Source of the DNA: an uncultured Prevotellaceae bacterium
GTDB taxonomy: Bacteria > Bacteroidota > Bacteroidia > Bacteroidales > Muribaculaceae
Assembly (NCBI GenBank): GCA_900318205.1
Contig: ONJS01000028.1
Location: forward strand, 1-34,117
Direction: 5' to 3'
Length of the DNA stretch: 34,117 nt
A model generated the notes under the pieces. That model searched no databases. It saw only the letters and a program-made list of their open reading frames with translations, and was not told the DNA's origin. Of this stretch, positions 1 to 34,117 are shown piece after piece. Every line of letters begins with the position of its first letter. Positions within the stretch are counted from its first letter, which is position 1. The position numbers were made by a program, and so were the translations under genes.

Positions 1-153
1 GCCAAAAACAAGTATTTTTGCGGTGTTACAATCAGTGTAAGACTCAATTATTATGAACAGAGAATGAGCGATACTCAACATACACTTTTGATTGCACTAT
101 CAAATTATACCCTTTTGGGTATTGTTCAGACAATCTATATGCGCGTGACATAA
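1..153 (+). CDS. C-terminal end of an unidentified protein, cut by window edge
   Basis: Frame 1 is open from the first base to a TAA at 151-153, giving 50 residues that end in ...QTIYMRVT. The stop lies 15 bases before the next ATG, which is the spacing expected within an operon. The residues match no family I know. An open frame of 50 codons in AT-rich DNA could arise by chance, so this is only a likely gene tail. Confidence 0.35.
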   Translation, partial: AKNKYFCGVTISVRLNYYEQRMSDTQHTLLIALSNYTLLGIVQTIYMRVT

Positions 154-168
154 ACAATAAAACGGAAT

Positions 169-720
169 ATGGGTAAAAGAAATCATAAACAGACTGCGTG
201 GAAGAAGAATCGAGAGTTCGGTGACAGAATGGGTGGTCGTCGAAAGCTAAAGATGCACGACAACATCTTTGCCCGTGAACACTCTTTCACGGCACCAAGC
301 GAGTGGGAGGAAACGCCCATTTATATGCATGACAATACTTCACGAAACTATTTCTTTCCTATTAGTGTGGATGATATAAAGGACGCTTTGAGCAAATACA
401 CTCCTGAAGACGTGGATTTTATCACGCATGTTTGGTTAAGAAAACATGTTCCTCGCAAAGATTGTTGGGTAGAGTGCATCACAGGAAGTGGAGTTTATTT
501 GATGACCTTATACCCGATGAGGAAAGACTGTCGATGTTATTTAGGTAAACAACGGCCTTTCGGAAAAGATTTGAATGAATACAAGAGGTTTGCAAAAATC
601 TTTCGGGATAAAGACGGATGGTATGCGCAATTCACCGAGGAATCATCCAGAGACTATTATATTGAAATACTTCTGCCATTTTGTATCAATGGCTTAATTG
701 AGGAATACAACAAATTATAG
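169..720 (+). CDS. Hypothetical protein, 183 aa
   Basis: I do not recognise the family. The first 30 residues are strongly basic (MGKRNHKQTAWKKNREFGDR and following RRKLK). The rest is a mixed alpha/beta-looking soluble protein with many aromatic residues and five cysteines. There is no signal peptide or membrane segment. The ATG lies 15 bases after the stop of the preceding open frame, and the next gene starts 44 bases downstream, so a polycistronic arrangement is plausible. The following NTF2-fold immunity-type lipoprotein suggests, but does not show, that this gene belongs to a toxin/immunity cluster. Confidence 0.6.
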   Translation: MGKRNHKQTAWKKNREFGDRMGGRRKLKMHDNIFAREHSFTAPSEWEETPIYMHDNTSRNYFFPISVDDIKDALSKYTPEDVDFITHVWLRKHVPRKDCWVECITGSGVYLMTLYPMRKDCRCYLGKQRPFGKDLNEYKRFAKIFRDKDGWYAQFTEESSRDYYIEILLPFCINGLIEEYNKL

Positions 721-764
721 GACTCGATATTTATGAGATCAAGGGGTTTACAAAACCTTATAAG

Positions 765-1172
765 ATGAAACAGATACTGCTTTTATTGCCCCTGATATTG
801 TTGCTGCTGGGTTGCCAGCAATCTAGCAATATAAAGTATGACGAATCAGGATTATTTATCCTTGTGGAGGAAGATTCATTCATTCGCCTTGAGCCACGCA
901 TCCAGCCCAACATTGAGGGTTATGGAGAAGCAGAGGCTCAGAGATGCGGCATGGTGCCAGACAAGGAAACGGCCATTAAGATAGCCGAAAGTGTTTGGTA
1001 TCCTATCTATGGGTCGGAGATATATACTGAGCTGCCTTTCACCGCTGAACTTGAGGGCGACACAGTATGGTTTGTGCAAGGCTCATTACCCAAAGGCATG
1101 ACTGGAGGCTGCGCCGAAATAAGACTTCGCAAAAGCGATGCTGCAGTTCTCTACGTCGGTCATCAAAGATAA
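765..1172 (+). CDS. Lipoprotein with NTF2-fold immunity domain (Imm-NTF2-2-like)
   Basis: This 135-residue protein begins with a lipoprotein signal: MKQILLLLPLILLLLGC, with a hydrophobic core and the lipobox LLGC (Cys17). Residues about 62-135 carry the pattern DKETAIKIAESVWYPIYG, then a VWFVQGSLPKGMTGG motif and a terminal VLYVGHQR strand. This is the signature I associate with the PF15631 NTF2-fold immunity family. Members are thought to neutralise polymorphic toxins, often from contact-dependent or T6SS systems. The lipidated form would place it in the envelope, where it could meet incoming toxin. No cognate toxin gene is visible in the window. The family call is from motif memory; the function is inferred. 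Confidence 0.75.
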   Translation: MKQILLLLPLILLLLGCQQSSNIKYDESGLFILVEEDSFIRLEPRIQPNIEGYGEAEAQRCGMVPDKETAIKIAESVWYPIYGSEIYTELPFTAELEGDTVWFVQGSLPKGMTGGCAEIRLRKSDAAVLYVGHQR

Positions 1173-1194
1173 GGTCTAAAGCACTTCACTCGCC

Positions 1195-1542
1195 ATGTGT
1201 ACTAAAAACGATTTCTGGAACTCTGAATATTTGTTGCCAACCGTATTTCTTTATTGGTTGATACAGGGGATTTCTTATTTATCTGTAACAGGCTTTGGTA
1301 TATTGTCTGGACTCCTCTCTGGTGTTGTTATTGTAACATCACTATTATGCCTTCTTCTAAAGCACAATAGAATGATGCGCATTATCGGTATTGTAGTGTA
1401 TACAGTTGCTTCGATAGCATTATTGGCCGCTAACATCTTATTAGTGATATTTTTTGGATTCCAGATTAGTAATCTTCTTCTTTTCATTCTTTTACTCCTA
1501 AACGCATTAAGCATCTACATGATCCTCCACATCACTTTTTAG
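1195..1542 (+). CDS. Small multi-pass membrane protein, hypothetical
   Basis: The 115-residue product is almost entirely hydrophobic after a short polar start (MCTKNDFWNSEYLLP). I count three to four probable transmembrane helices: about residues 15-32, 36-54, 61-85 and 89-113. A short basic loop KHNRMMR lies between the second and third. It starts 22 bases after the immunity-type lipoprotein gene and shares its strand, so co-transcription is likely. No family is recognised. Small membrane proteins in such positions are sometimes immunity proteins, but nothing here proves that. Confidence 0.55.
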   Translation: MCTKNDFWNSEYLLPTVFLYWLIQGISYLSVTGFGILSGLLSGVVIVTSLLCLLLKHNRMMRIIGIVVYTVASIALLAANILLVIFFGFQISNLLLFILLLLNALSIYMILHITF

Positions 1543-1623
1543 TGCTTATCTATTTTCAACAAAACAGGCGACTTTCTTGTAACTTTCCCACAGATAGGAC
1601 AGTAATTCAAATGTTATATGGGG

Positions 1624-1649
1624 CAAAAAAACCACCGAGGGGCTCGGTG
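1624..1649 (-). terminator. Rho-independent terminator for the minus-strand beta-barrel gene
   Basis: A perfect 7-bp stem (CACCGAG at 1633-1639 pairing with CTCGGTG at 1643-1649, GGG loop) is followed, reading the minus strand, by a run of seven T. It lies about 30 bases past the stop of the gene ending at 1680. Confidence 0.8.
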
Positions 1650-1679
1650 AGCTAACAAGTTTGTAATAAAAATTATGGT

Positions 1680-2348
1680 TTAGAAACGGAAGCCAATAGA
1701 GATTTGAGCGTTGCCGTTTTTGGGTTTGGCTGGAGTGCCAAAGCCATCTCCTTCCTTATAATCAAACACATTGGTCATGCCCATTGTATAACGGCCTTGA
1801 ACAAACACGTTTTCTGTAATGTTGAAAGTCAAGCCAAGACCAAGACCGAAGTCCATATTTTTAGTCTTGGTACTAACAGTTTCCTTAAAATCTTTGTTGC
1901 CCTCTTTTCCGTTGATAGTACACTTGTGATAAACATTAATACCCAACTGTGGACCAAAATCGATACTCAGTGCCGGAGTCACGTAGTATTTCAACATTAC
2001 AGGAACATTGATGTAGTTCTGGTTGTAGGTGTAATCAGCATAGTTAAATTCTGAGCCATAAGGAGCAGTGCCATAAGGCGGCATATTCTCAGGATTGATA
2101 ACAACTCCATTATTCTTACCGCCCTGAGCAGCAAATACGATTTCAGGAGCAAGTGAGAATTTGTTGCTGAAGCGGTACTCCATAAACATACCAGCCTGGT
2201 AGTTGATTTGGCCACCATGTAAACAGTCTTTTCCCCAGAAATGTGTGTAATCCACGCCAATCTTGGGACCAAAAGTGAAAGTCTTCTGCGCCATAGCAGC
2301 ACCAGTTGTGAGAATCAAGCACATAAGTGCGATAATTGTTTTCTTCAT
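1680..2348 (-). CDS. Outer-membrane beta-barrel protein (OMP_b-brl / PorT-like)
   Basis: From ATG at 2348 this is 222 residues (MKKTIIALMCLILTTGAAMAQ is a Sec signal peptide ending in AMAQ). The mature part alternates amphipathic strands: ALSIDFGPQLGINVYHK, DFGLGLGLTFNIT and a final QISIGFRF. The terminal aromatic residue is typical of Bacteroidetes barrels of about 8 strands in the PF13568 group. These proteins sit in the outer membrane; a specific role cannot be read from sequence. A TTG two codons upstream could extend it, but the ATG gives a cleaner signal peptide. The gene stands alone on the minus strand with its own terminator. Confidence 0.85.
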   Translation of the reverse strand: MKKTIIALMCLILTTGAAMAQKTFTFGPKIGVDYTHFWGKDCLHGGQINYQAGMFMEYRFSNKFSLAPEIVFAAQGGKNNGVVINPENMPPYGTAPYGSEFNYADYTYNQNYINVPVMLKYYVTPALSIDFGPQLGINVYHKCTINGKEGNKDFKETVSTKTKNMDFGLGLGLTFNITENVFVQGRYTMGMTNVFDYKEGDGFGTPAKPKNGNAQISIGFRF

Positions 2349-2532
2349 AAACAAAGTCTATTTAATTAATTAAATGTTGTAAAAACTATGTTTTTTATAC
2401 TCTAATATTATATACACACTCGGGCCAATTTACTAAACCCCAAATCGCGTTTTTTCTGAAAAGACATACAAATGTAGCATTTATTCTACCATTAAGAGCA
2501 CGTGCCGATCGGTCGTTTTTAGAAAAATGTAT

Positions 2533-2540
2533 TATATTTG
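2533..2540 (+). promoter_or_regulatory. Bacteroidetes -7 box (TATATTTG)
   Basis: TATATTTG matches the TAnnTTTG consensus and lies 21 bases before the ATG at 2562. No clear -33 TTTG is present at 19-21 nt spacing, so the call rests on the -7 box alone. Confidence 0.45.
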
Positions 2541-2561
2541 TGCTATCAAATCTGAATCATT

Positions 2562-3754
2562 ATGACAAAGAAAAAACAGAAGAAACAACAGGCAGGGTTG
2601 CAGTTCCCCTCGCCCGAACAGTATATGAAGCAGTGCGTTCGCTCGCTCGAGATAGGCAAGTGCAATATCACTGAAGTAATAGAGGAGTGTGGTGAAGGCC
2701 ACTTTGTTGTCACAAGAAAGCATAATGGCGGATGCATCAATGCGCCCTTTTACCTGGTGGACATGCTTTGTCTTGGCGCGAAAGACTCTTTTTATCATCT
2801 CACGCTTGCTGAGGAAGAAATGGACAAGTTCCTTGACAATGGTCAGGTTCTCAGAGAATGTTCCTATGAGGAGGCTCATAACTGGATTTATGGTGCCATC
2901 AGTTGGGAAGAAGAGGCCGGAATTGAGCCTTACAAGTCGTTTGCCATCACACAGTATATGCTTGAAGAGGTCACCGATGATATTCCGTTGATTGAATATG
3001 GAGAAGATGGTATGCATTTCCTGATGGCCAACGATGATTTGGAGACCAGCCGCTCTATGCCATTGCTTGAGAAGAACCTTGGCGTTGGGAACCAAACATT
3101 CTCCGTCAAAACCGACAACGTTGACTTTGATCTTGATTCTGAAAAGATGATTGAACGACTGAAACATGCCCGCAAGAGTCCTCTCTTCAAGAAAAATGGA
3201 CCCAGCACGCAGTACACCTATTGTAATCCTGAATATTCCAAGACGCTTCAATTCGAAGAATCCGATTGGCTCTTTCAGGTATTGCAAAACACAGACTATT
3301 CACTCTATCTGCCCGATGATGTGACCGACCGCATCCTTGCTTTGCCTCGTGAGGCTGTTCGCCACGATTTGGAGCATATTATAAAGTATCACATAGGCTT
3401 GACCTGCGATGGTGTTACCGATGAATACGACCCCGATGGTTATGCAGGTACTTTATCTAACAGCATCATCCTTTTGGGTAAGTTCGGCAATGAGGACAGT
3501 TTCCCAAGACTCAGGGGTTTGACTGCGATCTTGAAGGACTCATGCTCCATAGCCTACTTGACATCCAAGCTAAGGAATTATTGCCAGAAATTCGCGAGAT
3601 GTTTGCCACCAGGTTTGTTGACCTCGGTGTTTGTGGCGATTTTGCTGAGGTGTCACAAAGAATCCTTAAACCTCGCTACAAAGATCATTACAATCATTAT
3701 TTCACCGAAATTCACGAACACTTTGCCGATATGAAGGCAAGATGGGAGTGCTGA
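2562..3754 (+). pseudogene. Broken DUF1186/HEAT-like protein gene (frameshift with internal loss)
   Basis: The first ~320 residues read as one protein: a basic start MTKKKQKKQQAG, then a domain with VIEECGEGHFVVTRKHNGG and YLVDMLCLGAKDSFYH, seen in Bacteroidetes proteins of unknown role. Next is a helical segment with PDDVTDRILALPREAVRHDL and IILLGKFGNEDSFP. After about 3505 this frame turns into an atypical Cys/Ile-rich tail ending at 3734. From about 3515 the +1 frame instead reads GFDCDLEGLMLHSLLDIQAK, then ELLPEIREMF and LGVCGDFAEV to a stop at 3754. This is the family-like C-terminus as I remember it from DUF1186-type proteins. Part of the repeat region between the halves appears to be missing, so I call a decayed gene rather than a single-base sequencing error. 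Confidence 0.65.
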
Positions 3755-3835
3755 ATTGTACATGAAATAGTAGCCGAATCAGCAAGCAAAGAAGTGAAGA
3801 ATAGTGGTTTTAATAAGATACCATTTGTTACAGAT

Positions 3836-6094
3836 ATGCCAAACTACGATTTTCTTATACTCCAATATAATGAGTTTGAACACTTGACACGAGATCTTCT
3901 TCAAAAGAAAGAAAAGATTTTCGTTGAAAGTTTTACGCCAGGGAAAGATGGAGGCGTGGACTTGCGTTTTGCAAAAGTTAGAGAAGAGAATACCATAGTA
4001 CAAGCAAAACGCGTTAAAGACTATACCTCGTTAAAAAGAACTTTACTAAAGGAAGTCTCCAAGGTAAAGACACTCAACCCAGAACGCTACATCATATCAA
4101 CATCAGTCGGTTTAACTCCAGAAAACAAGACAGAGATACAGACTCTTTTTAATCCCTATATACAATCTACAGAGGATATTCTTGGTAGAGATGATTTAAA
4201 CAATTTGCTTGGACAGAACCCCGATGTGGAAAAGCAATATTATAAACTGTGGATAGGTAGCACTGCTGTTCTTGAAGATATCTTGAACAAACGCATAAAT
4301 AACTGGTCTGCAATAGAGTTAGAGACCATACGTCGTGAAGTTTCTACTTACGTGATGAATAAGAGTTTTAATGATGCACTGGAAATTCTGACAAAGAATA
4401 GGTATGTGATTATTTCTGGTATACCAGGTATAGGAAAGACCACTTTGGCGCGGATGCTTGTAAACTACCTTCTGAGTGAGGGTTATGAAGAGTTTGTTAA
4501 ACTGACAGGAATTGGTGACGCAGCCCAGAAGTTGCAAAAAGGGAAAAAGCAAGTATTTTTCTTTGACGATTTCTTGGGTTCGACTTTTTTCCAGAACGAT
4601 GAAAAAGGATTTGATCAGAAGCTAGTGGCTTTCATTGAAAAGGTAAAGTATGAAACAGACAAGATTTTTATTCTCTCAACCCGTGAATATATCCTAGCGG
4701 AAGCCAAACAAACATATGATGTGTTTTCCACCAAGAACTTAGAGTTGGCAAAATGTGTATTGGATTTATCGAACTACACAGAATCAATCCGTGCAGAAAT
4801 ACTATATAACCATTTAGCTATGGCAAGATTACCATTGCCATATGTAAGAGCGTTGATAGCCAAAAGAAGTTATTTAAGAATTATCCAGCACCATAATTTC
4901 AATCCACGCATTATTGAGACATTCTTAAATTCAGAGTTATATCTGAGGGTAGAACCAGATCAGTTCGTTGCCAAGTTCATAGATTTCTTTGATCGTCCAT
5001 ACGCCGTTTGGGAATTGGCATTCAGACAGATTAAGCCGATTGCTCAATACGCTCTGCTGGTTAGGATGTCTATGGGAGACAAACCTGTGTTGCTTTCTGA
5101 TTGGTACTTGGCAACCAAGAAATTTGTACAAGGTACTGAAAAGGAATTGCATCTCACCATCAATAAACAGGTATGGAATGATGCACTGAAAATTATTGAA
5201 GGAACGTTTGTTTTTACTAAATTCCAAAAAGATGAGCACCTTGCCTGCTATCAAAGTCCTTCAGTTTTTGATTTCTTACAAGAATGGATAAAGAACTTGA
5301 GCGATATTCAAGAGTATATCATTCGTGAGTCATATTTCGCAGAGCAGCTTTATAAGGCTTTCTCAGATACAGGGTATCCAAGTTTTTTTGATTATGGTAG
5401 GGTGAAGATAAATGAGTCGGCTAAACCTGCTTTGGCGCAGGCATTTAAACGTCTTGCCTCAGAACTCCATTTTTGCTCTTTGAAGGATTATGGAACAACG
5501 CATGAAAAGGTACCGCAAGATATTACGGATTTCCTTCTGGGGTTTGAGCGTTCCTTCGGCGGGATATACAAGAGAAAACCAGATTTATTGAGAGATATTG
5601 CTTCACAAAATTTGCTGGAAGACACTAGGATACCACTATTTAAAAGGATGGATTATCTAGATAAGTTAGGTGAAGGCTCAAAACAAGAGTTAGATTTAGA
5701 ACAACTAGCCAGTGTCGTTCTTGAACAATCTGAACATTTAGATGATTTTGTGAATTCGATGGACCTGCTACTTGAAACGGAAGCAGGCTCTTTAGCGTTA
5801 AAAAGTAATGACCTTTTGAAAAAAGTGGAGGAGGCTATCGAATGGGAAATAGAAGAAGCAGACTCAGAACAAGAATGTAATCATATTAGTGATAGCTTGT
5901 CTGCATTAGTGGAGCACATACCATCATTGAATGAAGCTGCATGGCAAGGAGCTATAGATGAAGTGATATCAAGATTTCCTCGTGAAGAAGACTACGATGA
6001 GGATTTTTCACGTGACTTAAGTTCAGCTACAAATGACAAGAACCAGTATGAGGAGATGTTTACGAGTTTGCTTGAATCATCAGGAGATCTATAA
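3836..6094 (+). CDS. Mrr-type nuclease fused to a STAND-like NTPase (nSTAND3), putative defence protein
   Basis: Numbered from ATG 3836, the protein has 752 residues; a GTG at 3794 would add 14. Residues 1-120 form an Mrr-like PD-(D/E)XK domain: acidic residue in FEHLTRDLL, Asp42 in GKDGGVDLRFA, and the Gln56-Ala-Lys58 triad end in VQAKR. A P-loop NTPase follows, with Walker A GIPGIGKTT at 195-203 and Walker B QVFFFDD at about 239-245. A helical region with winged-helix-like features and a long acidic alpha-helical C-terminus complete it. In characterised relatives such as the Avs proteins, STAND NTPases sense phage proteins and trigger an attached effector; here the effector would be DNA cleavage. 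The gene is AT-rich and stands alone. Function is inferred from architecture. Confidence 0.75.
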   Translation: MPNYDFLILQYNEFEHLTRDLLQKKEKIFVESFTPGKDGGVDLRFAKVREENTIVQAKRVKDYTSLKRTLLKEVSKVKTLNPERYIISTSVGLTPENKTEIQTLFNPYIQSTEDILGRDDLNNLLGQNPDVEKQYYKLWIGSTAVLEDILNKRINNWSAIELETIRREVSTYVMNKSFNDALEILTKNRYVIISGIPGIGKTTLARMLVNYLLSEGYEEFVKLTGIGDAAQKLQKGKKQVFFFDDFLGSTFFQNDEKGFDQKLVAFIEKVKYETDKIFILSTREYILAEAKQTYDVFSTKNLELAKCVLDLSNYTESIRAEILYNHLAMARLPLPYVRALIAKRSYLRIIQHHNFNPRIIETFLNSELYLRVEPDQFVAKFIDFFDRPYAVWELAFRQIKPIAQYALLVRMSMGDKPVLLSDWYLATKKFVQGTEKELHLTINKQVWNDALKIIEGTFVFTKFQKDEHLACYQSPSVFDFLQEWIKNLSDIQEYIIRESYFAEQLYKAFSDTGYPSFFDYGRVKINESAKPALAQAFKRLASELHFCSLKDYGTTHEKVPQDITDFLLGFERSFGGIYKRKPDLLRDIASQNLLEDTRIPLFKRMDYLDKLGEGSKQELDLEQLASVVLEQSEHLDDFVNSMDLLLETEAGSLALKSNDLLKKVEEAIEWEIEEADSEQECNHISDSLSALVEHIPSLNEAAWQGAIDEVISRFPREEDYDEDFSRDLSSATNDKNQYEEMFTSLLESSGDL

Positions 6095-6561
6095 AGAGAA
6101 TGATTAGGGAACACAATTGAAATTAGAGTGTTTATTATCTCAACGCATTTAGTGTCCAGATATCATCATTGTGACCTCAAACTATTTTTTGGTTTATAAT
6201 GACCGAAGTCATTTTCAATCCAAGAAAAAATGATGCCGTTTCAGAAAGATGCTACTATTCAGAAAAAATATCCAAAAGCACAACTCGCTGAGATTTGAAT
6301 AATCAGTATGGATGAGCAGGTTGACCTAATATGAGCGATTGCAAAAATGCAACTATTAATAATCAATAAAATCATATTTAAAATCGGTAAAAGCCCTGCT
6401 TATTCGTTTTTTGTCAAAATTTGAATGTTCGCATTTCAAAAATTACAAAATTTCTTCAATCAGCCTAACTTATAACCCTGCACAGTTGCATTATATAGGC
6501 AAAATATGCTTAAAATACATGCAAAACAAAAGTTCCATCCCAAACTCTCAATAAAAAATAG
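6095..6561. other. AT-rich intergenic stretch
   Basis: No convincing gene. A 30-codon frame at 6199-6291 (MTEVIFNPRKND...) is too short to call and matches nothing I know. An imperfect inverted repeat near 6420-6440 (TTTGAATG / CATTTCAAA) could be a hairpin or operator. The stretch separates the STAND gene from the promoter of the next operon. Confidence 0.5.
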
Positions 6562-6569
6562 TACCTTTG
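6562..6569 (+). promoter_or_regulatory. Bacteroidetes -7 box (TACCTTTG) deciding the start at 6599
   Basis: TACCTTTG followed by C fits the TAnnTTTG consensus. It lies 29 bases before the ATG at 6599 and inside the longer frame that opens at 6506. This argues that translation starts at 6599, because the first 31 codons of the longer frame would not be transcribed. A good -33 element is not visible. Confidence 0.6.
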
Positions 6570-6598
6570 CAAGCAAATATTCACATCGCGAATTAAAA

Positions 6599-7957
6599 AT
6601 GGAATTGAATAGTCTGATATCAGAATGTACCGCTTACGATTTCAAGTTGATGCTTGAAGAAAATAGACCTAAAAGTTGGCTGAAGAGTGTAAGCGCTTTT
6701 GCCAATGGCTTGGGTGGTTCGCTTTTCTTCGGTATAGATAACGATGGTGTTGTCAAAGGTCTTGACGATGTGCAACATGTTTGCGAGACTATCAGTAGCA
6801 GGATTCGTGACTATATGGATCCTCTGCCAGAGGTGGAGATGATCCCCCATGATATAGATGGTTTACATATCTTGCAACTCAAAGTCAACGCAGGACATTA
6901 TACACCATATTACTACGTTGGAGATGGTCTGCGTATTGCCTTTGTTCGTATCGGTGATGAAAGTATTCCTGCCACAGCAGAACAGATGGTTCGCTTGGTA
7001 CTGAAAGGTTCCAACAAAACTTTTGATTCTCTTCATACTGATTATCAAGCAGAGGACTATTCCTTTACGATATTAGCGAACTCGTTCAAAGACCGCACCA
7101 AACAAGAATGGGACAAGAAATACCTTTTGTCTTTTGGCCTTGTTACTGGTACAGGATGTCTTACGAATGCTGGTGCTCTGTTTGCTGACGACTGTCCACT
7201 CTGGCAATCTCGTTTGTATTGTACACGATGGGATGGAAAGGAAAAGGGTGATGCCATCAATGATGCAGAGTTTACAGGAAATGTCCTCATGCTGCTTCGA
7301 GAATCCATGAACTTTGTGAAATCTAACACCAAGAGAGGATGGGAAAAATTGCCTGATGGGCGTAAGAACAAACCCGAATATGCAGAACGTGCCGTTCTTG
7401 AAGCAATGGTAAATCACTTCATTCATCGAGACTATACGGTAATGGGCGGTGAAGTGCATCTTGACATTTATGAAGATCGTCTCATAGTTACGTCACCTGG
7501 TGGAATGTACAATGGTATGCTGATTCAGGACTTAGATATCGCTGACGTTTCTTCTGAAAGGCGTAATCCAATACTTGCGAATGTGATGGCTCAGCTTGAC
7601 TATATGGAAAAGCGAGGCAGTGGACTCACACGCATCTACAACGAGACCAAAGCTTTGGATGGATATCGGGATGAACTGAAGCCAGTTTTCAAATCCACTC
7701 CGACTCAATTTCAGACTATCATCTTTGCCTCCATCGATATGACAGATGTCGGAGACGTGTCGGAGACGAAACTTACTGAGCGTCAACGGAAAATCCTCGA
7801 TCTCATCAAAGAGTCTCCGACAATAAGTGGCCGGCAGATGTCGGAGATATTGTCGGTGAGCCAACGCACCATTGAACGTGACCTTTCTAATTTGAAAGAA
7901 CTTGGTGTTTTAAAACGCGAAGGTAAGGATAATGATGGGGTCTGGGTAATAAATTAG
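6599..7957 (+). CDS. AlbA_2/Schlafen-type ATP-binding protein with C-terminal HTH (COG2865-like)
   Basis: 452 residues from ATG 6599. The N-terminal AlbA_2 domain (residues 1 to about 130) has the family block VSAFANGLGGSLFFGIDNDG. The middle carries AVLEAMVNHFIHRDY at about 263-277 and RRNPILANVM...EKRGSGL from about 320, typical of the C-terminal HATPase_c_4 part of COG2865 regulators. Residues 390-452 form a DeoR/LexA-like winged helix (LTERQRKILDLI, SVSQRTIERDLSNL). Such proteins are usually annotated as ATP-binding transcriptional regulators. The gene lies 33 bases upstream of the GHKL/nuclease gene on the same strand behind one promoter, so it may regulate or sense for that operon. An upstream in-frame ATG at 6506 is less likely because the promoter lies downstream of it. 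Confidence 0.85.
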   Translation: MELNSLISECTAYDFKLMLEENRPKSWLKSVSAFANGLGGSLFFGIDNDGVVKGLDDVQHVCETISSRIRDYMDPLPEVEMIPHDIDGLHILQLKVNAGHYTPYYYVGDGLRIAFVRIGDESIPATAEQMVRLVLKGSNKTFDSLHTDYQAEDYSFTILANSFKDRTKQEWDKKYLLSFGLVTGTGCLTNAGALFADDCPLWQSRLYCTRWDGKEKGDAINDAEFTGNVLMLLRESMNFVKSNTKRGWEKLPDGRKNKPEYAERAVLEAMVNHFIHRDYTVMGGEVHLDIYEDRLIVTSPGGMYNGMLIQDLDIADVSSERRNPILANVMAQLDYMEKRGSGLTRIYNETKALDGYRDELKPVFKSTPTQFQTIIFASIDMTDVGDVSETKLTERQRKILDLIKESPTISGRQMSEILSVSQRTIERDLSNLKELGVLKREGKDNDGVWVIN

Positions 7958-7990
7958 CACGTAAAATAAGATTATTTAAAAAGAGTTTTT

Positions 7991-10048
7991 ATGCAAAACC
8001 AACAATTGGGAGCTAGTTTACGAGGAAGGCTAAGAAATACTGATCTACCAGTTTCAAAGTGTTTATACCCTCTTTTCGAAGCAGTTGTTAATGCAATATA
8101 TGCAATTGATGATCGTGTTAACTCCGATAAAGCATTTGCTATATCTGAAGGAATGATACGTGTGTCCCTAAATCGAGCAGCTAATAGTGATTTGTTTGGT
8201 GGAAAGGCTGAGATTTTATCTATCATGATTGAAGATAACGGCATTGGTTTCAACGATGAAAACTATGATTCGTTTTGTGAGTTAGATACTATGTATCACG
8301 CATCAAAAGGTTGTAAAGGCATTGGTAGATTATTGTGGCTGAAAAGTTTTTCGTCTGTTGAAATTGATAGTTGTTATATGGACAATGAAGGCGAAAAGAA
8401 AAGTAGACATTTCTCTTTTACCCCTAGTGGCATAATGACTCTTCCAAATGTTGATGTTGAGAACAGAGATGTAGGCACAAAGGTTATCCTAAGAGGTATT
8501 TCTAATGCATATAAAGCCGCTATCAGCAAACTAGGGCAGGAAACAATAGCTAAATCACTATTTGAACATTGCCTTTGGTTCTTTTTGAGAGATGGTTCAA
8601 GTCCAGACATAAGAATTATAGATGGGACAGATCCAGCAACGAATCTCAATGAAATATACGATAGCTATCTCTATAGCGACCAATCTAATAGTACAAACTT
8701 TACTATTGGTGAAGCAACATTTAATGTATTGCATATAAGATTGCAGCGTTCTGAAAGTAATAACTTAATTTCTTACTGTGCCGGCAACAGAATTGTGAAG
8801 GATGAAAAGATTAAGAATATTGCAGGTTTATATGATTCTGCGTTGGAGGCTTCTGATGGTTCTTTCTATTATAAGTGCTTTGTGACCTCTCCGTATTTTG
8901 ATGAACATGTCTCTCCTGATCGCTTTGCATTTCTCATTCCAGAACAACGAGAAAATGAGAATCAGACAGAGGTAATAGAGCAAGTATATTTCGCTGATGT
9001 TAGAGATTATGTTTTGAATCAGGTAAAAGATTTCTTAAACCCATACCTTGAGGATAATAAATCTGCTGGGAGAGAGAGGCTTACTCAGTTTGTAGACGAA
9101 AAAGCCCCATACTATAAACCCCTATTGACAAGTCTTGGTGAAGATGAGAAGGTAATTAATCCTAAAGCTAACGACAAGTCTATTGATTCTTATTTACATA
9201 CAAAACTTGTTGAGAAAGAACATAAGCTCATAGAAGAAGGTCATGATGTTCTGAAAATGAGAACTGGCGAAACGGATGAAGAATTTAATCTGAGAGTTGA
9301 AAAGTATTTTGATAATGCTCAGCAATTAAAGCAGACTGATCTTGCGAGATATGTTCTACATCGTAAGTACATTTTACAATTACTGGAGGAAGCTCTACAA
9401 CCAGATAAAGATGGTAATTATTCTAGAGAAGAAAAAGTACATGAGATTATTATGCCAATGAGATCCACAAGTGATGATGCCAAATTCAACGATAATAACC
9501 TGTGGATTATTGATGAGCGGTTGGTATTCCATCATTATTTGGCATCAGACAAGACTTTCAAATCAATGGAAGTCACAGATTGTGAATCTGGCAGAAGACC
9601 AGATGTTCTATTGGAAAATATCTATGATAATCCATTGTTTGTGACAGAGAAAACCAACCCTCCTTATGCTACTCTAAGAATCATTGAGTTTAAGAGACCT
9701 ATGAGAGATAATATTGAAGCTGAAGATAGTACAAAAAATCCTATAGATCAATGTATAGATTACGTGATAAAAATAAGAAATGGAAAATCTGTCACTAAGA
9801 ATGGTAGGCCAATTACAATCTCAAATGATATTCCTGCATATTGTTATATAATATGTGACCTAACATCTTCAATGCAAGCTGTATGTGATAAGCATGACCT
9901 TAGAAGAACATACGATGGCCTGGGATATTTTGGATATAAAACTCAATTGCAGATATATTTTGAAGTTATTTCTTTTGACCAACTACTTAATTCAGCAAAT
10001 GAACGCAATGCTGCGTTTTTTAACAGACTTGGTTTATCTCACAATTAA
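7991..10048 (+). CDS. GHKL ATPase with C-terminal PD-(D/E)XK-like nuclease motif, putative defence effector
   Basis: 685 residues. The N-terminus is a GHKL (Hsp90/MutL/MORC-type) ATPase: N-box FEAVVNAIYAIDD with Glu30/Asn34, G1 box EDNGIGF with Asp82, and G2 box GCKGIGR at 107-113. A transducer-like region follows to about residue 330, then a charged helical linker (DEEFNLRVEKYFDNAQQLKQ). Near the C-terminus I see RPDVLL (Asp538), RIIEFKRP (Glu566-Phe-Lys568) and a helix with Gln587 in IDQCIDYV. The spacing and order fit a PD-(D/E)XK nuclease core. An ATP-driven clamp joined to a nuclease would fit a DNA- or phage-sensing cutter. The next gene starts 15 bases later. The ATPase call is firm, the nuclease is probable, and the defence role is inferred. 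Confidence 0.8.
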   Translation: MQNQQLGASLRGRLRNTDLPVSKCLYPLFEAVVNAIYAIDDRVNSDKAFAISEGMIRVSLNRAANSDLFGGKAEILSIMIEDNGIGFNDENYDSFCELDTMYHASKGCKGIGRLLWLKSFSSVEIDSCYMDNEGEKKSRHFSFTPSGIMTLPNVDVENRDVGTKVILRGISNAYKAAISKLGQETIAKSLFEHCLWFFLRDGSSPDIRIIDGTDPATNLNEIYDSYLYSDQSNSTNFTIGEATFNVLHIRLQRSESNNLISYCAGNRIVKDEKIKNIAGLYDSALEASDGSFYYKCFVTSPYFDEHVSPDRFAFLIPEQRENENQTEVIEQVYFADVRDYVLNQVKDFLNPYLEDNKSAGRERLTQFVDEKAPYYKPLLTSLGEDEKVINPKANDKSIDSYLHTKLVEKEHKLIEEGHDVLKMRTGETDEEFNLRVEKYFDNAQQLKQTDLARYVLHRKYILQLLEEALQPDKDGNYSREEKVHEIIMPMRSTSDDAKFNDNNLWIIDERLVFHHYLASDKTFKSMEVTDCESGRRPDVLLENIYDNPLFVTEKTNPPYATLRIIEFKRPMRDNIEAEDSTKNPIDQCIDYVIKIRNGKSVTKNGRPITISNDIPAYCYIICDLTSSMQAVCDKHDLRRTYDGLGYFGYKTQLQIYFEVISFDQLLNSANERNAAFFNRLGLSHN

Positions 10049-10063
10049 TATTTCGAAAGTTAT

Positions 10064-11167
10064 ATGATAGAAGTCCCTATAAAATATGCTTTTCCTTTGT
10101 TTACCAAACACAATTCTACGGATTATCTAATAAAACATGAACAAATCCGAGTCTCTGATCTTTGGGCTTTTTGGAAATATATTATTGGGCGATACGTGAA
10201 GAAATATTCTGGAGAAAAAGATTTCTTGTTGACATTAATTGAACAAGCAAGATACTTTTACGAAGCAGCAGAGAATGCGCCTATAAAATCTCAACCGTTA
10301 TTGTATTATTACTCCTTCTTAAACTTAGTGAAAGTAGTAATAAATGTAAACGCACTTTCAACGTATGGAACAAGTTTTACATATTATCATGGAGTTGATT
10401 CTTGTGGAATAAAAAAGAAAGACAAATTGCAGGACTTATATGTTGAGATTAAAAGTTTATTACTGCCCGCAGGAGTTACGCCTCGCCCTGGGAAATTGCC
10501 TGATTTATCTGTAGCTTATACTTTTATGACACAAATGGGTGATTCTGTTCCTTGTCCACCTCCATATAAACTGAATATAGTCAATATGCTAAGGGCCTGC
10601 GTTGGAATCCATCGTACCTATAGTGAGACCAATAATGAGAAGGAAATTTACATTAGGTTGGGAAATCCCCAATTATTCAGAGAAGGCAAGACTCTCCGTT
10701 GTAAATATGAAATAATGGAATGTGATTCTGTTATAGCTTCACAGTTAGTAACAGTCGGATATAATATTGTACAAGAAACAGACACGGATGGAATAACAAG
10801 TTACTATTGGATTGAAGAAATAATAATGATGGCATACAAAGAAACGAAATTAGATTACTACATGCTAGCTAAGAAATTAAGAGATAAGGGTATATGGTAT
10901 TATACTGATGGTAGTTGTTATCGTACGTTTATTTCGACATCACCTTTACACATCTCAACAGAATCCATCATCTACAATCTAATGTTCTTCTTTGGGTCTA
11001 TTACTCGTTATCACCCTTACATGTTTGATAAACTTTTAACAGAACAGCAGATGTGGCTGATTAGTGAATTTTTGAAAACTCAACCCAAACAATTTTTGTA
11101 TGCAGTTACATCAAGAACAATAGAAAGCGCCGTTTTGAAACCAAATACGGCGAATATCATTTTCTAA
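10064..11167 (+). CDS. YaaC-like protein, partner of the GHKL/nuclease
   Basis: 367 residues with no signal peptide. The N-terminal part has the YaaC-like pattern: an aromatic WAFWKYIIGRYV stretch, then LIEQARYFYEAAENAPIKSQ and PLLYYYSFLNLVKVVI, which I associate with PF14175. The C-terminal part is helical with SESIIYNLMFFFGSITRYHP-like content (HISTESIIYNLMFFFGSITR) and LTEQQMWLISEF. The biochemical role of YaaC proteins is not established as far as I know. It begins 15 bases after the upstream stop and is the last gene of the operon, so it probably works with the GHKL/nuclease protein, either as a regulator or as a second subunit. Confidence 0.7.
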   Translation: MIEVPIKYAFPLFTKHNSTDYLIKHEQIRVSDLWAFWKYIIGRYVKKYSGEKDFLLTLIEQARYFYEAAENAPIKSQPLLYYYSFLNLVKVVINVNALSTYGTSFTYYHGVDSCGIKKKDKLQDLYVEIKSLLLPAGVTPRPGKLPDLSVAYTFMTQMGDSVPCPPPYKLNIVNMLRACVGIHRTYSETNNEKEIYIRLGNPQLFREGKTLRCKYEIMECDSVIASQLVTVGYNIVQETDTDGITSYYWIEEIIMMAYKETKLDYYMLAKKLRDKGIWYYTDGSCYRTFISTSPLHISTESIIYNLMFFFGSITRYHPYMFDKLLTEQQMWLISEFLKTQPKQFLYAVTSRTIESAVLKPNTANIIF

Positions 11168-11298
11168 TGAACTATACAACAGCTATTAATGTACATATAA
11201 CAAATAAGCAGAATTGAAAATCGTTTATAAGAGTTAAATACGTTAAATTTTGATCATTTCTAATCTCTATCGAACTCACGTCATCACTTTTCTACCGT

Positions 11299-11306
11299 TA
11301 TATTTG
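11299..11306 (+). promoter_or_regulatory. Bacteroidetes -7 box (TATATTTG) before the BspA-like stump
   Basis: TATATTTG followed by C matches the TAnnTTTG consensus. It lies just upstream of the open stretch that encodes the C-terminal remnant of a surface protein, suggesting an original promoter left after the gene body was deleted. No good -33 element is seen. Confidence 0.45.
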
Positions 11307-11317
11307 CAAAACACTGA

Positions 11318-11689
11318 TATAAAGCATTTTACAAATACGGAAATTGCCCTGCACTAACCCAAATCAAGTGTCAGGCAGTAACACCACCATCAATTAGTCT
11401 CGCTTCCACTTTTCAGAACTATAATGCCACGCTTGAAGTGCCGGCAGTATCAGTAAACGCCTATCAAAACCATAGCATTTGGGGCAAATTCAGTAACATT
11501 CAGGCGTATGAAACTGATTTGGGTGACATGAATGGTGACGGCAAGGTGAACATCAGTGACGTGACGATCTTAATTGAACTGCTGCTATCGGGTGGAACTA
11601 CCGAGAGTGCCTGTGACGTGAACGGTGACGGCAGGGTCAACATCACTGATGTGACAATTCTCATTGACTTGTTGCTGAACATGTACTAA
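11318..11689 (+). pseudogene. C-terminal remnant of a BspA-like dockerin surface protein
   Basis: The frame is open from 11318 but has no ATG at a sensible place; a GTG at 11438 would give 83 residues. It reads IKCQAVTPPSISLASTFQNY, then ATLEVPAVSVNAYQNHSIWG and KFSNIQAYE, which is the usual end of the LRR region in BspA-type proteins. The two intact genes at 15253 and 17779 end in a similar way. Two dockerin-like EF-hand repeats follow (DMNGDGKVNISDVTILIELL and DVNGDGRVNITDVTILIDLL). Signal peptide and LRR body are absent. I read this as the stump left by a large deletion. Confidence 0.7.
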
Positions 11690-11722
11690 GATGTCTACCT
11701 CCTGACAGGAGAACAGTTTACG

Positions 11723-11788
11723 CGAATGTCCATGAATAGGACATGAATAGTTTTTTGACGATTATTCATGGGGATTCGTGGACATTCG
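11723..11788. repeat. Inverted repeat, 14 of 15 positions matching
   Basis: CGAATGTCCATGAAT at 11723-11737 is answered by ATTCGTGGACATTCG at 11774-11788, with a 36-base loop that contains further ATGAATAG/ATTATTCATG symmetry. A related sequence occurs at 21675-21700, so this looks like a dispersed intergenic repeat rather than a terminator. Confidence 0.6.
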
Positions 11789-11875
11789 TATTTCCCATCG
11801 GGTGGCGGCAATGCCAAGGCGAGGCCTTGCTGGCAAGTATTCATCTTATCTGTGCTCTATTATCCAAAAGATTAG

Positions 11876-11883
11876 TATCTTTG
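11876..11883 (+). promoter_or_regulatory. Bacteroidetes -7 box (TATCTTTG) for the M16 protease
   Basis: TATCTTTG followed by C fits the TAnnTTTG consensus, 50 bases before the ATG at 11934. The -33 region is not recognisable. Confidence 0.55.
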
Positions 11884-11933
11884 CAACCTGAAAACCAACA
11901 ATAAACCATTAATAACATTAATAACCGATTGGA

Positions 11934-14837
11934 ATGAAGAAATTATTCATGATGATGCTGGCCGCCCTGACGTGTCTGGGCATGGCCGCACAGAAGCCTG
12001 TAGCGACGTCGGTCCCTGGTGACCCGATGGCTACGCAGTGCTACACGCTGAGCAATGGCTTGAAGGTGTTCCTCAGCGTCAACCACCAGAGTCCGCGCAT
12101 CTCGGCGCACATCGCTGTGCGTACCGGTTCGCGTAATGACCCCGCCGAGACCACCGGTCTCGCCCACTATCTGGAGCACTTGATGTTCAAGGGCACCCAG
12201 CAGTACGGCACAAGCAACTATGCTGCCGAGAAGCCCCTGCTTGACACCATCGAGGCCCGCTACGAGCAGTATCGCCTGGTGAAGGATCCCGAGCGTCGCC
12301 GCGTGCTGTATCACGAGATCGACAGCATCTCGCAGCTTGCCGCCCAGTACAACATCCCCAACGAGTATGACAAGCTGATGGCCGGTATCGGTGGCCAGGG
12401 CACCAACGCCTATACCAGCACCGACGTGACCTGCTATACCGAGGACATCCCCGCCAACGAGGTGGACCGCTGGGCCCGCATTCAGGCCGACCGTTTCCAG
12501 AACATGGTCATCCGCGGTTTCCACACCGAGCTGGAGGCTGTGTATGAGGAGTACAACATCGGCATCGCCCAGGATCAGCGCAAGCTGTTTGAGGCCATCA
12601 GTGCCAAGATGTTCCCCACCCACCCCTATGGTACGCAGACGACCATCGGTACCCAGGAGCACCTGAAGAACCCGTCGATTACCAACATCAAGAACTACTT
12701 CCACAACTACTACTGCCCGAACAACGTGGCCATCTGTATGGCCGGTGACTTTGACCCTGCTGAGGTCATCACCATCCTGGAGCGCCACTTCGGCAGCTGG
12801 AAGCCCAACAAGAACCTTTATCGTCCCGAGTTTGCTCCCCTGAAGCCCATCACTGCTCCCATTGACACCACCGTGATTGGTCAGGAGGCTGAGTTTGTCG
12901 CCCTCGGATGGCGCTTTAACGCTGCCAATTCGCTGCAGTGCGACACGATGGACGTCGTTGCCGAGATGCTCTCTAACGGCACGGCAGGTCTTATCGACCT
13001 GAACCTGAACCAGCCCCTCAAGGTGATGAGTGCCGGCGCTTTCAGTGACGAGATGACCGACTACTCGATGCTCATGCTGCTGGGCTATCCCAACGAGGGC
13101 CAGACGCTTGAGGAAGTGCGTGCGCTGCTGCTGGGTGAGCTTGCCAAGCTGCGCGCCGGTAACTTTGACGACGACCTGCTGGTGAGCGTGGTGAACAACA
13201 ACAAGCTGCAGTACCTGCGCGCCCTGGACAACAACGGTGCCCGTACCCGCCAGCTGGTGAACGCGTTCATCAACCATGTGGACTGGGCCCAGGAAGTGGG
13301 CAAGCTGGACCGCATGGCCGGCATGACCAAGCAACAGATTGTGGACTTTGCCAACCGCTACCTGCTAGACAACAACTTTGTCTGCGTCTATAAGCGCATG
13401 GGTGTTGACACCACCGAGAAGAAGATTGACAAGCCCGCCATCACCCCGATTCCCACCAACCGCGACATGCAGAGCAACTTCGTTCGCAACATCCTGAGCG
13501 AGATCGTCGAGCCCATCCAGCCGCAGTTTGTGGACTACAAGAAGGAGATGACCGTGGGTCAGACCAGCAAGAAGCTGCCGCTGCTCTACAAGCACAATGA
13601 CCTGGACGACCTGTTCAGCTTGACCTACAAGTATGACTTCGGCGGCACCGCCGACAACCGCTATGAAACGGCATTGAGCTATATGGACTTCCTGGGCACC
13701 AAGAAGATGAGTGCCACCGAGTTCAAGCAGCGCATGTACAAGCTGGCCTGCAACATCTCGATGAACGTTGGCGACAATGAGACCTATCTGACCTTGAGCG
13801 GTCTGAGCGAGAACATGCCCGAGGCCCTCAAGCTTGCCGAGGACCTGATGCAGAACGCTCAAGTCGATGAGGAGGCCTACAAGAACATGGTCGATGTTAT
13901 CCTCAAGAGCCGCAACGACGCCAAGCAGAGCCAGGACGAGTGCTTCAGCCGCCTGAACGAATATGGCATGTACGGTCCCCGCAACTCTTACACCAACATC
14001 ATGAGCGCCCAGCAGTTGCGCGACACCAAGCCCACCGAGCTCATCAACCTCGTGAAGGGCCTGCGCGACATGCAGCACACCGTGGTTTACTACGGTCCCA
14101 TGACCGAGAAGGAACTGAACAAGTGCCTGAGCAAGGTGCACAAGACCAAGAAAAACCTCGCCGCCGTTCCCGTGGGTACTCCCTACATGGAGCAGACCAC
14201 CCCGAGGACCGAAATCCTGATGGCTCCCTACGAGGCCAAGAACATCTACATGGTACAGTACCACAACGAGGGTACCCAGTGGGCTCCCGAGCACGCTGCC
14301 GTGATCAACCTGTTCAACGAGTACTTCGGCGGTGGCATGAACGGCATCGTCTTCCAGGAGCTGCGTGAGGCACGCGGTCTCGCCTATTCGGCAGCCGCCT
14401 ACTACCGCCAGCCGAGCCGTTTGCCCCATCCCGAGTATGCCATGACCTACATCATCACCCAGAACGACAAGATGATGGACTGCGTGCGCGAGTTCAACAA
14501 CATCGTGGGCACGATTCCCCAGAGCGAGGCTGCTTTTGCCCTTGCCAAGGAGTCGCTGATGAAGAAGCTTGCTAGCCGTAGAACCGTTCGCGGTGCCGTG
14601 CTGAACAGTTACATGAATGCTCAGCGCCTGGGTCTGGACTATGACATCAACTCGGTAGTATTCAACCAGTTGCCTAGCCTCAAGCTCAGCGACATCGTGA
14701 AGTTTGAGCAGCAGTCGATGGCCAATAAGCCTTATCGCTACCTCATCCTGGGTGACGAGAAGGAACTTGATATCAAGGGTCTGGAGAAGATCGCTCCCAT
14801 CCGTCACCTGACGCTGGAGGAGATTTTCGGGTATTAA
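11934..14837 (+). CDS. Secreted M16 family zinc metalloprotease (insulinase/pitrilysin type), two-domain
   Basis: 967 residues with a signal peptide (MKKLFMMMLAALTCLGMAAQ). The zinc site HXXEH is HYLEHLMFKGT with His78, Glu81 and His82; the third ligand is probably in the ELEAVYEEYN segment (Glu205/206). The C-terminal half repeats the M16 fold without the catalytic motif and carries the substrate-binding R/Y segment FQELREARGLAYSAAAYYR. This matches the usual ~900-950-residue periplasmic M16 proteins that degrade peptides. The gene has its own promoter and a strong terminator, so it is probably monocistronic. Its GC-rich codon use contrasts with the AT-rich island upstream. Confidence 0.92.
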   Translation: MKKLFMMMLAALTCLGMAAQKPVATSVPGDPMATQCYTLSNGLKVFLSVNHQSPRISAHIAVRTGSRNDPAETTGLAHYLEHLMFKGTQQYGTSNYAAEKPLLDTIEARYEQYRLVKDPERRRVLYHEIDSISQLAAQYNIPNEYDKLMAGIGGQGTNAYTSTDVTCYTEDIPANEVDRWARIQADRFQNMVIRGFHTELEAVYEEYNIGIAQDQRKLFEAISAKMFPTHPYGTQTTIGTQEHLKNPSITNIKNYFHNYYCPNNVAICMAGDFDPAEVITILERHFGSWKPNKNLYRPEFAPLKPITAPIDTTVIGQEAEFVALGWRFNAANSLQCDTMDVVAEMLSNGTAGLIDLNLNQPLKVMSAGAFSDEMTDYSMLMLLGYPNEGQTLEEVRALLLGELAKLRAGNFDDDLLVSVVNNNKLQYLRALDNNGARTRQLVNAFINHVDWAQEVGKLDRMAGMTKQQIVDFANRYLLDNNFVCVYKRMGVDTTEKKIDKPAITPIPTNRDMQSNFVRNILSEIVEPIQPQFVDYKKEMTVGQTSKKLPLLYKHNDLDDLFSLTYKYDFGGTADNRYETALSYMDFLGTKKMSATEFKQRMYKLACNISMNVGDNETYLTLSGLSENMPEALKLAEDLMQNAQVDEEAYKNMVDVILKSRNDAKQSQDECFSRLNEYGMYGPRNSYTNIMSAQQLRDTKPTELINLVKGLRDMQHTVVYYGPMTEKELNKCLSKVHKTKKNLAAVPVGTPYMEQTTPRTEILMAPYEAKNIYMVQYHNEGTQWAPEHAAVINLFNEYFGGGMNGIVFQELREARGLAYSAAAYYRQPSRLPHPEYAMTYIITQNDKMMDCVREFNNIVGTIPQSEAAFALAKESLMKKLASRRTVRGAVLNSYMNAQRLGLDYDINSVVFNQLPSLKLSDIVKFEQQSMANKPYRYLILGDEKELDIKGLEKIAPIRHLTLEEIFGY

Positions 14838-14862
14838 GCATTTAGCTATTAGATTTTTTATA

Positions 14863-14901
14863 AAGTCCTTAAGGTCATTTCTGACCTTAAGGACTTTTTT
14901 A
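14863..14901 (+). terminator. Rho-independent terminator of the M16 gene
   Basis: A 15-bp perfect stem (AAGTCCTTAAGGTCA at 14863-14877 pairs with TGACCTTAAGGACTT at 14882-14896, loop TTTC) is followed by a T run. It lies 25 bases after the stop. Confidence 0.92.
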
Positions 14902-15182
14902 TTGAGGTAATAGAAGGGGCTCACATTCTGTGAAGTGTAAAAAAAATAGACAATTTTTCGCAAAAAAATCTCGCTCTAGAAAAAACTCGCTCAAATCCTT
15001 GGAGGACTTTACCTGGACACCTAAGTTTGCATCATCAAAACAACAATTTATATCATTATTGCTGTCATCATGATAAAGCAACCACACACTAAACTGTGTC
15101 AAACTGCGCTCAGATTTTATACACTAGGACGTCCTAACGGCGAGGTCGCGATTCATGATTGCGGCAGTGAGTATGAAAAAAT
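14902..15182. other. Intergenic stretch before the BspA-like operon
   Basis: No gene is supported here. It holds a perfect 12-bp palindrome TAGGACGTCCTA at 15125-15136, 46 bases upstream of the -33 box, which could be an operator. The remainder is AT-rich and shows nothing recognisable. Confidence 0.5.
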
Positions 15183-15213
15183 TTTGTTTATTTATGACAA
15201 ATGATTAATTTTG
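15183..15213 (+). promoter_or_regulatory. Full Bacteroidetes promoter (TTTG-N19-TAATTTTG)
   Basis: TTTG at 15183-15186, 19 bases of spacer, then TAATTTTG at 15206-15213 match both consensus boxes of the Bacteroidetes primary sigma factor with ideal spacing. The ATG at 15253 lies 39 bases downstream. It probably drives both surface-protein genes. Confidence 0.8.
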
Positions 15214-15252
15214 CGGTTGGCAAATACTTGACAAACCAAATCAAACGATAAT

Positions 15253-17760
15253 ATGATGAATAATAGCCTAAAATCACTCATTCTGTTGCTACCGGCCCTG
15301 CTGTTGCCGGCCACTGCTGCTACCGCCGCTACCACCTATGACTTTGAGGTGGGCGGTATTTATTATAACTATGGCGACGGCCAGGGTACTGCCGAAGTTA
15401 CAAGATCTCCCGAACGATACTCCGGTGATGTAATTATTCCGGCTGCTGTCACCCATGACGGCACCACCTACTCGGTCACCGCTATCGGCACCTACGCGTT
15501 CTCAAGCTGTGCCAACTTGACGAGCGTAAGTGTTCCTAACTCAGTCCTCACTATTGGCAGCAATGCGTTCAGCTATTGTGACGGGCTGACCAACATGCCC
15601 ATCGGTAACGCTGTCACCACCATCGGTGACGCCGCCTTTGCTGGCTGCGAAGGGCTGACGAGTGCGACGATTCCCAGTTCGGTCACTTCCATAGGTGACG
15701 ACGTGTTCTACAACTGTCTGAACCTGGAGAACCTCGTCGTGGAAAGCGGAAATCCGACCTACGACTCCCGCGACAATTGCAATGCCATCATCGAGACGGC
15801 AAGCAATACGCTGGCGGTGGGTTGTAAAGGCACAGTCATCCCCAATACCGTCACCGCTATCGGTCACAATGCTTTCTATGGCTGCGAAAGCTTGACGAGC
15901 ATCACCATCCCGAGCTCCATTATCACCATCGGTAATGGGGCGTTCACTTACTGCGATGGCTTGACGAGCGTGACCATCCCTAACTCTGTCACCACCCTCG
16001 GCGAGAGAGCCTTCGCCAGCTGCCGTGGCATGACCAGCGTTAACATTGGCAGTTCAGTCACCTCCATTGGCAAGGAAGCGTTCACTTACTGCTACAACCT
16101 GACGGGCGTCACCATTCCTAACTCCGTCATCACCATCGGCGAGGGGGCGTTCAATAATTGCCGAGCCATGACGGACGTGACTATCGGCAACTCGGTCACC
16201 ACGATTGCCAGGGAAGCGTTTTCAGCCTGCAGCGGCCTGACGAGCGTGATTATCCCTAACTCGGTAATTACCATCGGCGATGACGCGTTCTGTGCTTGTA
16301 CTGCTCTGAAGAACTTTACCATCGGCAACTCGGTCACCACCATCGGCAATAATGCGTTCGAGAATTGCCGTAGCCTGACGAGTGTGATCATCCCTAGCTC
16401 GGTACAATCTATTGGGACGGGAGTATTTACCGCCTGTAGTAACCTGTCGAGTCTCACCGTTGAGAGTGGTAACACGACCTACGACTCCCGTGGTAATTGC
16501 AATGCCATCATCGAGACGGCAAGCAATATCCTGATTGCAGGTTGTAAAAACACGGTTATCCCGAGCACCGTCACCGCCATTGGCGATTACGCTTTCACTG
16601 GATGCCGTGGTCTGACGAGCATCGTCATCCCAGGTTCGGTCACCTCTATCGGTGAGCGGGCATTCTGGGGCTGCACATACTTACAAAATGTGTCCATCCC
16701 AAACTCTGTTACATCTATCGGCCAGTGGGCATTTAGTGATACCCAATGGCTCGGTAGCCAAGCTAATGGTGTCGTGTATGCCGGATTAGTCGCTTATACA
16801 TACAAAGGCACGGCGCCTCAAGAAATCGTTCTGGTAGATGGTACGTTAGGTATTGCTGATTACGCATTCGCTTGGAGTAGTAACCTGAGGAAGGTGACTA
16901 TTCCTAACACCGTTAAGGTCATCGGCTTAGGTGCGTTTTATAGCTGCACTAGCTTGGCTGATGTGACCATCCCCAACTCCGTCAAGACCCTTGGAAAAAT
17001 GGCATTCTATCAGTGTGACGGCTTGACGAGCATGACCATTCCCAGCTCGGTTACAACCATTGGCGAGGGTCCATTCTCGGGTTGCGACCATCTGACGTCT
17101 CTCGTCGTGGCAAGTGGCAACACGACCTACGATTCCCGTGATAATTGCAATGCCATCATCGAGACGGCAAGCAATACCCTGATAGGGGCTTCTGCAAGTA
17201 CGATAATCCCCAATACAGTCACCGCCATCGGCGATCATGCGTTTTATTTTTTCGATAGCATTGCAACCGTGGTTATTCCCAGCTCCGTTACCTCGATCGG
17301 CACCGAGGCATTCATGTACTGCAAGGGGCTGAAGAGCTTGACCATACCTGGCTCTGTCACCACCATCGGCAGCAGTGCCTTCACCAGCTGTGGGAAACTG
17401 ACAGACGTGTACAGTTACATCACTGACCCCTCGAGATTGTCGGTCAAGTATGACTTCTTCGACGTGCTTGGCAGTTTTGACTATTCAGGCCGCACGCTTC
17501 ATGTGCTGCAGGGCAAGGCCGAGGCCTATCAGGCCAACGAGTACTGGTCTCCCTATTTCGGTCAGATTGTGGATGACCTGATGCCTGCCGTTCTGCCTGG
17601 TGACGTGAATGCCGATGGTGAGGTCAACATCGCCGATGTCAATACCCTCATCGACATGATCCTGAGCGGCAACCACAGCGCAAAGGGCGATGTCAACGAG
17701 GACAACGAAGTCAACATCGCCGACGTCAATGCCCTTATTGACATGATTCTTAACCACTAA
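15253..17760 (+). CDS. BspA-like leucine-rich-repeat surface protein with dockerin-like C-terminus
   Basis: 835 residues. A signal peptide (MMNNSLKSLILLLPALLLPA..., ending near ATAA) precedes the motif YDFEVGGIYYN. About 25 LRR_5/BspA repeats of the form LTSVTIPNSVTTIGDAF... with variations run from about residue 60 to 720. A module with NPTYDSRDNCNAIIETASNT occurs three times inside the LRR tract. The last 55 residues are two dockerin-like EF-hand repeats (GDVNADGEVNIADVNTLIDM and GDVNEDNEVNIADVNALIDM). BspA-type proteins are surface adhesins in Bacteroidetes and oral or gut pathogens. The dockerin-like pair may bind calcium, but no cohesin is visible here. The next gene starts 18 bases later and is a paralogue. 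Confidence 0.9.
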   Translation: MMNNSLKSLILLLPALLLPATAATAATTYDFEVGGIYYNYGDGQGTAEVTRSPERYSGDVIIPAAVTHDGTTYSVTAIGTYAFSSCANLTSVSVPNSVLTIGSNAFSYCDGLTNMPIGNAVTTIGDAAFAGCEGLTSATIPSSVTSIGDDVFYNCLNLENLVVESGNPTYDSRDNCNAIIETASNTLAVGCKGTVIPNTVTAIGHNAFYGCESLTSITIPSSIITIGNGAFTYCDGLTSVTIPNSVTTLGERAFASCRGMTSVNIGSSVTSIGKEAFTYCYNLTGVTIPNSVITIGEGAFNNCRAMTDVTIGNSVTTIAREAFSACSGLTSVIIPNSVITIGDDAFCACTALKNFTIGNSVTTIGNNAFENCRSLTSVIIPSSVQSIGTGVFTACSNLSSLTVESGNTTYDSRGNCNAIIETASNILIAGCKNTVIPSTVTAIGDYAFTGCRGLTSIVIPGSVTSIGERAFWGCTYLQNVSIPNSVTSIGQWAFSDTQWLGSQANGVVYAGLVAYTYKGTAPQEIVLVDGTLGIADYAFAWSSNLRKVTIPNTVKVIGLGAFYSCTSLADVTIPNSVKTLGKMAFYQCDGLTSMTIPSSVTTIGEGPFSGCDHLTSLVVASGNTTYDSRDNCNAIIETASNTLIGASASTIIPNTVTAIGDHAFYFFDSIATVVIPSSVTSIGTEAFMYCKGLKSLTIPGSVTTIGSSAFTSCGKLTDVYSYITDPSRLSVKYDFFDVLGSFDYSGRTLHVLQGKAEAYQANEYWSPYFGQIVDDLMPAVLPGDVNADGEVNIADVNTLIDMILSGNHSAKGDVNEDNEVNIADVNALIDMILNH
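15757..17177 (+). repeat. Three near-identical ~53-bp units within the BspA-like gene
   Basis: Copies begin at 15757, 16477 and 17125. Each starts ACCTACGA(C/T)TCCCG and ends with a GAGACGGCAAGCAATA core. They encode the TYDSRDNCNAIIETASN motif. The coding copies are spaced about 720 and 650 bases apart, each with LRR units between them, giving targets for in-frame recombination. Confidence 0.8.
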
Positions 17761-17778
17761 TAAAAACGATATTGGACT

Positions 17779-19494
17779 ATGAAGAAATCTTTACAATTTA
17801 CCCGCTTGGCGCTGCTGGCGCTGACTGTGTTGATTGCCGCTTCGTCGGCGATGGCCTACGACTTTGAGGTAGGCGGCATCTACTATCGCAAAGGGAGACC
17901 CAATGAGGTCGATGTCACCTACAAAGATGATACCTACAACTCCTACTCCGGTAATGTCACCATCCCGTCGACCGTGACATACAAAGGAACGACCTACACA
18001 GTGGTAGGCCTCGGCATGTCTACTTTTTATCGTTGCACCGGGTTGACCAGCGTGACACTGCCCAACACGATTCAGATAATCGGCAGTTCAGCCTTTTGGG
18101 GCTGTACCGCATTGACCGGCATCACGATTCCCAACTCGGTCACCGAAATCGATTATGACGCCTTCAACAACTGCTCTGCTTTGAAAAAGGTAGTTATACC
18201 TAACTCTGTTACTAAGTTGGGCTACTATGCATTTGAGAGATGCTTCTCACTTGAAGAGGTGACCCTGAGCAATCAACTCGAAGCTATCGAGTCACTGACC
18301 TTCTATGGCTGCACCAGCCTGAAATCAATCACCATTCCCGCATCGGTCAAGACTATTGGACATCAAGCTTTTGAGCTATGCTCAAGCCTTGAAAGTATCA
18401 CTTTATCACGAGGTCTCAATACTATCCTGGATAATGCCTTCTGCTCTTGTGAAAGTTTGAGACAGATCACCCTTCCCAACACAGTTACCAGAATAGGCGA
18501 CTACGCCTTTAACAAATGCTACAACTTGAAGAATGCGACACTGTCATCATCTTTGGAGGCCATCGGATCAGGCGCCTTCCGTGAAAGCGGCCTGGAGAGC
18601 ATCACCATCCCTAACTCGGTAAAGTCCATTGGCGGGTATGCTTTTTATGAGTGCCCGGCACTGCAACAGGCCAAGATTGGTGACGGTGTTACCGAAATCG
18701 GAGAGTATACCTTCTACCGGTGCCTCGAGATGACGACACTCACGCTGGGCAATCATCTGGAAACGATCGGCAATTATGCCTTCAAAGGCTGTTCCAAGCT
18801 GGCCGCGTTGAACATCCCTAACTCGGTCACCACATTAGGGGACGATGCTTTCTCCTTCTGCCATGCCTTACAAAGCGTGGTCATCGGCAACGGTGTGAAG
18901 ACTATCGGTAATTTCGCTTTCCATGAATGTGAGAACATGTCAAATCTGGTCATTGGCAACAATGTCACCACTATCGGCACCAATGCTTTTTACGGATGTC
19001 AAGCGCTCAAGAGAGTGAATATCCCCAACTCGGTGGAAACCATCGGCAACTGTGCGTTCTTGCAATGCCAAGGTTTAACCCAAGTCAACATCGGCAGCGG
19101 CGTCAAGACCATAGGCTATGGTGCCTTTGCTGGTGTATGGAGACTAACCTCCGTGACCTGCCATGCCGCGACACCGCCGACATTCGTCATCGATGACAGT
19201 TGGAGCACATTCAACGAGAACGTCTATGAGCAGGCCACCCTGTACGTGCCACAGGCATCCATCTCCAAATACAAGAAGGCCGAAATTTGGAAAAACTTCA
19301 CCAACATCACAGCCATTGTTGACCGCATTCCCGGTGACGTGAACATTGACGGCGAGGTGAATATCGCCGACGTGAACACCGTCATCGACGTCATCTTGAG
19401 CAACGGTCACAACATGGACGCAGACGTCAATGGCGACCATGAGGTGAATATCGCCGACGTCAATGCCGAGATTGACATGATCCTCAACAAGTAA
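17779..19494 (+). CDS. BspA-like leucine-rich-repeat surface protein with dockerin-like C-terminus (paralogue)
   Basis: 571 residues, with signal peptide MKKSLQFTRLALLALTVLIA then ASSAMA. The mature start YDFEVGGIYYRKG closely resembles that of the preceding gene. LRR_5 repeats fill residues about 70-500, followed by the pre-dockerin segment TCHAATPPTF and LYVPQASISKYKKAEIWKNF. Two dockerin-like repeats end the protein (GDVNIDGEVNIADVNTVIDV, DVNGDHEVNIADVNAEIDMI). It follows the first gene by 18 bases and probably shares its promoter. It lacks the TYDSRDNCN modules of its neighbour. Surface localisation and adhesion are inferred from the family. Confidence 0.9.
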   Translation: MKKSLQFTRLALLALTVLIAASSAMAYDFEVGGIYYRKGRPNEVDVTYKDDTYNSYSGNVTIPSTVTYKGTTYTVVGLGMSTFYRCTGLTSVTLPNTIQIIGSSAFWGCTALTGITIPNSVTEIDYDAFNNCSALKKVVIPNSVTKLGYYAFERCFSLEEVTLSNQLEAIESLTFYGCTSLKSITIPASVKTIGHQAFELCSSLESITLSRGLNTILDNAFCSCESLRQITLPNTVTRIGDYAFNKCYNLKNATLSSSLEAIGSGAFRESGLESITIPNSVKSIGGYAFYECPALQQAKIGDGVTEIGEYTFYRCLEMTTLTLGNHLETIGNYAFKGCSKLAALNIPNSVTTLGDDAFSFCHALQSVVIGNGVKTIGNFAFHECENMSNLVIGNNVTTIGTNAFYGCQALKRVNIPNSVETIGNCAFLQCQGLTQVNIGSGVKTIGYGAFAGVWRLTSVTCHAATPPTFVIDDSWSTFNENVYEQATLYVPQASISKYKKAEIWKNFTNITAIVDRIPGDVNIDGEVNIADVNTVIDVILSNGHNMDADVNGDHEVNIADVNAEIDMILNK

Positions 19495-19505
19495 ACAGGA
19501 GGATA

Positions 19506-19538
19506 GACGGAAAGAACGGAAATAACGGAGATAACGGA
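19506..19538 (+). repeat. Degenerate 9-bp tandem repeat (AACGGAAAT-like)
   Basis: GACGGA at 19506 and AACGGA at 19515, 19524 and 19533 follow at a strict 9-base period, immediately upstream of the hairpin at 19541. No coding role. Confidence 0.7.
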
Positions 19539-19540
19539 AA

Positions 19541-19580
19541 TTAGGGTCCTTAAGGTCATTAACGACCTTAGGGACCCTAA
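19541..19580. terminator. Bidirectional hairpin between convergent genes
   Basis: A 17-bp stem with one mismatch (19541-19557 against 19564-19580, 6-base loop) sits between the plus-strand surface-protein gene and the minus-strand phosphatidyltransferase gene. There is no strong T run on either side, so it may act mainly as an RNA-stability hairpin. Its core GTCCTTAAGGTCATT also occurs in the terminator at 14863. Confidence 0.65.
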
Positions 19581-19600
19581 TGTATCAAGAGGACAATGAT

Positions 19601-20560
19601 TTATTCCATTGTTCCTAACTTTTCCAGGGCTTTCTTGCAGATGCCCTCGTGGCGGCAGACCATGTAAATCAACAAGATGTTGAGTACCACGATCTCGAAG
19701 ACGAAATACAACCAGGGCACATTGCAGATCACTGCGATAAAGCAGGCGATGATGCGGGTGTTGAAGGTGAGAATGTTGGTGTACTTCATCAACGGCAGGC
19801 TGAGCTGGCGGAAGTAATCGCGGAATTCCTGGCTGGGCACGCCGTCCTCACCGTATTTCTCATTCAAGGCGGCACGCAGGCGCTGCATCTTGGGCGTCAG
19901 GCGCTCCTGGTTAGCGGTATAGCCGCTGTAGAAGAACAACGGCAACTTGCTCCAGAAGTTCCTGCCCCACTCCAGTTGATGATACTGCTCCTTGAGCTTG
20001 GCAGCGCTGTCGAGCTCGCTGCCCTGTTGTCCCTTGAGGAAGAAGAGGTGGAACTGGCGGTAACAGTCGGCCATGGCAGCCTGCAGTGCATGGCTGATGC
20101 CCGAGAGGATGCCCAGGGTCCAGATCAACCACTCATGCTGTGCAAAGAAATGCTCTCCCGTGAGGCTGTCACCGAAGTGCAGTTCCCTGAACACCAGAGC
20201 AAAACTGATGGCAGCGAACCAGAAGTCGCCGCTCACGCCGTCGAGGATGCGACCCATGCGGGAGTATTGCTGCGTGAGGCGTGCCAACTGTCCATCGGCG
20301 CTGTCAAAGGTATCGGCCCAGGTGATGAGCAGCATACCCACCCAGTTGAGCCAAGCCAGATAAGGCTGCTGGAAGTAGAGCATGATGCCTCCCGCCACAC
20401 CCATGAAGATGCTAGCGACGGTAATGGCATTGGGGCTTACACCCAATTTCTGAAACAGTTTTGCCCACAGGAAGCCAAGGGGGCGATGGAAGTGGAGGTC
20501 AAACCACTCCTCGGTGTCGGTTGACTTGAGCGATGCCTGATATTCTTCTTTTAATGTCAT
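19601..20560 (-). CDS. CDP-alcohol phosphatidyltransferase family membrane enzyme
   Basis: 319 residues. The family signature starts at Asp86: DSADG (Asp86, Asp89, Gly90), Ala93-Arg94, Gly103, Asp107. It fits D-x2-DG-x2-AR-x8-G-x3-D. The fourth Asp is expected at residue 111, but that position is Gly and Asp112 is adjacent (sequence LDGVSGD). Several hydrophobic helices surround the motif (SIFMGVAGGIMLY, WVGMLLITW, and CFIAVICNVPWLYFVFEIVV near the end). Such enzymes transfer a phospho-alcohol from a CDP-activated donor to lipid or alcohol acceptors in the inner membrane. The substrate cannot be told here. The ATP-grasp gene lies 132 bases upstream on the same strand, so a shared pathway is likely. 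Confidence 0.85.
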   Translation of the reverse strand: MTLKEEYQASLKSTDTEEWFDLHFHRPLGFLWAKLFQKLGVSPNAITVASIFMGVAGGIMLYFQQPYLAWLNWVGMLLITWADTFDSADGQLARLTQQYSRMGRILDGVSGDFWFAAISFALVFRELHFGDSLTGEHFFAQHEWLIWTLGILSGISHALQAAMADCYRQFHLFFLKGQQGSELDSAAKLKEQYHQLEWGRNFWSKLPLFFYSGYTANQERLTPKMQRLRAALNEKYGEDGVPSQEFRDYFRQLSLPLMKYTNILTFNTRIIACFIAVICNVPWLYFVFEIVVLNILLIYMVCRHEGICKKALEKLGTME

Positions 20561-20601
20561 GTTTTTCGGTTTTTCGGTTGTCTGTTTTCTGTTCTTCCTT
20601 T

Positions 20602-20649
20602 TATAGTAGCTATAGTTCCTATAGTGGCTATAGTAGCTATAGGGGCTAG
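20602..20649 (-). repeat. TAGNNNCTA 9-bp array, copy 1 (leader of the phosphatidyltransferase gene)
   Basis: Five units of TATAGNNNC at a 9-base period; on the minus strand they read CTATAGCTA, CTATAGCCA and so on. The array lies 42 bases before the start at 20560, separated by an A-rich tail containing GAAAACAGACAACCG. Matching arrays lie at 21872 and 23898. Confidence 0.8.
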
Positions 20650-20692
20650 AACATCTAGATGATTAACTCCTAACTTCTCACTCCTCATTAAT

Positions 20693-21562
20693 TTACAGTC
20701 CCAGGTGGGCCTTGGCGAGGGCGAGGACGGCCTTGGCGATGTGAGGCGCCGACTCGTTGCGGCAGGGCGCGAAGCTGGGCCAGTCGTTGAAGTCGATGAT
20801 GCGGATAGTGCCGTCGGGATCGACGATGCAGTCACCACCATAGATGACAACATTCAGCTCCTCGGCAGCCCTAGTGCAGATGCTTTTCAGCTCCTTCAGG
20901 TCGATGTCGATGCCCTGGGAATGGCCGTTGACCTCTTCCCAACCGTACTTGCTGTGTCCCTCGTCGAAGGGGTAGAACCAGTAGAAGAACTGGGAGTCCT
21001 TGACGCCGTAAAACTTCACTAGGTCGCCCTGCAGATGGACGTTGATGACGGCGCGGGTGATGCCGCGGTAGAAGTACTCCTGCAACACCTCCTGTGCCTC
21101 CTCAGGGTGACGGACATAGCTCACGTCCTCCTTGTGCATGGCGTGGAAATCGCCTCGCTTGATCCAGCAGGACTTGAAGCCTGCCTTCTTGAGCTGTGAC
21201 TTGATGTTCTCGTTGGTGTTGACGATGAGGCTCTCGGGATAAGGAATACCGTTGCCCAGCAGGATGCGCGTCATGCGCTCGCGGGTACAGTTCTCGATAC
21301 CGTAGCCCGAGTTCACCACCAGCTTGCCGGCGTCCTCAAGCTTCTGCAGCTTGGCGATGCTGGCGCGCTCGCGGCACATGGCGAGGATGACAGGCTCCTC
21401 AATGTCCTGCTTGTTGAATTGCTCCTCGCTATAGACGTTGACCTGACAACCGCGCTTGCGCAGCTGCTCGGCCACGAGGTTAAAAATAGCGGTGTCGTTA
21501 CCGATGTGGTTGGGCGAATAGGCCCCTGCGCGCATCACGCCCGCAATAGTGATATCTGCCAT
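20693..21562 (-). CDS. ATP-grasp family ligase/kinase
   Basis: 289 residues, starting MADITIAGVMRAGAYSPNHI, with no signal peptide. The ATP-grasp core runs from about residue 100: a CWIKRGDFHAMHKEDV segment with likely ATP-binding lysine, then RAVINVHLQGDLVKFYGV, and the metal-binding end DCIVDPDGTIRIIDFNDWPS near residues 245-265. This end resembles RimK-like and inositol-phosphate-kinase-like members. The family joins a carboxylate or phosphorylates an acceptor using ATP; the substrate is not evident. It has its own -7 box upstream and is followed by the CDP-alcohol phosphatidyltransferase gene, which suggests a head-group or polar-lipid pathway. That link is inference. Confidence 0.75.
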   Translation of the reverse strand: MADITIAGVMRAGAYSPNHIGNDTAIFNLVAEQLRKRGCQVNVYSEEQFNKQDIEEPVILAMCRERASIAKLQKLEDAGKLVVNSGYGIENCTRERMTRILLGNGIPYPESLIVNTNENIKSQLKKAGFKSCWIKRGDFHAMHKEDVSYVRHPEEAQEVLQEYFYRGITRAVINVHLQGDLVKFYGVKDSQFFYWFYPFDEGHSKYGWEEVNGHSQGIDIDLKELKSICTRAAEELNVVIYGGDCIVDPDGTIRIIDFNDWPSFAPCRNESAPHIAKAVLALAKAHLGL

Positions 21563-21617
21563 TGTTATTGACTTTTAAAATGATCATCACGGGCACCCTT
21601 GCCCGCAATACGAACTG

Positions 21618-21625
21618 CAAAGATA
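21618..21625 (-). promoter_or_regulatory. Bacteroidetes -7 box (TATCTTTG) for the ATP-grasp gene
   Basis: Read on the minus strand, TATCTTTG followed by GC lies 55 bases before the ATG at 21562. A TTTG-like -33 element lies 22 bases further upstream, slightly beyond the usual spacing. Confidence 0.55.
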
Positions 21626-21674
21626 CTAAATTTTGTAATAGACCATCCAAAATCACCGAAAAAGTTGAAAAACA

Positions 21675-21700
21675 CGAATTTCCATGAATGGACCGTGAAT
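21675..21700. repeat. Dispersed repeat related to 11723-11749
   Basis: CGAATTTCCATGAATGGACC then GTGAAT matches the left arm and beginning of the loop of the 11723 inverted repeat apart from a one-base indel and a few substitutions. The right arm is not present here. Confidence 0.5.
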
Positions 21701-21843
21701 AATAGCGGGACTTGCCTTGCAAGAAAAAGACAAGAAATGCAATTAATTGAAAATCAATGAATTGTATTCGCTGTAGTGATTGCCGTTATAAATATTTTTG
21801 GGGGTTGTGCTTTTTGACATGGTGGAGCGTATTGGCAGGGTGG

Positions 21844-21851
21844 TAATTTTG
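21844..21851 (+). promoter_or_regulatory. Bacteroidetes -7 box (TAATTTTG) upstream of the capsid cassette
   Basis: TAATTTTG followed by C fits the TAnnTTTG consensus and lies about 106 bases before the portal gene ATG. The TAGNNNCTA array would be within the 5' UTR. A TTTG at 21813-21816 is too far away for a standard -33 box. Confidence 0.45.
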
Positions 21852-21871
21852 CAGCGAGAAGTTGAAGCGAC

Positions 21872-21910
21872 TAGACGCTCTAGATGCTATAGTCACTATA
21901 GATACTATAG
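21872..21910 (+). repeat. TAGNNNCTA 9-bp array, copy 2 (leader of the portal gene)
   Basis: Units TAGACGCTC, TAGATGCTA, TAGTCACTA, TAGATACTA and a final TAG at exact 9-base period. An A-rich tail containing several AAACTG repeats and GGAAACTGACAACTG follows, then the ATG at 21958. Confidence 0.85.
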
Positions 21911-21957
21911 TAACGACAACTGAAAACTGAAAACTGGAAACTGACAACTGTAAAACC

Positions 21958-23409
21958 ATGAAAACACCAATGAACAACGAACAACACAGCCGCGTGCTGC
22001 ATGCCGCCTATCAGGCATGGATGAATGCGGCTGGACTGCGACAGGCCCGGCTCAGGAACAAGCGGTTCACCTACGGCGACCAGTGGAGCGACCTGGTGAA
22101 AGACGAGAACGGGTGTGTGATGACCGAGGGGCAACGCCTAGCATCACAGGGCTGCGAGAATATCACCAACAACCTCATCCGCCAGCTGGTCAAGACAATC
22201 GTGGGGCGCTTCAGGAGCCAATACATCAAGCATGAAGACAAGGCAGGGAATTCGCCCCTGTCGCGCGCCAGCCGCGATAACGAGCTTGACGAACTTGACA
22301 GCCGCGCCCTGGAGGAATTCCTCATCTCGGGCTGCTGCATCCAGCGCATCGACACCGATCATGAGCCCGGCGACAGCGACCGGGTGATGGTCCGGAACGT
22401 AAATGTCAACAAACTGTTTGTCAATGCGATTGAGGACACCCGCTCGTGGGACTGCGAACTCATCGGGCAACTGCATGACCTGAACATCGCCCAACTGCTG
22501 CGCTGCGTGGCAGGCGGTAACCAGCGCAAGGCGGCATGGGTGAGACGGCTTTATACCGACAGTGCCGAAGAGCGCTGTGCCGACTTCACCACCCGCCTGG
22601 GTGCCGACACCCAGCTGGGACGAGACTTCTGGCACTCGCGTGACGGCAAGTGCCGCGCCATCGAGGTATGGACCCTCGAGAGCCGCGAAGTGATCATCTG
22701 CCACAACCGCCGTGAGGGCACACTCACCATCGAACCCGCCAACCAGGCACACCGCCTGAAGAACCGTCCTGAGGTGACTACCCGCTGGGACATCGCCACA
22801 GTGTGGCACTGCCGGTGGTTCAGTCCGATGGGCGACCTGCTGACGGAGTATGACTCGCCCTGGGCTCACGGGAGCCACCCGTTCAGCATCAAGTTCTACC
22901 CGCTTACCGATGGCGAGGTGCATGCCGCAGTCGAGGATATCATAGATACCCAGAAACACGTCAACCGCATGATCTCGCTGCTGGACCAGGTGATGCGCTG
23001 CAGCGCCAAGGGTGTACTGCTCTTCCCCGAGACGGCATTGCCCGACGGGTGGACCTGGGAACAGGCACGGGACTGCTGGTCCAAAGCCAACGGACTGCTG
23101 CCCTACAACCCAAGCTACGGCGACGCAAAGCCCGAGCAGATCATCGCCAACGGCAGCAACAGCAGTGCGTTCCAGATGATAGAGCTGCAGATGAAGCTGT
23201 TTGAAGAAATCAGCGGCGTGAGCGGTGCCCTGCAAGGTAAAAACCCGACCGTGGACAGTGCCAACATCTACCAGCTGCAAAGCGAGAACGCCAACATCGC
23301 CCTGAGCGACGTGTTTGAGACGTTTGAGGCGTTCAGGCGGCAGCGGGACCGCAAGATTGCCCGCATGATCGAGGGCCGTGGCAGGAGCCACGGCACAGAA
23401 AAACCCTGA
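21958..23409 (+). CDS. Phage portal protein (P22-like)
   Basis: 483 residues, soluble. Typical portal features: an N-terminal helical block (RLRNKRFTYGDQWSDLV, ENITNNLIRQLVKTIVGRF), the central part with HPFSIKFYPLTDGEVHAAVE and DIIDTQKHVNRMISLLDQVM, and the end LFEEISGVSGALQGKNP plus a helix QLQSENANIALSDVFETFEA. This conserved order is found in P22/SU10-type portals, which form the dodecameric ring through which DNA enters the capsid. Its length is near the low end for P22-type portals. A scaffold-like gene and a major capsid gene follow on the same strand. No terminase gene lies upstream: the neighbour is a divergent ATP-grasp gene. Coding GC matches the host genes. Confidence 0.85.
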   Translation: MKTPMNNEQHSRVLHAAYQAWMNAAGLRQARLRNKRFTYGDQWSDLVKDENGCVMTEGQRLASQGCENITNNLIRQLVKTIVGRFRSQYIKHEDKAGNSPLSRASRDNELDELDSRALEEFLISGCCIQRIDTDHEPGDSDRVMVRNVNVNKLFVNAIEDTRSWDCELIGQLHDLNIAQLLRCVAGGNQRKAAWVRRLYTDSAEERCADFTTRLGADTQLGRDFWHSRDGKCRAIEVWTLESREVIICHNRREGTLTIEPANQAHRLKNRPEVTTRWDIATVWHCRWFSPMGDLLTEYDSPWAHGSHPFSIKFYPLTDGEVHAAVEDIIDTQKHVNRMISLLDQVMRCSAKGVLLFPETALPDGWTWEQARDCWSKANGLLPYNPSYGDAKPEQIIANGSNSSAFQMIELQMKLFEEISGVSGALQGKNPTVDSANIYQLQSENANIALSDVFETFEAFRRQRDRKIARMIEGRGRSHGTEKP

Positions 23410-23467
23410 CAACACGGCTACGCTATAGCGAGGCCCTACAATTATCAATTTTTAATTATTATTTACC

Positions 23468-23884
23468 ATGAACAGAGAAGAAAATTCTGAGAAGATGAGC
23501 GAAACGGTTCAGGTGACGCCACCACCCTTTCGCCCGAGTGAACAACATGAAGAGGCACAGGAGGCGCCCCGGCAGGAGCCGCCCGCCTCCTCTACCCTTG
23601 CCGACAGGATTGCGGCACTGGAACTTGACGAAGAGGCCAGCAACCTGCTCATTGAGCTGACGAGCAGCCTTGACCCAGAGAGCATTACCCCAGACATGCT
23701 CAACACGCTTGCCCTGGGTGCCACCCACGCCGCCGATGTGCAGAATGCCGACGCGGCAGGCTACCTGCGAGGCCGTAACGAGAAAATCGAAGCGGTACTC
23801 CACCCCGAGCCCGAGGATGACAACGAGGCAATTACCACTCCCGTCTTTCCCCGCTATTGCCGCCGCAGCATCTGGGACAAGTGA
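23468..23884 (+). CDS. Putative scaffold-like protein of the capsid cassette
   Basis: 138 residues. The N-terminal half is disordered, rich in Pro/Glu (VTPPPFRPSEQHEEAQEAPR). A helical stretch follows (LADRIAALELDEEASNLLIE, then ITPDMLNTLALGATHAADVQ). The C-terminus is basic (PRYCRRSIWDK). There is no clear family match. Its position between portal and major capsid genes, its acidic helical content and its size fit phage scaffolding proteins, which use a basic C-terminus to bind coat protein. It begins 58 bases after the portal stop. The role is inferred from context. Confidence 0.6.
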   Translation: MNREENSEKMSETVQVTPPPFRPSEQHEEAQEAPRQEPPASSTLADRIAALELDEEASNLLIELTSSLDPESITPDMLNTLALGATHAADVQNADAAGYLRGRNEKIEAVLHPEPEDDNEAITTPVFPRYCRRSIWDK

Positions 23885-23897
23885 GGAACGATTCAAC

Positions 23898-23936
23898 TAG
23901 ATGCTATAGTTACTATAGTCACTATAGATACTATAG
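23898..23936 (+). repeat. TAGNNNCTA 9-bp array, copy 3 (leader of the major capsid gene)
   Basis: Units TAGATGCTA, TAGTTACTA, TAGTCACTA, TAGATACTA and a final TAG. It is the same as copy 2 but with the additional unit TAGTTACTA. The tail holds GAAAACTGACAACTA, and the ATG at 23980 follows. Confidence 0.85.
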
Positions 23937-23979
23937 AAAAGAAAACTGACAACTAAAAACTTTAAAACCATTTATTACC

Positions 23980-25386
23980 ATGAACACTGTTAATATTACC
24001 AAGGTATTGCGCTGGATGCGCAACCACAAGAAGCTTGTGATCTTTATCATCACCATGATTCTCATCGCTATCCTTGCCTCCTGCACGGGAGGCGACCACA
24101 GCCAAACGACACTTGCCGTGGGTATGCTCATCGGCGGCATCGAGGGCGGCAAACACGTCGTTGACGGCCCGCTCACGACCGACCTGACCAACGAAGGTTC
24201 GCCCGAACTGCTGCTCAATGAGATTGACCAGCAAATCGTGAAAATCCGCCCCATGTCCACGCCCATTGACCAGATTTCGCGTTTCGGGGGCAGCAAGCAT
24301 GCCGGCAGCATGGTCGTTGATTTCTACAGCGTTGACACTAAGCCGACTTCGACCCAGCTGATGGATGACATCGCTGCGGTCAACCACGCGAGTAACGGCG
24401 CCACGCCCACAGCACTCATCATGTGCGAGAACGACGAGATCTTTGATCCTACCGACACGATCCTCGTTCAGGGAACTCCCGGCTATGAGCCCGGCACCAA
24501 CATTGAGAGCAATCAGGACCTGATGCTCTATGTCGTGAGCCGCGACAACCACGGTGTCACCGTGATGGCCGTCAACGGCCCTACCGTCAACGGCGTGGAC
24601 AACTGCATCCCGGCTATCATGGGCGGTGCCACGCTGGTGAGGATGGGACGTGCAGCGAGCGAACTCGACGTCCAGTCGCCGCAGTTTGAGGCCTTGCCCA
24701 AGAAGAGCCGCAACCTGTGCCAGATCTTCAAGATGCAGGTGGAACAGTCCACGTTGCAGCGCCTCAGCAACAAGGAGGTGGGCTGGACGATGAGCGACCA
24801 GGAAGAGGCTGCCGTCTATGACATGCGCCTGGGTATGGAGAAGTCCTTCCTGTTCGGCTCGGCCCGCAAGGTGTGGGACAACAACAAGAAAGAGTATATC
24901 TACTTCACCGGAGGCATCTGGAAACAGGCCGGTAAGGAGTACAACCTGGAGAACGCCTCAGAGTTCACTACCGATGAGGTCGTGAGGATCATGCGCGATG
25001 CCTTCACGGGCAACAGCGGCAGCAAGCGCAAGATCCTGATTGGCGGCAGCGGACTGATCAGCCGCTTCAGCAAGCTGGACTACAACCGCATCATCACTGC
25101 CGGTCAGCACGTGAGCAAATGGGGTATCGATTTTACTGAGATCCGCTCGAAATTTGGTTGTCTGTACCTGATGCTGAGCGAGGTGTTTGACGAGGTGGGT
25201 ATGCCCGATAACGGCATCATCATCGACCCCGAGTATATCCAGAAGTATACCCACATCCCCTTCAGCACCGAGCAACTGAACCTGAAGCAGAGCGGCGTGC
25301 GCAACGTTGACGCCCTGGTGATGACCGAGGCCTCGTGCCTGGTACTGCGCTACCCCAAGGCCCACATGCGCATCACGTCACGATGA
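23980..25386 (+). CDS. SU10-like major capsid protein with N-terminal membrane/lipoprotein signal
   Basis: 468 residues. From about residue 55 the sequence is a SU10/P22-type major coat protein (PF17236-like): VVDGPLTTDLTNEGSPELLL, KIRPMSTPIDQISRFGG, AGSMVVDFYSVDTKPTST, and later GMEKSFLFGSARKVW, with a C-terminal NVDALVMTEASCLVLRYPKA. The first 48 residues are unusual for a capsid protein: a positive segment KVLRWMRNHKK, a hydrophobic run LVIFIITMILIAILA (19-33) and a lipobox-like LASC with Cys35. An internal ATG at 24124 (Met49) would give a normal cytosolic coat protein of 420 residues. No phage gene follows; a terminator and the convergent glycerate kinase gene come next. Coat identity is firm, membrane targeting is a prediction. 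Confidence 0.85.
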   Translation: MNTVNITKVLRWMRNHKKLVIFIITMILIAILASCTGGDHSQTTLAVGMLIGGIEGGKHVVDGPLTTDLTNEGSPELLLNEIDQQIVKIRPMSTPIDQISRFGGSKHAGSMVVDFYSVDTKPTSTQLMDDIAAVNHASNGATPTALIMCENDEIFDPTDTILVQGTPGYEPGTNIESNQDLMLYVVSRDNHGVTVMAVNGPTVNGVDNCIPAIMGGATLVRMGRAASELDVQSPQFEALPKKSRNLCQIFKMQVEQSTLQRLSNKEVGWTMSDQEEAAVYDMRLGMEKSFLFGSARKVWDNNKKEYIYFTGGIWKQAGKEYNLENASEFTTDEVVRIMRDAFTGNSGSKRKILIGGSGLISRFSKLDYNRIITAGQHVSKWGIDFTEIRSKFGCLYLMLSEVFDEVGMPDNGIIIDPEYIQKYTHIPFSTEQLNLKQSGVRNVDALVMTEASCLVLRYPKAHMRITSR

Positions 25387-25413
25387 AATCTTAGCTGCAG
25401 GGCAGCTAAGATT
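25387..25413 (+). terminator. Hairpin after the capsid gene
   Basis: A perfect 12-bp stem (AATCTTAGCTGC at 25387-25398 pairs with GCAGCTAAGATT at 25402-25413, loop AGG) starts right after the stop. It lacks a T run, so it may be a weak terminator or a stability element. Confidence 0.6.
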
Positions 25414-25441
25414 GATTAGAGATTAGTGATTAGAGATTAGT
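25414..25441. repeat. Four 7-bp units GATTAGA/GATTAGT
   Basis: GATTAGA, GATTAGT, GATTAGA, GATTAGT in direct tandem between two hairpins in the convergent intergenic region. Confidence 0.85.
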
Positions 25442-25448
25442 GAATGAA

Positions 25449-25492
25449 AGAGGGCAAGACTTGACGCCGTTTGCGTCATTGTCTTGCCCTCT
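25449..25492. terminator. Strong bidirectional terminator between capsid and glycerate kinase genes
   Basis: A 12-bp outer stem (AGAGGGCAAGAC at 25449-25460 against GTCTTGCCCTCT at 25481-25492) and an inner TGACGC/GCGTCA stem form a long hairpin. It begins four bases downstream of the minus-strand stop at 25497. Confidence 0.8.
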
Positions 25493-25496
25493 CGTG

Positions 25497-26606
25497 TTAT
25501 TGGTTGGCGATTATTGTCCGGACATGGTGGGCGACGCGCAGGAGGGTGCCCTCGGGGTCCATCGCCTCGGCGAGGGGGAGACCATCGCTCACGGCGACAG
25601 CGGCTGCTAGTCCGGCGGCATCGGGGTCAAAATCAGGCGCTATCGCTCCACATACGGCAGCCACAGGGATACCGCGCTCGCGTGCCATGTGGATGACACA
25701 GCCGGGACCCTTGCCCATCAGCGTCTGGGCATCGAGACGTCCTTCGCCCGTGATGACAAGATCGGCGCCCTCAAGGGCATCGGCAAGGCCGTTGCGCTCA
25801 AGGACATAAGGCGCGCCGGGCAAGAGGCGGCAATCGAGCAGGTGCATCATCAGCGCGGGAATGCCTCCAGCGGCGCCACAACCGGGCTGGCAAGCGATCT
25901 GCTCGCCCACAAGAGTCGCCACATGCATCATGCCACGCTCCAACTGCGCGACCTGCTCGGGCGAGGCCCCTTTCTGAGGTGCGAAAATACGTGCAGTGCC
26001 GCGTTCGCCGCACAACGGATTGTCCACATCGGTCAAGAGGGTGAAACGGCAATCGCGAACTGACTGAGGAATGCCCAAGGTCTCAATATGGGTGATTTTC
26101 TCCAGGCTCTCGCCACTGGGATACAGATGGCGACGGTCGGCATCAAGGAATTCGGCACCCAGGGCGCACAGGATACCCATGGCAGCATCGCAGGTCGCCG
26201 AGCCGCCCAGGCCCAGCACGATCTCGCGGCATCCACGTTCCATGGCGTCACGCATCAGCAAGCCCGTTCCCAGCGTGCTTGCCCGCATCACGTCACGGCC
26301 ATCGGGCGGCAACAGCGCCAGTCCGCTGGCAGCAGCCACCTCGATGAGGGCGGTATTGTCATCGGTCAGGAAATAGGAAGCGTTGACGGGAGCCTGCTGC
26401 AACAAGGGGCCCATCGTGGGCACGGTCACCCACTGGCCCTCGCTTTTTGCCGCCAAGACTGCCGTTGTGCCGTCGCCACCGTCGGCAACAGGGACACAGA
26501 CGGTCGTCACATCATCAAGGCCGCACAAGTCATCTTGCACGGCCTCGTTAAGCTGCTGGGACGTTACCGATCCCTTGAATTTGTCAAAAGCGAGAACTAC
26601 CTTCAT
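25497..26606 (-). CDS. Glycerate kinase (GlxK/GarK family)
   Basis: 369 residues from ATG 26606, where the family start MKVVLAFDKFKGS appears preceded by GGAG seven bases upstream; a longer frame to 26639 adds 11 non-conserved residues. Family motifs: VADGGDGTTAVL, GLGGSATCDAAMG near the middle, LTDVDNPLCGERGTARIFAP and VITGEGRLDAQTLMGKGP near the C-terminus. It phosphorylates D-glycerate to 2- or 3-phosphoglycerate with ATP in the cytosol, feeding glycolysis. It is transcribed away from the lipoprotein gene, 77 bases downstream of it, and ends at a shared terminator. Confidence 0.93.
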   Translation of the reverse strand: MKVVLAFDKFKGSVTSQQLNEAVQDDLCGLDDVTTVCVPVADGGDGTTAVLAAKSEGQWVTVPTMGPLLQQAPVNASYFLTDDNTALIEVAAASGLALLPPDGRDVMRASTLGTGLLMRDAMERGCREIVLGLGGSATCDAAMGILCALGAEFLDADRRHLYPSGESLEKITHIETLGIPQSVRDCRFTLLTDVDNPLCGERGTARIFAPQKGASPEQVAQLERGMMHVATLVGEQIACQPGCGAAGGIPALMMHLLDCRLLPGAPYVLERNGLADALEGADLVITGEGRLDAQTLMGKGPGCVIHMARERGIPVAAVCGAIAPDFDPDAAGLAAAVAVSDGLPLAEAMDPEGTLLRVAHHVRTIIANQ

Positions 26607-26683
26607 CTTGCTCCAGATGGCGACCGTGACGGGAGTCACGGCACAGGTTAACGCTGACTGAGGGTGTTGCCCTTCTTACTCAT

Positions 26684-27571
26684 TTAATCCACCTTGACTA
26701 CCAGGAAATTGGTCTTTTCCCAGAAACGGTTGGCATTGGTGATGTGCAACGTCTTGGTACCGTCACGATCCACGATCTCGTAGGAATCCTTCGGGTGGTT
26801 GGTCATCAACTCAGCCTTCTTGCTGTGCAAGGGGATGTCGTTGAGGGTGCGGCGGTCGGCCTTGGTGAAATAGGACATCTCAAAATCGCCCTCCAGAATC
26901 TTGGTCTTGCGCAGGAAACCCGTCTCGATGATCTTGTGGTTCTTGAGCTCCTTCTTTGAGCCGATGACGTAGTAGCAAATGTTCAGGTTGTTCACCTCGT
27001 TGGTGAGCTGCTTGGATTCCTCCTGAGCGGCTTCCTTCTCCTTGGTGACGGTCTTGTTGACGGTGTTCAGCGAGTCCACACTCTGGTTGAGGCTCTTGAT
27101 CTGGATATGGGCAGCCTCGAGTTGCTCGGTCAAGCTGTTGATGCTCTTCTGCTGCTCTTCAAGTTGCTGCTTGAGTCCAGCGATGGTCTTTTCCATCTTG
27201 GAATTGTAGTTGGTGGACTGCTTCAAGCGTTTCTCCAGATCACTGAGGCGCTGTTTCTGCTTGGTGATGGACTGCTGGATGAGTACGATATCGTCACGCA
27301 ACTGTTTCTTGCGGTCGGGGGTCTCATTGTGCAGATTCTTCACCGATACGATATCCTGCAACTCCTTGATCTGTTCCATTCCTGAAGCGATATCGGTCAT
27401 GAGCTCCATGAGGCTGTCACGCTCGGCGTTGGCAGTATTGATAGAGTCCTGTAGCGCGGCATTGATGGAATCCTGTCGCATCGCTTCCTGCTCCAATTGG
27501 TTGGCGCGTTTACAGGCAGGCATTAAAGCCAGCCCGATCATCAACCAAACGAAAAAAGAAATCTTTCTCAT
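26684..27571 (-). CDS. Coiled-coil lipoprotein, Cbp1 (collagen-binding adhesin)-like
   Basis: 295 residues. A lipoprotein signal (MRKISFFVWLMIGLALMPAC, Cys20) is followed by a long coiled coil from about residue 25 to 195 (heptads such as EKTIAGLKQQLEEQQKSINS). A small C-terminal globular domain of about 95 residues follows (NICYYVIGSKKELKNHKII, ILEGDFEMSYFTKADRR, TLHITNANRFWEK). This layout is that of Bacteroidales proteins related to Bacteroides fragilis Cbp1, reported as a collagen-binding adhesin. Collagen binding of this homologue is not shown by sequence. Its downstream neighbour is glycerate kinase and its upstream neighbour rsmI, neither functionally related. Confidence 0.75.
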   Translation of the reverse strand: MRKISFFVWLMIGLALMPACKRANQLEQEAMRQDSINAALQDSINTANAERDSLMELMTDIASGMEQIKELQDIVSVKNLHNETPDRKKQLRDDIVLIQQSITKQKQRLSDLEKRLKQSTNYNSKMEKTIAGLKQQLEEQQKSINSLTEQLEAAHIQIKSLNQSVDSLNTVNKTVTKEKEAAQEESKQLTNEVNNLNICYYVIGSKKELKNHKIIETGFLRKTKILEGDFEMSYFTKADRRTLNDIPLHSKKAELMTNHPKDSYEIVDRDGTKTLHITNANRFWEKTNFLVVKVD

Positions 27572-27634
27572 ACCTATACAGATTTGTTTTATTGTCTATT
27601 TATGACTATTAAGTGCTTATCTTCAATTTCATTA

Positions 27635-28369
27635 TTATACCCGCGCTTTCTTGCCCTTGAAGGCGGCATACTTGTCCACCTTGACCGTCTCGACCGGTGG
27701 GCAGCCGGCGACGACGATGACAATCTCGCCACGCGGCTCATTGGCGGTAAAGTATTCGACCAGTTCGCCCAGGGTGCCGTTGTGCGTCGTGTTGTGCAAC
27801 TTGCTAATCTCGCGCACCACACTCGCCTCGCGGTCCGGACCGAAGGCCTCGGCAAACTGCTGCAGGGTCTTCAACAGGCGCAACGGCGACTCATAGAAGA
27901 CCATTGTCAAGGGCTGCTGCTTGAGTTCCTCCAGACGGGTGGAACGGCCTTTCTTCTGTGGCAGGAAGCCCTCAAAGACAAAGCGGTCGCACGGCAGGCC
28001 CGAGTTGACCAGTGCAGGCACAAAAGCCGTTGCTCCCGGCAAAGTCTCGACCTCAACGCCCCGACGGCGGCACTCCCGCGACAGCAGGAAACCAGGGTCG
28101 CTGATGCCCGGTGTGCCCGCATCGCTGATGAGCGCCATCACAGCACCCCCCAGCAACTGTTCCACCACAGCGGCAACAGCCTCGTGCTCGTTGAACTTGT
28201 GGTGGCTGCGCATGGGCGTGGCGACGCCAAAGTGCTTGAGCAGGACGCCGCTCGTGCGGGTATCCTCGGCAAGGATGGTATCCACTTGCTTGAGCACCTC
28301 GACAGCGCGGGGTGTCATGTCGCCAAGGTTACCGACGGGAGTGGGCACTATGTAGAGTTTACCTGCCAT
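27635..28369 (-). CDS. rsmI: 16S rRNA (cytidine-1402 2'-O)-methyltransferase RsmI
   Basis: 244 residues. The tetrapyrrole-methylase-type fold has the start LYIVPTPVGNLGDMT (PTPVGNL at 9-15), ILAEDTRTS at 32-40, and SDAGTPGISDPG at 82-93 where SAM binds. ATAFVPALVNSG and FEGFLPQKKGR follow. All are hallmarks of RsmI, which methylates the ribose of C1402 in 16S rRNA in the decoding centre. Length is slightly shorter than the usual ~280, because the C-terminal tail is short (TVKVDKYAAFKGKKARV). It lies 21 bases downstream of the acidic repeat protein gene and may share a transcript with it. Confidence 0.95.
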   Translation of the reverse strand: MAGKLYIVPTPVGNLGDMTPRAVEVLKQVDTILAEDTRTSGVLLKHFGVATPMRSHHKFNEHEAVAAVVEQLLGGAVMALISDAGTPGISDPGFLLSRECRRRGVEVETLPGATAFVPALVNSGLPCDRFVFEGFLPQKKGRSTRLEELKQQPLTMVFYESPLRLLKTLQQFAEAFGPDREASVVREISKLHNTTHNGTLGELVEYFTANEPRGEIVIVVAGCPPVETVKVDKYAAFKGKKARV

Positions 28370-28390
28370 CCTGGACTAAAAGCGAAAAAA

Positions 28391-29494
28391 TCACTTCTGG
28401 AAATGGTTGCGGACAATGGCCATGAATTCCTTCACGCTCTCGTTGTCACGGTCCCAGTGCAACTGGCTAAAGAAATACAGCTCGGCGTTGCCATAACTGT
28501 TCATCATCTCGATGTGCTCGATAGCGGTATTCATCGCGCTAGCGCTGCCGGCGAACAGTTCGCGCTGGAAACGGAAGCGGTCATTGACCGAGAACGCCTT
28601 GCGGATGTCCTTAGACATCGACCGCTGCAATTTCTCGTCAACACGCATGGGGCCGACAGGTGTCTCGTCCACCTCGGGGAACTCGGTGGGAAGGGGCGGC
28701 ATCGGCATCTCGTCCTCGGGCTCGGGCACGCTGTCATCCTCGGCCTCAATAAATTCAACGGTAATATCAGGTTCATCCTCAGCCTCGGGGACAATCGCGG
28801 GATCGGGATCGGGAACGGGTTCATCGTTCTCGTCAGGATGGCGGAATACGGGAGGCATCGGGATTGAAGGTGCGGCAGGGGGAACGGGGGCTGCAGCGGG
28901 CTTTTCCTCAACGGGAGTTTCCTCGACTGGCTGCTCCTCGGCGGGCTGTTCCTCAACAGGAGTTTCCTCGACAGGCTGCTCCTCGACGGGCTGTTCCTCG
29001 ACGGGCTGCTCCTCGACGGGCTGTTCCTGTGCAGTTTCTTCGGCGACGGGTTCATCATCAGGAGCCTCGATAAACTCTACGGTGATGTCATCATCGGGCT
29101 CACGGTCCTCGACGGGCACCTTGGGCTCCTCGTTTTCCTCGTGTTCGGGCTCGGAGTAATCCAGGGCGAACACCTCTTTAAATTCCTCGCCGTTATCGTG
29201 CTGCCAGGTCTCGTCGGCATCATAATCATCTTCAGGAAGATGCTCGGCGGGTTCGGCGGGCTCAGCGTTCTCGGTGGGCTCGGCGGACTCAGCGGCAACA
29301 GGAGGCACAGGCGGTGCAGCAGGTTCGTCAGACGGGAGCGCCACGCCACACATCTGGGCCAGTTCACGCACCTTGCGCTGGATTTTGTTAGTGATAATAT
29401 CAGGGGTATTCTCCTCACCCAAACGGCGGGTGACGAGCATCAAACCCTCTATCTCATATACATGAGACAGCATTTTTTCTATTGACATATCCAT
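28391..29494 (-). CDS. Acidic repeat-containing hypothetical protein
   Basis: 367 residues, no signal peptide. The N-terminal ~50 residues (SIEKMLSHVYEIEGLMLVTR, NKIQRKVRELAQM) look like a helical domain. The middle is low complexity, acidic and Pro/Glu/Val-rich, with pentapeptide repeats EEQPV/EETPV (around residues 155-200) and the motif DITVEFIEA occurring twice. The C-terminal ~80 residues (KDIRKAFSVNDRFRFQRELF, HIEMMNSYGNAELYFFSQLH, FMAIVRNHF) form a conserved domain that I associate with unannotated Bacteroidales proteins often found near rsmI-type genes. No function is known to me. Two folded ends joined by a flexible linker suggest a tethering or scaffold role. Confidence 0.7.
   Translation of the reverse strand: MDMSIEKMLSHVYEIEGLMLVTRRLGEENTPDIITNKIQRKVRELAQMCGVALPSDEPAAPPVPPVAAESAEPTENAEPAEPAEHLPEDDYDADETWQHDNGEEFKEVFALDYSEPEHEENEEPKVPVEDREPDDDITVEFIEAPDDEPVAEETAQEQPVEEQPVEEQPVEEQPVEETPVEEQPAEEQPVEETPVEEKPAAAPVPPAAPSIPMPPVFRHPDENDEPVPDPDPAIVPEAEDEPDITVEFIEAEDDSVPEPEDEMPMPPLPTEFPEVDETPVGPMRVDEKLQRSMSKDIRKAFSVNDRFRFQRELFAGSASAMNTAIEHIEMMNSYGNAELYFFSQLHWDRDNESVKEFMAIVRNHFQK
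28909..29035. repeat. 15-bp minisatellite within the acidic protein gene
   Basis: Near-identical units of the type CTGCTCCTCGACGGG and CTGTTCCTCGACGGG run in tandem, encoding PVEEQ/PVEET pentapeptides. Unit length is a multiple of three, so copy-number change would keep the frame. Confidence 0.8.
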
Positions 29495-29587
29495 AATCGT
29501 CTATACTATAGTTGCTTAGCGACTACGCGCCAAGGATTTGCTTTACATTCAAGGGTGCAAGTTTACTAACTTTTTTTCAATCACCAA

Positions 29588-31024
29588 CTATTTTCCCTCA
29601 AAAAGATTGCAAAGGAAGGTGCCAATCTGCTCCTTCACGCTTGACTGGGAACAGGTGAAATTGTTGACCAGCACGGCAAAGACATAACGGGGTTTGTCGG
29701 CAGGATAGTAGCCCACAAAGCAGCGCACGTGGCGCATACTGCCCGACTTGAGCACGATGCGGCTGCTCAGGGGATTGCTCTCCAGGGTCTTGCCCACACG
29801 GTCGGAGGCCGTGGGCATGAGGTCGCACAAACGCACACCGTCAAAGCGGCGATGAGCCATCATCGAGAGCATATCGCCAAAGAAGTTGACCGACGCCTTG
29901 TTGGCACGCGCCAGTCCGCTGCCGTCACGCATGAACAGCGGCTCGGTGTCAACGCCCTGCAGGTCGAGCCAGCGCTTGACAGCCTCCACACCGATGACGT
30001 CCAGGTCGGAGGGCATGAACGGCAGCCCCTTCGTCTCATAGTCGCGGGCACCGATGGCACGCAGCAAGGCGTGGGCAAACATATTGTCGCTGCGGTCCAG
30101 CAGCGAGGTGATGATCTCGGTCAGTTCGGGAGACTTGTGCACCACGAGCAGGGACGGCTCGGCCTTGGGCTCGGCAGGAGCCTCGGTGACGGCAAGCAGT
30201 TCAAAGCCCCTGGAGCGCAACGCGCGTTGCAAGCTGTCGGCCAGCATGGGGGCAGGCGTGGGGTTGGCGTAGGTGTTGCGGTAACTCTTGGCTGTCGTCT
30301 CGCCGGTGAGCACCAGTGCGGGCACGCTATAGTCCATATAGGGGGTGATGGCATTGCGGCCACGGCTGGCACGGCATCGGCTGATGACCTTCAAGCCCGG
30401 AACTTCAGGCGAGAACGAAGAACGCGACACGCGTCCCCTGCCGTCGAAGGAATAGGACACGGTCACCAGATTGTCATGGAAATTCAAGGCATGGACAGCG
30501 GCGCCATAGTCGTATGCCAGGTCGCCCACATCCCAATCCTCGTCATAGTAAGGATACCCGTAATAGGTATCGTCGCAGATGATTTCGCCCTCTATCCTAT
30601 TGACCCCGAGGGCCTGTAATGCAGCGATGACTTCATCGACGATATTGGCCTGGCAAGGCAAGAACACCGATCCCAGCGTGGGGTCTCCCATGCCCTTGAC
30701 GATGATATCGCCATAGAGGCAGCCACCACGTATCTCGCCGTCGAGATAGACAGGCGTCTCGAAGCGGAAGTGCGGTCCCAGCAGCCCCAGGGCAGCCGAG
30801 GAGACGACCGTCTTCATCGTCGATGCGGTGATATTGGCCTGTTCAGGACGATAGCTGGCAATGGACTTGGCAGAGTCCAGGTCGATGACCTGCACACCCA
30901 CCGAGGCATAGCGCAGGGAACTGTGAGACACAAATTTATTGACCGCTTCCTGCGGGGTGTAGGATGCCAGCAACGGCAATGCGGCGGCAAGGATTGCTAT
31001 AACAGATAATGTGATACGTTTCAT
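29588..31024 (-). CDS. dacB: D-alanyl-D-alanine carboxypeptidase/endopeptidase (PBP4, peptidase S13)
   Basis: 478 residues with a signal peptide (MKRITLSVIAILAAALPLLA). The three active-site motifs of class C penicillin-binding proteins are present: SxxK as Ser68-Thr-Met-Lys71 in TASTMKT, SxN as Ser312-Asp-Asn314 in DRSDNMFAHAL, and KTG as Lys426-Ser-Gly in LKSGSMRHV. S13 members also have the DGSGLAR segment, found here before the third motif. The enzyme trims the D-Ala end and cleaves peptidoglycan cross-links in the periplasm. Its start overlaps the stop of the HEXXH gene by four bases (ATGA), which suggests translational coupling. Confidence 0.93.
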   Translation of the reverse strand: MKRITLSVIAILAAALPLLASYTPQEAVNKFVSHSSLRYASVGVQVIDLDSAKSIASYRPEQANITASTMKTVVSSAALGLLGPHFRFETPVYLDGEIRGGCLYGDIIVKGMGDPTLGSVFLPCQANIVDEVIAALQALGVNRIEGEIICDDTYYGYPYYDEDWDVGDLAYDYGAAVHALNFHDNLVTVSYSFDGRGRVSRSSFSPEVPGLKVISRCRASRGRNAITPYMDYSVPALVLTGETTAKSYRNTYANPTPAPMLADSLQRALRSRGFELLAVTEAPAEPKAEPSLLVVHKSPELTEIITSLLDRSDNMFAHALLRAIGARDYETKGLPFMPSDLDVIGVEAVKRWLDLQGVDTEPLFMRDGSGLARANKASVNFFGDMLSMMAHRRFDGVRLCDLMPTASDRVGKTLESNPLSSRIVLKSGSMRHVRCFVGYYPADKPRYVFAVLVNNFTCSQSSVKEQIGTFLCNLFEGK

Positions 31025-31383
31025 CGGTTGATGGTTTTACGGTGTTGGTAATGATGATGGGGACGGCGTTTCATGTAATGACGCCACGCGTAGTGGGGAC
31101 GCGTCTCCAGATAGTGCAGATTGCGCTGGTTGGCATAGGCCTCACGCTCAAACGAGATATTGCGGTAGGCATTGCCGCGCATCGGCAAGCGCAGCAGCCA
31201 TTCCATCAGATAGGCAAGGTAGAAGAACACAAAGAGCATCTCGCGCTGCTGCGCCGAGTGAATGCGCTCATGGTTCATCATCTCATGGCTCAGATAGACT
31301 CCCGGGTGCACAAACAGTACACCCAGCAGGTTGATAGCCGTGAATCCCTTGAATGGTAATATGGTTGTCCGCACAATCTTCAC
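31021..31383 (-). CDS. Small membrane-associated HEXXH protein (putative zinc metallopeptidase)
   Basis: 120 residues. The sequence has HERIH at 38-42 within NHERIHSAQQREM, fitting HEXXH zinc binding. A hydrophobic helix follows (FVFFYLAYLMEWLL, 51-64), then a conserved FEREAYANQ (residues 79-85) whose Glu could be the third ligand. The C-terminal tail is basic and histidine-rich (MKRRPHHHYQHRKT). I know it only as an uncharacterised Bacteroidales protein. Overlap of its TGA with the dacB ATG suggests co-translation and a cell-wall link. The -7 box ends six bases upstream of the start, so the message may be nearly leaderless. Confidence 0.7.
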   Translation of the reverse strand: MKIVRTTILPFKGFTAINLLGVLFVHPGVYLSHEMMNHERIHSAQQREMLFVFFYLAYLMEWLLRLPMRGNAYRNISFEREAYANQRNLHYLETRPHYAWRHYMKRRPHHHYQHRKTINR

Positions 31384-31388
31384 GGCGA

Positions 31389-31396
31389 CAAAGATA
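31389..31396 (-). promoter_or_regulatory. Bacteroidetes -7 box (TATCTTTG) for the HEXXH-dacB pair
   Basis: On the minus strand TATCTTTG ends at 31389 and the start codon begins at 31383. Transcription would begin at or within a few bases of the ATG. No standard -33 element is visible. Confidence 0.5.
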
Positions 31397-31540
31397 CAAC
31401 ATTTTTTCTTAATTCAGCATCTGCCCCACCCCAGCCGGGACAAGATAGCATTTCTACGGGCCACAGAGCGCCATCACCATGCCCGTCAATGACATTTTCA
31501 CTAAAAAACGTGTTTGTAACAATAATTTATTGCCGTTTTT

Positions 31541-31571
31541 ATTGCCAACCGAACAAATTTAAGTACTTTTG
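31541..31571 (+). promoter_or_regulatory. Bacteroidetes promoter (ATTG-N19-TACTTTTG)
   Basis: ATTG at 31541-31544, a 19-base spacer and TACTTTTG at 31564-31571 resemble both consensus boxes. The ATG of the next gene follows at 31616. Confidence 0.65.
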
Positions 31572-31615
31572 CCGCAAGAGATGATAATTTCAACCCTAAA
31601 AAAGAACACAACACT

Positions 31616-32197
31616 ATGCAACGAGCGATAAAACTGATAGGACTGGCCCTGCTCTACGTGCTGGCATTTGTTTTTGTCGAGTTTCTCGGCGCTATGCACC
31701 CCTATGTTTGGACCTACAGCGCAGTTCCCGCGGCCCTGGTTGCCGCTTGGCCCTACTACAAGCTGTGCGAGCGTTATCCGTTGCCGGGTATGGCGATGCT
31801 GTGTGCCATCCTGCTGCTCATGGCGAATTTCCTCTTCGGTCAAGGCCATGAGATCTTTGCACTGGGATGCTTCCTCTTTGGTTTCATCGCCGAGGGTTTC
31901 CGCAAGTTGTGGGGCAACTACCGCGGCCGCAAGGGCACCATCCTCAGCTATGCTGCCATGGCACTCATCCCGTTCACCAAGACCTGCGTGTGGTGGATAA
32001 ATTTTGACCTCGTTTCTGACATGGTCATCTATAACAAACGGGACATCTACTATGCCACGCTGGGCGGAAAGATCCTGAGTTACCCTGTCCTGATAACGAT
32101 GATCATCCTCACAATCGTGTTGGCCCTGGGTGCGATGCTACTCCTCACCCGCGACTGGAATCCGCGCGAGAAATATCACATTATCATAGAGAAATAA
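31616..32197 (+). CDS. Integral membrane protein, MptD/Trep_Strep-like putative ECF S component
   Basis: 193 residues with five to six predicted transmembrane helices (about 5-25, 34-48, 58-75, 80-98, 110-128, 155-180). The pattern is that of the Trep_Strep/MptD family (PF09605-like), including GCFLFGFIAEGFRKL, the loop NYRGRKGTILSYAAMAL and a C-terminal YPVLITMIILTIVLALGAM. That family is thought to be the substrate-binding S component of ECF-type vitamin or metabolite uptake systems. No ECF A/T ATPase genes are adjacent, so it may use shared modules elsewhere. It is monocistronic: promoter 45 bases upstream, terminator downstream. Confidence 0.55.
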   Translation: MQRAIKLIGLALLYVLAFVFVEFLGAMHPYVWTYSAVPAALVAAWPYYKLCERYPLPGMAMLCAILLLMANFLFGQGHEIFALGCFLFGFIAEGFRKLWGNYRGRKGTILSYAAMALIPFTKTCVWWINFDLVSDMVIYNKRDIYYATLGGKILSYPVLITMIILTIVLALGAMLLLTRDWNPREKYHIIIEK

Positions 32198-32218
32198 CAC
32201 AGCTAGACTGCTGATGCA

Positions 32219-32255
32219 ACGGGACAAGGCAGACGATGCCCTTGTCCCGTTTTTT
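32219..32255 (+). terminator. Rho-independent terminator of the MptD-like gene
   Basis: An 11-bp stem (ACGGGACAAGG at 32219-32229 against CCTTGTCCCGT at 32240-32250) is followed by a T run, 22 bases after the stop. Confidence 0.92.
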
Positions 32256-32319
32256 ACATTCCAGGCAAGCGCCACAGGCACGTATACAATATTTTTTTGA
32301 AAAATTTTCGGCAAAAACG

Positions 32320-32350
32320 CTTGCAGGTATAAAAAAAAGCATTACCTTTG
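32320..32350 (+). promoter_or_regulatory. Bacteroidetes promoter (CTTG-N19-TACCTTTG) of tRNA-Ser
   Basis: CTTG at 32320-32323, a 19-base spacer and TACCTTTG at 32343-32350 fit both boxes. The tRNA starts 38 bases downstream. Confidence 0.7.
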
Positions 32351-32388
32351 CAGTCGCTATTGCGAAAAATACTTTCAGCAAAGCTACC

Positions 32389-32475
32389 GGAGAGGTGGGT
32401 GAGTGGCTGAAACCAGCAGTTTGCTAAACTGCCGTAGGGGTAACTCTACCGCAAGTTCGAATCTTGTCCTCTCCG
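32389..32475 (+). tRNA. tRNA-Ser (anticodon GCU)
   Basis: 87 nt. The acceptor GGAGAGG pairs with CCTCTCC at 32468-32474, discriminator G at 32475. The anticodon stem GCAGT/ACTGC encloses TTGCTAA with anticodon GCT at 32423-32425. A long class II variable arm (CGTAGGGGTAACTCTACCG) and T arm CAAGTTCGAATCTTG identify a serine tRNA reading AGC/AGU. The CCA end is not encoded. Its 3' end is the likely attachment site for the integrase that follows. Confidence 0.97.
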
Positions 32476-32478
32476 CCT

Positions 32479-32524
32479 AATTAGGGTTAATGGTCTTGAT
32501 ATCAGATTGTTAGCCCTAATTTTT
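32479..32524 (+). terminator. Hairpin with T run after tRNA-Ser
   Basis: AATTAGGGTTAA at 32479-32490 pairs with TTAGCCCTAATT at 32510-32521 (one G-T pair), followed by a T run. It probably terminates the tRNA transcript and may overlap the attachment region. Confidence 0.7.
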
Positions 32525-32620
32525 CAAAATTCCATAGACACGGAATAGACAGTAAAAAACGGACTAAGAACTTTGGCATTTTTTGGAAGTGGTAGAAAAC
32601 CGACAAAAAATGTTAAAAAA

Positions 32621-33784
32621 ATGTCGTCTTTTAGAGAAAGAAATCGCGCAGCAGAGGTACTGGGTTTCACCTATCCAAGGCTGCACACTGGCAAAAAATG
32701 GTTTATAGATTTCTTTGCGTTAGACCCCATTTCTGGGGAGATGAAACGCAAGAAATATCACATTGACAACATTGAGAAAATAGGCGAACGGCGCAAGTAT
32801 GCAGCCGAACTAATCGCTGCCACTTTAAGAAAACTGCGTAGTGGCTGGAACCCTTGGGTAAACACCCAAGAAAGCCGTGGTTTTACTTTATTATCAGATT
32901 GTCTTGCTCGGTATATGGAATATGTCGAGCGTAAGTCAAGAACAAAAACCAAGCATTCATATCAATCACGCGTGAACATTCTTAACCAGTATCTCTCATC
33001 GTGTGTACTGCCAATCAAGTACGCCTATCAGTTTGATGGGCCTTTCATCAATGACTTCTTGGATTGGCTCTACCTCGATCGAGGAGTGAGTGAGCGCACA
33101 CGGAACAATTATCGAGGCTGGTGCTTTAGTTTCGCGGAGTTCCTTGTTTCTCGCAAGTACCTCACGAATAATCCTGTTGACGGCATTCCAGCACTAGATG
33201 AGAAGAAGAAACACCGTAAAGATTTATCACCCACGAAGCTCCTGCAGATGCGCAGATATCTGCAGAAGGAGGACAAATACTTCTTGTTGGCCTGCTATAT
33301 GGAGTATTACACCTTTATACGTCCAACGGAACTCTCCTACCTCAAGGTGGGCGACATATGCTTAAAGGATAAGACTGTGTTCGTGAGTGAGGATTTCAGT
33401 AAGAACAAGAAGAGTGCAAAGGTGGCTTTGAATGACACCATCATCAAGCTGATGATCGAGCTTGATGTACTTTCCAAACCGATAAGCTATTTCCTCTTTG
33501 GCAAAAACTTTATACCAGCAGCCAAACGCAGTAACGCCGACCAATATAACAGGCGCTGGAAAAAGATGCGTGAGACTTTAGGATGGAGCGATGAATACCA
33601 GTTCTACTCGCTGAAAGACAGCGGTATTCGTGACCTTGCTAACGAGCAGGGTGTGGTAGTTGCTAGAGACCAAGCCCGTCATAGCGATGTAAGCACAACG
33701 AACCGCTATATCCAAGAGCACAATATGCAGGTACATGATGAGACCAAACAATTCAAAGGTGCATTTGATGAAGAAGACGAATAG
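32621..33784 (+). CDS. Tyrosine recombinase / integrase of a tRNA-targeted element
   Basis: 387 residues from ATG 32621; a TTG at 32573 could add 16. The N-terminus has the Bacteroidales integrase pattern (FRERNRAAEVLGFTYPRLH, KKWFIDFFALDP), then a SAM-like core-binding domain (SRTKTKHSYQSRVNILNQYL, SERTRNNYRGW). The catalytic domain shows the first Arg in YTFIRPTELSYLKV, the box II KDSGIRDLANE with Arg, His in QARHSDVSTT and the nucleophile Tyr in NRYIQEH. The enzyme would integrate an element by attL/attR recombination at the adjacent tRNA-Ser 3' end. The element continues past the right edge of the window. Confidence 0.93.
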   Translation: MSSFRERNRAAEVLGFTYPRLHTGKKWFIDFFALDPISGEMKRKKYHIDNIEKIGERRKYAAELIAATLRKLRSGWNPWVNTQESRGFTLLSDCLARYMEYVERKSRTKTKHSYQSRVNILNQYLSSCVLPIKYAYQFDGPFINDFLDWLYLDRGVSERTRNNYRGWCFSFAEFLVSRKYLTNNPVDGIPALDEKKKHRKDLSPTKLLQMRRYLQKEDKYFLLACYMEYYTFIRPTELSYLKVGDICLKDKTVFVSEDFSKNKKSAKVALNDTIIKLMIELDVLSKPISYFLFGKNFIPAAKRSNADQYNRRWKKMRETLGWSDEYQFYSLKDSGIRDLANEQGVVVARDQARHSDVSTTNRYIQEHNMQVHDETKQFKGAFDEEDE

Positions 33785-33801
33785 ACACGCCCCTATCAAG
33801 C

Positions 33802-34117
33802 TTAACTCTCGACTTTGAAGAAGGTGCCTTTCAGTAACTGCGACATTCCATCCTCCGTGAATGTCGCGGTTAGTTTCTCGCAGAGGTAGCGTTTGCCGTC
33901 GATGTGGAAGACGGAGCGGACGTTGGGGATCTTGTCGGCAAGGAAGGAGAAGGTGTATTTCTTCTTCTGGTCGACGGGATAGAAGGTGTCACGCTCAACG
34001 CCCTGGCCGTAGGCGGCATTGTTGATGCGCAGCGAACAGGTCTTGCCGCTGTTGATGCGATTCCAGGTGACCGAGAGCACGCCCGAGTTGCTGTTGGGAG
34101 TCGGTGCGTAATAGGAG
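33802..34117 (-). CDS. C-terminal part of a possible phage/element structural protein, cut by window edge
   Basis: The minus frame is open to the window edge, so 33802-34116 codes 104 residues of the C-terminus (upstream residues SYYAPTPNSNSGVL precede the first GTG at 34080). Visible motifs: YTFSFLADKIPNVRSVFHID and GKRYLCEKLTATFTEDGMSQ, then LLKGTFFKVES. This resembles the end of Bacteroidetes phage tail or surface proteins that I recall, but I cannot name the family. It is convergent with the integrase, which fits cargo within the integrated element. Confidence 0.6.
   Translation of the reverse strand, partial: SYYAPTPNSNSGVLSVTWNRINSGKTCSLRINNAAYGQGVERDTFYPVDQKKKYTFSFLADKIPNVRSVFHIDGKRYLCEKLTATFTEDGMSQLLKGTFFKVES

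Follow-up and report, generated by a model that had tools for sequence, protein, structure and literature searches.

VcSduA, from the WASA lineage of Vibrio cholerae, combines a GHKL with a PD-(D/E)xK domain and is called a type I-D Shedu by Adams 2025 (PMC12137116). In the accessible part of that report the protein protects against phages, its E27A and K557A mutants lose defence, and the growth curves are, according to the authors, compatible with a direct restriction mechanism in which the host survives. The same text states that VcSduA carries DUF4263 (SduA_C) and that its organisation had earlier been named paraMORC3. As described in the accessible text of Iyer, Abhiman and Aravind 2008 (PMC2292703), paraMORC3 proteins join GHKL and S5 domains to a C-terminal RE-fold domain with E-D-ExK; they are sporadic, prevalent in proteobacteria and bacteroidetes, and occur with restriction-modification (RM) genes, apart from a standalone subset for which those authors considered a repair or maintenance role.

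The stretch of DNA analysed here, which we call the window, comprises the 34,117 nt of contig ONJS01000028.1 (GCA_900318205.1) from an uncultured Prevotellaceae bacterium placed in the Muribaculaceae, and its relevant features are collected in Table 1. A first-pass annotation of this DNA had described three genes on one strand, separated by gaps of 33 and 15 bases, in an AT-rich island next to a STAND-nuclease gene, and all of these observations were confirmed. Genes 1, 2 and 3 are open reading frames on the + strand with exactly this spacing, and their GC contents of 43%, 35% and 34%, together with 38% for the STAND gene, compare with 54% for positions 12000-34117. The upstream gene encodes nSTAND3 and Mrr_cat domains and matches the PADLOC candidate defence family PDC-S73 at E 1.4e-134. 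A related nSTAND3-Mrr gene adjoins the gene 2 homologue at one of 59 other gene 2 loci (L020); PDC-S73 is otherwise a separate gene found at none of these loci, and the STAND gene is taken as separate from the gene 2 system. The promoter element placed at 6562 stood only in part. The motif TACCTTTG, which we take to be a Bacteroides-type -7 box, is present, and between 6101 and 11200 the + strand has no other copy of TAnnTTTG. There is, however, no TTG or TTT within 6521-6562 to provide a -33 box, and the + strand of the whole window has 13 copies of TAnnTTTG. Because of the absent partner and these recurrent copies, the evidence for a promoter is weak.

Table 1. Features of the window and their positions.
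Feature	Positions	Strand	Remarks
Upstream Mrr_cat-nSTAND3 protein, PDC-S73	3794-6094	+	Domain scan and PADLOC
Presumed -7 box TACCTTTG	6562-6569	+	29 bases 5' of ATG 6599; without -33 partner
Gene 1, SLFN_AlbA_2 + HATPase_c_4 (RecG C-terminal) + HTH	6599-7957	+	452 aa
Gene 2, GHKL ATPase joined through a helical middle to a PD-(D/E)XK nuclease	7991-10048	+	685 aa; putatively of the paraMORC3 / GHKL-Shedu (VcSduA) kind
Gene 2 residues 1-330, GHKL and following alpha/beta part	7991-8980	+	Putatively S5-like; Glu30 at 8078-8080
Gene 2 residues 334-470, middle region, largely helical	8990-9400	+	AlphaFold2 model
Gene 2 residues 480-685, Shedu-like PD-(D/E)XK nuclease	9428-10045	+	E480, D538, E566 (9686-9688), K568 (9692-9694)
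Gene 3, YaaC family (PF14175)	10064-11167	+	367 aa; found at 0/59 other gene 2 loci

Scanned as a single sequence against Pfam, the product of gene 2 matched only HATPase_c (E=0.049), with no nuclease match in Pfam and nothing in the PADLOC or NCBIfam scans; its homologues make the GHKL and the nuclease domains both clear. Two family alignments were used, A1 with 14 rows and A2 with 29, and in every row of both (14/14 and 29/29) the residues E30, N34, D82, G84, G86, G107, G110 and G112 of the GHKL part and E480, H484, D538, E566 and K568 of the nuclease part are invariant, among them the Glu30, Glu566 and Lys568 that had been singled out beforehand. HATPase_c is recognised in all 14 A1 members at E<=1, the best at 2.4e-8. 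The AlphaFold2 model of gene 2 is confident (pLDDT 85.5, pTM 0.64) and contains an alpha/beta part after the GHKL domain. The best 50 of its 944 Foldseek matches in the PDB, with E values from 1.7e-12 to 3.1e-10, are chains of gyrase B or of Hsp90-family proteins, which span 381-477 columns in tables that carry no residue ranges. No nuclease entry stands among the Foldseek matches listed (best 50 of 944 and best 50 of 661), a sequence search for solved relatives of gene 2 returned none, and the family profile found no real match in the PDB, only two weak histidine-kinase hits. The nuclease fold is thus without a matched solved structure among the Foldseek rows listed and in the profile search. 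The homologue domains, the invariant residues and the SduA_C profile match set out below uphold the earlier description of gene 2, in which a GHKL ATPase and a PD-(D/E)XK-type nuclease are combined in one protein.

To place this nuclease we aligned the C-terminal profile of the gene 2 family (41 rows) by hhalign with an SduA_C profile built from the L089 seed and from relatives in phylum loci. The two matched at 95.9% and E 5.6e-9 over 139 columns, which include the RPD...EFKRP...Q..Y line. Among the controls the reversed profile gave 0.1%, all 20 column shuffles gave <=0.6%, and six of seven other proteins likewise gave <=0.6%; the seventh, the N-terminus of type I HsdR, reached 58%, so that part of the SduA_C signal is common to the PD-(D/E)XK superfamily. 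Read beside these controls, the match suggests that the gene 2 nuclease, judged from sequence profiles, is related to the Shedu nuclease inside that superfamily but has diverged from it. Relative to classical Shedu SduA (PF14082), the nuclease core of gene 2 is related by this comparison, whereas the classical protein has other N-terminal domains where gene 2 has GHKL, and the curated Pfam model misses gene 2. The nuclease has apparently drifted beyond the Shedu signature, which would account for the branch having escaped the scans with Pfam, PADLOC (2023) and NCBIfam; a family model made from the gene 2 rows would find it.

Like VcSduA, gene 2 carries an N-terminal GHKL ATPase and a C-terminal PD-(D/E)XK nuclease in one protein, which is the type I-D Shedu architecture, and the essential E27 and K557 of VcSduA have their likely counterparts, by residue number, in E30 and K568 of gene 2. 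Exactly E27 and K557 are found in L056 and L059, two of the 29 A2 rows, while the pair is E27 and K556 in the plasmid members from Vibrio fluvialis and Salinivibrio. The distance between the Glu and the Lys is 501-558 across the gene 2 family versus 530 in VcSduA. The link is one of domain order and residue numbers, the latter dependent on the start codons called; on this footing Glu30 and Lys568 of gene 2 appear equivalent to E27 and K557, and we strongly infer that gene 2 is of the VcSduA kind. The proteins differ in that a DUF4263 (SduA_C) match is reported for VcSduA whereas Pfam SduA_C is matched by 0/14 A1 members at E<=1, which counts against this assignment, and the host and neighbour genes of VcSduA are unlike those of gene 2. 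When 198 phylum genomes were searched for GHKL proteins matching SduA_C, matches lay at 17 places in 13 genomes, and the only ORF found there with a GHKL domain, L111, was recognised by eye; a GHKL motif pattern would miss it, and the other SduA_C ORFs are 226-485 aa. L111, which also has relatives on plasmids, matches SduA_C directly and has E29 and K507, at a distance of 478. Since it combines GHKL with an SduA_C match in a protein of a different type, VcSduA could be nearer to L111 than to gene 2.

Three of the features described for paraMORC3 are likewise found in gene 2, a fit to the published description and not to a listed sequence, with E480 as the presumed first E of the motif; for the S5 domain, the alpha/beta part that follows the GHKL in the model is a candidate. 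The GHKL domain is represented by HATPase_c in all A1 members and by the GHKL residues invariant in 29/29 rows, and the C-terminal RE-fold domain with E-D-ExK by E480, D538 and E566-x-K568, also invariant in 29/29, together with the SduA_C profile match. The patchy distribution in proteobacteria and bacteroidetes, alongside RM genes or standalone, is shared by the gene 2 family, whose plasmid copies also occur in Actinomycetota and Nitrospirota. The kind to which gene 2 is assigned has already been published, both as paraMORC3 and as the GHKL-Shedu VcSduA.

The gene 2 family is widespread but patchy. Homologues are present in 3/101 near relatives and 10/395 phylum genomes, the window's own genome included in both counts; the gene 2 profile finds 21/393 order genomes, 12 of them with nearly full-length matches (own genome included), and homologues occur in 59/72,556 plasmid records, in 1/50,697 phage records and at 33 viral-contig loci. 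Ten hand-chosen plasmid or phage regions with gene 2 were opened, and annotated defence-type genes lie near it in six: type I RM in two, one of which also has a Shedu gene; SAVED with ThiF/Mov34 genes; SIR2, XamI RM and SAVED; an Abi protein; and an LA2681 HEPN protein. At locus L016 type I RM genes, recognised by eye, stand on both sides of gene 2. The other four opened regions, from Rhodococcus, Sphingomonas, a phage and Agrobacterium, hold no clear annotated defence system, which counts against a defence reading. The phage copy of gene 2 adjoins an integrase.

A PADLOC comparison of gene 2 neighbourhoods with displaced stretches of the same genomes (11 matched pairs, E<=1e-15) yielded 158 families matched by 106 ORFs within ~6 kb of gene 2 versus 4 matched by 99 displaced ORFs, where the count is of families and not of proteins, the models overlap and 25 of the 158 are shown. 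These ORFs were 106 of 116 on the neighbour side and 99 of 157 on the control side, the latter hand-trimmed to the middle of the stretches. For the controls 13 stretches were obtained of 18 sought, pairs L027/L142 and L130/L143 were dropped as short, and the gene 2 of one pair (L019) is split in two frames. The pooled neighbour ORFs, L020 included, gave one PDC-S73 match. The anticipated company of gene 2 relatives with defence genes was thus found. If gene 2 were instead a repair or maintenance factor riding on mobile DNA and not a defence nuclease, copies with no annotated defence gene nearby, such as that of the Rhodococcus plasmid, would fit; we consider this unlikely in view of the excess of PADLOC families over the controls, the patchy presence among phylum genomes and the protection against phages reported for VcSduA in the accessible text (PMC12137116).

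The reading that we favour, and regard as quite probable, makes gene 2 an anti-phage nuclease of the GHKL-Shedu kind that acts as a single protein, accompanied by gene 1 as a likely regulator and by YaaC as a passenger. The gene 2 protein would dimerise via its GHKL domain, and once ATP is bound the dimer would shut like a clamp on the invading DNA. Turnover of ATP, dependent on Glu30, would control the C-terminal PD-(D/E)XK domain, which with E480, D538, E566 and K568 would cut the DNA of the phage and leave the host alive. We infer a defensive role for gene 2 itself, a clamp cycle as its mode of action and DNA as its substrate. On this assignment a shown kind of phage-defence protein would be extended to the window's genome and to its Bacteroidaceae relative L015.

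The first-pass annotation had gone further and read the three genes as one candidate new defence system, with the AlbA_2/HTH protein as sensor or repressor, the GHKL nuclease as the DNA-cutting part and YaaC in an assisting role. The tight one-strand spacing does suggest an operon-wide system, no second TAnnTTTG lies inside it on the + strand, and gene 1, by its C-terminal part, adjoins gene 2 in L015 too; the comparison, however, does not bear this out. Linkage was counted at 59 other gene 2 loci, of which 46 extend 1200 bases or more to either side, whereas nine have fewer downstream (two have none) and four fewer upstream, so that absences of YaaC or gene 1 at such loci say little; the loci partly share genomes (L019 with L022, L021 with L024). 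YaaC is found at 0/59, and a gene-1-like AlbA_2 protein at 5/59 (L015, L127, L021, L125 and L126), directly adjacent in one. In L015, a Bacteroidaceae MAG from horse faeces whose gene 2 is 84% identical to that of the window, the DNA is similar from the end of gene 1 as far as the gene 2 stop and no further, with no YaaC in the 8 kb after gene 2. The YaaC Pfam model matches 2/393 order genomes, our own and G665, the latter outside the 21 with a gene 2 match, and a single-sequence search among the 393 returned the own genome only. On plasmids, the homologue nearest to gene 1 (43%, split between two ORFs) is accompanied by neither gene 2 nor YaaC over the 13.5 kb covered. The linkage on which a three-gene system would depend is thus not conserved, and we rejected the AlbA_2/GHKL/YaaC unit on these counts as very unlikely.

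A smaller unit is compatible with gene 2 as a single-protein nuclease and seems to us possible, if doubtful: genes 1 and 2 would make up a two-gene GHKL-Shedu variant in which the AlbA_2/HTH protein is the dedicated regulator, and YaaC would be a passenger. The two genes are adjacent in the window and in L015, where only the HTH (C-terminal) end of gene 1 is on the contig, and AlbA_2 proteins lie upstream on the same strand in L127 (~0.5 kb away with one ORF between, ending in Fic-like_C), in L021 (~0.7 kb, no HTH match) and in L125 (~4.7 kb, with only a FaeA-like match at the cut-off). Against this, the sole protein with the full AlbA_2, HATPase_c_4 and HTH set, in L126, lies at a distance of 5.6 kb on the opposite strand, and 54 of the 59 loci hold no gene-1-like protein in the stretch covered. 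Five such proteins in 890 kb at gene 2 loci compare with 0 in 201 kb of control, where ~1 would be expected, so the zero does not prove enrichment. Recurrent linkage of gene 1 and gene 2 is at best weak.

Gene 3 belongs to the YaaC family, matching PF14175 with 110.2 bits against a cut-off of 27 (E 1.7e-31); a structure model from 7 sequences reached pLDDT 51.2. We considered YaaC as a presumptive HEPN protein. The accessible text of a HEPN survey (PMC3710099) has 0 occurrences of YaaC, and the open-access literature for YaaC with defense and phage offered nothing relevant among the titles listed (15 of 58). Most likely YaaC is an exchangeable passenger on the shared transcript. In a more elaborate arrangement, a regulated extended GHKL-Shedu, gene 1 would sense infection and release expression, the clamp-nuclease would cut, and YaaC would be a second effector arm from an uncharacterised defence family, which on P1-like phage-plasmids has a nucleoside 2-deoxyribosyltransferase-like protein as its partner; we think this improbable.

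Returning to the favoured reading of gene 2 as the defence nuclease, gene 1 is most likely the regulator of cassette transcription. An open-access literature search for Schlafen/AlbA with phage defense found nothing, and the regulatory role is plausible from the domains of this AlbA_2/HTH protein, which matches SLFN_AlbA_2 at 6e-19, HTH_11 at 1.4e-9 and HATPase_c_4/RecG C-terminal at 7.8e-24. The last of these domains had gone unnamed in the earlier annotation. A second in-frame ATG for gene 1 lies at 6506.

A full-length homologue of gene 2 is carried by phage vB_RanS_PJN03, where it adjoins an integrase; it shares 26.6% identity with gene 2 at 98% coverage, and the key residues are kept. The N-acetylmuramoyl-L-alanine amidase label that this gene bears in the record looks wrong. 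A distinct group of GHKL proteins of 610-619 aa (loci L046-L050, L087 and L088) is matched by gene 2 mainly over the N-terminal part, and the C-terminal part of the six members scanned (all but L048) gave no Pfam match over the cut-off.

Mrr_cat-nSTAND3 genes adjoin gene-2 family members in two genomes, that of the window, where the gene lies upstream, and that of locus L020, where it lies downstream.

Of the 84 plasmid records that carry a YaaC homologue, 70 are from E. coli. In loci L118/L119 and L122 the gene directly downstream of YaaC, which overlaps it by 1 base or starts after a gap of 12 bases, is nucleoside 2-deoxyribosyltransferase-like, and the two genes may form a two-gene cassette. 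The PF05014 scan of this second gene, which covered L118 and L122 but not L119, returned matches under the curated cut-off in both (E 1.9e-4 and 4.7e-6, respectively). The gene layout of L118 recurs in L116, an IncY, P1-like E. coli plasmid. The region 2212-8705 of L123 is a defence-like setting, in which a YaaC homologue is flanked by a protein with weak NB-ARC and TPR matches and a GmrSD_N protein. Among the 393 order genomes searched, the only YaaC-family gene besides the window's own is L145, in genome G665.

The AT-rich stretch that holds genes 1-3 also contains an NTF2-fold immunity protein gene, possibly a polymorphic-toxin immunity gene; at its edge, immediately downstream of YaaC, lies a small dockerin type I ORF.

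Coordinates of the gene-2 homologue, YaaC genes and neighbouring features
Feature	Location	Match
Gene-2 homologue, phage vB_RanS_PJN03	ON245412.1 40025-42049 (= L097:2485-4509)	
YaaC gene, then nucleoside 2-deoxyribosyltransferase-like gene	L118/L119:5866-7415	
YaaC gene, then nucleoside 2-deoxyribosyltransferase-like gene	L122:5791-7395	
YaaC-family gene L145	G665:C1:4599332-4600177	
Mrr_cat-nSTAND3 gene	window 3794-6094	
Mrr_cat-nSTAND3 gene	L020:9801-12092	
NTF2-fold immunity protein	window 765-1172	PF15631, 3.6e-16
Small ORF with dockerin type I domain	window 11438-11689	3.5e-15
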